Part shown: piece after piece, positions 1 through 64,000 of the stretch
How positions within the stretch are numbered: position 1 is the stretch's first letter
How the letters are laid out: every line of letters begins with the position of its first letter
From: Actinobacteria bacterium HGW-Actinobacteria-4
Lineage (GTDB): Bacteria; Actinomycetota; Actinomycetes; Actinomycetales; Demequinaceae
Direction of reading: 5' to 3'
NCBI GenBank assembly: GCA_002841315.1
Contig: PHEW01000003.1
Coordinates: forward strand, 310,001-374,000
Length of the DNA stretch: 64,000 nt
Made by a program: the position numbers and the translations under genes
Notes under the pieces: model-generated
Databases searched by the model: none
What the model was told of the DNA's origin: nothing
Seen by the model: the letters and a program-made list of their open reading frames with translations, nothing else

Positions 1-120
1 CACGTTTGCCCGGTACCTAGCTGCCGGACGCTGACGCCCGAACGCCCCACCCGGCCGTAGCATCGGCCGTAAGGAGCGGATGTCACACGATCGACATATG
101 GATAGGGCAGGATAGGCCGT

Positions 121-1455
121 ATGGATAAGCAGCAGGAGTATGTGCTTCGCAGCGTCGAGGAGCGCGACATTCGCTTCATTCGCCTTTGGTTCACCGATGT
201 GTTGGGCATCTTGAAGTCCGTGGCGATCGCGCCCGCGGAGCTCGAGAACGCATTCAGCGAGGGGATCGGCTTTGACGGCTCCGCGGTGGAGGGCCTTACG
301 CGCGTCTACGAAGCGGACATGCTCGCGAACCCTGACCCCACCACGTTCCAGATCCTGCCGTGGCGCGGCGACCGTCAAGGCGCAGCCCGCATGTTCTGCG
401 ATATCTACACGCCTGACGGCGAACCCGCGATGTCTGACCCTCGCCAGGTGCTCAAGCGCACCCTGGACAAGGCCTCGAGCCTGGGTTTCAGTTTCTACAC
501 GCACCCCGAGATCGAGTTCTACCTCTTCAAGCCGTTGGTGGAGGGTGAACTGCCCAAGCCTGTTGACCAGGCTGGCTACTTCGACAACGTGCCGCGCGGT
601 ACCGCCCACGAGTTCCGCCGCACCGCGATCACCATGCTCGAGTCGATGGGCATCTCCGTGGAGTTCTCCCACCACGAGGCAGGGCCGGGCCAGAACGAGA
701 TCGACCTACGCTACGCCGACGCGCTGACGATGGCCGACAACATCATGACCTTCCGGACCGTCATCAAGGAGGTGGCACTCGAGCAGGGACTGTTCGCGTC
801 CTTCATGCCAAAGCCGCTCGTCAATGGGCCTGGCTCCGGCATGCACACGCACATGAGCCTGTTTGAGGGCGACCGCAACGCGTTCTATGAAGCAGGCGCC
901 GACCACCAACTTTCGCCGGTGGCGCGCCAGTTCATGGCCGGGCTGCTGCACTACGCGCCCGAGATCACCGCCATCACCAACCAGTACGTCAACTCGTACA
1001 AGCGGCTGTGGGGCGGGGCGGAAGCGCCGTCATACGTCGCGTGGGGATCGAACAACCGATCTGCGCTGGTGCGCATCCCGATCCACAAGCCCGGCAAGGG
1101 GCAGTCAACCCGAGTCGAGTACCGCGCGCTCGACAGCGCCGCGAACCCCTACCTCGCGTTCTCCGTGCTCCTTGCGGCTGGGCTGAAGGGCATCGAAGAC
1201 GGCCTGGTGTTGCCTGACGGCGCCGAGGACGACGTCTGGGAGCTCTCAGCGACAGAACGCCGGGCATCGGGCTTCAAGCCGTTGCCGTCCTCGCTTGCCG
1301 AGGCCATTGCTGTGATGGAGAAGTCTGAGCTCGTGGCTGAGACCTTGGGGGAGCGCGTCTTCGACTTCGTGTTGCGCAACAAGCGAGCCGAGTGGGAGGC
1401 CTACCGTGCGCAGGTCACGCCGTACGAACTCGAGCAGTACCTGCCGGTTCTGTAG
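121..1455 (+). CDS. glnA2: Type I glutamine synthetase, GlnA2-like
   Basis: ATP-dependent amidation of glutamate to glutamine in the cytoplasm. The 444-residue protein has the GS active-site signature GPGSGMHTHMS and the C-terminal NPYLAFSVLLAAG segment. It is shorter than the 477-residue GlnA1 at 8623-10056. Where GlnA1 has the adenylylatable DLYELPPE loop, this protein reads DVWELSATE, so the target Tyr is a Trp and regulation by GlnE is unlikely. This matches the GSI-alpha class of actinobacterial GlnA2. It lies 19 bp upstream of glnE on the same strand, the same gene order as in other actinobacteria. The start codon follows a modest AGGA at about 108-112. The 120 bases before it show no clear operator. 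Confidence 0.95.
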   Translation: MDKQQEYVLRSVEERDIRFIRLWFTDVLGILKSVAIAPAELENAFSEGIGFDGSAVEGLTRVYEADMLANPDPTTFQILPWRGDRQGAARMFCDIYTPDGEPAMSDPRQVLKRTLDKASSLGFSFYTHPEIEFYLFKPLVEGELPKPVDQAGYFDNVPRGTAHEFRRTAITMLESMGISVEFSHHEAGPGQNEIDLRYADALTMADNIMTFRTVIKEVALEQGLFASFMPKPLVNGPGSGMHTHMSLFEGDRNAFYEAGADHQLSPVARQFMAGLLHYAPEITAITNQYVNSYKRLWGGAEAPSYVAWGSNNRSALVRIPIHKPGKGQSTRVEYRALDSAANPYLAFSVLLAAGLKGIEDGLVLPDGAEDDVWELSATERRASGFKPLPSSLAEAIAVMEKSELVAETLGERVFDFVLRNKRAEWEAYRAQVTPYELEQYLPVL

Positions 1456-1462
1456 TCCGCTC

Positions 1463-1477
1463 TAGGGTGGGGTCATG
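1463..1477 (+). promoter_or_regulatory. Leaderless-type -10 element (TAGGGT) before glnE
   Basis: TAGGGT at 1463-1468 is followed by six bases and then the ATG of glnE at 1475, with no Shine-Dalgarno sequence. This spacing fits a leaderless transcript, so glnE may have its own promoter besides readthrough from glnA2. Inference from motif and spacing only. Confidence 0.4.
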
Positions 1478-4471
1478 ACCACGCGTGAGGTGTCTCTTGC
1501 GTCGCAGCTTCGCCGCGCCGGAGTGGCCGATGCCGAGCGCGCCGAGAAGCTCATCGCGGACATCGAGGCCGTCACGGGAGTGACGATAGACGATCCTGCC
1601 AACGCGGTGTCTTACCTCGCGGACCCTGACGGCGGGCTTCTGCAGTTGCTGCGATTGACCGAGGCCGCGAGGGACGCCGGCGTGCTTGACCAGCTGGTCG
1701 CGATGCGCGACACCAAGGCCGGCGCCAAGTTGGCAGTGTTGTTGGGCGGCTCCGTGGCGCTGGGAGACTTCCTGATCGCCCACCCGCACCTGATCGCGGA
1801 TTTCGCGGCATGGCCCGAGGGTCAGTCGTTTGCCGAGGTGGACGTGCGAGCCGCGCTGCTTGAAGCCGTGGGCGCAGACCCGTCCGCAGACGTTCCCGTC
1901 GCGACCGTCACCGGCGACGCAGGCGTCGCGGCGATGCGCGTGGCCTACCGACGTGAACTCGTCAGGGTCGCTGCCGACGATCTATTCGAAAGCACCCCCA
2001 CGCAACTGTTCCCCATGGTGTCATCCGCGTTGTCGGACTTGGCGGGAGCGGCGCTTGAGGCCGGGCTCGCGATCGCTCGAGCTTCGGAGCCCGAGCACGC
2101 GGCAACTCGCCTCGCAATCATCGGGATGGGCAAGTGCGGCGCGCGCGAACTCAACTACGTGTCAGATGTCGACGTCATCTATGTCGCGGAACCCAGCGAC
2201 GGCCATACCGAAGAGCAGTCCAATCGAGTCGCAACCCGGCTTGCCGTCGCCGCATCCAGGGCGTGCGACAAGGCCAACGTCGAGCCCGCGCTGTGGGAGG
2301 TCGACGCCGCGTTGCGTCCCGAGGGCAAGGACGGAGCCCTGGTGCGCAACCTTGCCTCACACCAGGCCTACTACGAACGGTGGGCCAGTACCTGGGAGTA
2401 TCAGGCGCTCCTCAAGGCGCGGGTCATCGCCGGGGACCGCGAAGTGGGCCTGCAGTACGAACAGGCCGTCGCGCCGCTGGTGTGGAGCGCCGTCGAGCGC
2501 GAGGGGTTTGTGGAATCGGCGCAAGCCATGCGCAAGCGTGTCGAGGATCACGTGCCTGCTCAGCAAAGCGAGCGCCAGCTCAAACTTGGCCCTGGCGGAT
2601 TGCGGGATGTCGAGTTCACCATCCAATTGCTACAACTGGTGCACGGCCGCTCTGACCCGAGCATTCGGTCGCGGACCACCCTCACAGCACTTGCTGCCCT
2701 GAGGGCTGGCGGCTACGTGGGGCGCACCCAAGCCGCGACCATGGACAAGTCGTACCGGCAGCTACGGGTGTGGGAGCATCGGCTGCAGTTGCGAAAACTG
2801 CGCCGCACGCACCTGATGCCAGAGGGGGCCGAGGACAAACAGTGGCTGGCACGCGCGTCCGGCTTTGCGACCTCGGAGTACATGGACGAGGTGTGGGCGG
2901 ACATCCGCCGTGACGTGCGTGCCATGCACCTCGAGATGTTCTACCGACCGATCCTCCCCGTCATGGCCCGCTTGAGCGCCGACGAGGCCTCGTTGGACGA
3001 CGACGCAGCGCGTGCGCGACTCAAGGCGGTCGGCTTCGAGGATCCGGCTGGCGCGCAGCGCCACATCGCGGCGCTCACCGAGGGCGTGTCACGCCGCGCG
3101 GCTATTCAGAGGCAGTTGCTGCCGGCCATGATCGGCTGGTTTGCGCAAGGCGCCGATCCCGATGCAGGCCTGCTTGCGTTCCGGCAACTTTCGGAGCAAC
3201 TCCAGGACACCCAGTGGTACCTCAAACTGCTACGCGATTCTCTCCATGCCGCCGAACGCCTAGCCCGGCTACTGTCAACGTCCGGCTTCGTGACCAAGGC
3301 GCTGCTGGCATCGGCCGAAGACGTGACGTGGCTTGACAAAGACGAAGACTTGTTGCCCCGAGACCCCGAGAGGCTATTCACTGAGGCCGACGCGATCCTC
3401 CGCAGGTCCGACGACGCCGAGCAGTGCATCACGGCGCTGCGAGGTCTGCGCCGGCGTGAAGTCGCGCGCGCAGCCGCCGCGGACGTGCTGGGCCTCATCG
3501 ATTCGGTGACGGCCGCGGAAACCGTGACGTCGGCAGCGGATGTGCTCATCGATGGCGCGCTACGCATCGCGCGGTGGGTGGTCGCTGCGGAGCACGCGCT
3601 CGATGAACTCCCGTTGCGCATGATCGTGGTCGCGATGGGTAGGTACGGCGGCCAAGAGATGGGCTATACGTCCGATGCTGACGTCCAGTTTGTGTACGAA
3701 GGCAAGGGGGACGAGGCGCACGGCCTTGCGCAGCAGGTGGCGACGGAACTGCGCCAGCTGCTCCAGCGCGTAGGCACTCAACCCCCGCTCGAGGTCGACG
3801 CCGGGCTGCGACCCGAGGGCAAGAACGGGCCCCTCGCGCGTTCCTTGACTTCCGCGACCGAGTACTACAGCCGGTGGTCTGACCCGTGGGAAGCACAGGC
3901 GCTATTGCGTGCACGCCCCATTGGCGGCGATGCCGACCTGCGCGAGCGCTTTGTCGCGATGATTGACGAAGTGCGCTACCCAGCGGAACTCACTCCTGCC
4001 GCACTGAAGCAAATGCGCACGCTCAAGGCGCGCATGGAGTCAGAGCGACTACCGCGTGGCGTCGACCCTCGCCGCCATGTGAAGTTGGGGCCCGGCGGAC
4101 TGTCCGATGTCGAGTGGACTGTTCAGCTGTTGCAGCTCCAGCACGGACGAGCGATTCCGGAGTTGCGCACTACCGTCACGCTGGATGCATTGCAGGCGGC
4201 AGGCGACGCACATCTGCTCGACGCCGCCCAGACCGCCGTGTTGAGCGAGGCCTGGCGGCTCGCAACCGACCTGCGAGGCGCGCTCGCGTTGCGTGGTAAG
4301 GGCGGCACCACGGATGTGATTCCGGCCGATGTCCGCGAACTCAAGTTCCTTGCGGAGATTATGGGAACCGACTACACGGGCGCACAATTGCTTGACACGT
4401 ATGAGCGCGCGGTGCGCCGGGCACGAGTGGTGACGGAGAAGGTCTTCTTTGGATGGGAGCAGGAACTCTGA
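1475..4471 (+). CDS. glnE: Bifunctional glutamine synthetase adenylyltransferase/deadenylase
   Basis: Adds and removes AMP on the regulatory Tyr of GlnA1 in response to nitrogen status. The 998-residue protein has the two-domain GlnE layout. An N-terminal nucleotidyltransferase motif GMGKCGARELNY...SDVD lies near residues 217-235 (deadenylase half). A C-terminal AMGRYGGQEMGYTSDAD motif lies near residues 719-737 (adenylylase half). Each is followed by a KLGPGGLxDVE segment typical of the family. Length matches other actinobacterial GlnE proteins. It follows glnA2 by 19 bp, and its stop codon overlaps the next start (TGATG at 4469-4473). Confidence 0.96.
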   Translation: MTTREVSLASQLRRAGVADAERAEKLIADIEAVTGVTIDDPANAVSYLADPDGGLLQLLRLTEAARDAGVLDQLVAMRDTKAGAKLAVLLGGSVALGDFLIAHPHLIADFAAWPEGQSFAEVDVRAALLEAVGADPSADVPVATVTGDAGVAAMRVAYRRELVRVAADDLFESTPTQLFPMVSSALSDLAGAALEAGLAIARASEPEHAATRLAIIGMGKCGARELNYVSDVDVIYVAEPSDGHTEEQSNRVATRLAVAASRACDKANVEPALWEVDAALRPEGKDGALVRNLASHQAYYERWASTWEYQALLKARVIAGDREVGLQYEQAVAPLVWSAVEREGFVESAQAMRKRVEDHVPAQQSERQLKLGPGGLRDVEFTIQLLQLVHGRSDPSIRSRTTLTALAALRAGGYVGRTQAATMDKSYRQLRVWEHRLQLRKLRRTHLMPEGAEDKQWLARASGFATSEYMDEVWADIRRDVRAMHLEMFYRPILPVMARLSADEASLDDDAARARLKAVGFEDPAGAQRHIAALTEGVSRRAAIQRQLLPAMIGWFAQGADPDAGLLAFRQLSEQLQDTQWYLKLLRDSLHAAERLARLLSTSGFVTKALLASAEDVTWLDKDEDLLPRDPERLFTEADAILRRSDDAEQCITALRGLRRREVARAAAADVLGLIDSVTAAETVTSAADVLIDGALRIARWVVAAEHALDELPLRMIVVAMGRYGGQEMGYTSDADVQFVYEGKGDEAHGLAQQVATELRQLLQRVGTQPPLEVDAGLRPEGKNGPLARSLTSATEYYSRWSDPWEAQALLRARPIGGDADLRERFVAMIDEVRYPAELTPAALKQMRTLKARMESERLPRGVDPRRHVKLGPGGLSDVEWTVQLLQLQHGRAIPELRTTVTLDALQAAGDAHLLDAAQTAVLSEAWRLATDLRGALALRGKGGTTDVIPADVRELKFLAEIMGTDYTGAQLLDTYERAVRRARVVTEKVFFGWEQEL

Positions 4472-5469
4472 TGAGAACGTTCAGGACGCTGGTATCGGCC
4501 CTGTCGATCTTCCTTGGCGCGCTGGCGATCGCACTGTGGGCCCTAGGCTGGGCGGCACTCTACGCGGTCGAGGACGGGGCGGTGTTCAAGGGAGTCGCGG
4601 AGCGGTCCTACGACAACCCCGCGTTCAAGGCCGCGATCACCGACGAGGCTCAGAGCGGCGTGCGCAACTACTTTGAGCGCCAGGGTGTCAATGTCGAGGC
4701 ACTCAGGCTGGGGGGAGCGCTTGATGCGTTAGTGGTCGTTGCAGTGGAGTCTGATGCCTTTCCCCGGCTTGTCGAGACGCAGGTGGACAGCGCGCGCGAG
4801 CAGTTCGTGGCCCAGCTCAAGGAACCTGACCGTCCGCCGGGCCCGCTCGTCATCATGGTGGACATCAGCGACGTCATCAACGAGCAGTTCGACAACGCGC
4901 CCCTGATCGGCGCCGCGCTTCCCACGGTGGTACTGCCGCCGGTCGCGGTTGAGGCGGTGAGCGAGGAGACCTTTGAGGACGCGCGGACGTCGTATCAGGT
5001 CGCCCAGTTCGCCCGCACATGGCTGTTGTGGGTGGGGCTAGCGCTGCTGGCGATCGGTCTCGCAGTGTCGCCCCGCCGCCGCTGGTTTGTGGCTAAGTTC
5101 CTGCTCGCGGTTGGCGCGATCGCCTTAGGCGCGTGGGCGCTCATGACGTTCGCCGAGCCAGCAACCGTCGCGGCATGGACCCCGGGGGGCGAGGGCGGTA
5201 CCGCAGGTGCGGTGATCGCGGAGGTGATGACCACGGAGACCTTCAGGTCCGTCGCGAACACGGTGCTGTGGATCGCGGTGGGGTTGCTCGCCGCTGCGGC
5301 GATCGCTGCGGCGCTGGCGTTTCAGGCGACGCAGCGCGGCAGTCAGCGCATGTTGATTGCGCGTACGGTGGCGAACGAGGATCCGCCGGTCGCAGTCATT
5401 GAACCCCCTGCGGGGTACGAACCTGATGGGGATTGGCAGCCGACGGGGCAGGACCGGAGCGGCTGGTAG
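4471..5469 (+). CDS. Hypothetical membrane protein downstream of glnE
   Basis: No family was recognised with confidence. The protein has an N-terminal membrane segment (about residues 6-32), an exposed stretch of about 150 residues, and three further hydrophobic segments (roughly 183-200, 205-228 and 265-287). It ends in a hydrophilic Pro- and Gly-rich tail. I chose ATG 4471, which overlaps the glnE stop and has a GGGAGCAGGA ribosome site 7-16 bases upstream. A start at 4453 inside glnE is possible but lacks such a site. The overlap implies co-translation with glnE; whether the function is linked to nitrogen control is unknown. Confidence 0.85.
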   Translation: MRTFRTLVSALSIFLGALAIALWALGWAALYAVEDGAVFKGVAERSYDNPAFKAAITDEAQSGVRNYFERQGVNVEALRLGGALDALVVVAVESDAFPRLVETQVDSAREQFVAQLKEPDRPPGPLVIMVDISDVINEQFDNAPLIGAALPTVVLPPVAVEAVSEETFEDARTSYQVAQFARTWLLWVGLALLAIGLAVSPRRRWFVAKFLLAVGAIALGAWALMTFAEPATVAAWTPGGEGGTAGAVIAEVMTTETFRSVANTVLWIAVGLLAAAAIAAALAFQATQRGSQRMLIARTVANEDPPVAVIEPPAGYEPDGDWQPTGQDRSGW

Positions 5470-5474
5470 CGCTG

Positions 5475-5517
5475 ACCGCCGGCCCGACCTCTAAGGGGAA
5501 AGATCTGGACCGGCGGT
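5475..5517 (+). terminator. Inverted repeat downstream of the membrane gene
   Basis: ACCGCCGG at 5475-5482 pairs perfectly with CCGGCGGT at 5510-5517 around a 27-base loop, just after the stop of the membrane-protein gene. There is no T-run after it, as is common in high-GC actinobacteria. Could act as a terminator; the long loop lowers confidence. Confidence 0.4.
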
Positions 5518-5539
5518 ACTCGAGCGCCTACTCACCAAG

Positions 5540-5553
5540 TGTAAGCGCTTGCA
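5540..5553. promoter_or_regulatory. LacI/CRE-type operator, orphan
   Basis: TGTAAGCGCTTGCA matches the CRE-like LacI-family consensus TGWAARCGYTWNCW at all positions. A weaker copy (GGGAGCGCTTTCG core) lies at about 5565-5578. The site is in the convergent gap between the membrane gene and the 3' end of lacI, where no promoter is expected. The lacI product probably binds here, because a near-identical site lies upstream of aglA at 8511-8524. Confidence 0.6.
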
Positions 5554-5645
5554 GTTTATCGTGGTGGGAGCGCTTTCGCAAGCCGATCGCGAGAATTCTT
5601 CCAAGAAGGCCAGAACTTGGTATTCAGGCGCTGGCGATGCACCGA

Positions 5646-6695
5646 CTACGCAGGCGATGCGGCGACGGCCGTGCTCTTGCGGACAGCCAGTTCGTAGGGA
5701 AGCGAGACATTCTCCGGCGCGTGGTGCTGGGTGTGAGGCTCAAGTTCACGGAGCAGTGTCGAGGCGGCGCGCTCGCCCTGGATTTCGGGGAACTGGTCGA
5801 TGGTGGTGAGACCAAAGAACTCGCACAACTCGTGGCCATCAATACCAATGACGGACAGGTCCTCGGGAACGCGCCTGCCAACGTCGCGGGCCGCGATCAT
5901 CGCGCCGAATGCCATCTCGTCTGAGGCGGCGAAGATTGCTGTAGCCCGCACTTCCGGATCGCCAAGAAGTTGGCGAGTGACCGCGTACCCGCCCGCAATG
6001 GTGAAGTCCGCGGAACGCACCAAGCGCGGGTCCGCAGTGATGTTGGCCTCGCGCAATGCGGTCTCATAGCCCTCGCGCCGATGCGCGGGTAGGTGAAAGT
6101 CGCGGGCATAGGTGGAGGTGCCGCTCACGTGGGCGATGCGGGTATGCCCTAAGGAAACCAGGTGTTCCGTTGCGAGCTTTGCGACGGCAACGTCATCAAT
6201 GCTGAGCGTGGGCACGCCGCTCAGTGGGCCGCCAAGGCCAACCAGGGGCTTGCCGATTCGACGCAGACTCTCGAGTTCGGCATCGTTCATCTCAAGCGAG
6301 ACGGCGATCAGTGCATCGACGCGCTTGCGTTGCAGAAACTCCTCGAACAGCCTCGTGCGACGCGGGTCGCCGGGTTCGGTCGCACCACCTTCGCGCTCCG
6401 AGTCGAGGTGATAGAGAGTGAGGTCGTAGCCGGCGTCAGCCAGAGTTCGGTGAGCACCCTTGAGCACTGATCCGAAGAACCACCGGTTAAGGAACGGCAT
6501 CACCACGCCGACGTTGCGCGTCTTGCCCGAGGCGAGCGACGAGGCGCTGGCAGAGACTACGTAGCCAAGTTCTTGAGCCGCCTCAAGAACTCTGGCCCGA
6601 GTTGCCGCGGCGACCGTGGGTTTGCCAGCGAGAGCCCGCGACACGGTCGCCGTCGACACTCCGGCGAGTTCGGCAACCTTCTCGATCGATGTCAT
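5646..6695 (-). CDS. LacI-family transcriptional regulator
   Basis: Sugar-responsive repressor. The N-terminal helix-turn-helix (about residues 2-48) has the LacI hinge pattern VAELAGVSTATVSRAL. A periplasmic-binding-protein-like effector domain follows (GVVMPFLNRWFFGSVLKG onward), and the 349-residue length is typical. The ATG at 6695 follows an AAGGAG site. It lies 41 bp downstream of the alpha-glucosidase gene on the same strand, so both are probably one transcript and the likely effector is an alpha-glucoside or its product. CRE-like sites at 8511-8524 and 5540-5553 are its probable targets, giving autoregulation. No sugar transporter is adjacent, unlike the usual arrangement. Confidence 0.93.
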   Translation of the reverse strand: MTSIEKVAELAGVSTATVSRALAGKPTVAAATRARVLEAAQELGYVVSASASSLASGKTRNVGVVMPFLNRWFFGSVLKGAHRTLADAGYDLTLYHLDSEREGGATEPGDPRRTRLFEEFLQRKRVDALIAVSLEMNDAELESLRRIGKPLVGLGGPLSGVPTLSIDDVAVAKLATEHLVSLGHTRIAHVSGTSTYARDFHLPAHRREGYETALREANITADPRLVRSADFTIAGGYAVTRQLLGDPEVRATAIFAASDEMAFGAMIAARDVGRRVPEDLSVIGIDGHELCEFFGLTTIDQFPEIQGERAASTLLRELEPHTQHHAPENVSLPYELAVRKSTAVAASPA

Positions 6696-6736
6696 TTGTG
6701 TGCTCCTTGGGGACAGAGGCTGGGGTCACCGTGACT

Positions 6737-8398
6737 CTAGTGCGTCAACCACACCGCGGTGTCTGGTTGCAGTTCGGAGTCGTGGGGGGATGAGGCAAGG
6801 AGGATCTTGCCAGCGGGGAGAGGGACGGGCGCGTCGCCGAGGTTGGCATAGACCGTCACCTCCCCAACACGAAATGCCACCACGCCCGCAGGGACGTCGG
6901 CAATCCACTCGAGGTCGCACGCGGCGGTTCCGAACTCCCGCCGTGCCTTCAAGGCGGCGGTGTAGAGCGACAACGTCGAGTTGGGGTCGCCGGCCTGGAC
7001 TTCACGAGCGAAGTCGGCCCAGATCTCGGGTTGCGGGAGCCAGCTCGCGCCGGTGGGGCTGAACCCGTACGCCGGCTCGCTGGGACTCCACGGCAGGGGA
7101 ACGCGGCAGCCGTCACGCCCGTATCGCTCGCCATTCGTTCGAGCCCACGTGGGGTCCTGGCGGGCGTTGTCGGGAATGTCGATGACCTCGGGGAGTCCGA
7201 GTTCCTCGCCCTGATACAGGTAGGCGGACCCTGGCAGCGCGAGCATCATGGCAGTGGCAGCGCGTGCGCGCTTGAGGCCAATATCGAGGTCCGGCATGGC
7301 GGGACTGTTCGGGCCGATTCCGTGGCCCTGCGGGTTGTCGAAGGTGAGTGCGAGCCGGCTCACGTGACGCACCACATCGTGGTTGGAGAGCACCCAGGTG
7401 CTCGGGGCGCCCACGGCGCTGAACTCGTGTAGTGATTCGGTGATGACCTGCTTGAGTGCGTCCGCATCCCACGCTGTCTCAAGGTAGGCGAAGTTGAACG
7501 ACTGGTGCATCTCGTCAGGGCGGACCCACTTTGCCATGCGAGCGAGCGGGTACACCCATGCCTCCGCACAGAGCACGCGCTCACCGTCGTATTCGTCGAC
7601 CACCTTGCGCCACCGGCGCCACACGTCGTGCACGGGCTCCTGTGCCCAGAACGGTGCGGGGTTGTCCAAGGTGTCGCCACCGCTTGCCACCGGGCCAGGA
7701 GCGGTCGCGTGGTCGGGCAAGCCAGAGGCCTTGATGAGGCCGTGGGCCACGTCCACGCGGAAGCCGTCGGCACCTCGGTCAAGCCAGAACCGCAAGATGT
7801 CGTCAAACTGTTGTGCCACCCACTCGTGCTCCCAGTTGAGATCGGGCTGTGACGTGTCAAACAGGTGCAGATACCACTGGCCGGGATTGCCGTCTGCCTC
7901 GGTGACCCGCGTCCACGCCGGGCCGCCGAACACCGACTGCCAGTTGTTGGGCGGCTCAGAGCCGTCCTCGCCGGTGCCTTCACGGAACACGAAGTGGTCC
8001 CGCTCTTCCGAGCCGGGGCCGGCCGCGAGCGCTGCCTGGAACCACTCGTGATCGGCGGAGGTGTGATTGGGAACCATGTCGACGATGACGCGGATTCCAC
8101 GGCCGTGAGCCTCAGCGAGCATGTGGTCGAAGTCGTCCAGCGTGCCGAAGAGTGGATCGACATCAGTGAAGTCGGCAACGTCGTATCCGGCATCGTGCTG
8201 GGGCGAGACGTAGAACGGCGACAGCCAGATCGCATCTACCCCCAGAGCCTCAAGTTCAGGCAGGCGACTCGTCACCCCGCGTAGATCTCCCACGCCATCC
8301 CCGTTGGCATCAGCAAAGGATCGCGGATAGATCTGGTAGATGACCGCTGTACGCCACCACTCTGTCCCGGGAATGAGGTCCTTGCCTGCGTCGCTCAA
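6737..8398 (-). CDS. aglA: GH13 alpha-glucosidase
   Basis: Hydrolyses terminal alpha-1,4-glucosidic bonds of maltose-type oligosaccharides; probably cytoplasmic as no signal peptide is visible. In the 553-residue protein the GH13 signature regions are VDMVPNHT (about 106-113), GFRVDVAHG with nucleophile Asp216, LCAEAWV with acid/base Glu279, and LSNHDVVRH with Asp341. The layout resembles the GH13_30 group common in actinobacteria. The start is TTG at 8398, chosen because GAAAGGAAG sits 4-12 bases upstream and no better start exists. It is co-oriented with lacI downstream, and operator-like sites precede it. Confidence 0.92.
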   Translation of the reverse strand: MSDAGKDLIPGTEWWRTAVIYQIYPRSFADANGDGVGDLRGVTSRLPELEALGVDAIWLSPFYVSPQHDAGYDVADFTDVDPLFGTLDDFDHMLAEAHGRGIRVIVDMVPNHTSADHEWFQAALAAGPGSEERDHFVFREGTGEDGSEPPNNWQSVFGGPAWTRVTEADGNPGQWYLHLFDTSQPDLNWEHEWVAQQFDDILRFWLDRGADGFRVDVAHGLIKASGLPDHATAPGPVASGGDTLDNPAPFWAQEPVHDVWRRWRKVVDEYDGERVLCAEAWVYPLARMAKWVRPDEMHQSFNFAYLETAWDADALKQVITESLHEFSAVGAPSTWVLSNHDVVRHVSRLALTFDNPQGHGIGPNSPAMPDLDIGLKRARAATAMMLALPGSAYLYQGEELGLPEVIDIPDNARQDPTWARTNGERYGRDGCRVPLPWSPSEPAYGFSPTGASWLPQPEIWADFAREVQAGDPNSTLSLYTAALKARREFGTAACDLEWIADVPAGVVAFRVGEVTVYANLGDAPVPLPAGKILLASSPHDSELQPDTAVWLTH

Positions 8399-8495
8399 AG
8401 CTTCCTTTCATGCGCGAGCGTTTCCGGGCCGCCATCTGGCGCGGAATCTCTCGCGATCATTGGTGCGGTCCGAGCGAGTGCTCACCCGGGACTCA

Positions 8496-8524
8496 TAACG
8501 TTACGACTAATGTAAGCGTTTGCG
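8496..8524 (-). promoter_or_regulatory. LacI-type operator region upstream of aglA
   Basis: TGTAAGCGTTTGCG at 8511-8524 matches the CRE-like consensus at 13 of 14 positions and resembles the orphan site at 5540. The palindrome TAACGTTA sits at 8496-8503. Both lie about 100-125 bp upstream of the aglA start, between the glnA1 terminator and aglA, the expected place for repression by the LacI protein encoded at 5646-6695. A third weaker match is at 8413-8426. Confidence 0.6.
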
Positions 8525-8563
8525 GTGGATTCGCGCAACATCGGCTGCGGCGAGCCCCCAACG

Positions 8564-8601
8564 CAGCAGCGGGGCCTCCTGTGTGGGAGACCCCGCTGCT
8601 G
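8564..8601 (-). terminator. Terminator of glnA1
   Basis: An 11-bp perfect stem (CAGCAGCGGGG at 8564-8574 with CCCCGCTGCTG at 8591-8601) can extend inward with four further pairs. It lies 22 bases past the glnA1 stop and separates glnA1 from the aglA promoter. No clear U-tract. Confidence 0.75.
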
Positions 8602-8622
8602 GCGGTTAAGTAAGCGCTCGAC

Positions 8623-10056
8623 TTAGCAGTCGTAGTAGAGCTCGAACTCGTGCGGGTGGGGACGGAAGCGCAACGGGTCAATCTCGTTGGTTCGCTTGTA
8701 GTCAATCCACTCTTCGATGAGGTCAGGCGTGAACACGCCACCCTCGAGCAAGAAGCCGTGGTCTGCCTCAAGGGCGTCGAGCACCTCGCCCAGCGATGCG
8801 GGTACCTGAGCGATCTGAGCGTGCTCCTCCGGGGGCAGCTCATACAGGTCCTTGTCCACAGGAGCAGGAGGTTCGATGCGATTCTTGATGCCATCAATGC
8901 CGGCCATCAGGAGCGCGGAGAATGCGAGGTACGGGTTGCTCGACGGGTCAGGCGCGCGGAACTCAATGCGCTTGGCCTTGGGGTTCGAGCCGGTGATCGG
9001 CACGCGGATCGCGGCCGAACGGTTGCGGGCCGAGTAGACCAGGTTCACGGGAGCCTCGTAGCCCGGCACCAAGCGGTGGTACGAGTTGACCGAAGGGTTG
9101 GTGAACGCGAGCAGCGACGGCGCGTGCTTGAGGATGCCGCCGATGTACCAGCGCGCGGTGTCGGAGAGACCACCGTAGCCTGCCTCGTCGTAGAACAGCG
9201 GCTTGCCGCCATCCCAGATGGACTGGTGAACGTGCATACCGGAGCCGTTGTCGCCAAACAGAGGCTTGGGCATGAAGGTGGCAGTCTTGCCGTTGCGCCA
9301 TGCGACGTTCTTGACGACGTACTTGAACTTCATGAGGTCGTCACCTGCGTGGAGCAGCGTGTTGAAGCGGTAGTTGATCTCCTGCTGTCCAGCGGTGCCC
9401 ACCTCGTGGTGTGCGCGCTCGAGCTCGAGGCCAACCTGGCCCAAGACGGTGCACATTTCGTCGCGAATGTCGGCGTACTGGTCGCCGGGGCTGACGGGGA
9501 AGTAGCCGCCCTTGTACCGCGTCTTGTACCCGCGGTTCTTGGTGCCGTCGGCTTCTGTTTCGATGCCGGTGTTCCACCAGCCCTCGCTGGACTCGATGTG
9601 GTAGTAGCCCTCGTGCTGGTTGGTGTCGAATCGCACGGAGTCAAAGATGAAGAACTCGGCTTCGGGGGCGAAGTAGGCCGTGTCGCCGATTCCAGTGGAC
9701 TTCAGGTACTCCTGGGCCTTCATCGCGACGTTGCGCGGGTCACGCGAGTAGGGCTCGCCAGTGAAGGGGTCCACGATGGAGAAGTTGATGATCAGCGTCT
9801 TGGCCTTGCGGAACGGGTCAATGAACGCCGTGGCGACATCGGGCAGCAGCTTCATGTCCGACTCGTTGATGGCCTGGAAGCCACGGATCGACGAACCGTC
9901 GAACATCGCGCCGTCTGCGAAGACGTCTTCCGTGAACTGGGCCGCGGGAATGTTGAAGTGGTGCATGGAACCGGGCAGATCGCAGAAGCGGATGTCGATG
10001 TACTCGACGCCCTCCTTCTTCACATAGGCGATCGCCTCGTCGGCGGTCTTGAACAT
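8623..10056 (-). CDS. glnA1: Glutamine synthetase type I, adenylylation-regulated
   Basis: Main ammonia-assimilating enzyme, a dodecamer in the cytoplasm. The 477-residue protein has the GS beta-grasp start ([11 protein letters not shown]), the ATP-binding [10 protein letters not shown] motif and the C-terminal [13 protein letters not shown]. The DLYELPPEE loop contains the Tyr that GlnE modifies, so this is the GSI-beta enzyme controlled by the GlnE encoded at 1475-4471. The ATG at 10056 follows AAGGAG. It is divergent from the RDD gene, the arrangement seen around glnA1 in other actinobacteria. A GlnR-like triple half-site lies 73-99 bp upstream. Confidence 0.97.
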
Positions 10057-10128
10057 CCGTTTGCTCCTTGAAGGTTGGGTCTGTCGGGACTGGCACTACC
10101 GAGAGTAGAGGCTGGCCGTTTCCCGCAG

Positions 10129-10155
10129 GTTCATGAAATGTTACGGGGGTGTTAC
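10129..10155 (-). promoter_or_regulatory. Putative GlnR binding region of glnA1
   Basis: Read on the minus strand, GTAAC, GTAAC and TGAAC half-sites (10155-10151, 10144-10140, 10133-10129) are spaced exactly 11 bp apart. This fits the AC-N9-AC arrangement of GlnR boxes in Streptomyces and mycobacteria. Position upstream of glnA1 supports the call; no glnR is in the window. Confidence 0.5.
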
Positions 10156-10230
10156 AAACGTACCGGGTGCGCGGCTGTTTGACCGATTTGGTGCGGTCTG
10201 TGGCGGATTCGCGCGCCTCGACGGTGACGC

Positions 10231-10245
10231 TACGATGGCCACGTG
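10231..10245 (+). promoter_or_regulatory. Leaderless-type -10 element (TACGAT) before the RDD gene
   Basis: TACGAT at 10231-10236 lies six bases before the GTG start at 10243, and no ribosome site is present. A weak TTCGCG at 10208-10213 would be the -35 at 17-bp spacing. Confidence 0.4.
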
Positions 10246-10674
10246 AGTGACGACCAAACTCCCGCCTATCGCGGACTCGTAGGCCGCCGCCTCGTTGGCG
10301 TCACGATCGACTGGGTGATGTCGCTCCTGATCTCAGCTGCGTTCTTTCCCGCGGCAACCTTCGCGCCGGAGGCGGCGACAGCGGTGGAACGAGTTCTGCT
10401 GGCGGGTCACCCCATGGCGACGCTCGGAATCTTTGCATTGCAACACCTTGTCCTGGTAGCCACGCTAGGAACCACCATTGGGCATCGACTGGTGTCCGTG
10501 CGCGTGGTTCGCGACGATCAGGCCCCGTACGTGGGACTAGTGAAGGCCTTGGTTCGGACCGTTTTGCTACTGCTCGTGATTCCGGCGGTGGTGTGGGACG
10601 GCGAGAACCGCGGACTGCACGACCTCGCCGCTGGTACCCGTATTGTCTTGGCTCGAAAGCCTCGCGATGGTTGA
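10243..10674 (+). CDS. RDD-family membrane protein
   Basis: Small integral membrane protein of unknown role. The 143 residues contain the RDD pattern, with an early ID pair in VTIDWVM and the late motif ENRGLHDLAAGT, plus three to four hydrophobic segments (about 20-40, 55-78 and 100-118). The GTG at 10243 is the only plausible start, since the upstream ATG is followed at once by a stop. The gene is divergent from glnA1, a neighbour relationship common in actinobacteria. The downstream HAD gene overlaps it by 8 bp. Confidence 0.88.
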   Translation: MSDDQTPAYRGLVGRRLVGVTIDWVMSLLISAAFFPAATFAPEAATAVERVLLAGHPMATLGIFALQHLVLVATLGTTIGHRLVSVRVVRDDQAPYVGLVKALVRTVLLLLVIPAVVWDGENRGLHDLAAGTRIVLARKPRDG

Positions 10675-11305
10675 CGTCGAGGTTCGCGCGATCCTCTTCG
10701 ACATGGACGGAACGCTCGTGGATTCAACGGCGATGGTCGAGGCAATGTGGACCGAGTTCGCGGTGGCCAACGGTGTGGACCCACGTGATGTCATCTCCTT
10801 CGCGCACGGCAGGCCAAGTCGCGACACGATCGCGAAGTTCGCCGCGCATGCCTCCGACACCGACCACTGGCTCACCACCATCGGCGCGTGGGAAGAAGAT
10901 CGCTTTGATGATGTGGCGCAGATCCCCGGAGCGCGTGCGCTCGTGGCGGCCGTACCGGAAGGACAGTGGGCCATCGTCACGTCGGCTCTGCATGGGCCTG
11001 CCCGCCGTAGGTTGGAGGCGGTGGGATTCCCGTCGCCCGCAGTGCTCATCGGCGCCGATGATGTGGTCGAGGGCAAGCCATCTCCGGAGGGCTACCTTGC
11101 CGCGGCCGCCGTGCTGGGAGTGCCGCCAGAGCAGTGTCTCGTCTTCGAGGACACGGAGGCGGGTCTCGCCGCAGGTCGCGCCGCCGGGTGCACGGTGGTA
11201 GCAGTGGGAGATCAAGCAACGGCCTCGATGCGCGTAGCGAGTCTCACCGAAGTGAGCGTGGAGGTGGTCGGCCAGAAGCTACGGGTGACGCTTAACCGCG
11301 CATAG
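10667..11305 (+). CDS. HAD-superfamily sugar-phosphate phosphatase
   Basis: Hydrolase of the beta-phosphoglucomutase/phosphatase-like HAD group. Motif I FDMDGTLVDS carries the nucleophile Asp and the acid Asp, motif II is IVTSAL, the motif III Lys is in EGKPSPEGY, and motif IV is VFEDTEAG. About 212 residues, normal for the family. I chose ATG 10667, which overlaps the end of the RDD gene; an upstream TTG at 10643 would add eight unlikely residues. The substrate cannot be named. Its 3' end overlaps the convergent DUF4191 gene by 14 bp. Confidence 0.9.
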   Translation: MVDVEVRAILFDMDGTLVDSTAMVEAMWTEFAVANGVDPRDVISFAHGRPSRDTIAKFAAHASDTDHWLTTIGAWEEDRFDDVAQIPGARALVAAVPEGQWAIVTSALHGPARRRLEAVGFPSPAVLIGADDVVEGKPSPEGYLAAAAVLGVPPEQCLVFEDTEAGLAAGRAAGCTVVAVGDQATASMRVASLTEVSVEVVGQKLRVTLNRA

Positions 11306-11987
11306 CCTTGCGGTTGGGCCGAGCGCGCATCGGGTCGATTCCCTTGGGCACCGGCAGGCGCTGACCACCGATCGCACGCAAGCGCGCGTGGACTGCTTCG
11401 CGTTCGCGCTTGGAGAGCTTCTTCTTGTGCTTACGAATGGTCTTGACGAGGTGGCGGAGTGGCACCTCGTTGGCGCCAGTGCCCACATAGAGCGCGATGA
11501 TCGGCACGCCCGGAACGAGCTTGCTGATGCGCTTGTGAAGAGCGTCCACCTGCTTCTTTGCCGCGCTCCCGCCTTCGGCGAGGAGCATCACGCCTGCCTT
11601 GCCTACGCCCTGGAAGACCACTGACTTGCCGCGGGGGTCAACAGAGATGGGGTCGTCATCGAACGCCCATCCACGCCGGATGGTCTGCGCTACCGAGATC
11701 GAGCCGCCGAGCGATCCCTCCATGCGCGCAAAAGCGTTCTTCTCGAATCGCCGTGTCAGGGTGAACAAGCCCGCGAGCGAAGCGAACATTACACCGAAGA
11801 TGATCGAGTAGACCAGGGCTGCGGTGTTGCCAATGATCAGGCCGACGGCGACCGCGGCTCCCAGTACCACCAGCACGGCGCCGAGGATGCTTGGGAGCAG
11901 CCACTTGTCGTGCTGCGCCGTGACTTTGTAAGCCTGCGCGATCAGCTTGTACCAGCGCGGCTTCTTCTCGGGTTCGTTTTTCGCCAT
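11292..11987 (-). CDS. DUF4191 membrane protein
   Basis: Conserved actinobacterial membrane protein of unknown function. The 231 residues have two close membrane segments (about 31-53 and 57-78), then a soluble domain with GWAFDDDPISVDPRGKS and a basic C-terminus (KHKKKLSKRER). It sits immediately downstream of lipA, as does its homologue in mycobacteria (Rv2219 beside lipA), which suggests a conserved but undefined link with lipoate or glutamine genes. Confidence 0.9.
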   Translation of the reverse strand: MAKNEPEKKPRWYKLIAQAYKVTAQHDKWLLPSILGAVLVVLGAAVAVGLIIGNTAALVYSIIFGVMFASLAGLFTLTRRFEKNAFARMEGSLGGSISVAQTIRRGWAFDDDPISVDPRGKSVVFQGVGKAGVMLLAEGGSAAKKQVDALHKRISKLVPGVPIIALYVGTGANEVPLRHLVKTIRKHKKKLSKREREAVHARLRAIGGQRLPVPKGIDPMRARPNRKAMRG

Positions 11988-12027
11988 GATCGGTCAGTCT
12001 AGTAGGTGTGCCTGGGCCTGCGGCACT

Positions 12028-13041
12028 CTAGCGGGCTGGCACTGCCTTCAAGAGCGCCGATGCTTCTTGTCGGGCCTCCATCGGCTCGCCGAGGTGGGCG
12101 AGTGCTTCAGGAATGGGGAGGCCCTTCTTGGCCATGGCTTGGCCCCACAAGCGACCGGCTCGGTATGAGGACCGGACCAGCGGCCCGGACATGACGCCAA
12201 GGAAGCCAATCTCCAGCGCGGCATCGGAGAGATCCACAAACTCCTGTGGCTTGACCCACCGGTCAACGGGGTGGTGGCGAGCGCTGGGCCTCAGATACTG
12301 CGTGATCGTCAGCAGGTCACAGCCAGCACTGTGTAGGTCGTGAAGCGCCTGCACGGCCTCGTCGAAGGTCTCGCCCATGCCCAGAATCAGGTTGGACTTG
12401 GTCACCAGCCCGGCATCTTGAGCAGCGGTGATCACCGATAGCGATCGCTCGTACGTGAAGGCTGGCCGGATGCGCTTGAAGACGCGCGGTACAGTCTCGA
12501 CATTGTGCGCCAGCACCTCAGGCCGCGAGGAGAACACCTCGGCAAGCTGTTCCGGTACTGCGTTGAAGTCGGGGATGAGCAACTCCACGCCGGTACCGGG
12601 GTTGAGTTCGTGAATTTTGCGCACCGTCTCGGCGTAGAGCCAGGCGCCACCGTCGTCAAGGTCGTCGCGAGCCACCCCAGTGACCGTCGAATACTTGAGC
12701 GCCATCTGCTGTACCGACTCCGCGACGCGCCGAGGCTCGTCCCGGTCCAGCGCGTCGGGCTTGCCGGTGTCGATCTGGCAGAAGTCACACCGGCGAGTGC
12801 ACTGCGAACCGCCAATGAGGAACGTCGCTTCGCGATCCTCCCAGCACTCGAAGATGTTGGGACACCCGGCTTCTTCGCACACCGTGTGGAGCCCACCGGT
12901 CTTGACCAGCGACTTCATGTCGTTGTATTCGGGACCCATGGTGGCCTTGGTGCGGATCCATTCGGGCTTGCGCTCAATGGGGGTCTCGGCATTGCGAGCC
13001 TCGACGCGCAACATCTTGCGTCCCTCTGGTGCGATGGTCAC
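12028..13041 (-). CDS. lipA: Lipoyl synthase
   Basis: Radical SAM enzyme that inserts two sulfurs into protein-bound octanoyl groups. In 337 residues it has both clusters: Cys55, Cys60 and Cys66 ([12 protein letters not shown]) for the sacrificial cluster and Cys81-x3-Cys85-x2-Cys88 (CTRRCDFC) for the SAM cluster. The C-terminal VRSSY serine ligand is also present. The GTG at 13041 follows AAAGGAGACC and overlaps the lipB stop (GTGA), so lipB-lipA are translationally coupled. Its product is needed by DlaT at 18168-19985. Confidence 0.97.
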
Positions 13042-13733
13042 ACGGTCTCCTTTGTGGGGGTTGGCGCAGGTGCCGCGGGGGTGGGCGACGTCTCCAAGCG
13101 TAAGGGGGCCAGCGCGGTTTCGAGGAATCCCAGGGTGGCTGGCAAGACCTCGGCGATCGTCACGTCACTCCCCAGTTCGGCGCTGAGTGAAGTGACGTCA
13201 GCATCGCCGATGCCGCACGGGACAATGCGCGAGAACTCACCGAGGTCGGGGTTGCAGTTCAGGGCGAAGCCATGCATCGTGACGCCCTTGGCGACGCGCA
13301 CGCCAATCGCGCAGATCTTGCGATCACGGCGCGTGGCGTCGGCGGGCAGCCACACGCCGGAGCGGTCGGGGACCCTCACGGTATCGAGCCCGTAGCTCGC
13401 GCACAACTCGATGATGGCCTGCTCAAGCTGGCGCACATACTTGACGACGTCCACGGGCTTAGTGAGGGTGACGATGGGGTAGCCAACCAACTGTCCGGGC
13501 CCGTGCCACGTGATCTTGCCGCCGCGATCGACATCCACCACGGGGGTGTTGTCTAGAGGCCGGTCCCACGTTGCGGTGCGCTTGCCTGCGGTGTAGACAC
13601 TCTCGTGTTCCACCACCACGGTGGTGTCGGGGCGGGTGCCAGCGACCACCTCGGCGTGGAGTGCGCGCTGTACATCCCAGGCCTCACGGTAGGGGACCAG
13701 GCGGCTGCCAAGGTCGAGGCTCAGGATTTCCAT
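13038..13733 (-). CDS. lipB: Octanoyl-ACP:protein N-octanoyltransferase
   Basis: Moves octanoate from acyl carrier protein to lipoyl domains, the step before LipA. The conserved Lys lies in KICAIGVRV and the acyl-thioester Cys in [25 protein letters not shown] is the family signature. I chose ATG 13733 (231 residues, the usual size); extending upstream to 13889 would add 52 residues unlike any LipB. A GGAG lies just before the ATG. First gene of lipB-lipA, divergent from the MMPL gene. Confidence 0.95.
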
Positions 13734-13788
13734 AGGACTCCAGGTTAACCCGCGGGAATACTGGGCGGTTCCTGATGTTGAGTGAGAC

Positions 13789-15975
13789 ATGAAAGCCCTA
13801 ACAAAGCCGTGGGTTCGCCCAGTCCTGGTTCTTCTCGCCATCGTGGTGTGGTTCGGTATTGGAGGCGTTGGCGGCCCCACCGTTGGCAAGCTAGGCGAGG
13901 TTCAAGAGAACGATGCCGCCGCGTTCCTGCCAGCGAACGCCGAATCCTCCCTCGCGGCCAAGGCGCACGCGAAATTCGTGACGAGCGATGCGGTGCCTGC
14001 ACTGTTCGCGGTGGACAACATCACCGGTCAGGATGACATTGACCACGTCAACGAGTTCGCCGCCACGGTTGTTGGCCTCGAGCTTGAAGGCGACCCCAAG
14101 GGCCGGACCGTGGCTGAGTCACTCACCGCCGAACCGCAAGTGATCGTCGCCGAAAACGGGACCGCCGCACTCATTGTCTTCAACGTCGATGCCGAGATCT
14201 TTGGGGAGAACGTGGGGGAGGGGGCCTTCGCGAACATCTTCGCGGAGACTGTTCGTGGCGCGTGGGCTGGCTCTGGTGCGACCACAGACGGCTACTTGTC
14301 AGGCGCGGTGGGCCTTGTCGCGGATCTGGTCGAGGCCTTCGCCGGCATTGACGGACTGCTGCTCGCTGTCGCGCTGTCGGTAGTGCTGGTGATCCTGTTG
14401 GTGGTCTATCGCAGCCCCGTGCTGCCGTTCTTGGTACTGTTTACGGCGCTGCTTGCGCTCTCCGCTGCCGTCCTTGTGGTCTACGCGCTCGCGCTCAATG
14501 GCGTGCTCGTCCTGAACGGTCAGAGCCAGGGCATCATGTTCATTCTGGTGGTGGGCGCGACCACCGACTACGCGCTGCTCTTGGTAGCGAGGTACCGCGA
14601 GGAGCTGCGTCGCCACGAGTCCCCGTATGAGGCCCTAGCTATCGCGTGGCGACGGTCGCTCGAACCGATCGCGGCATCGGCAGTCACCGTGATACTCGGC
14701 TTGCTGTGCCTATTGCTTTCCGACCTCACCTCGAACGCCTCCCTGGGTCCCGTCGCGGCCATTGGAATCGTTGGAGCGTTCTTCGCTGCGCTCACGCTCT
14801 TGCCCGCGTTCCTGCTGATTGGAGGCAAGCGTGCGCGCGGAGTGTTCTGGCCCGCGATGCCCACCTACCGTGGCCCAGACGCAGGGGACGACGAATCGCT
14901 CGCCAAGGTCGAGGCTCGCTTTGGCATCTGGGGCCGAATCTCGAAGGGCGTCGGTCAGCACCCCCGCCGCACGTGGGTTGCGGCGGCGCTCGGGCTGACC
15001 GCCCTGGCCGCATTCCTGCCTACGTTTAATGACTCCGGCACGGGTGAGCAGAACGTGTTCCTCACCGAGGTTGATTCCGTGGTGGGGTTTGATGTCATCG
15101 AGGCGAACTTCGCCGCAGGGCAGTCATCGCCGGTGAGGGTGATCGTCGCAGAGGCCGACCTTGACGCGGCACTCGTGGCAGTCCGCGGCGTCCCCGACGT
15201 CGACAGCGCCTTCGTGCTCACCCCGTCAGTGATCGCCGGGGCCCCTCCTGGAGTGGTCCCCGGTGAGCAGCCCGTCGTGATTGACGGACTCGTGGAGATC
15301 AACGCCATCACGGAGGTCGCCGCCTCGTCGCAGGAGGCACCCGAGGCTGTGCAGCGTATTCGCGACGCTGTGCACGCAGCAGCCCCTGGCGCGCTGGTAG
15401 GCGGGCAGGCAGCGGAACAACTCGACACCCAACTCACCGCCGCCCGTGACCTTCAGGTCATCATCCCCGCGGTGCTGGTGGTCATCTTTGTGGTCCTCGT
15501 GTTGCTCTTGCGTTCGGTGGTGGCGCCCGCCATCCTGATTGTCGCCAATCTGCTGTCCTTTGGTGCATCCCTTGGCCTCGCCGCGATCTTCTTCAACCAC
15601 GTGTTCGGCTTCCCGGGAGCCGACCCCGCGACCGTGCTGTTCGGTTTTGTGTTCTTGGTGGCACTCGGCGTTGACTACTCGATCTTCTTAATGTCGAGGG
15701 CCCGCGAAGAGTCGCTCAAACACGGCACGCGAGAAGGCGTGCGACGGTCGCTCGCGGTGACCGGTGGAGTCATCACCTCCGCTGGCATCGTGCTCGCCGC
15801 CACCTTTGCTGCGTTGGGTGTGTTGCCGCTGATCTTCCTGTTCCAGCTCGCGTTCATCGTCTCCGCCGGCGTGTTGATCGACACCTTTGTGGTGCGAACG
15901 TTGCTGGTTCCTGGACTGGTCCACGAGCTGGGGCGGAAGTCATGGTGGCCATGGCAGTCAGCCATGCGGGACTAG
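13789..15975 (+). CDS. MMPL/RND-family transporter
   Basis: Large inner-membrane exporter, probably proton-driven, of lipids or small molecules. The 728 residues form two homologous halves, each with a large exposed loop after the first membrane segment and a cluster of five to six segments. The proton-relay motifs are [10 protein letters not shown] in half one and GVDYSIFL in half two. ATG 13789 is used; the ribosome site is weak. The role of this paralogue is not evident from its neighbours. It is a single protein rather than part of an RND operon with an adaptor. Confidence 0.92.
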
Positions 15976-16045
15976 CGCGCGGAGATCCTGAATCTGACCT
16001 GTGGATAACCCGTTTCGTTGGACCAGACTTTGACACGCTGGAGGC

Positions 16046-17287
16046 ATGACTTCCGCGATCGATAGTTTGCCCCGCGTGGTGGAGAGGGTGCTTGGCGAAG
16101 GTCGGGCTCTCTATGCTGCCGCACGTGCTCGCTCGGCCGCCCTTGCCGAGCTCGATCACCCTGCCGTCGTCGCACCGCTTCGCATCCTCGCGAAGGACGG
16201 CGGAGTGGTGGTAGCGCACGTGCCTCGGATTGATGGAGTTGACGTCGCGACCCTGCTAGCCAGCCGGGGATCCTTGAGCGCGGGCGAGTGCGTCACCCTG
16301 GGGACGGCGGTCGCGGAAGCGCTCGCCGCGATGCACAGCGCCGGCCTCACGCACGGTGATCTTAGTTCAGCAAACGTGATGGTGAGCGATGGTCGCGTTG
16401 TCTTGGTAGACACCATTGCAGGCGCGCAGCCAGAGGAGTTGGGTACCGCGCCATACAGCGCCCCCGAGCGCGCGCTCGGGGCCACCCCCGCAGGTGACAT
16501 GTATTCGTTGGGCATGCTGCTTCGGGAATGCGCAGCGGGTGCCGACCGCGCCGTGATTGACGCCTGGACCGATCCGCTCATTGACCCCAACCCCGCCGCG
16601 CGTCCCGCCGCCAGCATGGTGGCGCGAGCGCTTGCCTCGTGCGCAACCCCGCAGCCCATCGATAGTCCCGCGACGGACATCGCCCACGCCATGCGTGCGC
16701 GCGCCCAGGCACACCGTGATCGCACCGTTCGGCTTCCCCAGGGGCGTGCCTGGCGCATCCGAAAGGCCACGACCAACGGCGTCGTGATAGGAGCCGTGCT
16801 GCTCGCCATGCTTGCGTCAGCTGCAGTAGTGATCAGCCGGTTCGCCGCGGTTGCGGACGCCCCCGTGCAGGTTCACGTGGACCCTGTAGTCCCCATTCCC
16901 GCCTACGCAGCGGTGACACCTCAGGAGGCGGGGCGGGTCCTCACCGAGATGCGATTCGCGGCGCTCGCCGGGGGCGATGGTGATGGGCTGCTGGCGACCA
17001 CCACTCCTACCGGGACCGCGCGCGCTGTGGTTGCTAGTCAAAGCGAGGCCTTGAGCGCGGGAGCCCTCGTGTTTGAGGGATTGACCGTGCGGGTCGCTGA
17101 AGCGGTGGTGCTGTCGACGTCAGGCAACGTGGCTTCGGTGGAGGTTAGCTATGTGGTTTCAGCGCACCGTGCTGTGGTGGAGGGCGTCACTACCGAGGTC
17201 GCGGCGTACGAGCAGGAGGCCATTCTCGAGCTCAGGTGGCTTGCGGGGCAGGGCTGGTTGGTGGACCATGCCCGGCCTCGCTCATGA
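16046..17287 (+). CDS. Kinase-like membrane protein with degenerate N-lobe
   Basis: Relative of Hanks-type Ser/Thr kinases. The C-lobe is recognisable: HGDLSSANV (residues 103-111) replaces HRDLKPxN, VDT at 121-123 replaces DFG, and the APE-like motif is YSAPER. The first 45 residues go almost directly into the LDHPAVVAPL segment, so the glycine loop and the VAxK lysine appear to be absent. A membrane helix (about 245-268) precedes an exterior domain of about 145 residues. It could be a pseudokinase acting as a scaffold or sensor, or a very reduced kinase. ATG 16046 follows GGAGG. Its end overlaps the convergent SDR gene by 56 bp. Confidence 0.8.
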   Translation: MTSAIDSLPRVVERVLGEGRALYAAARARSAALAELDHPAVVAPLRILAKDGGVVVAHVPRIDGVDVATLLASRGSLSAGECVTLGTAVAEALAAMHSAGLTHGDLSSANVMVSDGRVVLVDTIAGAQPEELGTAPYSAPERALGATPAGDMYSLGMLLRECAAGADRAVIDAWTDPLIDPNPAARPAASMVARALASCATPQPIDSPATDIAHAMRARAQAHRDRTVRLPQGRAWRIRKATTNGVVIGAVLLAMLASAAVVISRFAAVADAPVQVHVDPVVPIPAYAAVTPQEAGRVLTEMRFAALAGGDGDGLLATTTPTGTARAVVASQSEALSAGALVFEGLTVRVAEAVVLSTSGNVASVEVSYVVSAHRAVVEGVTTEVAAYEQEAILELRWLAGQGWLVDHARPRS

Positions 17288-18158
17288 TCCATTCAGACGC
17301 GGATGTGATCTCAGGGAATTCCCAGGTGAACCCATGGCGCTTCAGCACGCCGGGGTTGGCGAGTTGAGATGTCAGGAGATCGACGATCGCAGGACCGACG
17401 ATCACCTTCAGGACCCACTCGGGAACCGAGAACAGTGTCCCTTTGCCGGCCGCGTGGCTCAGTGCGCGAATGAGTTCGCGATTGCGGACCGCGATGGGCG
17501 CAACGATGTTCACCGCCCCAGCGTGGTCACTGTCAATGATGAAGCGCACCGCGCGGATGTGGTCATGGAGCGTGATCCACGAGTGCCACGCGTCGCCTGA
17601 CCCCAGCGACCGGAGCAGCCCGCGCGTCACGAGCGGAAGCAGTCGTTCCGCAAAGCCTCCATGTGGCGCGAGCACCAGTCCGGTGCGTAAGAACACGGTA
17701 CGTACGCCAGCGTCGATCGCTGGCTGCGCCGCAGCTTCCCACTCAGTCACGATGTCTGACAGGAAGGTCTCTCCAGGAGCGGTGCGCTCGTTGATGATCT
17801 GGTCGCCCTTGTCGCCGTAGTAGCCCAGTGACGACGCCTGGATCAACACTCCCGATCCAGTCGCGGCCATGGTGCGCGCGATCAGACCGGTGGTATCGAG
17901 ACGCGACTTCAGCACGACCTTCTTGTACGAATCCGTGAGTCGCTTGTCGCCAATCGAGGCTCCAGCGAGGTTGACCACCACGTCGGCGCTATGGATCACG
18001 CCAGCGTCAATGGTGCCGCGCGCTGGATCCCACTCTGACTCGTCGGCGCCCCGAGCATCGCGGCGAACCAGCCGGATCACCTCGTGGCCATCGGCGCGCA
18101 AAGACTCCTGCAGTGCCGTGCCAATGAGTCCTGACGCGCCACCCATGACCACCTTCAT
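17232..18158 (-). CDS. TIGR01777-family NAD(P)-dependent epimerase-like protein
   Basis: SDR-fold protein of the YfcH/SDR39U1 group; substrate unknown. The nucleotide-binding GGASGLIG is at the N-terminus, followed by NLAGASIGDKR and SSLGYYGDKG, and the C-terminal DUF1731-like segment contains PEWVLKVIVGPA. 308 residues, normal length. It starts 9 bp after the dlaT stop on the same strand, and homologues sit next to dlaT and lipB in mycobacteria (Rv2216), so co-expression with lipoate-dependent complexes is likely. Its 3' end overlaps the kinase-like gene on the other strand. Confidence 0.92.
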   Translation of the reverse strand: MKVVMGGASGLIGTALQESLRADGHEVIRLVRRDARGADESEWDPARGTIDAGVIHSADVVVNLAGASIGDKRLTDSYKKVVLKSRLDTTGLIARTMAATGSGVLIQASSLGYYGDKGDQIINERTAPGETFLSDIVTEWEAAAQPAIDAGVRTVFLRTGLVLAPHGGFAERLLPLVTRGLLRSLGSGDAWHSWITLHDHIRAVRFIIDSDHAGAVNIVAPIAVRNRELIRALSHAAGKGTLFSVPEWVLKVIVGPAIVDLLTSQLANPGVLKRHGFTWEFPEITSASEWIMSEAGHGPPTSPAPQAT

Positions 18159-18167
18159 GGTGAAGAC

Positions 18168-19985
18168 CTAGAGCCCCAACTGCGACTCGAATGCGCCTTC
18201 CTCAATGCGGGCCTTGACCGTCTGAAGGAAGCGGGCTGCGTCCGCGCCGTCCACCAGTCGGTGGTCGTAGCTGAGCGGGAGATAGCACATGGGCCGGATC
18301 GCCAGCACATCGCCGCCGTCCTGTCCCTTGACCACCACGGGCTTCTTGACGATCGCGCACGTCGCGAGGATGCCTACCTGGGGGTTGGCCACAATTGGAG
18401 TGTCCATGATGGTGCCGCCCGAGCCCGTATTCGTTACCGAGAACGTCGCGCCGCTCATCTCGTCGGGGGTGAGGCCGCCGTTGCGGGCACGGTCGGCGAG
18501 GTCGGCAATTTCCCGTGCGTGGTCCGCGAGCGACTTCGAGTCCGCGTTCTTGACCACGGGGACCATGAGCCCCTTCTCGGTGTCAACGGCGATGCCGAGG
18601 TTGACAGCGGGGTGGTAGACGATGTTCTCGCCGTCAATCGATGCGTTGAGGAACGCGTGTTCCTTGAGCGCCTCGGCGACCGCAAGGGTGAAGAACGGCA
18701 GGAACGTCAGGTTGGCCTTCTCGCGTTCCTTGAAAGCGTCCTTTGCCTTGGCGCGCAGAGTCCACACGCGTGACACGTCGACTTCGATCACCGTGGTGAG
18801 TTGCGCCTGGCCGTGGAGCGACTCCATCATGACGTTCGCCACAACCTTGCGGATGCGGCTCATCTTGACTGTGGTTCCGCGCAGAGCGGACTCGGCGCCA
18901 GAGCTCGACTGGGGGGCAGCCGCGGGTGCAGCCGATGCTGGGGTTGCCGTGGTCTCGCTGGCAGCAGGCTTGGCGTTGAGGATGTCTTCCTTGCGGATGC
19001 GTCCCCCTACGCCGGTACCTGCGACGGCGGCGAGGTCAACACCACGCTCGGACGCGAGCTTGCGCACAATCGGCGTCACGTAGCCACTTCCGCCGGTGGA
19101 GTCGCTGGACGACGGCGGTGTGACGGGGGCGGCCGCTGGCTCTACGTGAGCGGGAACCGGCGGGGTAGCGGCGGCTGGTGCAGGTGCCGGTGCAGGCTGA
19201 GGTTCCGGTTCCGGTTCAGGCGCGGGCGCGGGCGCAGGCGCAGGTGCCGGAGCGGCTGCAGGCTTGGGTGCCGCGGCGCCTGCGGCGCCAACGCGAGCGA
19301 GCACGGAATCGACGGCAACCGTTTCATCCTCGTTCGCGACGATCTCAAGCAGCGTGCCAGCGAACGGGGAGGGGATCTCGGTGTCGACCTTGTCGGTGGA
19401 CACCTCAACAAGAGGCTCATCCGCTTCGACCGCGTCTCCCACGGCCTTGAGCCAGCGCGTGATCGTGCCTTCTGTCACCGACTCGCCGAGGGCAGGTAGC
19501 TTCACATCGCGGGTCTCGCCGCCAGCGTCCGCGTCGCCCTGCGGCGCGGCGGCTGGCGATGGTTCAGGCGCGGGCTCTGGCTCCGGCTCCGGCGCAGGCG
19601 CAGCCACGGGCTCGGGAGCAGCCTCTTGCTTGGCAGTCATGGTCGCCTCGGCTTCCGCCTGGGCTTCGATCGCGGGCTCAGCGGCCGGAGCCGCAGCCTC
19701 GGGTGCGGTCTCTGCGGTAGGTGCTGGTGCGGCTGCGGGCGCGCCGCCACCGTCGCCGATGCGCGCCAGGACGGCACCTACTTCGACGGTGTCGTCTTCC
19801 TGGACCAGAATCTCGGTCAAGGTGCCGGCAAATGGAGAAGGGATCTCGGTGTCGACTTTGTCAGTCGAGACTTCGAGCAGCGGCTCATCCATGGCGACTT
19901 GGTCGCCCACAGACTTGAGCCACCGTGTGACAGTGCCTTCGGTAACCGATTCGCCCAGGGCCGGGAGTGTGACGTCGTTGCTCAT
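18168..19985 (-). CDS. dlaT: Dihydrolipoamide acyltransferase (E2), two lipoyl domains
   Basis: E2 core of pyruvate (and possibly other 2-oxoacid) dehydrogenase. Two lipoyl domains (about residues 2-77 and 150-225) each carry the lipoylated Lys in [11 protein letters not shown]. Long Ala/Pro linkers follow. An E3/E1-binding domain ([15 protein letters not shown]) and the catalytic domain end with the HxxxDG motif in [15 protein letters not shown] chose ATG 19985 because the lipoyl domain starts there; a start at 20057 would overlap lpd. 605 residues. It is often labelled sucB, but in actinobacteria this protein serves pyruvate dehydrogenase. It lies 19 bp after lpd. Confidence 0.94.
19140..19265. 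repeat. Low-complexity Ala/Pro linker of dlaT
   Basis: GC-rich, short-period sequence encoding alternating PAPAPAP and PEPEPEP on the minus strand, joining the second lipoyl domain to the subunit-binding domain. A shorter similar linker lies near 19560-19625. These are mobile arms for swinging lipoyl groups, not separate genetic elements. Confidence 0.7.
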
Positions 19986-20004
19986 ACTGGCATTGTCTCC
20001 GATT

Positions 20005-21390
20005 TCAGTCGTGGGCGTGGAGCGGCTTGCCTGCGAGGGCCAGGTGGGCCTCGCCAAGCGCTTCGTTTTGGGTGGGGTGCGCGTGCAACAGCGGGGCGAC
20101 GTCCTCGGGGTGAGCGTCCCAGCTCACAATGAGTTGCGCCTCGCCAATCTGCTCGCCCACGCGAGCGCCAATCATGTGGATGCCAACCACGGGTCCGTCG
20201 ACCACGCGCACCAGCTTGATGAACCCTTGGGTGCCGAGGATCTGACTCTTCCCGTTGCCGCCCAAGTTGTATTCGAGGCTCTTGACGGCATCGGCGCCAT
20301 ACTCCTTGACGGCATCGGCTTCAGTGAGGCCCACGGAGGCAATCTCGGGCTCGCAGTAGGTGACGCGAGGGATGTTCTTTTCGAGAATGGGTGCGGGGGA
20401 GAGCCCCGCGATCGTCTCGGCGACAAAGATGCCCTGTTGGAAGCCGCGGTGCGCGAGCTGCAGGCCGGGCACGATGTCGCCCACAGCGTAGATGTTGGCG
20501 ATGCCGGTGTGCAGGCGTTCGTCGGTCAGGACAAAGCCGCGGTCCACACGAACTCCCTGGTCCTCGTATCCCAGCCCTTGGGTGCGAGCCCCACGGCCCA
20601 CCGCCACGAGCAGGAGGTCCGCTTCGAGTGTGGTGCCGTCCTCGAGGGTCACCTTCACCCCGTTGTTGTCCTGCTCAACTCCCTGAAAGCGGACGCCGAG
20701 CTTGTAGTCCATGCCGCGCTTCTTGAACGCCCGCTCCAGCGCCTTCGAGATCGCCTCTTCTTCATTGGGAACCAGGTGCGGCAGTGCCTCGACGATGGTC
20801 ACCTTGGTGCCGAACGACGTCCACACTGACGCGAACTCCGAACCAATCACGCCACCGCCCAACACAATGGCCGATGCCGGGACGTAGTCCAGTTCGAGCG
20901 CTTGGTCGGATGTCATCACCCGGCCACCGATGTCCAGGCCCGGAAGCGAGCGGGAGTAGGAGCCAGAGGCGAGGACGATGTTGGTGCCGGTGTAGCGCTC
21001 GCCGCTCACCTCAATGGCGTCTGGGCCAACGAGCGTGCCGTGGCCCTCGATGACCGTGATCTTGCGGGACTTGATGAGTCCCTGCAGGCCCTTGTACAGG
21101 CGGTCAATGACGCCCTGCTTGTAGGCGTTGACTCCAGCCATGTCGATGCCGTCCAGCGTGCTGTTCACGCCGTACTTGGAGCCCTCGCGAGCGTTGTCAG
21201 CGAGTTCGGCAGCGTGCAGGAGCGCCTTGGTGGGGATGCAGCCGTTGTGGAGGCATGTGCCACCCACCTTGGACTCCTCCACGAGTCCTACCTGCATACC
21301 GAGCTGAGCGGCGCGCAACGCGGCGGCGTAGCCTCCGCTACCGCCGCCAAGAATCAGGACATCAAACGAGTGAGGGGTGGACTCGGTCAC
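20005..21390 (-). CDS. lpd: Dihydrolipoyl dehydrogenase (E3)
   Basis: FAD enzyme that reoxidises dihydrolipoamide with NAD+. The FAD motif [10 protein letters not shown] is at the N-terminus, the redox disulfide is in [13 protein letters not shown], the NAD motif is [13 protein letters not shown], and the catalytic His-Glu pair is in [14 protein letters not shown] chose GTG 21390 (461 residues), which has AAGGAG about 9 bases upstream; the frame is open to 21450 but those residues are not family-like. First gene of lpd-dlaT-SDR. Confidence 0.95.
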
Positions 21391-21469
21391 TATGAGTTCT
21401 CCTTGTAAGGATTCTGGTGTCATCCCATCTTGCCACTCATGTCCGTACACGCGAACACGAAAGGTTGAC

Positions 21470-21484
21470 TAACCTGGCCCCATG
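21470..21484 (+). promoter_or_regulatory. Leaderless-type -10 (TAACCT) before the 113-residue ORF
   Basis: TAACCT at 21470-21475 is six bases before ATG 21482. It overlaps the inverted repeat AGGTT-GACT-AACCT (21462-21475), which could be a regulator site. Confidence 0.35.
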
Positions 21485-21823
21485 GGCATTTTCTCGCGTA
21501 TGTTCGGTTCCAAGCAGACCGATTCCCTCGACGTTGGCGCTAACTCGAGGGAGGCGCAGTCGGCAACCATCCAGCACCTGCGGACATTTGTCGCAGGTCA
21601 CACGGGGTGCGAGGCCTTCATCGAGCCGCCCACGCGTGTCACACAGACCACCATGGTGATCGTGGCGGATACGGGAGAGTGGACGCGCCGCAGGGTCCCG
21701 GACACCATCGCGGGCCGCAAGGTCGCTCAAGATCTCAAGATTCCGGTGTTCGACGTCAATCTTTCCGGCTACCCCTCGCGTATGCGTGAATGGAATGAGA
21801 AGAACCGTAAGGGCCTCAAGTAG
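21482..21823 (+). CDS. Conserved actinobacterial small protein
   Basis: A 113-residue soluble protein with no recognised catalytic motif. The second half (WTRRRVPDTIAGRKVAQDL, then IPVFDVNLSGYPSRMREWN) looks like a conserved actinobacterial family sometimes loosely named oxidoreductase; I see no cofactor motif that supports that name. It sits between the divergent lpd operon and the convergent pepA gene. No Shine-Dalgarno; see the -10 element at 21470. Confidence 0.8.
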   Translation: MGIFSRMFGSKQTDSLDVGANSREAQSATIQHLRTFVAGHTGCEAFIEPPTRVTQTTMVIVADTGEWTRRRVPDTIAGRKVAQDLKIPVFDVNLSGYPSRMREWNEKNRKGLK

Positions 21824-21847
21824 CGCAGTAACCCGTAGCCGCGCAGA

Positions 21848-23305
21848 CTAGGCGTTCGCGCGGTTTTCGAGGAACCTCAGCACTGTCCGGACACTGGCTC
21901 CTGTGCCACCTGGAACCGTGAACCCGTAGGCGCCCCCTTCGTTGAATGCGGGTCGCGCGATGTCAAGGTGAGCCCACTTGGCGTCGCCCACAAACTCTTT
22001 CAGGAACACAGCCGCGGAGAGCATCCCCGCTTGGCCGTCACCGATGTTCTTGAGATCTGCGACCTTGGAGTCCAGAGTCTCGAGCAGGTACTCGGGCAGC
22101 GGCATGGGCCACATCGACTCGTCTACGTGATCGGCAGCGGCGATGACCTCATCGCGGATATCGGGCGAGCCCATGACGCCCGAGGTACGCGAACCCAGCG
22201 CGATGCCCTGAGCGCCCGTGAGTGTCGCGATGTCGAGTACGACGTCAGGCTGTTCCTCGATCGCGCGCACCAGGCCGTCGGCGAGCACCAGGCGGCCTTC
22301 GGCGTCAGTGTTGAGAACCTCCACGGACTTTCCGCCGTAGATGCGAATCACGTCACTGGGACGCGACGCGGTTCCCGAGGGCATGTTCTCCGCGAGGCAC
22401 AACCAACCAGTCACGCCGATCTGCAAGTTCGCGCGCGCCGCGGCGAGCACGATATGCAGGACAGCTGCCGCGCCGGACATGTCCGACTTCATGGTCTCCA
22501 TGGACTTCGGCGGCTTGAGGGACAACCCCCCGGAGTCAAAGGTGATGCCCTTGCCCACCAGTGCCACCGTCTGCTTGGCGCCCTCGGGCTTCCACTCGAG
22601 CCGGACGAGCCGCGGCAGTCGCGAGGAGCCCATGCCCACGGCAAGGATTCCGCCAAAGCCATCCTCAGCTAGCTTCTGCACGTCCCAGGTCTGCGCGTCC
22701 ACGCCGAGCGATCGCGCGTAGCCCTCCGCAATCTCCGCGAAGGACGCGGGGAACAGGTCTAGCGGGGGAGTGTTGATCAAGTCTCGGGTGCCCGCGACCG
22801 CGCCCGCGATCACCTTGGCGCGTTCTACTGCGCTCGCCGAGGCCCCTGCAAGTAGCCATGACGTCCCGTCGTCCTCGGGGGCATCGTCGCCCTTGTCGTC
22901 CTCCGACTTGTAGTCGGTGAAGCGGTAGGCCCCGAGCAGGGCACCTTCGCCAATGGCGGCGTACTGTTCGTCATCGTCGGCCGGAATCGCGATCACCACG
23001 GTGGAAGGTTCCTTGCCGCACGAGCGAGCCGCACACCCCGCAGCTTCGCGCAACTCACCTGTGGTCGCCTGACCGAGCCCCACCAGCACCACGCGCTTGG
23101 CGGACGTGCCCTGGCCCGGAACCACGGTCACCTTTCCCACCTTGCTTGAGGCGTCCAGCGCCTTCGCGGCTGCGCCGAGCAACGCCGCCGTCTCATTGGG
23201 AAGTTGGGGGTGTGCGGCGACCTCCCCCGTGCCAGAAAGTCCCACGATCAGGGCGTCGGCGTCGATAGTGGAGGCGGTGTCGGTTGTCAGGTCGAGTGAG
23301 GTCAT
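21848..23305 (-). CDS. pepA: Leucyl aminopeptidase (M17)
   Basis: Cytosolic dizinc (or dimanganese) exopeptidase removing N-terminal residues. 485 residues: a variable N-terminal domain, then the catalytic domain with VGKGITFDSGG, the signature NTDAEGRLVLADGL with metal ligands, and SDMSGAAAVLH. M17 peptidases sit near dlaT in other actinobacteria (Rv2213), matching the synteny here. The ATG at 23305 has no ribosome site; TAGTCT lies six bases upstream, indicating a leaderless mRNA. Divergent from pyrD. Confidence 0.95.
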   Translation of the reverse strand: MTSLDLTTDTASTIDADALIVGLSGTGEVAAHPQLPNETAALLGAAAKALDASSKVGKVTVVPGQGTSAKRVVLVGLGQATTGELREAAGCAARSCGKEPSTVVIAIPADDDEQYAAIGEGALLGAYRFTDYKSEDDKGDDAPEDDGTSWLLAGASASAVERAKVIAGAVAGTRDLINTPPLDLFPASFAEIAEGYARSLGVDAQTWDVQKLAEDGFGGILAVGMGSSRLPRLVRLEWKPEGAKQTVALVGKGITFDSGGLSLKPPKSMETMKSDMSGAAAVLHIVLAAARANLQIGVTGWLCLAENMPSGTASRPSDVIRIYGGKSVEVLNTDAEGRLVLADGLVRAIEEQPDVVLDIATLTGAQGIALGSRTSGVMGSPDIRDEVIAAADHVDESMWPMPLPEYLLETLDSKVADLKNIGDGQAGMLSAAVFLKEFVGDAKWAHLDIARPAFNEGGAYGFTVPGGTGASVRTVLRFLENRANA

Positions 23306-23311
23306 GACCCG

Positions 23312-23340
23312 AGACTATCGCCCACTAGGTTGGAACTGTG
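23312..23340. promoter_or_regulatory. Divergent leaderless promoters of pepA and pyrD
   Basis: The 32-bp gap contains TAGTCT on the minus strand (23317-23312), six bases before the pepA ATG. It also contains TAGGTT on the plus strand (23326-23331), six bases before the pyrD GTG. Two back-to-back -10 elements fit opposite leaderless transcripts sharing a very compact regulatory region. Confidence 0.5.
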
Positions 23341-24381
23341 TACAGCGTCATTTTCCGCATGATCATCCTCCGGATGCCGCCCGAGTTTGCCCATCACTTT
23401 GCCGTCACGGGGTTTCGCTTCGCGTGGCCTGTGCTCCGGATCGCACGTGCCCTGAGACTGCTGCCCTCTCCCCACCGCGCAGGCGCCACTCATGCGATGG
23501 GCATCACGTTCCCCGGGCCGCTGGGCCTCGCCGCCGGGATGGACAAGAACGCTGAAGCGGTGCGCGGCTTCGCTGCCACCGGTTTCTCGTTCGTTGAGGT
23601 CGGTACCGTGACGGCCAAGGGTCAGCCCGGCAATGAGCGACCACGGTCGTGGCGCGAACTTGACATCGAGGGACTGCGCAATCAGATGGGCTTCAACAAC
23701 GAGGGCGCCGATGCTGTGGCCAGACGGCTTCAGAGGTTGCGTTCTGGGCGTTCGGGGCGATCGGTCATCATTGGCGTCAACATTGGCAAGACCAAGGTCA
23801 CCGAGCCCGCCGATGCCCCTACCGACTATGCGTACTCCGCGCGTGTGCTCGCACCGTACGCCGACTTCTTGGTGGTCAACGTCAGTTCCCCGAACACTCC
23901 CGGACTGCGCGACCTCCAGGCAACGGAGCAACTCCGGCCAATCCTCGCCAAGGTCAGGGCAGCGGCAGACGAGGCAACCGGGTTCGCCGACATGGACAAC
24001 ACCGCTGGCGGCAAGCGCGTACCGGTCCTCGTGAAGATAGCGCCCGACCTCTCCGACGGCGACATCGACGCCGTCGCTGACCTCGCCCTCGAGCTGGGTC
24101 TTGACGGCATTGTCGCGACGAACACGACCGTCGCGCACGACCGTGGGCCTGGTGGACTCTCGGGACCTCCGCTGTTGGGCCGTGCGCTCGCGGTGGTGGG
24201 GCGCCTCAGGAAGCGCGTGGGCCCGGACATGACCATCATGGGAGTGGGAGGGATCGCCACGCTCGACGATGCCCGCGCCATGCTCGACGCTGGGGCGACG
24301 CTTCTGCAGGCCTATACCGCGTTTGTGTACCGCGGCCCCTCGTGGCCCGCGCGCATGAACGCCGCGCTCACGCGCCGCTGA
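23338..24381 (+). CDS. pyrD: Dihydroorotate dehydrogenase, class 2 (quinone)
   Basis: Membrane-associated FMN enzyme of pyrimidine synthesis, passing electrons from dihydroorotate to quinone. The N-terminal amphipathic stretch ending in MPPEFAHHFAV is the class-2 extension. The class-2 serine base lies in VNVSSPNTPGLR, and MGFNNEGAD and the FMN-phosphate motif GVGGIATLDDARAML are present. 347 residues. GTG 23338 is needed to keep the N-terminal extension. Other pyr genes are not in the window. Confidence 0.95.
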   Translation: MYSVIFRMIILRMPPEFAHHFAVTGFRFAWPVLRIARALRLLPSPHRAGATHAMGITFPGPLGLAAGMDKNAEAVRGFAATGFSFVEVGTVTAKGQPGNERPRSWRELDIEGLRNQMGFNNEGADAVARRLQRLRSGRSGRSVIIGVNIGKTKVTEPADAPTDYAYSARVLAPYADFLVVNVSSPNTPGLRDLQATEQLRPILAKVRAAADEATGFADMDNTAGGKRVPVLVKIAPDLSDGDIDAVADLALELGLDGIVATNTTVAHDRGPGGLSGPPLLGRALAVVGRLRKRVGPDMTIMGVGGIATLDDARAMLDAGATLLQAYTAFVYRGPSWPARMNAALTRR

Positions 24382-24480
24382 GTCTTCCCGAACTGCCGGG
24401 AACGTCCGGCACGCCGAGCGCGTTATCACTACGTGCGCACCTGCCAGGCGTACATGCATTGTTTTCTCCTTTGACATAGC

Positions 24481-24514
24481 TCAGCCCCAGAGACCTGGAC
24501 GTTTCTGGGGCTGA
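24481..24514. terminator. Bidirectional terminator between pyrD and the aldo/keto reductase
   Basis: Perfect 11-bp stem TCAGCCCCAGA (24481-24491) with TCTGGGGCTGA (24504-24514) around a 12-base loop, in the gap between two convergent genes. Confidence 0.75.
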
Positions 24515-24565
24515 TCTACGTCTGTAGAGATGTGCTGTCTGACGTGATGCGACGCCTGCTTGAGG

Positions 24566-25582
24566 TTAGGCCACGCGGCCCGCGGGGTTGCGTTCGACCG
24601 TGAGCTGGGGATCGCGCTGAATCTTGTCGCCCAGGGCATCGTCAATGCGAGTCATGAGTTCGGCTGGGATCTCGACGTCGCAGGCCTTCACGTTCTCGTG
24701 AATCTGCTCCGGGCGTGAGGCTCCGATGATCGCCGCAGCGACGTTCGTGTTCTGTAGCACCCATGCCAGCGCGAGTTGGGCCATCGTCAGGTCGAGCTCC
24801 TTGGCGATCGGGGCGAGTTGTTGAACCCTGGCCAAGAGTTCTTGGTCTTCGATCCAGCGCGAGATCATGTTCGCGCCACCCTTGTCATCGGTGGCCCGTG
24901 AACCCACAGGCGGTGCCTCGCCGGGCAGATACTTGCCAGTGAGAATGCCTTGCGCGACGGGGGACCAGACAATTTGCGAAAGCCCAGTCTCCTCAGAGGC
25001 GGGAATCACTTCGTCTTCAATGACACGCCACAGCATCGAGTACTGGGGCTGGTTCGAGACAAGCTGGAAGTTGAGTTCCTTGGCCCACTTGGCACCCTCG
25101 CGGATCTGGTCGCCCGTCCACTCGCTGACGCCGATGTACAGCGCCTTGCCCTGGCGAACAATGTCCGCAAACGCGATCATGGTCTCTTCGAGCGGGGTTT
25201 CGTAGTCGTAGCGATGGGCCTGGTAGAGGTCCACGTAGTCCATCTGGAGGCGCTGCAACGAGCCGTTGATGGACTCCATGATGTGTTTACGTGACAGCCC
25301 GGTGTCATTGGGGCCACCCGGCCCGGTGGGCCAGTAGACCTTGGTGAACACCTCGAGGCTCTCTCGACGTTCGCCCTTGAGGAGGTCTCCGAGCACCACC
25401 TCGGCAGCCGTGTTGGCGTAGGTGTCTGCGGTGTCGAAGCTCGTCATGCCAACGTCGAGCGCGGCCTTCACACAGGCTGCAGCCTGCTCATTGGCCACTT
25501 GCGACGCGTGCGTCAGCCAGTTGCCGTAGGTGAGTTCAGTGATTTTCAGCCCGGAGTTGCCCAGGTAGCGGTAGTTGACCAT
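24566..25582 (-). CDS. Aldo/keto reductase, Kv-beta-like
   Basis: NADPH-dependent carbonyl reductase of the AKR superfamily. The tetrad is visible: Asp and Tyr in DTADTYAN, Lys in VFTKVYW and His in YQAHRYD. The PGGPNDTGLSRKHI segment resembles the potassium-channel beta-subunit group. 338 residues. ATG 25582 lacks a ribosome site; TAGGCT at 25594-25589 lies six bases upstream, so the mRNA is probably leaderless. The palindrome CGAAACGTTTCG sits between the expected -35 and -10. This suggests repression by a LacI-family regulator, hence a role in sugar or aldehyde metabolism. Confidence 0.9.
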   Translation of the reverse strand: MVNYRYLGNSGLKITELTYGNWLTHASQVANEQAAACVKAALDVGMTSFDTADTYANTAAEVVLGDLLKGERRESLEVFTKVYWPTGPGGPNDTGLSRKHIMESINGSLQRLQMDYVDLYQAHRYDYETPLEETMIAFADIVRQGKALYIGVSEWTGDQIREGAKWAKELNFQLVSNQPQYSMLWRVIEDEVIPASEETGLSQIVWSPVAQGILTGKYLPGEAPPVGSRATDDKGGANMISRWIEDQELLARVQQLAPIAKELDLTMAQLALAWVLQNTNVAAAIIGASRPEQIHENVKACDVEIPAELMTRIDDALGDKIQRDPQLTVERNPAGRVA

Positions 25583-25588
25583 AGCGTC

Positions 25589-25609
25589 AGCCTAGCGCGA
25601 AACGTTTCG
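25589..25609 (-). promoter_or_regulatory. Promoter and LacI-type operator of the aldo/keto reductase gene
   Basis: The perfect 12-bp palindrome CGAAACGTTTCG (25598-25609) has the AAACGTTT core of LacI-family operators. It lies four bases upstream of the putative -10 TAGGCT (25594-25589), inside the spacer. A near-copy precedes the SDR gene at 52630-52643. Confidence 0.55.
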
Positions 25610-25631
25610 ACCGCAGGTGGTGCCCGCGAAC

Positions 25632-26189
25632 CTAGACCGGGTACTCGCCGCGCTTCACCTTGGCGCGAGGCATCCGTAGCCGGCGCAGGTTCATGTGACG
25701 CGCCACCACGTAGAGCTTCCAGCCGCGCGGTAACTTCGACTCCCCGTACTTCGAGATGAAGTGCTTCTTGAGGCTACGCACCATCACCACGGTCTCGATG
25801 ACAGCAACAAGCACGATGGCGTAGAACACGAGGATGACGAGCCCGCCCACGCTTTGGCTCTGGTTCAGGAACAGCGAGGCCACCACGAAGATGAAGGACA
25901 GTGGCAACAAGAATTCGCCGATGGACGTGCGGGCGTCCACGAAGTCGCGAAGGAAGCGACGTTCCGGACCCTTGTGTTCGGGCGGCATGTTCCGCTCGTC
26001 GCCCGCACGAAGAGCGACAAACTGTTGCTCGCGCTCGGCACGGTTACGGGCGCGACGAGCCTTGGCGTCGGCCTTCATGTCAAGCACGAGCGCGCGCTTG
26101 TTCGCGGCCTCTTGCTCCTTGCGTTTGGGCGTGGGGCGTCCCTTCTTGCCTTGGGGGGAAACGGTCTCTTCAGTGTGATCGTGAGTCAT
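25632..26189 (-). CDS. DUF3043 membrane protein
   Basis: Conserved actinobacterial protein of unknown function. The 185 residues comprise a basic N-terminal region ([20 protein letters not shown]), a central conserved part ([15 protein letters not shown]), two membrane segments (about 95-112 and 117-138) and a basic C-terminus. ATG 26189 follows AAGGAC. It starts 8 bp downstream of nadA on the same strand and is probably co-transcribed with it. Confidence 0.9.
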
Positions 26190-26197
26190 GGTGTCCT

Positions 26198-27403
26198 TTA
26201 GTCCTTTGCGGCATCTTTGGCTGGCAGGGCGAGCATTCGGTCCAAGGCGACTTTCGCCTCCGCTTGAGTTTGAGGATCCACCACGATTCGGTTGGGAACG
26301 TCGCCAGCAACCAGTGATTCAAGCGCCCACACCAAGTGCGGGAGGTCGATGCGGTTCATCGTGGAGCAGAAGCACACCGTGTCTTCGAGGAAGTGAATGC
26401 TCATATCGGGATGTGCGAGCGCCAGCCTACGGACCAGGTTCAGCTCGGTGCCGATCGCCCACGCGCTTCCAGGCTCAGCGGCGGCCACGGTGTTGATGAT
26501 GAACTCGGTGGATCCGATGTAGTCGGAGCTCGTGACCACTTCGTAGGTGCACTCCGGGTGCACGAGCACGTTGACACCGGGCACCTCGGCGCGGATCTTG
26601 TCGACGTTTTCCCGTCTGAAGCGTCCGTGCACCGAGCAGTGCCCCTTCCACAGGATCATTCGCGCTGCGTGCAGCGCTTCGACGGTGTTGCCTCCCAAGG
26701 GCTTGCGAGGATCCCACACCACGCAGTCCTCCAGGCTGAGGCCTAGTTGCAGGACGGCCGTGTTGCGTCCCAGGTGCTGGTCAGGGAAGAAGAACACCTT
26801 GGCGTCGCTGTCAACGCCGCCGCGCTGATCGAAGGCCCATCGCACCGCAACTTCGGCGTTCGACGACGTGCACACGGCACCGTCGTTGCGCCCACAGAAG
26901 GCCTTGAGCGCGGCGGTGGAGTTCATGTACGTCACGGGGATGGTGAGGTTGGCAACGCCTACCTCAGTGAGTTGCGCCCAGGCGTCTTCGACCTGACTGA
27001 TGTTCGCCATATCAGCCATCGAGCATCCGGCGGCCATGTCCGGCAGCACCACGGCCTGATCGTCGCCGGTCAGGATGTCCGCGCTCTCCGCCATGAAGTG
27101 AACGCCGCAGAACACAATGAACTCGGCCTCAGGGCGCGCAGCAGCTTCCCGGGCAAGCTTAAAGGAGTCTCCGGTGACGTCGGCGAACTGGATGACCTCG
27201 TCACGCTGATAGTGGTGTCCCAAAATGAAGACGCGGTCTCCCAGGGTCTCCCTCGCTTTGCGCGCGCGCTCCACCAGACCGGGATCGGAAGGTGATGGCA
27301 GGTCTCCTGGGCAATCGACGCCGCGTTCGGAGATGGGGTCGCGGCGCTTGCCTAGCAAGAGGAGGGCTGGCGATGCCGCGGGTTCCGAGAACGAGGTGCT
27401 CAT
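26198..27403 (-). CDS. nadA: Quinolinate synthase A
   Basis: [4Fe-4S] enzyme that condenses iminoaspartate with dihydroxyacetone phosphate in NAD synthesis. 401 residues with [46 protein letters not shown] and [12 protein letters not shown]; the three cluster cysteines are in these conserved segments. nadB and nadC are not adjacent, which is unusual. erpA and a cysteine-desulfurase homologue lie 1.5-3 kb away. ATG 27403 is preceded by CACAAT six bases upstream and no ribosome site, so it is probably leaderless. Confidence 0.95.
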
Positions 27404-27409
27404 CGGTCC

Positions 27410-27415
27410 ATTGTG
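27410..27415 (-). promoter_or_regulatory. Leaderless-type -10 (CACAAT) of nadA
   Basis: CACAAT read on the minus strand, six bases before the nadA ATG. The same hexamer at the same distance precedes two other genes, at 50717-50722 and 54284-54289. Confidence 0.4.
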
Positions 27416-27443
27416 TCATGTCGCGCACGGCACACTTGAGGGC

Positions 27444-28439
27444 ATGAATGTGGTGGTCGCGGTCCAAGACTGGCCGGCGGGAGCAGGAGGGACAGTGCCG
27501 TCCCGAGAGGCCGCGCGCGCGGTTGAGGTTGCGTGGCGGAGGTCGGCACCGCACGTCGAAGTGACGGCCATTGCGGTGGGGGATGGCGGTCCACGCTCTA
27601 GCGACGCACTTCCAGGTGAGCCCCTACCCGTAGGTGGTGCAATGGCGACCAGCGTGCGAGACGCGCGCGTGCTTGCCCCGAGTGGCTCCGCGACTCGCTG
27701 GAACCCGCACGATCTGTCGACGGCCCTGCTCGGGATCGCGGCCAGCGCGTCGGCCTCAGGGGAACGCGTCACCGTCGTGGTTCCGCTGGGCGACGAGCCG
27801 CCCGCCGGAGACGCCACCGACCTCTGGGGCGGCGGCCTCGAGGCCTTGAGGACGGCCCTTGCCTCGATAACCGTGGTCGCATTGGTGAGCGCATCGCGGC
27901 CACTGGTGGGCTTTCACGGGATGAGTTCAGCGCTGCGCGACGGGCGTGAAGGTGACCTTGCGATTGGCGCAGCAGCTCAGGAACAAGAGGCGCGATGGAG
28001 CGCTATCGCGCTCGCGGCCGATGCTGTGGTGGGCAGGCCGGGTCTCATTGGGCCGGCGCGGTTGTCGGACGTCCGGGGCTCTGGCGCAGCAGGCGGACTG
28101 GCCTACTGCCTAGCCGCGGCCGGGGCCAGACTGACACCAGCGTCGGCCTTTCTGTATGACCTGGCGGGAGCGGCCGAGGCCGCGACACGAGCCAATCTGC
28201 TCGTGGCCGTGACGGAGACCCTGACCCCGACTGCGCTCGACCACGGGCTGGTGGTGCCTGTCGCGGCCGCCGCCGGAGCGCGTGCCGTCCCGTGTGTTGG
28301 CATTGCTCCTAGCGTTCAGGTGGGAAGGCGTGACCTGATGGCGGCGGGTGTGGCGTCGGCGTATGAGGCGGAGCCGGGTATCAATGGCCTCGCGGCGCAG
28401 GTTCAACGCGTCGCCCACACCTGGACTCCTCACCGCTAG
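27444..28439 (+). CDS. Glycerate-kinase-like protein
   Basis: Resembles the glycerate kinase family (PF02595), which phosphorylates D-glycerate. The family hallmark is visible as GSGAAGGLAYCLAAAGA followed by LTPASAFLYDL. The N-terminal half is weak: the usual ADGGEGT motif reads GDGGPRS. At 331 residues it is about 40 shorter than typical family members. It may be a diverged or inactive paralogue. I chose ATG 27444; the frame stays open upstream to 27225 but that overlaps nadA. Divergent from nadA. Confidence 0.75.
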   Translation: MNVVVAVQDWPAGAGGTVPSREAARAVEVAWRRSAPHVEVTAIAVGDGGPRSSDALPGEPLPVGGAMATSVRDARVLAPSGSATRWNPHDLSTALLGIAASASASGERVTVVVPLGDEPPAGDATDLWGGGLEALRTALASITVVALVSASRPLVGFHGMSSALRDGREGDLAIGAAAQEQEARWSAIALAADAVVGRPGLIGPARLSDVRGSGAAGGLAYCLAAAGARLTPASAFLYDLAGAAEAATRANLLVAVTETLTPTALDHGLVVPVAAAAGARAVPCVGIAPSVQVGRRDLMAAGVASAYEAEPGINGLAAQVQRVAHTWTPHR

Positions 28440-28466
28440 TGGCGTTCGGAGTGGCCGCACCAGGTC

Positions 28467-28482
28467 TAGAGTCCGAGGTATG
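28467..28482 (+). promoter_or_regulatory. Leaderless-type -10 (TAGAGT) before the small membrane gene
   Basis: TAGAGT at 28467-28472 lies seven bases before ATG 28480, with only a weak AGG upstream of the start. Confidence 0.35.
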
Positions 28483-28791
28483 ACCTACCAATCGCCACGA
28501 TCGCCTCAGTTCGATCCCTATCGCGGCGGTACCACGGGTGCAGGCACTGGCATCAGCGGCGGGATATCGAGGATTCTCTGGGGCGGAGTGATTCTGCTCG
28601 TGCTTGGGTGGGCCTACCTGTCCCCGGCTGCGGTAGCGAACGCGCTTGGAATCGAGCCCCCCGGCGCGGAGGCCGATGAGTTCGTACGTAACGGCGTACT
28701 GGTCATCGCGGGACTGGTCCTTGTCATCATGGCTATCGCCACCGTGGCCCGCACACGACGCGCACGCGGAGAAGGCGTTCCCCGCGTCTAG
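28480..28791 (+). CDS. Small two-helix membrane protein
   Basis: A 103-residue protein of unknown function. A Gly/Ser/Pro-rich N-terminus (YQSPRSPQFDPYRGG) precedes two membrane segments (about 31-52 and 69-87) and a short basic tail. It sits between the glycerate-kinase-like gene and erpA on the same strand. No family recognised. Confidence 0.7.
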   Translation: MTYQSPRSPQFDPYRGGTTGAGTGISGGISRILWGGVILLVLGWAYLSPAAVANALGIEPPGAEADEFVRNGVLVIAGLVLVIMAIATVARTRRARGEGVPRV

Positions 28792-28881
28792 TTGAACGGA
28801 CGCCTTGCGCGGATGACGTGCACGGAATATTCGCAACACCGCGTACGCTATATACCAAGAGACTTCCCGAAAGGAGCTGCC

Positions 28882-29235
28882 ATGACCGACACGGCAACTG
28901 ACACCAGCACCCACGGCGTGAGCGTCACCGACGCTGCCGCCGCCAAGGTCAAGAGCCTGCTTGCGCAAGAGGGTCGCGACGACCTCCGCCTGCGCCTCGC
29001 CGTGCAGCCCGGTGGCTGTTCTGGCCTGATCTATCAGCTCTACTTTGACGAGCGCACGCTCGATGGCGATGTGGAGAAGGACTACTCCGGAGTCAAGGTA
29101 GTGGTGGACAAGATGTCCGTGCCCTACCTCGATGGCGCAACCATTGACTTCTCCGACACCATTGAGAAGCAGGGCTTCACCATCGACAACCCCGCCGCAT
29201 CGAGTTCATGCGCGTGCGGAGACTCCTTCAGCTAG
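28882..29235 (+). CDS. erpA: A-type iron-sulfur carrier protein (ErpA/HesB family)
   Basis: Delivers Fe-S clusters to apo-enzymes. 117 residues; the three family cysteines are visible in GGCSG and in the C-terminal SSCACGDSF. ATG 28882 has a strong AAAGGAG site seven bases upstream; the frame is open further upstream without support. Likely clients in this window are NadA and LipA. A T/A-rich TATATA at 28849-28854 may be part of its promoter. Confidence 0.93.
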   Translation: MTDTATDTSTHGVSVTDAAAAKVKSLLAQEGRDDLRLRLAVQPGGCSGLIYQLYFDERTLDGDVEKDYSGVKVVVDKMSVPYLDGATIDFSDTIEKQGFTIDNPAASSSCACGDSFS

Positions 29236-29267
29236 ACCAGCGCAACGTTTGACGAGCATTGACGCCG

Positions 29268-29300
29268 ACGGGCGGTGAGGGCCTTGACCCCGCCGCCCGT
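29268..29300. terminator. Terminator between erpA and the desulfurase-like gene
   Basis: ACGGGCGG (29268-29275) pairs with CCGCCCGT (29293-29300), with more pairing possible inside the loop, between two convergent genes. Confidence 0.65.
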
Positions 29301-29343
29301 TGTGCTTCGCTGAGGCGTCCTTCACAACCTGGGACGCGCGCCG

Positions 29344-30471
29344 TTACGGGTGAGCACCCATATCGCCACGGACGTCGGCGATGATGCCCGGCAGGATTTC
29401 GAGGAACCGATCAATGTCTGCTTCCGTGACTCCCGGGTGAAGACCCAATCGCACATTTCCATGGGTCAGCGCGCCGATGGCTTCCATGACGCGACTGGGC
29501 TCGAGGCTGTTCGTCTTGCACGCCGATCCCGACCCCACCGCGATCCCGGCACGGTCGAGCCTGCTGAGTAGCGGTTCGCCGTCGAGGTAGAGGAACGCGA
29601 ACGTGAGCACATGAGGCAACCGCTGGACGGGATCACCGACCACCGCGACGCCTTCATACTGGGCCACGGCGGCACGAATGCGGTCAATATAGCCGCTGAG
29701 GCGGTCGGCGTTGTCGGCGTGAGTGTCCGCGCGCTCCTGGAGAGCGACGGCCGATGCCAGCGCAAGGGGCACGTTGACGCCGCCAGGGGCCCAGTCGTCG
29801 CCTTCGGGCCAGGCTGGCAGCCAGCGGGTATGCGCGCGCAACGCGAGCACTCCGATGCCGCCCGGCCCTCCCCAGTCAGCGGGGTGAGCCACGAGCGCGT
29901 CCCATGACCCGGGGGCTGGGATATGACCGATCGACGCCGTTGCGTCGACAATCAGGGGAACTCCCGCTGCATGCGTGATCGCGTAGACATCATCGTTGTA
30001 CTGGATGGTGCCAATTTCCTGGTTGGCGTGTTGCACGAGCGCGAGAGCAGTGTGGCCGCCCGCGACTGTCGACTGCAGCGCGTCGAGGTCCACGTGGCCG
30101 TACTCATTGACGGGCAGCACGTCCACGGCGTGAGGGGCGGCGAAGGCGGCAGCGTAGACCGCGGCATCACGCTCGACGGCAGACACCGCGATGCCTTCGA
30201 AACCGCGGCGAGCCTTGTACATGCCGCCCACGAGCCGCTCGAAGGCGTGGTGGGGCGAGGTCGTGAAGTGGACCAGCTCGGGGCGTGCGTCGAGGATCTC
30301 GGCAATGGCCTCGCGCGCGCCGTCGACGAGTGCTCGGGCTTTTCGAGACTCCGCATGGATCCTGGCCGGATCCGCCCATCCGTCGGCAATTCCGGCTTGG
30401 AGGGCGTCGATGGCGCGGCGAGACATCGGCGCGGAACCGGAGGCATCGAGGAACACGCGGGATACTGACAT
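29344..30471 (-). CDS. Cysteine-desulfurase homologue lacking the PLP lysine
   Basis: Fold-type I aminotransferase class V relative of NifS/IscS. Conserved parts include NQEIGTIQ, the cofactor Asp in VDATASIG, and the mobile Cys loop GSGSACKTNSLEPS with Cys318. Normally a Lys in SxHK-x-x-GP binds PLP. Here the aligned segment is HPADWGGPGG (196-205), placing Asp199 where Lys is expected, and no other Lys is nearby. The usual SGxTEAN phosphate-binding stretch reads TTSPHHAFE. It may therefore not be a PLP enzyme, or may use sulfur chemistry through Cys318 only. 375 residues, intact frame. Convergent with erpA. Confidence 0.8.
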   Translation of the reverse strand: MSVSRVFLDASGSAPMSRRAIDALQAGIADGWADPARIHAESRKARALVDGAREAIAEILDARPELVHFTTSPHHAFERLVGGMYKARRGFEGIAVSAVERDAAVYAAAFAAPHAVDVLPVNEYGHVDLDALQSTVAGGHTALALVQHANQEIGTIQYNDDVYAITHAAGVPLIVDATASIGHIPAPGSWDALVAHPADWGGPGGIGVLALRAHTRWLPAWPEGDDWAPGGVNVPLALASAVALQERADTHADNADRLSGYIDRIRAAVAQYEGVAVVGDPVQRLPHVLTFAFLYLDGEPLLSRLDRAGIAVGSGSACKTNSLEPSRVMEAIGALTHGNVRLGLHPGVTEADIDRFLEILPGIIADVRGDMGAHP

Positions 30472-30481
30472 GTGCTCACGT

Positions 30482-30506
30482 TATCGCGCGATAGACTTTC
30501 CGGGTG
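30482..30506 (+). promoter_or_regulatory. ctaC promoter with palindrome TATCGCGCGATA
   Basis: A perfect 12-bp palindrome (30482-30493) is followed by the -10-like TAGACT (30492-30497), six bases before the ctaC GTG at 30504. The 32-bp divergent gap with the desulfurase-like gene leaves little room for anything else. The palindrome may be an operator. Confidence 0.4.
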
Positions 30507-31382
30507 TCCAGACTAAAGTCCCGTACAACGTCCCGTTACCCCGTGGTACTAGCGGGTGCGGCCGCGGTCGCCCTGGTACTGAGTGGTTGCTCGCAGGGAA
30601 TCGAAAATGGTGCCCTGCCAAGCACCCCGGAGATCACCGACAAGACCGGCGGCATCATCCAGCTGTGGAACGGCTCCTGGATTGCGGCCCTCTCGGTGGG
30701 TGTCATCACCTGGGGCCTCATCCTGTGGGCGGTAGTTGTCTACCGCAAGCGCAAGAATGACAACAAGCTGCCGCTCCAGACGCGCGTGCACTTGCCCCTT
30801 GAGTTGATGTACACATTGATCCCGCTGATCATGATCGGCGTGCTCTTCAAGTTCACTGTCGAGGGCATCGATGACCTCGCCACGGCACCAGAGGACGTGG
30901 GCAACGCTGACGTCAACATCCAGGTGGTTGGCAAGCAATGGAGCTGGGACTTCAACTACCTTGACGACGACGTCTACTCGGTTGGCGTGCAGGCCATCTT
31001 GACCGGCGAGGTTGGCGTGGAGGAGACGCTTCCCGCGCTGTACTTGCCCGTCAATGAGACCGTTGAGTTCACGATCGACACCCGTGACGTGAACCACTCT
31101 TTCTGGATTCCCGCCTTCCTTTACAAGATTGACGCGATCGTTGGGCGCACCAACTCTTTCCAGGTAACGCCCACTCAAACGGGCATTTACCAGGGTAAAT
31201 GTGCAGAACTGTGCGGCGAGTACCATGCGTCGATGCTGTTCAACGTGCACGTGGTGGAACGTGACGAGTACAACGCCTACATCCAGTCGTTGCGCGATGC
31301 CGGCAACATAGGCGCGATCGGGTTGGAGTTCAGCCGCGATCAGGTTGTCCAGATGACTACCCAGGACGAGGGGAACGAATAG
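30504..31382 (+). CDS. ctaC: Cytochrome c oxidase subunit II
   Basis: CuA-bearing subunit of the aa3 oxidase that receives electrons from cytochrome bc1-c. 292 residues. A lipoprotein signal peptide ends in VLSGC (Cys29), and two membrane helices span about 57-80 and 100-120. The exposed domain has NHSFWIPAF and the CuA motif [12 protein letters not shown]. Start GTG 30504. The stop overlaps the ctaD start by one base. Confidence 0.96.
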
Positions 31383-33070
31383 TGACCGCCGAGTTGTCAA
31401 CGGAGGCTGTGCCCACTCCACGCAGGTCGGGCTCCATGGTGGTGCGCTGGATCACCTCGACTGACCACAAGACCATCGGGTACATGTACCTGATCACCTC
31501 GTTCATCTTCTTCTGCATCGGCGGGCTGATGGCGCTGCTGATACGTGCCGAGCTCTTCGAGCCAGGCATGCAGGTGGTGCAGTCCGCGGAACAGTACAAC
31601 CAGCTGTTCACCATGCACGGCACCATCATGCTGCTACTGTTCGCGACGCCGCTGTTCGCGGGCTTTGCCAACGTGATCATGCCCTTGCAGATCGGTGCGC
31701 CAGACGTCGCGTTCCCGCGCATGAACATGCTCGCGTACTGGCTCTACTTGTTCGGCGGCCTTATCGCGACCGGCGGCTTCCTCACCCCGCAGGGTGCGGC
31801 CTCCTTCGGATGGTTCGCCTACACGCCGCTCAGCAACGCGGTGTACTCGCCGGGCCTCGGTGGCGACCTGTGGGTGTTCGGCCTCGCGCTCGGTGGCTTC
31901 GGAACCATCCTGGGCGCTGTGAACTTCATCACCACGATCATCACCATGCGCGCGCCCGGCATGACGATGTTCCGGATGCCCATCTTCACGTGGAACACTC
32001 TGGTCACGTCCATGTTGATTCTGCTGGCGTTCCCGCCGTTGGCGTCGGCGCTGCTCGCGCTCGGCTCTGACCGCACCCTTGGCTCCCAGATCTTCAACCC
32101 CGACTACGGTGGGGCCATCCTGTGGCAACACCTGTTCTGGTTCTTTGGCCACCCCGAGGTCTACATCATCGCGCTGCCGTTCTTCGGCATCGTCTCCGAG
32201 ATCTTCCCGGTGTTCTCGCGCAAGCCGCTGTTCGGCTACTACGGCTTGGTCTACGCGACCATCGCGATCGCCGCACTGTCGGTGACCGTATGGGCGCACC
32301 ACATGTACGTCACGGGTGCCGTGTTGCTGCCGTTCTTCGCCTTCATGACGATGCTGATTGCGGTGCCAACTGGGGTGAAGTTCTTCAACTGGATCGGCAC
32401 GATGTGGCGAGGCAAACTCACGTTTGAGACGCCGATGCTGTGGTCAATTGGCTTCCTCGTCACCTTCCTCTTTGGTGGTCTCACCGGCATCATCTTGAGC
32501 TCGCCGCCGCTGGACGTGCCGGTTTCCGACACGTACTTCGTGGTCGCGCACTTCCACTACGTCGTGTTCGGCACTGTGGTGTTCGCGATGTTCGCCGGCT
32601 TCTACTTCTGGTGGCCTAAGTTCACCGGCAAGATGATGAACGAGAAGCTTGGCAAGTGGCACTTCTGGACGTTGTTCTTTGGGTTCCACACCACCTTCCT
32701 CATCCAGCACTGGCTGGGTGCCGCCGGTATGGCCCGCCGCTATGTTGACTACCTGCCCGAGGATGGATTCACGTTGATGAACCAAGTCTCCACAGTTGGC
32801 TCTGTGATTCTTGCGCTCTCCACGCTGCCGTTCCTCGTCAACGTCTACATCACGCAGAAGCGCGCGCCCAAGGTCACTGTTGATGACCCCTGGGGCTTTG
32901 GCAACTCGCTCGAGTGGGCGACGTCGTGCCCACCGCCGCGACACAACTTCACCTCCATCCCGCGCATCCGCTCCGAGCGCCCCGCGTTCGACCTTCACCA
33001 CCCTGCGGCGGCCGCGCGCGACCACTACCAGGCGGAGCGCGATAACGTCGACGCGCCCAAGACCGACTAG
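31382..33070 (+). CDS. ctaD: Cytochrome c oxidase subunit I
   Basis: Catalytic, proton-pumping subunit with heme a, heme a3 and CuB. 562 residues with about twelve membrane helices. Visible ligand regions include [23 protein letters not shown] (CuB His and cross-linked Tyr), VTVWAHHMY and [14 protein letters not shown] 31382 overlaps the ctaC stop. The hydrophilic C-terminal tail is typical of actinobacteria. Confidence 0.97.
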
Positions 33071-33081
33071 GAGTAGCGACC

Positions 33082-33483
33082 GTGCGTACCGAAGCAGCGC
33101 TCTTCAATCTGCCCGCCGTGTTCTTTGTGGTGGTTGCCGTCATCTACGGGTGGCTCACCGGTTGGGAAGAATGGGTTGGCCTCGTGTGCATCCTGCTCAC
33201 CGGCGGGCTGTTCTTCATGGTCGGTATCTACCTGCGGATGCTTGCCAAGCGTCATGGCACACGTCCCGAAGACACCACCGACGGAGAGATCGCTGACCAC
33301 GCTGGCGAGCAAGGCGTCTTCGCTCCGTGGAGTTGGTGGCCATTGCTGGTTGCTCTTGCCGCCGCGTTGGGCTTCACGGCGCTGGCCATCGGCTGGTGGA
33401 TCATGGTTCCCGCCGGCGCGCTCACCGTGATCGCCTTGGTGGGCTGGGTGTTCGAGTTCTCCCGCGGCCAGCACGCGCACTGA
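33082..33483 (+). CDS. ctaF: Cytochrome c oxidase subunit IV, actinobacterial type
   Basis: Small accessory subunit found in the actinobacterial bcc-aa3 supercomplex. 133 residues with four membrane segments and a central hydrophilic loop (KRHGTRPEDTTDGEIADHAG), as in known CtaF proteins. GTG 33082 has GGAG nine bases upstream. Last gene of ctaC-ctaD-ctaF; ctaE and qcrCAB are not in this window. Confidence 0.92.
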   Translation: MRTEAALFNLPAVFFVVVAVIYGWLTGWEEWVGLVCILLTGGLFFMVGIYLRMLAKRHGTRPEDTTDGEIADHAGEQGVFAPWSWWPLLVALAAALGFTALAIGWWIMVPAGALTVIALVGWVFEFSRGQHAH

Positions 33484-33514
33484 GCAGGCGCCATGATGGC
33501 CGGGCCGCGCTGAT

Positions 33515-34144
33515 CTAGGCCGGCATTCCGCCCGCTTGGCGCAGGTGGCGAATCACGCGCGCCGGGTTGCCTCCCACGAGCACGTTGGGCGGAACGTCCT
33601 TCGTCACAACGGCGCCCGCGCCCACGATGGACCCGTGGCCAATGGTCACGCCGGGGCAGATGGTGACCGAGCCGCCCATCCACACATCGTCCTCAATAGT
33701 GATGGGCAGACTCTTCTCCCAACCGTCGCGGCGCAGCTCCACGTCCTCGGCATGGTTGGGTGTGTAGAGCCTGGCACCAGGTCCGATCAGTACGTTGTTG
33801 CCGATTGTAATCAGGCCACCGCCCAGCACCATGAAGTCCGTGTTGATGAAGACGTCGTTCCCCATGACGAGCCGGTCGCGGTAGTCGAGGTAGATGGGCG
33901 GGCGGAAGTCGAGCCCGTCACCCACGCTGACCGCGAGCTCGCGGAACATCAGGACGGCGCGCTCGGGATCCGTGCGGTACGTCGCATTGATCTCTTGGCA
34001 AGCGGCGTTCGTGGCTCTGGTGCGGTTGGGCAGGTCATCACTCATCCGGTACCGAAACCAGTCGCCGTCAACCAGCTTCTGGTACTCGGTGCGCGAGGGG
34101 TCCTCACGAGGTAGATCCGCTCGCGCTGGGTTGTGCTGAGTCAC
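33515..34144 (-). CDS. Maltose/galactoside O-acetyltransferase-like protein
   Basis: Acetyl-CoA-dependent hexapeptide acyltransferase. The N-terminal MAC-type domain (YQKLVDGDWFRYRM) is followed by left-handed beta-helix repeats with the catalytic His in LYTPNHAED and the CoA-site segment GGSVTICPGVTIG, ending in GAGAVVTKDVPPN. 209 residues. GTG 34144 has AGGAAGG upstream. Substrate is probably a sugar but cannot be fixed. Same strand as, and 57 bp after, the DUF4914 gene. Confidence 0.9.
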   Translation of the reverse strand: MTQHNPARADLPREDPSRTEYQKLVDGDWFRYRMSDDLPNRTRATNAACQEINATYRTDPERAVLMFRELAVSVGDGLDFRPPIYLDYRDRLVMGNDVFINTDFMVLGGGLITIGNNVLIGPGARLYTPNHAEDVELRRDGWEKSLPITIEDDVWMGGSVTICPGVTIGHGSIVGAGAVVTKDVPPNVLVGGNPARVIRHLRQAGGMPA

Positions 34145-34201
34145 GGCATGCCTTCCTGTAGGACTCGATCCTAACGCGGTGTCGCGATGATGGTCCGGGC
34201 C

Positions 34202-36115
34202 CTATAGGTACATGGGCGTGAGTGCCTCATAGTCCTCAACGGTGCCGTCGCGCAGGCACACGTCGATGATCTGGCGTCCCAACGGGTCGAGGTCCTCCGT
34301 CATGAATGCCGCCACCTCCTCCTTGAAGAAGTCGGTGAGGATCTTCGCGCCGGCGTCGTACGCCTCGATGCCCACTTGTGACTGCATGTGAGGCTGCAAC
34401 AAAGTGCGTCGAACCGCTTGGCCGTCCAAACTCAGTTCCTTGGGCGCGTATCCGAACAGCGGGCACCGCGCGGGGGTGATGTAGTCGGCGCGCATGCGGC
34501 CCCCGCCGCGCCGGGCCAGCCACTCGCGCGTGAGCCACTCAGCGGAGAAGCCCACGTGATAGGCGCCGATGTGCTGGTTCGGCGTCAGGACGTAGCGGGT
34601 GTGGTTGAACTCCATGATCTGCTTGAGGAGGAGGTTCGCGGCGGCCACTTTGGTGCCGGTCGAGAAGGGCCAGTAGGAGCCCACGCCCTCCGCAACCATG
34701 CCGCCGTGTGACAGCTTGGCCACAGCATCGGCGCTTTCGCCGATGGACGGGTTCTTGTCACCGCGAGGGGCGATGAGGCGCCACAGCCATGCGATCGATG
34801 GTGGCACGAAGTGCGCCATGCCCATGATCCCGTAGGTGGGGTTGTCGCGCGTGCAGGCGGGCATACGCACGCCGAAGGTTCGCACGTCGACGGGCTCAGG
34901 TTCGTTGACAACTCCGCGAATCATGCTGCGAGGGATGACGATGCGCGGGTTGGGACAGGGTTTGCCAGTGGAGTCGAGTGTGTGCTCCCACGGCAAAGCC
35001 GTGGCGTCGGCGACACCCTGGATGTTGAAGAACACCAGCGGTACCTCGGGGTGAATGCATGCCCGCTCAAAGTGGACATCCTCGCCGTACTCCTTGAGGT
35101 TGTCTACGCGCACAAACCAGCCGTCTTCGGCATCGGCGACCACCATGCGGCCGTCACCGGTTTGAACGTCGGGGTGGCACAGCGTCATGTCGTCGGTCAC
35201 CGGAGCCAGGGCCGAGGTCTCGCTAAGGGTGATGTGGTACGGCTCACCGGTGACCACGTTGTGGCCCAGCAGAATGCGGCCGTCGTCTTCGCGACGAATC
35301 TCTTGACACATTTCGGACTTGCCGCCGCCAGAGGCGCCTTCGTGCATGATGACAGTTTCGTTGTCGTACGGCGTGGTCACTCGCACGCTCGACGCGTGAG
35401 CCGTGATCCAGCCCTCGTGCTCGCCGATGTCAAGCAACACCGAGAACACGCCCTTCTTCGCGCTGGGACCCGGGTAGAGGTTGTAGGCGAAGATCTCGTG
35501 CAACGTCTCGGTCCGGTCGTGGACCACCACCTGCTTGCCATCGAAGTGGGTGTGCCTGAACGGGGGAGCAACGTACAGGATGGACCGCGGCGTGAAGGGC
35601 CCGATCTCGTCGAAGGTTACCCAGCCCTGCAGATCGACGAGCGCAAGCGCGAAGAACGCAGAGTTGACGGGCACCACCGCGAGCGACGGCGAGCCATGGG
35701 TCAGGCCGCCAGCCTTGAAGGGCACCACCACGAGCTCTTGGGTCCCCAGCCAGTCGAGGGTCTCTTGCCGCACTGGTGCGAAGTCCGCACCGAAGCGATC
35801 GCGGTACCGGTCTTTGTCGGTGGGCCGGTCGTCGGCGATGAGCATGCACTTTGGGTCCCGGCGGCGCATGTAGTCCTCGGGATAGTTCACCGCAATGCCA
35901 TTGCGGCAGCGGGTGACGGTCGCTTCCGTGACCGCAGTGCCGTTGACGTCATAGTCCACGGAGAAGTGAGGACCGCCGTCGGGGCCCAAGGTGAGCGCGT
36001 AGAGCTCAGCGCGGGTGGCAGGCACCATCACTTGCGGGCTGGCCTGGAGCGCTGCACGCAGTTCAGGGGCGAGGTCAACGCGGTCAAGTGCCGTGTGGTG
36101 TGGAGCAATAGTCAC
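34202..36115 (-). CDS. DUF4914 protein with kinase-type P-loop
   Basis: Large 637-residue soluble protein matching what I know as DUF4914; function uncharacterised. A Walker-A-like GASGGGKS (residues 260-267) in VIMHEGASGGGKSEM resembles the P-loops of PEP carboxykinase and HPr kinase. Other conserved-looking parts are VVPFKAGGLTHGS, ACTRDNPTYGIMGM and PRGDKNPSIG. GTG 36115 follows AGGAG. A nucleotide-dependent carboxykinase or phosphotransferase role is inference. Upstream lies a strong hairpin (36197-36236), possibly regulatory. Confidence 0.8.
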   Translation of the reverse strand: MTIAPHHTALDRVDLAPELRAALQASPQVMVPATRAELYALTLGPDGGPHFSVDYDVNGTAVTEATVTRCRNGIAVNYPEDYMRRRDPKCMLIADDRPTDKDRYRDRFGADFAPVRQETLDWLGTQELVVVPFKAGGLTHGSPSLAVVPVNSAFFALALVDLQGWVTFDEIGPFTPRSILYVAPPFRHTHFDGKQVVVHDRTETLHEIFAYNLYPGPSAKKGVFSVLLDIGEHEGWITAHASSVRVTTPYDNETVIMHEGASGGGKSEMCQEIRREDDGRILLGHNVVTGEPYHITLSETSALAPVTDDMTLCHPDVQTGDGRMVVADAEDGWFVRVDNLKEYGEDVHFERACIHPEVPLVFFNIQGVADATALPWEHTLDSTGKPCPNPRIVIPRSMIRGVVNEPEPVDVRTFGVRMPACTRDNPTYGIMGMAHFVPPSIAWLWRLIAPRGDKNPSIGESADAVAKLSHGGMVAEGVGSYWPFSTGTKVAAANLLLKQIMEFNHTRYVLTPNQHIGAYHVGFSAEWLTREWLARRGGGRMRADYITPARCPLFGYAPKELSLDGQAVRRTLLQPHMQSQVGIEAYDAGAKILTDFFKEEVAAFMTEDLDPLGRQIIDVCLRDGTVEDYEALTPMYL

Positions 36116-36196
36116 GGAGCTCTCCTAGGGTTCTCGGGCACACGAACGCGCACCCTTGCTTTGCCTGAATTTTGCCTCGCGCAGACTAAAACACTA

Positions 36197-36236
36197 GGGG
36201 ACTTTGGTCATGTACCGCGCTCTGAACCAAAGCCCC
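36197..36236. other. Intergenic hairpin between divergent genes
   Basis: GGGG-A-CTTTGGT (36197-36208) pairs with ACCAAAG-CCCC (36226-36236): 11 base pairs with one bulged A, around a 17-base loop. It lies 82 bp upstream of the DUF4914 start and 120 bp before the HExxH gene, so it is not a normal terminator position. It could be an operator or a leader-RNA element. The rest of the 241-bp gap shows only a possible TTTGCC/TATGCT promoter at 36289-36316 (+). Confidence 0.45.
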
Positions 36237-36356
36237 GTTGCCTGCGCGCAGGGAGACGTCGGTCCGCGGGCGAATCAGAGCCGTTCCGTTTGCCCCTCAC
36301 GGGCGTTGCGTATGCTCTATACCAGGAAAGGCTGGTAGTCGGGGAAGGGGGCGGGT

Positions 36357-37010
36357 TTGGACGTTGGCGTCCTCACCGTAGTCTGCTTGCTGCTCGGAGT
36401 CCTCGCGATCCGTGCCGGCGCTCGTGCGCTCTCGAAGCGGAACGAGTCTGAGGGGCGGGCGGGACGCGCGTGGTGGGCGGTCGTGGTGATGGTTGCCGGG
36501 TTGACAGCGTGGTTTGTCGAGGCGAGTCATCAGCAGCGACAGTTCTTGACGTCCGACGCGCTATCCGTGCTGACAGAAAACCCCGACGCGCGCGCCAACT
36601 GCAAGCGATTCACTGAGTCGCTCCTTGATACCAGCCAGTTCGATGGCTTCGTGTACTGGGACAACCTGGGCGTCGCACACTTCAAGGGGCACATCTGCAA
36701 GGACCTTGCGGCGTATGCGCGCGGCGGACAGGCCAACCCCACGCTGGATCAAGTGGCTGCAGTGGTGCTCGTCGCGCATGAGTCTCAGCACATGCTCAAC
36801 ATCCGCAGCGAGTCGGTTGCCGAGTGCAATGCGGTTCAGGACGCGCATAAGGTCGCCATGCACCTAGGTGCCACGATGGAACAGGCGTTGGCGCTGCAGG
36901 CGAGGTACTTCGTGGAGATCTATCCGCATCAGCGATCCGAGTACGTCTCGCGGGAGTGTCGCGAGGGGGGTTCCCTCGACATCTACCCTGATCGCACCGA
37001 GTTCCCCTAG
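36357..37010 (+). CDS. Membrane-anchored putative HExxH metalloprotease
   Basis: Unknown 217-residue protein. Two N-terminal membrane helices (about 4-20 and 39-56) are followed by an exposed domain with the zincin motif HESQH (His141, Glu142, His145) and a downstream acidic cluster SESVAEC (Glu152 or Glu156 as possible third ligand). Four cysteines (82, 114, 157, 201) could form disulfides. The start is uncertain; TTG 36357 after GGAAGGGGG is the best upstream choice. A peptidase role is inference from the motif only. Confidence 0.65.
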   Translation: MDVGVLTVVCLLLGVLAIRAGARALSKRNESEGRAGRAWWAVVVMVAGLTAWFVEASHQQRQFLTSDALSVLTENPDARANCKRFTESLLDTSQFDGFVYWDNLGVAHFKGHICKDLAAYARGGQANPTLDQVAAVVLVAHESQHMLNIRSESVAECNAVQDAHKVAMHLGATMEQALALQARYFVEIYPHQRSEYVSRECREGGSLDIYPDRTEFP

Positions 37011-37023
37011 GCCGCGCGCCCCA

Positions 37024-37061
37024 TTGACTTTGATTCGAACATGTGTTCGACTAGGTAGATG
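37024..37061 (+). promoter_or_regulatory. SOS (LexA) box and promoter of the radical SAM gene
   Basis: TCGAACATGTGTTCGA at 37035-37050 is a perfect 16-bp match to the actinobacterial LexA box TCGAAC-N4-GTTCGA. TTGACT at 37024-37029 (-35) and TCGACT at 37047-37052 (-10, 17-bp spacer) flank or overlap it. ATG 37059 is six bases after the -10, so the transcript is probably leaderless and LexA would cover the promoter. Confidence 0.85.
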
Positions 37062-38141
37062 CGATGGAACGCCCAGGACATCAGCGTCGAGACCAGCAAC
37101 GCTCTCCCAGGCCTCGCGCGGCTCGCCACCTTGGTTCGCAGTGTTCAGACGCCAGGTTTTGAAGGGATCACCTTTCACGAGGTCCTTGCCAAGAGTGCGC
37201 TCAACAAGGTGCACAACAGTTCGATGCCCTTTGGGTGGACCATCAACCCCTACCGAGGCTGCAGCCACGCGTGCGTCTATTGCTTTGCGCGCTCGTCCCA
37301 CACGTACCTCAACCTCGACGCCGGCGTGGACTTCGACAGTCAGATCGTCGTCAAGGTCAATGTGGCTGAGGTCCTTGCCAAGGAACTCGCCAAGCGCAGC
37401 TGGACCCGAGAGCCTGTGGCCCTTGGCACCAACACCGATCCCTACCAGCGAGCAGAAGGCAAGTATCAGCTGATGCCAGGGGTCATCGATGCGCTTGCTG
37501 CGGCCGACACCCCGTTCAGCATCCTTACTAAGGGCACGCTGCTCAGGCGAGACGTGCCTCAACTGGTGAGGGCAAGCGAGCGCGTCTCGGTTGATGTGGC
37601 GATGTCTATTGCGGTGTTTGACAATGACCTCCAGCAGTCGATCGAACCCGGCACGCCCACAACGGCCGCGCGCCTCGCGACAGTGCGTGCCGCGAGCGAG
37701 GCCGGACTCGAGGTTGCGGTGTTCATGATGCCGATCCTGCCGTTTCTTACCGACACCGAGGAGCACCTGGACCGCGCGCTCACCCAGGTGGCCGCAGCGG
37801 GCGCGACGTCGGTGACCTACAGTGCGCTCCACCTGCGCCCGGGAATCAAAGAGTGGTACGCGGCGTGGCTCGCTCGAGCACGCCCGGACTTGATTCCCCG
37901 TTACCGTGACCTCTATGGAGCGGAGTCGAACGCGCCCCGCGAATACCGGCGTTGGTTGGCTGCGCGCATGAAGCCACTCATCGACAAGCATGGGCTGAGG
38001 CGCGTACCGGAGGATCCCTCCGTGGGCGGGGTGTTGAGTAATGCAGTGCCTCGCGTCAGTGCGCGCGACGACAACGGGGAGTGGCGACGGGACGGCTACG
38101 GCTCGCGATCGAGCCCTGAACTCGCGCCCACCCTTTTCTAG
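37059..38141 (+). CDS. SOS-regulated radical SAM protein (Rv2578c/SplB-like)
   Basis: Radical SAM enzyme related to spore photoproduct lyase. 360 residues with the cluster motif Cys68-x3-Cys72-x2-Cys75 in GCSHACVYCFAR, preceded by NPYRGC. ALGTNTDPYQRAE and SILTKGTLLRRD follow the family pattern of Rv2578c-type proteins. A perfect LexA box lies in its promoter, so expression on DNA damage is expected and a DNA-repair role is plausible. The exact substrate is unknown. The next gene starts 27 bp downstream. Confidence 0.92.
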   Translation: MRWNAQDISVETSNALPGLARLATLVRSVQTPGFEGITFHEVLAKSALNKVHNSSMPFGWTINPYRGCSHACVYCFARSSHTYLNLDAGVDFDSQIVVKVNVAEVLAKELAKRSWTREPVALGTNTDPYQRAEGKYQLMPGVIDALAAADTPFSILTKGTLLRRDVPQLVRASERVSVDVAMSIAVFDNDLQQSIEPGTPTTAARLATVRAASEAGLEVAVFMMPILPFLTDTEEHLDRALTQVAAAGATSVTYSALHLRPGIKEWYAAWLARARPDLIPRYRDLYGAESNAPREYRRWLAARMKPLIDKHGLRRVPEDPSVGGVLSNAVPRVSARDDNGEWRRDGYGSRSSPELAPTLF

Positions 38142-38168
38142 CGGGTTGCTACCAGTAAGAATGGAGGG

Positions 38169-38756
38169 GTGGCGACGGTCAACCTCTATTGGATTCCGCT
38201 TGGCGCGGGCGGGAACGGGTTCGTTCGCACCAACGGGAGGCTCTACGAGGCGCTCGCCGCGCGGCGAGATCGACGAACACCCCTTGCGCTCTATCACAGT
38301 GCCCTCACGGTGGAGCTCGAGGGTCACGCATTCGTGATCGAGAATGCATGGCCCAGCCCTGACGCCGACACTTCGTCGCGCGGTGTTGTGGTGGAAGGTC
38401 CGGTATTCGCTACCTGGGCGAGCCGTTGGCGAGCGTTTCGCTACGAGGTGCGATGTTGGGAAGGTGGCGAGATTCCAGACATCGGTCATGCCGTTGGCGG
38501 GCCGTGTGTGGTGTCTCGAGATCCCGCGTTGGCCGAGAGGATTCTCGCCTCTGCGCCATCGGTGCCCGCCTTGCGGTGGGGGAGGGTGGTGCCGGGAACG
38601 GCGGACATGTGGAACTCAAACTCGACCATCGCTTGGTTGCTCTCGGTCTGTGGCGTGCAGAGCGACGCGCTAAGGCCCCCGCCTCAGGGCCGGGCACCAG
38701 GGTGGGAGGCGGGTCTGACGGTTGCGCTTCGCGCCCACGTGGCAGCAGGGGACTAA
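38169..38756 (+). CDS. Conserved hypothetical protein
   Basis: A 195-residue soluble protein. The opening VNLYWIPLGAGGNGFVRTNGR looks like a conserved actinobacterial family that I know only as hypothetical. WNSNSTIAWLL near residues 147-157 is another conserved-looking stretch, and a cysteine lies just after it. GTG 38169 has AAGAAT six bases upstream and GGAGGG abutting the start. It follows the SOS-regulated radical SAM gene by 27 bp and could share its transcript, but has its own possible -10. Confidence 0.8.
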   Translation: MATVNLYWIPLGAGGNGFVRTNGRLYEALAARRDRRTPLALYHSALTVELEGHAFVIENAWPSPDADTSSRGVVVEGPVFATWASRWRAFRYEVRCWEGGEIPDIGHAVGGPCVVSRDPALAERILASAPSVPALRWGRVVPGTADMWNSNSTIAWLLSVCGVQSDALRPPPQGRAPGWEAGLTVALRAHVAAGD

Positions 38757-38797
38757 GGTCACTGTGGGTGGACGTACGATAGAGCGAGAATTAGATG

Positions 38798-38822
38798 GAT
38801 ATCGAATTACTCTCGCGAGGAG
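38798..38822 (+). promoter_or_regulatory. Dyad and ribosome site deciding the permease start
   Basis: GATATC at 38798-38803 centres an imperfect dyad in an A/T-rich stretch (about 38790-38809). GAGGAG at 38817-38822 lies 11 bases before ATG 38834. This favours translation from 38834 rather than from the ATG at 38795 inside the dyad. The dyad might bind an ArsR-type repressor; inference. Confidence 0.4.
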
Positions 38823-38833
38823 CACGACCCGAC

Positions 38834-39883
38834 ATGACACTGGTTGACCACGTACCCCGAACTCGACGGCGGATTGGCCTGGTTCTCGCCGGAGGGGCGG
38901 CCGTGTGGGTCGCCGCGTACATCGTCAACGAGAACGTCTGGGATGGGGTGTTTCACGGAGCGCTCGGCCTCGCGCCCCATGCCCCAGTGACTGAGTCCAT
39001 TCACTTCTTCTTCTACGACACCGCGAAGATCGCGTTGCTCCTGATCGGAATCATCTTTGTGGTGACCTTGCTGAGGTCCTTCATGAGCGTCGAGCGCACG
39101 CGCGCGCTGCTTGGCGGCAAGCGCGAGGGTGTGGGCAACGTCATGGCTGCGGGCCTTGGTGGCGTGACACCGTTCTGTTCGTGTAGCGCGGTACCTGCGT
39201 TCATCGGCTTCGTGTCAGCGGGTGTTCCCATCGGCGTCACACTCAGCTTCCTCATCGCGAGTCCATTGGTAAGCGAGATCGCCGTAGGCATGCTGTGGGT
39301 GATGTTCGGATGGGAGATCGCGCTCCTTTATGTGGCCGCTGGCCTCGCGGTGGCCATCGTCGCCGGTTGGGTGCTGGGCCGCATGCGTGTCGAGAGGTGG
39401 GTTGAGCCGTTCGTGTTCCAGGTCACCTTGCACGGCGAAGTGGTTGACATGACCGCGGGCCTGACGCTCCAGCAGCGTGTGCAGATCGCGCTCAGTGAAG
39501 TCGGCACAGTCATCGGCAAGATTTGGCCGTACCTGCTGGTCGGCGTAGGCCTTGGCGCGATCATCCATGGCTGGGTCCCGGCGGACTTCTTTGCGACCAA
39601 TGCCGGCGCGGACAACCCGTTAGGGGTGGTCGTTGCGGTCGGCACGGGTGTGCCCCTGTACTCGAATGCCGCCGGGATCATGCCGTTGGTCGAAGTGCTG
39701 TTCGACAAGGGCCTGCCCATGGGCACCCTACTTGCGTTCATGATGAGCGTAGTCGCGCTGTCGATACCCGAGATGATCCTGCTGAAGCGTGTGTTGAAGA
39801 TTCAGCTCGTCGGAATCTTCGCGGGGGTGGTCGCTGTCGCCATCATCGGGGTTGGTTATCTGTTCAACATGGTCCTCGCATAG
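38834..39883 (+). CDS. Permease of the ArsP/DUF318 family (PF03773)
   Basis: Integral membrane permease with about eight to ten helices. The family motif TPFCSCSAVPAFIGF carries the conserved Cys pair, and VPLYSNAAGIMPLVE is the mirrored motif of the second half. Relatives export organoarsenicals or have unknown substrates. I chose ATG 38834 (349 residues) from the GAGGAG site; 38795 is the alternative. The thioredoxin-like gene follows by 32 bp, a common pairing that suggests thiol or metalloid chemistry. Confidence 0.9.
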   Translation: MTLVDHVPRTRRRIGLVLAGGAAVWVAAYIVNENVWDGVFHGALGLAPHAPVTESIHFFFYDTAKIALLLIGIIFVVTLLRSFMSVERTRALLGGKREGVGNVMAAGLGGVTPFCSCSAVPAFIGFVSAGVPIGVTLSFLIASPLVSEIAVGMLWVMFGWEIALLYVAAGLAVAIVAGWVLGRMRVERWVEPFVFQVTLHGEVVDMTAGLTLQQRVQIALSEVGTVIGKIWPYLLVGVGLGAIIHGWVPADFFATNAGADNPLGVVVAVGTGVPLYSNAAGIMPLVEVLFDKGLPMGTLLAFMMSVVALSIPEMILLKRVLKIQLVGIFAGVVAVAIIGVGYLFNMVLA

Positions 39884-39915
39884 CGCAGGGATTCCTTAGG
39901 CAGGGAGCACACATC

Positions 39916-40161
39916 ATGATCATCAAAGTACTGGGACCGGGCTGCGGCAACTGCAAGCGCCTCGAATCTAACGTGGCTGCCGCCCTGGCGGAGTCGGGGG
40001 TCGACGCGACAGTGGAGAAGGTAACTGACTACGCGGAGATCGCCGGATACGGCATCGCGAGCACGCCGGGCCTGGTGATCGACGACACGGTCGTCATGAG
40101 CGGACGCGTCGCGACGGTCGCCGAGATCTTTGCCTTGCTCGACGCTACTTCTCAGGCGTGA
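39916..40161 (+). CDS. Small thioredoxin-fold redox protein
   Basis: An 81-residue thioredoxin-like protein of the TIGR00412 type. The redox motif CGNC (residues 10-13, in GPGCGNCKRL) and the cis-Pro segment STPGLVID are visible. ATG 39916 has AGGGAG nine bases upstream. It follows the ArsP-type permease and probably acts with it, for example by reducing a substrate or the permease Cys pair. Proteins of this size lacking an N-terminal extension are cytoplasmic. Confidence 0.9.
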   Translation: MIIKVLGPGCGNCKRLESNVAAALAESGVDATVEKVTDYAEIAGYGIASTPGLVIDDTVVMSGRVATVAEIFALLDATSQA

Positions 40162-40162
40162 C

Positions 40163-40813
40163 CTAGAAACCGCCGCACAAGTGGCTCCACTGCGTTCCGG
40201 CTCCGGGGCCCCACTGCAGTAGGTCGACGACGGCGGAGCCGTCGCTGATCGCGAACACGTACTTGGAGTCGCTGTCCGGGTCCTCGACGGTGATCGTCGT
40301 CAAGGTACCCGCGCCCAGGTCTTCCCAGGTTCCCACCACTCCGGAGGGGTGCGCTGCGAGAACGGCTGCCTGCGTGCTCCCAACACCCACGCCCTCCGCG
40401 TTGCGGGGGAAGGGTGCGCCGTCGGCGGCCAAGAACCGGTTCGTGTAGAAGAAGCTCACGCCGTTACTCGTGTCGCGCGAGTCGGTGAACGCGTACGTGG
40501 TGGCGATCTCGGTGTTCCACACCGCACCAAACCAGGGGCATTCCTCGATACCAGCAACGGGCATGTTGAGTTGGGCACTCATCTGGTCCCACGTCGCACC
40601 AATCTGGGCTTCCTCAAAGAAGGTGAATCCATAGTCAGCGCTCGGTGCGACGGGCTCTACGGGACCCGCGGAGGGCTCGGCCGTGACGACAACCGTCACG
40701 ACGGGCGCAGGGGTACCCGGACCGTCGGAGGGGTCTGGGTCAGTCGGTGAGCATGCCGTCAGAGTGACAGCGGCGGCAAGGCCTACGAGGGCGTAGATGG
40801 TGACGTTCTTCAT
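40163..40813 (-). CDS. Putative lipoprotein, paralogue of the one at 41178
   Basis: A 216-residue secreted lipoprotein of unknown function. The signal peptide ends in the lipobox LTAC, then comes a Pro/Thr/Val linker and a folded domain with two cysteines at corresponding places to its paralogue (EECPWFGA and the C-terminal HLCGGF). Shared patterns with the protein at 41178-41894 include WDQMSAQL/THSQLGPA, VGSTQAAVLAAHP/LGTSTESVIAAFP, and QWGPGAGTQW/RWGAPSVATGW. ATG 40813 follows AGGAG. The 211 bases to the tRNA hold only a 6-bp hairpin (GGTGTC/GACACC, 40904-40921). Confidence 0.85.
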   Translation of the reverse strand: MKNVTIYALVGLAAAVTLTACSPTDPDPSDGPGTPAPVVTVVVTAEPSAGPVEPVAPSADYGFTFFEEAQIGATWDQMSAQLNMPVAGIEECPWFGAVWNTEIATTYAFTDSRDTSNGVSFFYTNRFLAADGAPFPRNAEGVGVGSTQAAVLAAHPSGVVGTWEDLGAGTLTTITVEDPDSDSKYVFAISDGSAVVDLLQWGPGAGTQWSHLCGGF

Positions 40814-41024
40814 GGGGACTCCTGAGTACGAGGGACGGTACAAACACGACGGACAAGAGGGGCACTGAGGTTGACACGACGGACCGCACGATTGTGGAAC
40901 CGAGGTGTCCGCACCGACACCATAGATGCAGGCTAATGGCTGGATGACCCTGTGGGAAGAGCCAAGTACAGATCGGTCTCCAAACCAGGTATCGTAGGGG
41001 AGCGCCCTCTGGCGTAGGCACCAA

Positions 41025-41106
41025 GTCTCGGTGGCGGAACTGGCAGACGCGCACGGCTCAAACCCGTGTGCCTTCGGGCGTGAGGGTTCAATTCCCTCCC
41101 GGGACA
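41025..41106 (+). tRNA. tRNA-Leu (anticodon CAA)
   Basis: Full cloverleaf: acceptor GTCTCGG (41025-41031) pairs with CCGGGAC (41099-41105, one G-T pair) with discriminator A. The anticodon stem is CACGG/CCGTG with loop CTCAAAC, so anticodon CAA (41059-41061) reads UUG. The long variable arm (TGCCTTCGGGCG) marks a class II tRNA, and the T-arm is GAGGGTTCAATTCCCTC. CCA is not encoded. Lies between two paralogous lipoprotein genes. A possible -10 TATCGT is at 40990-40995. Confidence 0.97.
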
Positions 41107-41177
41107 CTCTGTGATGGGTAGCGCGCACCTGCTCATTCAAGAGCTGGCTCCTCAGTGGCACTGGGGTCGCAACAGCG

Positions 41178-41894
41178 CTAGGTGCCCGGTTCGGATTCCC
41201 AGTTGAAGGGCGCGGGCCCTTCGCTACAACGCTCGTGCACCCAACCCGTCGCAACACTGGGAGCACCCCAGCGGATGTCAACCACAACGTCATCTCGAGT
41301 CGCGATCACCATGACGACTCCGTCACGGTCGATCGAATAGAGGGTGTAGACCTCGTTGAAGTACTCCGCGAGGTATTCGCTCGTGACGGCATCAGGGAAC
41401 GCCGCGATCACGGACTCGGTGGAAGTCCCCAACTGCAAACCCGACGGACCGACCGGGCCGTAGGGGGAGTCAAGACCCGCGAGCGGGCCCGCCTGAAGCC
41501 CGAACTCGGTGGCGAGCGCCTCTCCAGTGCCCGGATCCGTCGTCACACCGGAGCTCCACAGCACCCATGGTGCCTCGTCCGCGCGCCCTGGCCACTCTGA
41601 GTAGCGGTAGTCGCCGTCAAGGGGGCATCCATCCATCGCCATCCCCGTCGCGGGGCCTAGCTGCGAGTGCGTGACGCCCAACGGGACACCGTCAAAGTGG
41701 TCCCAGCCAAAGGTCCGCTCCGATGCGGGTGTAGGGTTTGCGGGCGTCGCCAACGGTACCGGCGTCAGGGCTGGTGGCGCAGGGCTCTCCAGCTGTGATG
41801 GCCACGGCTCGGGGGGTGAGTCGCATGCACTCACGGTGACAAGGGTGAGCACAGCGACAACAGCGCGTAGCGGACCTCGCCTATTCCACTTCAT
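41178..41894 (-). CDS. Putative lipoprotein, paralogue of the one at 40163
   Basis: A 238-residue secreted lipoprotein. The basic N-terminus and hydrophobic segment end in the lipobox VSAC, followed by a Pro-rich linker and a domain with MDGCPLDGDY and the C-terminal HERCSEG. Similarity to the 40163-40813 product is visible along the whole folded domain, so this is an old tandem duplication now separated by tRNA-Leu. No function can be assigned. It is downstream of the xyl operon terminator on the same strand. Confidence 0.85.
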   Translation of the reverse strand: MKWNRRGPLRAVVAVLTLVTVSACDSPPEPWPSQLESPAPPALTPVPLATPANPTPASERTFGWDHFDGVPLGVTHSQLGPATGMAMDGCPLDGDYRYSEWPGRADEAPWVLWSSGVTTDPGTGEALATEFGLQAGPLAGLDSPYGPVGPSGLQLGTSTESVIAAFPDAVTSEYLAEYFNEVYTLYSIDRDGVVMVIATRDDVVVDIRWGAPSVATGWVHERCSEGPAPFNWESEPGT

Positions 41895-41944
41895 GGTGTT
41901 CGCCGCATCATGCCATCAGTATGTGCACGCGGTGGCCGCCACGC

Positions 41945-41982
41945 AAAAGGCGGGCCGGCGCGACAGGAGCGCACAGCCCGCC
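41945..41982 (-). terminator. Terminator of the sugar ABC operon
   Basis: On the minus strand GGCGGGC (41982-41976) pairs with GCCCGCC (41955-41949) and is followed directly by TTTT (41948-41945). It lies 27 bases after the permease stop. Confidence 0.8.
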
Positions 41983-42008
41983 CTTACGGGTGGATCTGAA
42001 AAGGGGGA

Positions 42009-43250
42009 TCAGGCCCGACCATGAGAGGCGCGCGAGCGCCTTGACAGCGAGTCCACAATGACGGCGAGAAGTAGCACGACGCCGGTGACCATGTAGCGCA
42101 CCGACGAATCGAGGTTGAGCAGCGTGAGGCCGCTCGAGATCGACATGATGACGATGATGCCCAGCAGTGCGGACCACGCGCTGCCGCGACCACCAAACAG
42201 GCTGGTTCCTCCGATAACGGCGGCCGCGATGGCCGTGAGGTTGGTGTCTCCGCCGCCACTGGCCTGGTTTGCTGCCGCGAGGCGCGCGGCAGCGAAGAGT
42301 CCGCCTAGAGCCGCCAGCGTGGTGGCGACCATGAACACGGAGATGTAGACGCGGTTGACATGAATCCCCGCACGGCGTGCTGCCTCGACGTTGCCGCCAA
42401 CGGCATAGATGGAGCGTCCCCATGTGGTGCGGGTGAGGAGGTAGTTGAAGAGCACCACGAGTGCCACGAAGGTCACGAACATCACGCCGATGCCGCGGCC
42501 GGTGTTGAGGTGTCTGCAGCCGAACACCAGCACCGCGAGCAACAGTCCTGCCTTGATGGAGATCTCGACGATGGAAGTCGATGAGAGGCCTGCAGCTTCC
42601 CGTCGCCGCGAGGACAAGAATCTGGAGCCGAAGTACAAGCCTGCTGCGACAACGGACAGCACGTACGACAACCACGCCGGCAAGAACATCTGCTGCGCGA
42701 ACTGAACCACCCAGGAGTCGAAGGGCAGGTTGATGGAACCAAGGTTGCCAAGCACCCACAACTGCACACCAAGGAGCCCAAGCAGGCCGGCAAGGGTGAT
42801 CACGAAACTTGGGACGCCAAACCTGGTGAAGAGGAAGCCGTAGAGGGCGCCGATGCCCGTGCCGATCACGAGCGCGAACGCGATAGACACTCCCAAGGGC
42901 CATTGGTGAAGCACAAAGGTGACCGCGAGCACGGCGGCGGAGAGGCCACTGATGGAACCGATCGAGAGGTCGATCTGACCGAGGAGCAGCACCAGCACAA
43001 CTCCGAGCGCGATGGTCCCCACCGCAGCGCTCTGGAGCGCCAAGTTCACGAGGTTGCCTGAGGAAAGGAACCGAGGATTAAGTGTCTGGAACACTCCCCA
43101 AATCAGGATGACTCCAACGACCACCGGCACCGAGCCCAGATCGCCGTCGCTGATGCGCTTGCGGAACCCCTTGAGCTTCCCCATGATCCCCTGGACGTCA
43201 CCGGTGGGGGTGGCGGTCGCGACGGTCTCGGCGGCGGCCTTGCTGGTCAT
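42009..43250 (-). CDS. Sugar ABC transporter permease (XylH-like)
   Basis: Membrane channel of a CUT2-type importer for xylose or a similar monosaccharide. 413 residues, about ten to twelve helices. The family motifs are GQIDLSIGSISGLSAAV and GTSLFGGRGSAWSALLG, and the cytoplasmic EAA-like loop contains GGNVEAARRAGI. I chose ATG 43250, which overlaps the ATPase stop by 4 bp (ATGA); upstream extension would run into the ATPase gene in another frame. Confidence 0.93.
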   Translation of the reverse strand: MTSKAAAETVATATPTGDVQGIMGKLKGFRKRISDGDLGSVPVVVGVILIWGVFQTLNPRFLSSGNLVNLALQSAAVGTIALGVVLVLLLGQIDLSIGSISGLSAAVLAVTFVLHQWPLGVSIAFALVIGTGIGALYGFLFTRFGVPSFVITLAGLLGLLGVQLWVLGNLGSINLPFDSWVVQFAQQMFLPAWLSYVLSVVAAGLYFGSRFLSSRRREAAGLSSTSIVEISIKAGLLLAVLVFGCRHLNTGRGIGVMFVTFVALVVLFNYLLTRTTWGRSIYAVGGNVEAARRAGIHVNRVYISVFMVATTLAALGGLFAAARLAAANQASGGGDTNLTAIAAAVIGGTSLFGGRGSAWSALLGIIVIMSISSGLTLLNLDSSVRYMVTGVVLLLAVIVDSLSRRSRASHGRA

Positions 43251-44050
43251 TTCTTCCTTCTTTCGGTACTGGTGGCCGATGCTCGACGCGTCACTTCGTT
43301 GTCTGTGGCCCCGGTGATGGCGGCGATGATGTCTTCGTAGCTCACGTCTGGCATGCGGAAGTCGCCATTGTTGCGACCCAGGCGCAAGACCACCACTCGG
43401 TCTGCAACAGCCTGGACGTCCGCCATGTTGTGGCTGATGAGCACCACCCCGTGGCCACGCTCGCGCAGGCGCTCGATGAGATTGAGGACCTCGGCGGTTT
43501 GGGCGACGCCTAGCGCGGCAGTGGGCTCGTCGAGCACCACGACCGAAGGCTCTCCAATGAGCGACCGCGCTATCGCGACAGTCTGGCGCTGACCGCCAGA
43601 AAGCGAGGCGATAGGCGTGCGTACCGATGGAAGTTTGGCGGACAATTGCCGGAGCAGCTCCCACGAGCGCTGTTCCATCTCGACTTCGTTCATGGCAGCG
43701 GTGCCCACTTCACGACCGAGGAACAGGTTTGCGACCACATCAAGGTTGTCGCACAAGGCGAGGTCCTGGAACACCGTGGCGATTCCGAGTTCGCGTGAGT
43801 CGGAAGGGCTATTGATCGAGACCTTCTCGCGTTCAAAGAAGATCTCGCCGGACGTGGCAGGGTGCACGCCCGCGAGGATCTTGACCAAGGTGGACTTGCC
43901 TGCACCGTTGTCGCCAACGATGGCAACCACTTCGCCGGGGTAGATGTCGAGATCAACCTCCGTGAGTGCGTTGACGGCTCCGAAGGACTTGGAGATGTTG
44001 CGCAGAGAGAACATCGGGGTGTCCTCTGTGACCGGGGATTCAACCGTCAC
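43247..44050 (-). CDS. Sugar ABC transporter ATP-binding protein, single domain
   Basis: ATPase of the CUT2-type importer. Walker A GDNGAGKST, signature LSGGQRQ, Walker B VVLDEPTAALG and switch His in LISHN are all present. At 267 residues it has one ATPase domain, whereas most XylG/RbsA proteins have two; single-domain versions (FrcA type) act as homodimers. GTG 44050 with AGGCAGGA upstream. Overlaps the permease by 4 bp. Confidence 0.94.
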   Translation of the reverse strand: MTVESPVTEDTPMFSLRNISKSFGAVNALTEVDLDIYPGEVVAIVGDNGAGKSTLVKILAGVHPATSGEIFFEREKVSINSPSDSRELGIATVFQDLALCDNLDVVANLFLGREVGTAAMNEVEMEQRSWELLRQLSAKLPSVRTPIASLSGGQRQTVAIARSLIGEPSVVVLDEPTAALGVAQTAEVLNLIERLRERGHGVVLISHNMADVQAVADRVVVLRLGRNNGDFRMPDVSYEDIIAAITGATDNEVTRRASATSTERRKK

Positions 44051-44158
44051 TGTCCTGCCTCTTTCTTGGGGCTCGCGTCGCGTGAATGGATCTACAAGGA
44101 ACGGTACAGCCGACCGGGCGGAGGCGCGTCTCCAACCCGGCCGGCTGTGATGAAACTG

Positions 44159-45253
44159 CTAGCCGATTCCGGCGTCAGCGCATGCCGCCGCGTACTCAGC
44201 CGTGCAGATGTCTTCCACGGTGTAGAAGCCATCTGCCACCACGGTAGCCATGATGTTGTCGATGGTGACGGACACGGGGTCAAGCAGGAGCGACGGAACG
44301 CCGTCAACCTCGTGCGGGGCGTTCGGCTCTTCGCCTTGAAGGAGGGCGAAGGCGGCCTCGGCGGCGGCGTAAGCCTGTGCCTTGATTGCCTTGTACACCG
44401 TCATGTACTGGTCGCCCGTGATGATGCGCTGGATGGCGCTCAACTCGGCATCCTGACCGGTGACTGGGGGTAGCGGGTCCACACCTGCTGCACGCAGAGC
44501 TGCGATGGCGCCGCCGCCGGTGCCGTCGTTGGCGGCGTATATGCCGTCAATCTGATCGCCGAACTGCACGATCTGGCCGGCAGCCCAGTCTTGGGCGTTG
44601 GTGGGGGCCCAGTCGGGGGTGTCGAACTCGGCGAGGACCGTGAGGTTGCTCGCGTCGATGACGCTGTGGGCGCCACTCTTGAACGCGCCCGCGTTGTTGT
44701 CAGTGGGCGAACCGTTAATCATCAGGATGTTGCCGTCACCCTTGCCGTCGGCCTCCATCTTCTGGACGAGCGCCGTGCCTTGGAGGGCACCAACGGCCTC
44801 GTTGTCGAAGGAGACGTAAAGCGCGAGATCAGGGTGCCGGATCAGTCGGTCATACGCGATCACGGGGACTTCCATGCTCGCGGCCTGGGCAACGATGCTT
44901 GCCGCGGCTGCAGAGTCCACGGGGTCGAGCACCAGCACCTTGATGTCTTGGCTGAGTACCGAGTCTGCTTGGTCTTGCTGGCGCGAGGCATCTCCGTCAG
45001 CGTTCGCGTAGACGATGGTGCAGTCGGGGCAGAGCTCCATGAAGCGCTCTTCGAAGAACGGGCGGTCGAACGCCTCATAGCGGGTGGTCTGGGACTCGGG
45101 AAGCAAGAGAGCAATGGTGCCAGAGGCGCCGTTGCTGGTTCCGGGTCCGGTGGTTTCTTGGGGTTCTGGGGTCTCAGCGCTGCACGCAGATAGTGCTCCT
45201 GCGATCAACAACGCGGCGGCAGTGCCGACGATGCCCCGGGTGGCGATCTTCAT
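44159..45253 (-). CDS. Sugar ABC transporter substrate-binding lipoprotein (XylF-like)
   Basis: Extracellular sugar receptor of the importer. 364 residues. The signal peptide ends in the lipobox ALSAC. The two-lobe periplasmic-binding fold includes PESQTTRYEAFDRPFFEE, YANADGDASRQQDQ, ITGDQYMTVYK and a GQDAE hinge, all typical of the XylF/ChvE group. ATG 45253 follows GGAGGA; the frame extends upstream without support. First structural gene after the ROK regulator; a 27-bp near-perfect palindrome lies 62 bp upstream. Confidence 0.92.
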   Translation of the reverse strand: MKIATRGIVGTAAALLIAGALSACSAETPEPQETTGPGTSNGASGTIALLLPESQTTRYEAFDRPFFEERFMELCPDCTIVYANADGDASRQQDQADSVLSQDIKVLVLDPVDSAAAASIVAQAASMEVPVIAYDRLIRHPDLALYVSFDNEAVGALQGTALVQKMEADGKGDGNILMINGSPTDNNAGAFKSGAHSVIDASNLTVLAEFDTPDWAPTNAQDWAAGQIVQFGDQIDGIYAANDGTGGGAIAALRAAGVDPLPPVTGQDAELSAIQRIITGDQYMTVYKAIKAQAYAAAEAAFALLQGEEPNAPHEVDGVPSLLLDPVSVTIDNIMATVVADGFYTVEDICTAEYAAACADAGIG

Positions 45254-45314
45254 TGATAGTCCTCCATTAGGTTCCGCCGACGCTGGCGGTACTGCCGAGC
45301 ATTGCACCCATGCT

Positions 45315-45341
45315 CCTTGGCGTCAAGTCTTGAAGCCAAGG
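45315..45341. promoter_or_regulatory. 27-bp near-perfect palindrome upstream of xylF-like gene
   Basis: The outer arms CCTTGGC and GCCAAGG and the core TCAAG-T-CTTGA form an odd-length dyad with only one mismatched pair. It lies between the ROK gene and the binding-protein gene, 62-88 bp before the latter, the expected operator position. It could also fold as a hairpin in RNA. Probably the ROK regulator's operator. Confidence 0.55.
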
Positions 45342-45406
45342 TTGAATCGCACCCCCAGCAGGGGGTTCCCGAACTGTAATCATTTCGTTACTTAACGCGA
45401 CGTACC

Positions 45407-46579
45407 CTACGAGCGACTCACGAGCGAGACCTGATCGATCGCGAGTCCCACGGCTCCGAGCACCTCTGCGCGCAACCCCAGTTGGCCTTGAACAACCTCG
45501 GGTAGCGAGTCGTGGGGAACGAGCACCGATCGTTCAAGACTGTGCCGGATGGGCCCGAGCAGCAGTTCACCTGCCTGGGCAAGCTCGCCGCCAACCACGA
45601 CGCGCTCAGGATCCACCAGGTTGCACAGGTTCGCTGCAGCAACGCCGATGTGCCGCCCCGCGTCGGCAACAGCACGGACGAAACGCGCATCGCCGCCCAC
45701 CGCGCGTGTGACGATGTCGTGGAGCTTCAGGCCCCGGTTGCCGGTGCGGAGTTTCGCGATCAAGGCCGGACCGCCTACAAAGGTCTCGAGGCACCCGCGG
45801 TTCCCGCACCGGCACACGTCTCCGCGCTCGTCGATGGTGATGTGTCCGAACTCGCCTGCGCTGCCGTGATGTCCGCGCAGCAATCGACCATTGATGATGA
45901 TCCCCGCCCCGATTCCTTCGGAGATGTTCAGGTAGACCGAGTCTTCCTTGGCTCGGAGGGCACCCCCGCGATACTCGGCGAGTGCTCCCAGATTGCAGTC
46001 ATTGTCGACGAACACTGGCTTGTTGAGCGAGCGCTGGAGCACCTCAGCAACGGGAACCGCCTCCCACCCGCGCATAATCCCTGAGCGCGAGATGGTGCCT
46101 GTGACGATGTTGATGGGCGCTGGCATCGCGATCCCCACCGCCTGAAGCTCCTCCATCGAAGCGTCAACGGACTCGAGCATGTCGGCGATAAGCAGCGCGG
46201 TGCGAGCTAACTCGTTGTCGGAGCGATGGTCTTGCGCAAGCGGCAGGTGATGCTCGGCAATCACAGTGTGGGCGATGTCGGCGATGGCGACCCGCAGGTG
46301 GCGGGCGGACACGTGCACGCCAGCCACCAGGCCCAGTGCCCGGGCCAGGGTAACGAACACGGCTCGCCGGCCACTGCGAGTGACGTGCGTGGTGTGAAGC
46401 ACGTTCGAGGACACGAGCTCTTTGACAATGTTGGAGACAGTGGCGGGAGACAGGCCCGTGGCGCCCGCGAGTTCAACTTGTGTCAACCCGCCGTGAAGCT
46501 TCACCGCGTCGAGCAATCTGGCCCTGTTGGCTTCACGAAGTGAAGTTTGGGACCCGGGAGTCACCCGTGACTTGTTCAC
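45407..46579 (-). CDS. ROK-family transcriptional regulator (XylR-like)
   Basis: Sugar-responsive repressor, probably of the downstream ABC operon. The N-terminal winged helix contains LTQVELAGATGLSPATVSNIV. The ROK sugar-binding domain has VFVDNDCNLGALAEY, the sugar-site GHITIDERGD and the zinc motif CRCGNRGCLE. I chose GTG 46579 (about 390 residues): TATCGT lies six bases upstream (46591-46586), fitting a leaderless mRNA. A start at 46663 would overlap the CBS gene. It begins 43 bp after the CBS gene on the same strand. Confidence 0.93.
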   Translation of the reverse strand: MNKSRVTPGSQTSLREANRARLLDAVKLHGGLTQVELAGATGLSPATVSNIVKELVSSNVLHTTHVTRSGRRAVFVTLARALGLVAGVHVSARHLRVAIADIAHTVIAEHHLPLAQDHRSDNELARTALLIADMLESVDASMEELQAVGIAMPAPINIVTGTISRSGIMRGWEAVPVAEVLQRSLNKPVFVDNDCNLGALAEYRGGALRAKEDSVYLNISEGIGAGIIINGRLLRGHHGSAGEFGHITIDERGDVCRCGNRGCLETFVGGPALIAKLRTGNRGLKLHDIVTRAVGGDARFVRAVADAGRHIGVAAANLCNLVDPERVVVGGELAQAGELLLGPIRHSLERSVLVPHDSLPEVVQGQLGLRAEVLGAVGLAIDQVSLVSRS

Positions 46580-46622
46580 GAGTTCACGATACAGGGCAAG
46601 GGCTGGTCCGCGAGAATGATCG

Positions 46623-47666
46623 TCACCGCGTCTGTGCTTGCGCTGCGTCCACCACTTCGCCAATCAGGCGTTCCACCACGTCTTCCAGCATCGCCGCACC
46701 CATGGGCTTGCCGTCGGAGGTGACAAGCGCCACGTGAGCGCCAAGTGCCTGCATCGCTGCGAGTGCGCTGTCGAGAGCAAGGTTGCCGTCGATGCTCGCG
46801 AGCGGCCGAGTTGCCGATGCTGCGATTGGCTTGTCACGATCCTTGCCCGCGACGGTCAGGAGGTCTTTGAGGTGGACATAGCCCACGAGTGAGCCGTCGT
46901 CTGACGCGAGGGGGAAGCGCGAGAACCCGGTTTCGATGCACGCCGCTTCCGCCTGGCTGGTCGTCGAGCGAGCAGGCAACACTGCGAGGTCCGCGAGAGG
47001 GACGGCCACGGTCGAAACCCTCTCAAGCGAGATGCTGAGCGCCGCAGTGAGAAGGGTGTGCTCGCGTTGGTCAAGGAGACCGTGGTCTCGTGACTCGTGG
47101 ATGAAGGCGGCAACCTGGTCTGCGGTGAAGACCGAGGTGATCTCGTCAGTCGGTGTCACTCGCAAGAGGCGCAGCACGGCGTTGGCGATCCAGTTGAGCG
47201 ACACGATCAAGGGCTTCAGCACTGTCACAACCCCGTACAGGGCGGGGCCAAGGATCAAGACAGAGCGCTCGGGGCGCGCGATCGCGATGTTTTTGGGGAC
47301 CATCTCTCCCAGCACCATATGGAAGAAGACCACAATGCTCAGCGCAACGGAGAAGGACACGAGGTGTAGCCATGGTCCAGAGACGCCGATGGTCTTGAGC
47401 GGAAGCTCGAGCAGGTGGGCGATGGCGGGTTCGCCGATGGCGCCAAGCCCAAGCGAACACATGGTGATACCTAGTTGGGCGCCTGCCATCATCAAGGAGA
47501 CTTGTTCCATTGCCCTGATGGTGAGTCGCGCGCCGCGATGACCAGCGATTGCGCGGGGTTCAATCTGGGTTCTGCGTGCGGAAATGAGCGCGAACTCGGC
47601 TCCCACGAAGAAGGCGTTCCCGATCAAGAGTCCGATGGCAACGAGGATTGCGACGCCGTCAATCAT
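46623..47666 (-). CDS. CNNM/CBS-domain membrane protein (CorC/HlyC family)
   Basis: Probable magnesium-related transporter or regulator. 347 residues: an N-terminal CNNM domain with about four membrane helices (GNAFFVGAEFALISARRTQ, GEMVPKN), then a CBS pair (SRFPLASDDGSLVGYVHLKDLL, VALVTSDGKPMGAAMLEDVVE). It lacks the C-terminal CorC domain that its upstream paralogue has. ATG 47666 overlaps the stop of that paralogue by 8 bp; the frame extends upstream inside the paralogue without support. Confidence 0.92.
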   Translation of the reverse strand: MIDGVAILVAIGLLIGNAFFVGAEFALISARRTQIEPRAIAGHRGARLTIRAMEQVSLMMAGAQLGITMCSLGLGAIGEPAIAHLLELPLKTIGVSGPWLHLVSFSVALSIVVFFHMVLGEMVPKNIAIARPERSVLILGPALYGVVTVLKPLIVSLNWIANAVLRLLRVTPTDEITSVFTADQVAAFIHESRDHGLLDQREHTLLTAALSISLERVSTVAVPLADLAVLPARSTTSQAEAACIETGFSRFPLASDDGSLVGYVHLKDLLTVAGKDRDKPIAASATRPLASIDGNLALDSALAAMQALGAHVALVTSDGKPMGAAMLEDVVERLIGEVVDAAQAQTR

Positions 47667-49044
47667 GATGGGGGCCTCCGTCCGCGTCGGTCTCCGACTC
47701 GCGCTTCTCGACACCAAGGATGAGCCTGTCGACTCGCCAACCGTCCAAGCGGGTGACACTGACGTTCACTCGCACGTGGGTGGGAATACCGTCCTCGTCC
47801 GCGTGCACCTCATCACGCGCGTCAAGCACCACCACGTCGCCCACCTTGGGAAAGCGTTCGAGGTGTTCGGTGACAAGTCCACCCAACGTGTCTGACTCCT
47901 TCGCCTCCGGGAGAGTGAGGCCAGTGATCTGTCCGGCCTCGTCCGGGCGGAGCAGCCCTGACATTGACCAGCGGCCATCGGCGAGTCGCGAATGGCGGCC
48001 CATCGGCATGTCTTGTTCGTCCTCGATCTCGCCCACGATCTCCTCCACGAGGTCTTCGAGCGTGACGATTCCGTCGGTGCCTCCGTACTCGTCAACGACG
48101 ATCGCGAGTTGCAGCCCTTCTCTCAGGACTTCGAGGACGGCATCGAGCGGCATGGTCGACGGAACTGCGTGTGCAGGCCGTGCGATGTCGTTTACCGGAG
48201 TCGAGTCGCGTCGGTGGGCGGGTACAGCGAGTGCGTGTTTGAAGTGCACGACCCCTGCGACGTGGTCCACGTCCTCACCGCGAACGGGGAATCGCGCATG
48301 ACCAGTACTCGATGACAGCTGCAACACGGTGGAGACCGGGTCCGTGGCGTCGATGAACGTCACTCGCGTGCGCGGGGTCATCGCGTCCGAGGCCGTGCGT
48401 TCGCCAAGTTCGACGGACCGTTCCAGCCGCCTGGCGACGCGACTATCGAGCAACCCTTGTTGGGCGGAGCGTGCCACGAGAGTGGCGAGTTCTTGCGCGC
48501 CGCGCGCGGAGGCGAGCTCCTCCTGAGGCTCGACGCCGAGCCAGCGCACCACCCGGTTCGCGCTTCCGTTGAGGAAGGTAATGAGTGGCCCCATGATCCA
48601 GGTGAAGCCGCGCTGTAGCCCGGCGACTGCACGACCGACGCGCATCGGCTCCGCAATTGCCCAGTTCTTGGGCACGAGCTCCCCGAACACCATCTGAGTG
48701 GACGTCGCGATGAGGAACGCTATGGCGAAAGACGTTGCGAGCACCGAGCCTTCTGGCAGTCCGAGGCGCTCGATGGGGCCTCGCAGGAGCGTGGCAATTG
48801 ATGGCTCCGCGATGAATCCCACCAGCAGGCTGGTGACAGTGATGCCCAGTTGTGCCCCTGACAGTTGGGTGGAGAGGCGCTTGAGCGCCTTCTGAACAGA
48901 CAGCGCGCGCTTGTCTCCTTCGCCTGCACGTTGTTGCACCTGGGGTCGGTCGACGGTAACGAGGGCGAACTCGGCGGCCACAAAGACAGCGTTGGCGGCG
49001 ATCAGCGCGGCCACCAGCAGCAGGAGGATGACCTCGGTACTCAC
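47659..49044 (-). CDS. CNNM/CBS/CorC membrane protein (hemolysin-like)
   Basis: Full-length member of the CorC/HlyC family linked to magnesium or cobalt homeostasis. 461 residues: CNNM membrane domain (NAVFVAAEFALVTVDRPQ, GELVPKN), CBS pair (ARFPVRGEDVDHVAGVVHFKHA; AIVVDEYGGTDGIVTLEDLVEEIVG, a strong signature), and the C-terminal CorC domain. GTG 49044. The hemolysin name is historical. Together with the following gene it forms the tandem pair common in actinobacteria. Confidence 0.93.
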   Translation of the reverse strand: MSTEVILLLLVAALIAANAVFVAAEFALVTVDRPQVQQRAGEGDKRALSVQKALKRLSTQLSGAQLGITVTSLLVGFIAEPSIATLLRGPIERLGLPEGSVLATSFAIAFLIATSTQMVFGELVPKNWAIAEPMRVGRAVAGLQRGFTWIMGPLITFLNGSANRVVRWLGVEPQEELASARGAQELATLVARSAQQGLLDSRVARRLERSVELGERTASDAMTPRTRVTFIDATDPVSTVLQLSSSTGHARFPVRGEDVDHVAGVVHFKHALAVPAHRRDSTPVNDIARPAHAVPSTMPLDAVLEVLREGLQLAIVVDEYGGTDGIVTLEDLVEEIVGEIEDEQDMPMGRHSRLADGRWSMSGLLRPDEAGQITGLTLPEAKESDTLGGLVTEHLERFPKVGDVVVLDARDEVHADEDGIPTHVRVNVSVTRLDGWRVDRLILGVEKRESETDADGGPHHD

Positions 49045-49145
49045 GAGGGCGGTGTCTCACTTAGTGCGAGGCGATCCGGATGCGGTAAGTCCATGTCACG
49101 ATAATGCTACCTTGGCGCGCGTGCCGTTGTCAGCGGTGATGATCG

Positions 49146-49523
49146 CTAGAGGTGCGCGCCGATCCACAACCCAGCGGCGGCAGCGAGCACCGCGACCACG
49201 AGGAGGCCGAGCGCGACCACCACTGCCGTGCCGTGCCGGCGTTCCCGGACGAGCGCGATCGTCTCGACGCTGATGGTGCTGAAGGTGGTGAACCCCCCGA
49301 ACAGCCCCACCTCAATAACCATGAGCCAGGACTCGGGCAGTCCGCGTGCGGCGCCAAGTCCCGCAGCGGTGCCGATCAGGAACGAGCCCGCCACGTTGAT
49401 GACCATGGTGCCAACGGGGTAGTTGCCTGAGGTGACTGCTCGGATGCGGGCATCGAGCCACAACCTCGACGCGGCCCCAATGCCGCCTGCGAGCGCGACG
49501 GCGATAAAGACGAGCGCGTTCAT
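49146..49523 (-). CDS. crcB: Fluoride channel subunit
   Basis: Fluc-type fluoride channel that protects cells from intracellular fluoride. 125 residues, four helices. Signature GGIGAASRLWLD, central GTMVINVAGSF and the Phe-box GGFTTFSTIS are present. ATG 49523 overlaps the stop of the second crcB gene by 4 bp, the arrangement seen where two different subunits make a heterodimeric channel. Confidence 0.94.
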   Translation of the reverse strand: MNALVFIAVALAGGIGAASRLWLDARIRAVTSGNYPVGTMVINVAGSFLIGTAAGLGAARGLPESWLMVIEVGLFGGFTTFSTISVETIALVRERRHGTAVVVALGLLVVAVLAAAAGLWIGAHL

Positions 49524-50029
49524 GCGAGTGCTCCGGTGGTGTGCCGGTGGTGGGCTGCAGCAGCGGATAGTCCGGCCCATGCGGCTCCTGCGCCAACCAC
49601 TACGGTAGCTAGCGCATAGAGCGCTGCGCTACCCCATAGCCCATCACCAATGAGCACCGTGGTGTCGAGCGCGAGAGCGCTGTAGGTCGTGAAACCGCCA
49701 AGGAGGCCCGTGCCGAAGACCAGCCGCAGGGTTCGCCGGGACCCCGCGTCGTCCCCGCGGCGGGTCAACGCCTCGAGCACGGCGCCCAATCCGAACGCAC
49801 CCACCACGTTGATTCCGAGGGTGGCGACCGGTACAGCGCCGAGTGACGGCACTGTCAACGTGACTGCCTCGCGCAGTGCGGTGCCGATGGTGCCGCCCAG
49901 GGCGACCAGACCCAAGTGCCGCCACGTGTAGTGCGGCTTGACGTGTTCGCCACGGGGCTCTTCGTCTGGACCGAGATCCGGATCGAACGGCAGGTCGGGC
50001 TCGGGCCGGTGCGGCGCGATAGGGGTCAT
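49520..50029 (-). CDS. crcB: Fluoride channel subunit, second copy
   Basis: Partner subunit of the 49146-49523 product. 169 residues, with an extra acidic/Pro-rich N-terminal tail of about 35 residues, then four helices with GGTIGTALREAV, GINVVGAFGLG and GGFTTYSALALD. ATG 50029 has no ribosome site; TATGGT (50041-50036) lies six bases upstream, so the mRNA is probably leaderless, which excludes an RNA switch in the 5' leader. Confidence 0.93.
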   Translation of the reverse strand: MTPIAPHRPEPDLPFDPDLGPDEEPRGEHVKPHYTWRHLGLVALGGTIGTALREAVTLTVPSLGAVPVATLGINVVGAFGLGAVLEALTRRGDDAGSRRTLRLVFGTGLLGGFTTYSALALDTTVLIGDGLWGSAALYALATVVVGAGAAWAGLSAAAAHHRHTTGALA

Positions 50030-50035
50030 TCCAGC

Positions 50036-50041
50036 ACCATA
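50036..50041 (-). promoter_or_regulatory. Leaderless-type -10 (TATGGT) of the crcB pair
   Basis: TATGGT on the minus strand, six bases before the crcB ATG at 50029. The region up to 50110 shows no fluoride-riboswitch pattern. Confidence 0.4.
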
Positions 50042-50110
50042 GTGCGATATCACCTAGGACCGAGGCATCGAGAGGGGAGTCTCGGGGCGTAGCCGTCCTG
50101 CCCGCCCGCG

Positions 50111-50710
50111 CTAGCCAATCGTGATGACGCAGCGCTCCTCGGTGTAGGCCGTGAGGATCTGCTGCTGGGTGGGGGCCTGGGCGAGCACGCCCTGAACCGT
50201 GGCGCTTTGCGTGAGAGTGCTCAGGGAGTCTGAGAGGTCCAGGAACGTCCCTGACGTTGCCATCGTCTCCGCGACCGGGATGCTGTAGTAGGTCACGAAG
50301 TCACTCATGACGTCGAGCGCCAACTGGATGTCGGGCTCGTCAACGTGCGCGCTGGCGTCGGCGTACAACTCGAGCGACTTCTCGCCGTGCGCGTAGAGGT
50401 CGAATCCGGCATTGTGGATCGCCGTCATGTCGTTGCCGAGAACCACCTCCGGGGTGGCGATCTGTACCAGGAGGTTGTCGAGCATCGCCTGGGCGCTATC
50501 TGTTTCGGCAAGAGCTTGGACCACGATCGCACAGTAGGGGTCCGTGACGGCGAAGTCGCCATGGCCGTCGTCTTCGCCGGGGTCTTCCAGAGGGCTGATC
50601 GCAGGCAAACTGAAGGTGGGCGCGATGTCTGGAGTGCCACCGCCGCTGCACGCGGCGAGCGCCAAGGCAAGGACGGTCGCGATAGCAACCGTGACTCGAG
50701 AATCGTTCAT
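50111..50710 (-). CDS. Putative lipoprotein
   Basis: A 199-residue secreted protein of unknown function. The signal peptide ends in the lipobox LAAC, followed by a Gly/Pro-rich linker (SGGGTPDIAPTFS) and a mostly helical domain. DPYCAI and the C-terminal EERCVIT provide two cysteines that may pair. ATG 50710 is preceded by CACAAT six bases upstream (50722-50717) and no ribosome site, suggesting a leaderless mRNA. No family recognised. Confidence 0.8.
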   Translation of the reverse strand: MNDSRVTVAIATVLALALAACSGGGTPDIAPTFSLPAISPLEDPGEDDGHGDFAVTDPYCAIVVQALAETDSAQAMLDNLLVQIATPEVVLGNDMTAIHNAGFDLYAHGEKSLELYADASAHVDEPDIQLALDVMSDFVTYYSIPVAETMATSGTFLDLSDSLSTLTQSATVQGVLAQAPTQQQILTAYTEERCVITIG

Positions 50711-50784
50711 GAGTAGATTGTGCGGTGCGTTCGGGCAAACCGCAAGGTGCAATTCATCACAAAACGCCCGAGCCGGCGTGCAGG

Positions 50785-51534
50785 CTACGTCCCTCCCTGG
50801 GCGGCGATGATGCGCGCGGCGGCGAGCGCGTTGTCGGGATCAAGGTACGTCCCCCCACGCACGGCAGGGCGGCCGTCAGCGTCGAGTTTGTACACCAGCG
50901 GCTGGCCGGTGGGCAGGTTCAGGTCGCGTACCTCGGCATCATTGAGTGCGTCGATGACGGCACACAGTGCGCGCAGCGAGTTCCCGTGAGCGATCACCGC
51001 GACAACTTCGCCGCGGTGTAGCGCTGGCAGGATTACTTCGCGGAAGCACGGCTCAACGCGCCGCATCACGTCACGGAGAGACTCGCTGGCGCCGAGTTCG
51101 CCGCGAAACTCCTCGAACGGGCTGGCCGCCCCAGGTGTCAGGACGGGGAGCCCGTCGGGATGCGCTGGCGGCGCGATATCGATGGACCGCCGCCACTCGA
51201 GAAACTGATCCTCGCCAAAGGCTGTCAGGATGTCTGACTTCGCGAAACCACTGAGTGCGCCGTAGTGGCGTTCGTTGAGGCGCCAGTCGGCGAGCACTAC
51301 GGGTTGGTGCGGAAGGATCTCGAGCATCTCGTCCAGAGTGCTGCGCGCACGGTCCATGAGCGACACGAGCGCGACGGAGGGGGCTACCATGGCCCGCACC
51401 AGCAACTCCGCGGCACCACGGGCTTCTGTGCGCCCGCGTTCGGTCAACGGTACGTCGAGCAGTCCGGTGAAGATGCCCTCGGCGTTGCCCAGGCTTTCGC
51501 CGTGGCGTATCAGTATCAGCGTTCGCGTTGTCAC
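50785..51534 (-). CDS. 2,3-bisphosphoglycerate-dependent phosphoglycerate mutase-like
   Basis: Histidine-phosphatase enzyme of the GpmA type. The catalytic His is in LIRHGES, followed by NAEGIFTGLLDVPLTERG, NERHYGALSGFAK (family signature) and the second His in AHGNSLRAL. 249 residues, normal for GpmA. I chose GTG 51534, right at the family N-terminus. It lies 5 bp after the SDR gene on the same strand. Whether it is the main glycolytic enzyme or a paralogue cannot be told here. Confidence 0.9.
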   Translation of the reverse strand: MTTRTLILIRHGESLGNAEGIFTGLLDVPLTERGRTEARGAAELLVRAMVAPSVALVSLMDRARSTLDEMLEILPHQPVVLADWRLNERHYGALSGFAKSDILTAFGEDQFLEWRRSIDIAPPAHPDGLPVLTPGAASPFEEFRGELGASESLRDVMRRVEPCFREVILPALHRGEVVAVIAHGNSLRALCAVIDALNDAEVRDLNLPTGQPLVYKLDADGRPAVRGGTYLDPDNALAAARIIAAQGGT

Positions 51535-51539
51535 GGCGC

Positions 51540-52598
51540 CTAGTGGGTCAGGAACGCGGACTCGACGGCGCCGGTGTACCTCTCGATGACGTTGTCCCAT
51601 AGTGCGTTCGCTTCATGGTCGATCGTCCGGCGCGACTCGTCGGCCTCGAACCAGGCGACAGACTCCTTGACGCCGTCGGCAAATCGGCGGCTGGGTGCGT
51701 AGTCAGGAACCGCAGCCTTGAGCTTGGAGTTGTCAAAGATGCCGGCGTTGGCTTTGTCCCCCAGGAGTGGTCCTTCGAAAGCCTCGGCATCGAAGCGCGC
51801 CAACAGTGTGGAGGGAATGTAGACGGCTTGTTCGGCGAGCGCTTCGCGCGACACCCCCACGGCATCGGCGACGTACTCGTGAATCTGGTTCCAGCTCAAT
51901 ACGTCATCGGATGTGATGTGGAAGTCCTCGCGAATTGCGGCCGCGTTCCCCAGCAGCCCTACCAGGCCCACGGCAAAGTCGCGGTGGTCGGTGAGTGTCC
52001 AGAGCGAGGTGCCATCGCCATGCACGATGAACGGCTTGCCGGCCTTGATGCGGTCGATGATCGTCCAAGGCGCACCCCACGAGGTGATCGCAAGCGGAAT
52101 GTCCGGGTAGCCGTACGTGTGAGACGGGCGCACGATGGTGAAGGGGAAGCCGGTAGAGTCGCCTGCCTCGCGCAACAATGCCTCGCACGCGGCCTTGTCT
52201 CGACTGTATTGCCAATGGGGGTTGCTCAGTGGCGTGGTGTCTTCACGCACGACGTAGTGCGACGGGGGCGTCTCGTAGGCGCTTGCGGACGAAATGAACA
52301 CGTATTGGTCGGTGAGATCGGCGAAGGTCTCGATGTCTTTGGCCATGTGCTCGGGGGAGAAGCAGATCCACTGGACCACGGCGTCGTACCGTCCGTGCGC
52401 TTCGACATCGGCGTGGAGTACCTGGCGGAAGGCGTCGGTGTCGTGAATGTCGGCTATCAGGACCGAGGCACCCTCAGGGGCGGTGGCCTTCGCGGACGTG
52501 CCACGATTCACCAGCGTGAGGTCCATGCCGCGCTCGATCGCAAGTGGCGAACATGCCGAGGAGATCAATCCGGTTCCACCAATGAACAACACGCGCAT
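51540..52598 (-). CDS. NAD-dependent epimerase/dehydratase-like SDR, copy 1
   Basis: Atypical extended SDR of 352 residues. NAD site GGTGLISS at the N-terminus (Ser where Gly is usual) and the Tyr-x3-Lys pair in QYSRDKAA are present. Substrate unknown, perhaps a sugar derivative. ATG 52598 follows AAAGGAG. It is a tandem paralogue of the 52683-53729 product: similar along the whole length, including TDQYVFISSA/TDQYVLIATS and GDGTSLWTLT/GDGTSLWTVT. A LacI-type operator lies 32 bp upstream, close to the one before the aldo/keto reductase. Confidence 0.88.
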   Translation of the reverse strand: MRVLFIGGTGLISSACSPLAIERGMDLTLVNRGTSAKATAPEGASVLIADIHDTDAFRQVLHADVEAHGRYDAVVQWICFSPEHMAKDIETFADLTDQYVFISSASAYETPPSHYVVREDTTPLSNPHWQYSRDKAACEALLREAGDSTGFPFTIVRPSHTYGYPDIPLAITSWGAPWTIIDRIKAGKPFIVHGDGTSLWTLTDHRDFAVGLVGLLGNAAAIREDFHITSDDVLSWNQIHEYVADAVGVSREALAEQAVYIPSTLLARFDAEAFEGPLLGDKANAGIFDNSKLKAAVPDYAPSRRFADGVKESVAWFEADESRRTIDHEANALWDNVIERYTGAVESAFLTH

Positions 52599-52629
52599 GA
52601 ACGTCTCCTTTGGGTTCCTTGGCAGTAGA

Positions 52630-52643
52630 TCGAAACGATTCGA
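52630..52643. promoter_or_regulatory. LacI-type operator upstream of SDR copy 1
   Basis: TCGAAACGATTCGA is a near-perfect palindrome with the LacI-family CG centre. It differs at one base from the CGAAACGTTTCG site at 25598-25609 over the shared 12 positions. It lies in the 84-bp gap between the two SDR genes. Confidence 0.55.
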
Positions 52644-52682
52644 GCCTTGTGGGTCAGCCTATACCTGGCGCCAAGGCGAACC

Positions 52683-53729
52683 CTACGTGCTCGCCTCGCG
52701 CAAAGCCCGTTCGTAGATATCCGCGAGCTTGTCGAACATGGTGTTCGCGGCATCGTCCACGCTCTGCCTGCCGGGATCGGCCTCGAACCACGCGATCGCT
52801 TCCCGCACGCCATCGGCAAATCGAATGCCAGCCTCCCAGCCGGGCACCAGAGACTTGATCTTCGAGGTGTCGTACACCGCAGGGTGCATCTTGTCGCCGC
52901 GAAGCGAGCCCTCCTGGCCTGGGTTCGCCGCCACAATGGCCTCGGTGGGGACGAACACGCACTGCGAGGCGAACTGTTCGGCGGTCAAGCCAGCTGCCGC
53001 GGCGATCGCGCCGTAGAGACCCAGCCATGTCAGCGCCTCGTCTGAGGTGACATGCACCGCTTGCCCAAGCGCCGCTTTGTTGCCCAACAGCCCCAGCACG
53101 CCAGCGGCGACGTCGCGCGAGTGCGTGACCGTCCACAGCGATGTCCCGTCCCCCGGAATCACGATGCTTGCTCCCCGGCGCATCCGGTCAACCACAGTCC
53201 AGGGGTGCGCGGAGTTGCCGGTGTACGCAGGGATGCGCGACGGTCCGTAGGTGTGCGCTGGACGCACGATGGTCCACCCCAGGCCTGCGGCCCCGGCGGC
53301 CTCCTGTAGCGCGCGCTCGCACTCGATCTTGAGCTGCGCATACTGCCAGAACCGGTTCTCGAGTTCGGTGGTTTCCGTGAGGGCGTGGAAGTGATCAAAG
53401 GTCTTATACGCGGCCGATGTTGCGATCAGGACGTATTGGTCAGTGAGCTTCGCGAACGTCTCGACGTCCGCTTTTACGTGGCTGGGTTCGAACGCGATGA
53501 ACTGCACCACAGCGTCGAACCGCTCGCCGCGAAGCCTCGGGCCACGTAAGGCCGCGCGCATCGCGGAGGCGTCGGTAGCGTCGGCGTGAATGATGTGGGT
53601 GCCTGCAGGCGGCGCCGCTACCGTCGAGATGCCGCGGTTAACAAGTGCGACATCGTCGCCGCGACCGGCCGCAAGCCCTGCGAGTTGCGAAGAGATCAGC
53701 CCGGTACCGCCAACAATGAGGATGCGCAT
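52683..53729 (-). CDS. NAD-dependent epimerase/dehydratase-like SDR, copy 2
   Basis: 348 residues; NAD site GGTGLISSQLAG and the Tyr-x3-Lys pair in QYAQLKIE. Upstream tandem paralogue of the 51540-52598 product. ATG 53729 has no ribosome site; TAGGCT (53742-53737) lies seven bases upstream, fitting a leaderless mRNA. Substrate unknown. It is the first of a run SDR-SDR-gpm on the minus strand that could form one or two transcripts. Confidence 0.88.
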   Translation of the reverse strand: MRILIVGGTGLISSQLAGLAAGRGDDVALVNRGISTVAAPPAGTHIIHADATDASAMRAALRGPRLRGERFDAVVQFIAFEPSHVKADVETFAKLTDQYVLIATSAAYKTFDHFHALTETTELENRFWQYAQLKIECERALQEAAGAAGLGWTIVRPAHTYGPSRIPAYTGNSAHPWTVVDRMRRGASIVIPGDGTSLWTVTHSRDVAAGVLGLLGNKAALGQAVHVTSDEALTWLGLYGAIAAAAGLTAEQFASQCVFVPTEAIVAANPGQEGSLRGDKMHPAVYDTSKIKSLVPGWEAGIRFADGVREAIAWFEADPGRQSVDDAANTMFDKLADIYERALREAST

Positions 53730-53776
53730 GGTTGCCAGCCTACGGCGGTGCGCTCCGCATCGCCGTCCGGACGGCC

Positions 53777-54277
53777 CTAGTAAACGGAGCGCGCCAAGAG
53801 AGCGACGCGCACGGTGCCGCCCTTGGTGTCCTGCTCGCCAAGCCGGCGAAACCCCAGGCGGTCGTGAAACGCGAGCGAGCCGGGGTTAGGCGGGTCGATG
53901 TTGACCTCGCACGTGACGTCGTTGGCGCCTTTCTCGCGGGCGCGTTCGAACACTGACTCATACAGTGCCCGCCCCACGCCGGTGCCGCGGGCACCGGGAG
54001 CGACCACAATTCTGTCAATGTACTGGTGGCGGACGCCACGGTCCTCGAACCACCTGTAGTTCTCTGACTCATACGGCATGCCACCGCACAGGCTGAGGAG
54101 GAAGGCGAGAATCTGTTGTTCTTTGTTGGTGGCGACCACGGCGACGTCGCACATTTCCAGGAGCGCGAGCACGTCTTGCTCGGTCAGCGAGTTCACCGCA
54201 GGGATGGCGGTCTCGTTGAGCGCAGCGATAGCCGCGGCGTCGGACTCGCGCATGACGCGCATTCGCAGGTTCTGCAT
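53777..54277 (-). CDS. GNAT-family N-acetyltransferase
   Basis: Acetyl-CoA-dependent acyltransferase of unknown substrate. The CoA-binding motif A is [21 protein letters not shown], preceded by the N-terminal [15 protein letters not shown] and followed by [18 protein letters not shown]. 166 residues from ATG 54277, which has CACAAT six bases upstream (54289-54284) and no ribosome site. Divergent from argC. The start could be a few codons away. Confidence 0.88.
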
Positions 54278-54387
54278 GCGTCCATTGTGCCCGTCATATG
54301 TCACGATTGTGTGACATTGGGAGGTCTGTTCCGTGTCGCAACCGCGCGCCACGCCCGCGCCGTTGGCGAAGGAAAAATTCCGGACCC

Positions 54388-54405
54388 TGTATAGTTATGC
54401 ACATG
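54388..54405 (+). promoter_or_regulatory. argC promoter with ARG-box-like dyad
   Basis: TGTATAGTTATGCA (54388-54401) is a dyad resembling ArgR boxes of actinobacteria (TATA/TATGCA halves). It contains the -10 TATAGT (54390-54395), seven bases before ATG 54403. ArgR bound here would block RNA polymerase directly, and the transcript would be leaderless. ArgR is encoded at 59663-60157 in the same operon. Confidence 0.6.
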
Positions 54406-55449
54406 TCGATCTCTGTGGCTGTTTCTGGCGCGTCCGGGTACGTGGGCGGCGAGGTGTTGCGCGTGTTCAGCGCGCACCCCGATGTCGAGTTTGGCGCACT
54501 CACCGCGCACTCCTCGGCGGGCGAGCCGCTGGGGATCCATCAGCCGCACCTGGTGCCGCTTGCTGATCGCGTGATCCTCGACACGACGGCCGAGAACTTG
54601 GCGGGCCACGACGTGGTGGTGCTAGCGCTGCCGCATGGCGCTTCCTCCGAGATCGCGGCTCAGTTGCCTCCAGAAACGCTCGTTATCGACTGCGGTGCGG
54701 ATCACCGTCTTTCCAGTGCCGATGCTTGGGCTGAGTACTACGGCGGTGAACATGCCGGCACATGGCCCTATGGACTGCCCGAACTCATCACTGGTTCCGG
54801 CACGCGCCAGCGGGACTCGCTCGCCGGAGTTAAGCGGATCGCGGTGCCCGGGTGCAATGTGACGGCGGTGACGCTCGCGCTGCAGCCGGGGGTGGCGGCA
54901 GGGGTTGTCGACCCCAGTGACGTCGTGGCCGTGCTCGCCAACGGCTATTCCGGGGCGGGTAAGGCGTTGCGAACGCAACTGCTTGCCTCGGAGGGTTTGG
55001 GTGCCGCGAGCGCCTACGGTGTGGGCGGCATCCACCGGCACATTCCCGAGATTATTCAGAACCTTGAGGTTGCCGGAGGGGCTGGGACTCGCATCAGCTT
55101 CACCCCGACGCTCGTTCCCATGTCTCGAGGCATTCTGGCGACGGTCAGCGCGCCTTTGGCCGCCGGAGCATCGGCCGATGCTGTTCGTTCAGCCTGGGAG
55201 GCGGCGTACGCCGACGAGCCCTTTGTCCACCTGCTCCCTGAGGGGCAGTGGCCCACCACAGCGGCAACGCTCGGCGCCAACACGGCGCTGGTCCAGGTGG
55301 CGGTGGACGAGAAGGCGGGACGGGTCATCGTCATCGCGGCGATCGACAACCTGGTCAAGGGCACGGCGGGCGCGGCTTTGCAGTCGATGAATCTCGCTCT
55401 GGGCCTCCCGGAAACGACGGGCCTCACCACCATTGGAGTCGCGCCGTGA
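54403..55449 (+). CDS. argC: N-acetyl-gamma-glutamyl-phosphate reductase
   Basis: Third step of arginine synthesis, NADPH-dependent. The N-terminal [12 protein letters not shown] nucleotide motif, the catalytic Cys in VPGCNVTAV, and the conserved His in GGIHRHIPE are visible. 348 residues from ATG 54403. I prefer this over ATG 54397, which abuts the -10 TATAGT. First gene of argCJBDFRGH; the stop overlaps the argJ start (GTGA). Confidence 0.96.
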
Positions 55450-56621
55450 GTGTTACTACCCCCAAAGGCTTTGTTGCTGCAGGCGTAGCGGCAGGCATGC
55501 GCAGCTCGGGCAAGCCTGACGTCGCCCTTGTGGTGAATGAGGGCCCATTGAAGGTGGGTGTGGGAGTGTTCACGTCCAACCGGGTGGTGGCGGCTCCGGT
55601 GACATGGTCGCAGCAGGTGGTCGCTGATGGACGGGTCGATGCGGTGGTGTTGAACGCGGCCGGTGCGAATGCGTGCACGGGGCCGGAAGGCTTCGTTGAT
55701 ACGCACATCACGGCGGAACGCACCGCTAGAGCGCTCTGCGAAACCGGGCGGGATGTGAGCTCTGCGGATGTCGCTGTGTGTTCGACCGGTCTCATCGGTG
55801 TGCGGCTACAGATGGACAAGCTGCTGCCCGCGATCGATGCTGCCGCTGTGGCGCTTGACGGCAACGCGGGGACCGCTGCAGCCGGCGCGATCATGACCAC
55901 CGACTCGGTTCCCAAGCTGACCTCGTTGTCGAGGGATGGTTGGAGCATCGGAGGCATGGCCAAGGGCGCAGGAATGCTTGCGCCGGGCATGGCGACCATG
56001 CTGAGCGTCATGACTACCGATGCGGTGATCGATGCTGAACAGGCCCAACAGGCCCTTGCGCGGGCGGTCACCTCGACCTTCAATAGGGTCGATTCGGACG
56101 GCTGCATGTCCACCAACGACACGGTGTTGCTGCTTGCCTCGGGCGCGTCCGGAGTAGAGCCCGACATCGAGGACTTCGAGCAGGCGCTTCTTCAGGCCAG
56201 CGCGGACCTATCACGCCAACTCGTGGCCGACGCCGAGGGTGCGACCCACGACATTTCGGTCACTGTTGTGAATGCGACCACCGAGGCCGCCGCGGAGGCT
56301 GTGGCCCGCGCCATCGCCCGCTCCAACTTGTTCAAAGCCGCCATCTTTGGCGGTGACCCCAACTGGGGTCGGATCATTTCGGCCGCTGGCACGGTGCCCG
56401 CGGATGTTGCGCCTTACGACGCGACGCAGCTGGACGTCACCGTGAATGGTGTCCAGGTGTGCCGGGCCTCAGGCGTGGGCGACGACCGCTCTGGCGTGGA
56501 CCTGAGCGGCCGGGAAGTCTTTGTGACCCTGGACCTGAACGCGGGGCAAGCCTCCGCAACGGTCTGGACCAACGACCTCACGCATGACTACGTCCACGAG
56601 AACTCGGCGTACTCCACATGA
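55446..56621 (+). CDS. argJ: Glutamate N-acetyltransferase / amino-acid acetyltransferase
   Basis: Bifunctional ornithine acetyltransferase that recycles the acetyl group and may also make N-acetylglutamate. The self-cleavage and nucleophile Thr is in [14 protein letters not shown], and GDPNWGRI is the second conserved site. 391 residues. GTG 55446 overlaps the argC stop by 4 bp; the frame is open upstream inside argC. No argA is seen here, consistent with the acetyl cycle. Confidence 0.95.
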
Positions 56622-57531
56622 GCCACGACATCGAAACACCAGACCTCACCCCCACGCAGAAGGTGGGCGTGCTCATTGACGCCATGCCGTGGATCGAGGA
56701 GTTCAAGGGCGCCACCGTTGTGATCAAGTACGGCGGGAACGCCATGATCGACAATGATCTCAAGGCGGCGTTCGCCCAGGATATTGTGCACATGCGCTTG
56801 CTTGGTCTCCACCCGGTGATCGTCCACGGCGGCGGCCCGCAGATCTCTGACATGCTCACCCGGCTGGGTATCGAGTCTGAGTTCAAGGGCGGCCTGCGGG
56901 TCACAACTCCCGAGGCCATGGACGTGGTCCGGATGGTCCTCACCGGCCAGGTGTCGCGCGAACTTGTGGGACTGCTCAACGATCACGGTCCGCTCGGCGT
57001 GGGGATATCCGGTGAAGATGCGGGGTTGCTCCAGGCAAAGCGGCGCCAAGCGACCGTCGATGGCCAGCCGGTCGACGTGGGTCAGGTGGGAGATGTGGTG
57101 AAGGTCAACCCCGCAGCCCTGCAGGACATTATTGATGCCGGACGGATCCCCGTGGTGAGCACCGTCGCCCCGGACATTGATGACCCCTCCAAGGTCCTCA
57201 ACGTGAACGCCGATACCGCCGCCGCTGCCATCGCAGTCGCGTTGCGCGCCCGGAAGCTGATCATGCTCACAGACGTCGAGGGTCTCTACGCGAACTGGCC
57301 CGACAAGTCCTCGCTGGTGCGCCGCATTCACGCGAGCGCCGTCGCGGAACTGCTTCCCTCGCTTGCTTCGGGCATGGTGCCCAAGATGGAGGCAGCCTTG
57401 CGCGCGGTGCGTGGGGGAGTGCCGCAGGCTCACATCGTCGACGGCCGGGAGCCGCACACCATCTTGACGGAGATCTTTACCTCGTCCGGTAGCGGCACCA
57501 TGGTGCGGCCCGACGATGTGGAGTTGTGGGC

Positions 57532-57535
<4 letters not shown>
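56618..57535 (+). CDS. argB: Acetylglutamate kinase
   Basis: Phosphorylates N-acetylglutamate, typically the arginine-inhibited step. ATP-site VIKYGGNAM, glutamate-site [12 protein letters not shown] and the C-terminal [15 protein letters not shown] and [12 protein letters not shown] segments are conserved. 305 residues. ATG 56618 overlaps the argJ stop (ATGA). An N-terminal extension of about 25 residues before the core is present, as in arginine-sensitive kinases. Confidence 0.96.
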
Positions 57536-60157
<2,622 letters not shown>

Positions 60158-60190
60158 CAACACTCAACGCAACAACAGAAAGCGACAAAC

Positions 60191-62856
<2,666 letters not shown>

Positions 62857-62890
62857 GCCGAGCACATAGCAGGTCGTTTAGCCGCTGGCA

Positions 62891-62909
62891 AGCCCCCTCT
62901 TATGGGGCT
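62891..62909 (+). terminator. Terminator of the arg operon
   Basis: AGCCCC (62891-62896) pairs with GGGGCT (62904-62909) around a seven-base loop. Flanking GCA and TTGC can extend the stem past a one-base bulge. Confidence 0.65.
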
Positions 62910-62974
62910 GTTGCGCAAGGCGACGGACTGTTAGCGTGAGCGTCGGCACATCCATCAACGCTGGGGAGCGTCCC

Positions 62975-64000
62975 ATGAGATTCAACAGTCGAGTCAGAGC
63001 GGCACGGCACAAATCTGCGTCTTCACCCATGAGTTCAAAGCGACGCGGAACGCGCAGGACGATAGCCGCGATTTTGTGTCTTGGAATTGTTGGAGTCGTG
63101 GGTGTACCAGCCTCAGCGACTGCAAACGCGGATGAGGAGGAGTTCTGGCAAGTGCCCCCTCCTGACTTCGGCGCTACGGCTACGGCGTCCTCAATCAAGG
63201 AGGTGAGTGCTCGACCATGGCCGGAGATCTCCCCGCTGATTCAGGAAATGGCGGGAGAGATCGTGGCCACTGGACGCCTTCAATCGTCGTTCACCACGAA
63301 ATTATTGAGCGCCTATCGAGACGGCGAAATAATCCGCTATTCGAAAGGAAGCGAGGTCCGCGAGTGTCACATCGACGGACGTTTCGTCGCGGGACTGCAC
63401 CACCTCATCGTTAAGAAAAACTACACCCTTGGCGTATCTTCAACGAACCGGTGGTGCGACTGGAGCGATCGTTTCGCGTCGAGTTTCAACAGTCCATATA
63501 GCTATCACTGGTCATACGGTGGTGGGGCAGGACTTGACATCGGAAGGTTCAAACCGAATGGGGGCACCTGGAACGAAGCCAACTCTGGTGACTACACAAA
63601 TTCCTCCAAGCTGGCTCAAATAGACACGCTCGTCTTAGAGTTCTTCAAGGGATCGGGCGCGTACGACGCGGGCACGACCACCAAAGCGCGGTGGCAGGTA
63701 GGCCAGCGAAACTGCCGGTCCGGTGATCCTTGGGGCGCTGCTGGGTACTATTCTCATGACGATTCGTGCAATCACGTGCACTTCTCCCTCGCGACAAACG
63801 ACCGCACGTATCCGAAGCCCGGCTCAGGCACCACAGACTGCTATTGCGGCTCCACAGGCCCGAACGGCACGTTCAAGTTTGTTGCATATGAAGGCGGAAG
63901 CACATCCGCTAGCCCGCCCACTGCCATTGGTGGTGTTTCTGAACCCCACTTGATTCAAGTCGAGTCCGAGGGGCGCGTCTCAGGTATCAATTGGGATGGC
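62975..64000 (+). CDS. Secreted protein, possible LAS-type zinc peptidase, 3' end missing
   Basis: An open frame of 342 codons from ATG 62975 runs without a stop to the window edge. GGGGAG lies seven bases upstream of the ATG. The N-terminus is basic with an RR pair, followed by a hydrophobic segment (about 30-48) ending near ASATANA, a normal export signal. The mature part is aromatic- and Cys-rich. His178 and Asp188 (YHWSYGGGAGLDIG) and the HVH motif at 267-269 (CNHVHFSLA) resemble the metal ligands of LAS/M15 peptidases, but spacing is unusual, so the call is tentative. Codons such as TTA and ATA and many A/T third positions differ from neighbouring genes, suggesting recent acquisition. 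Confidence 0.7.
   Translation, partial: MRFNSRVRAARHKSASSPMSSKRRGTRRTIAAILCLGIVGVVGVPASATANADEEEFWQVPPPDFGATATASSIKEVSARPWPEISPLIQEMAGEIVATGRLQSSFTTKLLSAYRDGEIIRYSKGSEVRECHIDGRFVAGLHHLIVKKNYTLGVSSTNRWCDWSDRFASSFNSPYSYHWSYGGGAGLDIGRFKPNGGTWNEANSGDYTNSSKLAQIDTLVLEFFKGSGAYDAGTTTKARWQVGQRNCRSGDPWGAAGYYSHDDSCNHVHFSLATNDRTYPKPGSGTTDCYCGSTGPNGTFKFVAYEGGSTSASPPTAIGGVSEPHLIQVESEGRVSGINWDG

Follow-up and report, generated by a model that had tools for sequence, protein, structure and literature searches.

The control of SplB-like radical SAM genes by the SOS response has already been published and hence is not a new finding (PMC9380542, PMC7739468, PMC8565304). In Streptomyces venezuelae, the radical SAM gene vnz_31145, which has been likened to radical SAM repair enzymes, is reported to be 19.97-fold up upon mitomycin C treatment and to have a LexA ChIP peak (PMC9380542). 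A radical SAM protein has likewise been placed within the core Gram-positive SOS regulon by an analysis that included M. tuberculosis (PMC7739468), and SplB (COG1533) is presented as part of the Bacteroidetes SOS network and as SOS-regulated in 'several species' (PMC8565304). A 'DNA repair photolyase' appears among the RecA-dependent mitomycin genes of M. tuberculosis (PMC8151990), although identity with Rv2578c is not implied, and UVC induces a gene of the spore photoproduct lyase (SPL) family in Curtobacterium (PMC12029717) that is not equated with the Rv2578c family. Within Streptomyces, the prophage Samy integrates in a gene of the Rv2578c family; its authors see no significant fitness cost for the interrupted orthologue of S. 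ambofaciens ATCC 23877, doubt the SplB label and call the link to DNA repair speculative (PMC12924846).

The open-access literature that we found contains no paper naming a substrate of this gene, and the suggestion of an earlier note on this DNA that its chemistry is uncharacterised is borne out to that extent. Nor did we find there any paper on a clamp motif in such radical SAM enzymes. While the SOS reading is known in kind, the new point here is a conserved C-terminal tail of clamp-binding type in two SOS-controlled subfamilies, those of Rv2578c and PA0069. The locus through which we approached these subfamilies lies in the window, by which we mean the whole 64,000-nucleotide stretch of DNA that was analysed. 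Its features are as follows:

37024-37029, + strand: -35-like element TTGACT (TTGAC in 34 of 44 own-family promoters)
37035-37050, + strand: LexA operator TCGAACATGTGTTCGA, lying between the -35-like and -10-like elements and overlapping the latter
37047-37052, + strand: -10-like element TCGACT (TCGAAT in 41 of 44 own-family loci)
37059-38141, + strand: Rv2578c family radical SAM protein of 360 aa (NCBIfam NF038135, Pfam PF04055)
37260-37283, + strand: codons of the C68-x3-C72-x2-C75 iron-sulphur cluster motif, invariant among 47 aligned proteins
37998-38123, + strand: variable C-terminal linker, about residues 314-355 (from the alignment; residues from about 321 on are modelled with low confidence)
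38124-38138, + strand: APTLF, a degenerate form of the clamp-binding-type motif (relatives have QPTLF, QLTLL or QLSLF)

The operator agrees with the consensus TCGAAC-N4-GTTCGA at 12 of 12 positions, as the earlier note had stated, and it is the sole perfect match in the window. Matches with up to two mismatches number six against 3.1 expected, and these degenerate sites are therefore treated as noise. The arrangement of the box between and over the two promoter elements ahead of the ATG at 37059 was also confirmed, with a 17-bp spacer separating TTGACT from TCGACT and eight bases separating the box from the start codon. Because the -10-like element ends only six bases before the ATG, transcription probably begins on the start codon itself, which would make the mRNA leaderless. 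Most relatives outside one family (f25, discussed below) have a similar promoter layout, which leaves little room for a leader with a ribosome-binding site. A strict sigma-70 scan did not call the -10-like TCGACT and reported no promoter, a scan for terminators found no terminator-like site, and an Rfam search of positions 36500-39000 matched no RNA element.

Elsewhere in the 2.52-Mb draft genome of the host, perfect 12/12 sites are found at two more places, ahead of the imuA'-imuB-dnaE2 cassette (L002, L229) and of uvrA (L003), so that the radical SAM gene is one of three. Among the sites with one mismatch are those ahead of recA (L005), lexA (L006, with three close sites) and ruvA (L051), the last at C6:238765 within the ruvC-ruvA gap. 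These genes were identified by HMM matches, ImuB only through its IMS domain and its position in the cassette. The genome also has dnaN, and it lacks a match to PF11799 (IMS_C) at an E value of 0.001 and hence a canonical DinB by that model. No countable clamp-binding motif was seen in the host ImuB and DnaE2 that were examined.

Raw counts of the 14-base core of the box across the genome show no enrichment, with nine sites against nine for a reversed control pattern, and the case for the operator therefore lies in its position and its conservation. The radical SAM gene occurs in 44 of the 47 genomes of the host's own family, and in every one of these a 12/12 box lies no more than five bases from -24, whereas the best of 880 mononucleotide shuffles of these regions scored 10/12. 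In 16 other families of the class, 43 of 46 loci hold a box of at least 10/12 between -300 and +60, a score attained by 0.65% of mononucleotide shuffles, and in 40 of the 46 the box starts at -29 to -20. Of the 180 matching genomes outside the own family, the sample covered 70, namely 30 whose loci the search returned and 40 chosen for family diversity and blind to their upstream DNA. Loci L098 and L038 come from one genome, which enters the LexA-box and uniform tail counts once. Despite the equal raw counts, a chance occurrence of the box is ruled out by this conservation among orthologues, which upholds the proposal of LexA control in the earlier note as far as operator sequences can speak for regulation. 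Rv2578c itself presumably belongs to the LexA regulon of M. tuberculosis, an assumption that carries no weight as evidence here. The gene is nonetheless dispensable, since 212 of the 393 genomes of the class yielded no match to it.

The 24 loci of f25 differ in having the box mostly near -46 with a leader, and mostly in the form GGGAAC-N4-GTTCTA. Their 12-position score is mostly 9, which by itself does not rise above shuffles (10% reach at least 9), and GAAC-N4-GTTC is kept in 21 of the 24. We infer that this family is Streptomyces; a Streptomyces copy (L233) looks alike. The S. venezuelae gene vnz_31145 is a probable orthologue of the Rv2578c family. Its published SOS box, TCGACCGTTCGCTC, is placed at -61 (PMC9380542), in contrast to the GGGAAC-N4-GTTCTA-like site at about -46 in most f25 loci (L063 and L073, for example), and the published assignment may thus be off if the gene is indeed an orthologue.

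A second subfamily, that of PA0069, seems to have kept this regulation while its operator changed, to judge from the patterns ahead of its genes. The LexA operators of the alphaproteobacterial lineage have the form GTTC-N7-GTTC and those of the gamma- and betaproteobacterial lineages CTGT-N8-ACAG. Of the 28 alphaproteobacterial loci, 24 have the former within 250 bases upstream and none has the latter; of the 36 gamma/beta loci, 24 have the latter over that distance and none has the former. In background windows, the two patterns occur in 1 of 270 and 0 of 349, respectively. An exact box within 250 bases is absent from the remaining 12 gamma/beta and four alphaproteobacterial loci, and none of seven Xanthomonadales loci showed any of the LexA patterns tried over that distance. 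Lineage groups were assigned by hand on the basis of record titles, with nine of the 80 loci left unplaced (five having CTGT-N8-ACAG and three GTTC-N7-GTTC). These loci, mostly from Pseudomonadota, are the best 80 of at least 595 confirmed, and they lean towards relatives of the first sequence.

The product of the gene in the window belongs to the Rv2578c family, scoring 499.9 bits with NF038135 (rSAM_Rv2578c) against a cut-off of 430 and covering positions 1-316 of the 317 in the model. It shares the N-terminus MRW with its Rv2578c relatives. The CxxxCxxC cluster proposed in the earlier note stands as C68-x3-C72-x2-C75, set in a YRGC context in which R66, G67 and the three cysteines are invariant among 47 sequences. 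With NF033668 (rSAM_PA0069), the protein scores 231.1 bits, under the cut-off of 360. An AF2 model built from those 47 sequences has a mean pLDDT of 85, falling to blocks of 44-57 from about residue 321. Foldseek places six SPL entries on top (E 1e-10 to 6e-10), and by VIA the SPL entries reach Z scores of 20.9-21.3 with an rmsd of 3.1-4.4 over 264-282 aligned residues, compared with 16.6 for lipoyl synthase and 16.1 for PFL activase.

We believe that the strongest clue to function, overlooked in the earlier note, lies beyond the conserved domain. Most members of both subfamilies have a hypervariable linker followed by an end of the form Q-x-x-L-F/L, a region that the 317-position NF038135 model excludes. 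With a uniform pattern, Q..[LIM][FLIMW] within the last 12 residues, a match is found in 64 of 109 Rv2578c-family proteins and in 72 of 80 PA0069-family proteins, the latter from the best 80 of at least 595 loci. Within the Rv2578c family, the matches comprise 8 of 39 distinct proteins of the host's own family, all 24 of f25 and 32 of 46 from other families. As a control, the pattern was applied to 467 non-overlapping open reading frames of 150 codons or more from these loci; six match, and since two of the six (L208, L215) are the target gene, the figure becomes 4 of 465. A tighter pattern matches 105 of 174 target frames and none of the 1138 other frames with 200 codons or more. The control frames are mechanical open reading frames, some of which are surely not genes, and the control for the tighter pattern also omits frames with C...C..C. 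Two other patterns were applied as well: Q..[LIM][FLIMV] with no more than four residues after it, and one with a narrower second position that gave 63 of 80 for PA0069. The count with the first of these dropped the five of 115 loci that lack a complete gene, one at a contig end (L090) and four interrupted (L094-L097).

Sequences that escape the uniform pattern often resemble it. Where the Q is missing from an own-family protein, the last two hydrophobic residues are mostly still there (31 of 40 rows, with one genome counted twice). The eight non-matching PA0069 tails are near variants by eye (e.g. QLSFF, QLNLEL), and one of these proteins (L150) has QLTLW just beyond the 12-residue limit. Homologues encoded on plasmids from other phyla end in GDQLSLF (Paracoccus), VQLSLL (Sinorhizobium), GDQLTMF (Azospirillum), GQLDLFAGIV (Legionella adelaidensis) or SAQLSLGI (Gemmatirosa). 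In Nostoc, Halopiger and Staphylococcus, distant relatives encoded on plasmids have tails without the motif, and the tag is thus not general to all SplB-like proteins. The protein in the window ends in ELAPTLF, having lost the Q as most own-family members have, and for this reason a tether to the clamp is least certain for this very protein.

For comparison, in E. coli, Pol II ends in GQLGLF, DinB ends in RQLVLGL and UmuC contains QLNLF; these motifs bind the beta clamp, with the consensus QL[SD]LF. It is by resemblance to this consensus that we propose clamp binding for the radical SAM enzymes. A beta-clamp-binding motif is also described for mycobacterial ImuB (PMC3901139).

Taken together, these findings lead us to favour, as the probable explanation, an SOS-induced radical SAM DNA-repair enzyme that is delivered by the sliding clamp. 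Without damage, LexA would sit on the operator between the -35 and -10 elements and block the promoter; the sequence gives this geometry, from which binding and the start site are predicted. On damage, RecA-triggered cleavage of LexA should free the gene along with imuA'-imuB-dnaE2, uvrA, recA, lexA and ruvA, to judge from their boxes. The product, which is modelled with an SPL-like fold, would carry a [4Fe-4S] cluster and SAM and direct a 5'-deoxyadenosyl radical at a damaged base. In most relatives outside the host's own family, a probably disordered tail might then dock on DnaN and so bring the enzyme to lesions at stalled or gapped forks. The substrate is probably something other than the spore photoproduct, for example another base-base cross-link or a saturated base.

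An unlikely alternative is that the C-terminus has nothing to do with the clamp and is a degradation tag through which ClpXP or another protease removes the enzyme once the SOS response is over. Short lifetimes are common among SOS proteins, the motif is terminal or nearly so and follows a linker modelled with low confidence, and the loss of the Q in most own-family proteins, with the last two hydrophobic residues kept, would suit such a tag. However, the pattern Q-L-[S/D/T]-L-F is that of the E. coli proteins Pol II and UmuC (DinB has QLVLGL), and it is common to two subfamilies in different phyla. Moreover, some proteins have residues beyond the motif, as in QLDLFAGIV (L143) and QMDLFDPVL (L208), which an end tag would tolerate poorly.

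We also regard it as improbable that the enzyme acts on RNA, a component of the nucleotide pool or a protein, with LexA control reflecting a general stress response. Such substrates are brought to mind by the core fold, which lipoyl synthase, PFL activase, NifB and RlmN have as well (Z 14.8-16.6), and a DNA substrate would not follow from a modelled fold in common with SPL. The tolerance of the Streptomyces orthologue as a prophage site points the same way (PMC12924846). On the other hand, SPL gives the better fit with its N-terminal part included (about residues 19-323), LexA operators of three different types precede such genes, and the tail motif would direct the protein to the replication clamp. 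SplB-like genes are also described in operons with ImuB-C domains (PMC3765255).

Given the likeness in fold, it is reasonable to ask whether the enzyme is an ordinary SPL that repairs 5-thyminyl-5,6-dihydrothymine through a Cys/Tyr radical relay. The earlier note had called the protein SplB-type, and this holds for the fold, with SPL nearest among solved structures and also the top match in a sequence-profile search of the PDB (E 0.0069). It does not hold for the family, however, since the protein scores 13.6 bits with the SPL-family model TIGR03886 against a cut-off of 437.55, and no further SPL model matches at an E value of 0.1. In the profile alignment, the position of the SPL relay tyrosine, Tyr98 in the numbering of the PDB titles, falls on Phe76, which is invariant in the 47-protein alignment and which among 110 proteins is F in 99 and L in 11, the L rows being probably those interrupted by an intein. 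Only the three cluster cysteines are invariant in the 47 proteins, with no fourth; for the catalytic cysteine of SPL (Cys140), the nearest candidate position is Pro128, onto which hhalign puts the SPL-family Cys149. Among 110 proteins the residue at this position is Pro 73 times, Cys 35 times and unread twice. Fifteen SPL-family proteins, taken from 19 genomes above the cut-off among 148 of the class, provide a further comparison: none has a box of at least 10/12 near its start, none has the tail motif, and all end in YAF. The model score and the Phe at the relay-tyrosine position rule out a true SPL as the family, and a role as an ordinary SPL is thus very unlikely. The modelled scaffold may be SPL-like, and SPL chemistry does not follow from it. 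The tail motif, too, sets the Rv2578c and PA0069 group apart from true SPL, with which annotations confuse them.

The idea that the 195-residue protein encoded next downstream is a functional partner can be dismissed as extremely improbable: the 27-bp gap was confirmed and the frame follows on the same strand with no terminator-like site, but the protein has no Pfam or NCBIfam domain, tblastn gave no match to it in the sequence flanking the radical SAM gene at any of the 114 other loci (112 of the 115 hold at least 600 bases downstream), and relatives occur in only 3 of 43 other genomes of the genus (G002, G011, G016), in each case about 200 kb or more away from that gene. This absence of linkage overturns the partnership suggested in the earlier note, and the bases directly 3' of the radical SAM gene vary widely among relatives.

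Several observations concern the gene as a site of insertion. Inserts of about 8.7 kb (L096, G014) and 9.4 kb (L094, G020) split it between Cys72 and Cys75. Each carries a large serine recombinase (PF00239) on the same strand and near the host promoter, the two being 45% identical (L096 2498-4512; L094, reverse complement, 3296-5328). The first possible start of the recombinase lies 65 and 32 bp past the truncated N-terminal frame, or 290 and 257 bp past the start codon of the gene, in L096 and L094, respectively. By this layout, the elements may put their recombinase under the LexA-controlled promoter of the host. In two loci of the host's own genus (L095, G025; L097, G040), about 0.5-0.6 kb interrupts the gene close to the codons of the cluster, and in L095 translation stops after 79 codons although an open frame across the break was reported. 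At a further locus (L098, G043, 1677-2464), an intact copy of the gene is preceded by an N-terminal fragment of 74 aa that has a perfect LexA box to itself. The fragment lies 772 bp upstream of the intact copy's box and is perhaps a relic of integration. Longer stop-free matches suggest inteins in the gene of several families (e.g. G153, G221, G273, G053, G090), and NCBI keeps a separate model, NF038136, for an intein form. A phage origin was considered and dropped, since distant matches were seen in seven phage records and none covers 80% of the query. Finally, on a Staphylococcus saprophyticus plasmid (L148, 799-3624), a distant radical SAM relative adjoins genes for a 2OG-Fe(II) oxygenase, a DNA glycosylase and an Ada-domain protein, which is another DNA-repair setting.

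Returning to the clamp-delivered repair enzyme that we favour, a broader proposal is that the Rv2578c and PA0069 families form one class across phyla, induced by the SOS response, tethered to the beta clamp and devoted to a light-independent radical reversal of a base lesion at stalled forks. We offer this proposal tentatively and stop short of endorsing it. In at least two bacterial phyla, the gene stands behind a LexA operator of the type used in its lineage, and most sampled members keep a clamp-type tag. If the tag works, the enzyme would meet lesions at the fork, and the search for its substrate would narrow from any radical SAM chemistry to a base lesion that blocks polymerases. If the proposal as a whole is true, the SOS response would have an arm of direct reversal beside translesion synthesis.

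Among known systems, SPL (SplB; PDB 4fhc, 4fhf and 4k9r) is the nearest solved fold to our model at a Z score of about 21, yet it has only about 16% identity to the protein in the window. The PA0069 family shares the NPYRGC-H-C-YC-AR core with that protein, and its members have LexA boxes particular to their lineages and a C-terminal motif of similar kind. It differs in its N-terminus and its LexA operators and has about 30% identity to the window protein. A further parallel comes from archaea, where SplB-like genes adjoin that of NreB and Nre proteins carry PCNA-binding motifs, in an account that leaves the substrate unspecified (PMC4929162). There, the link to the clamp resides in the neighbouring protein and concerns PCNA.
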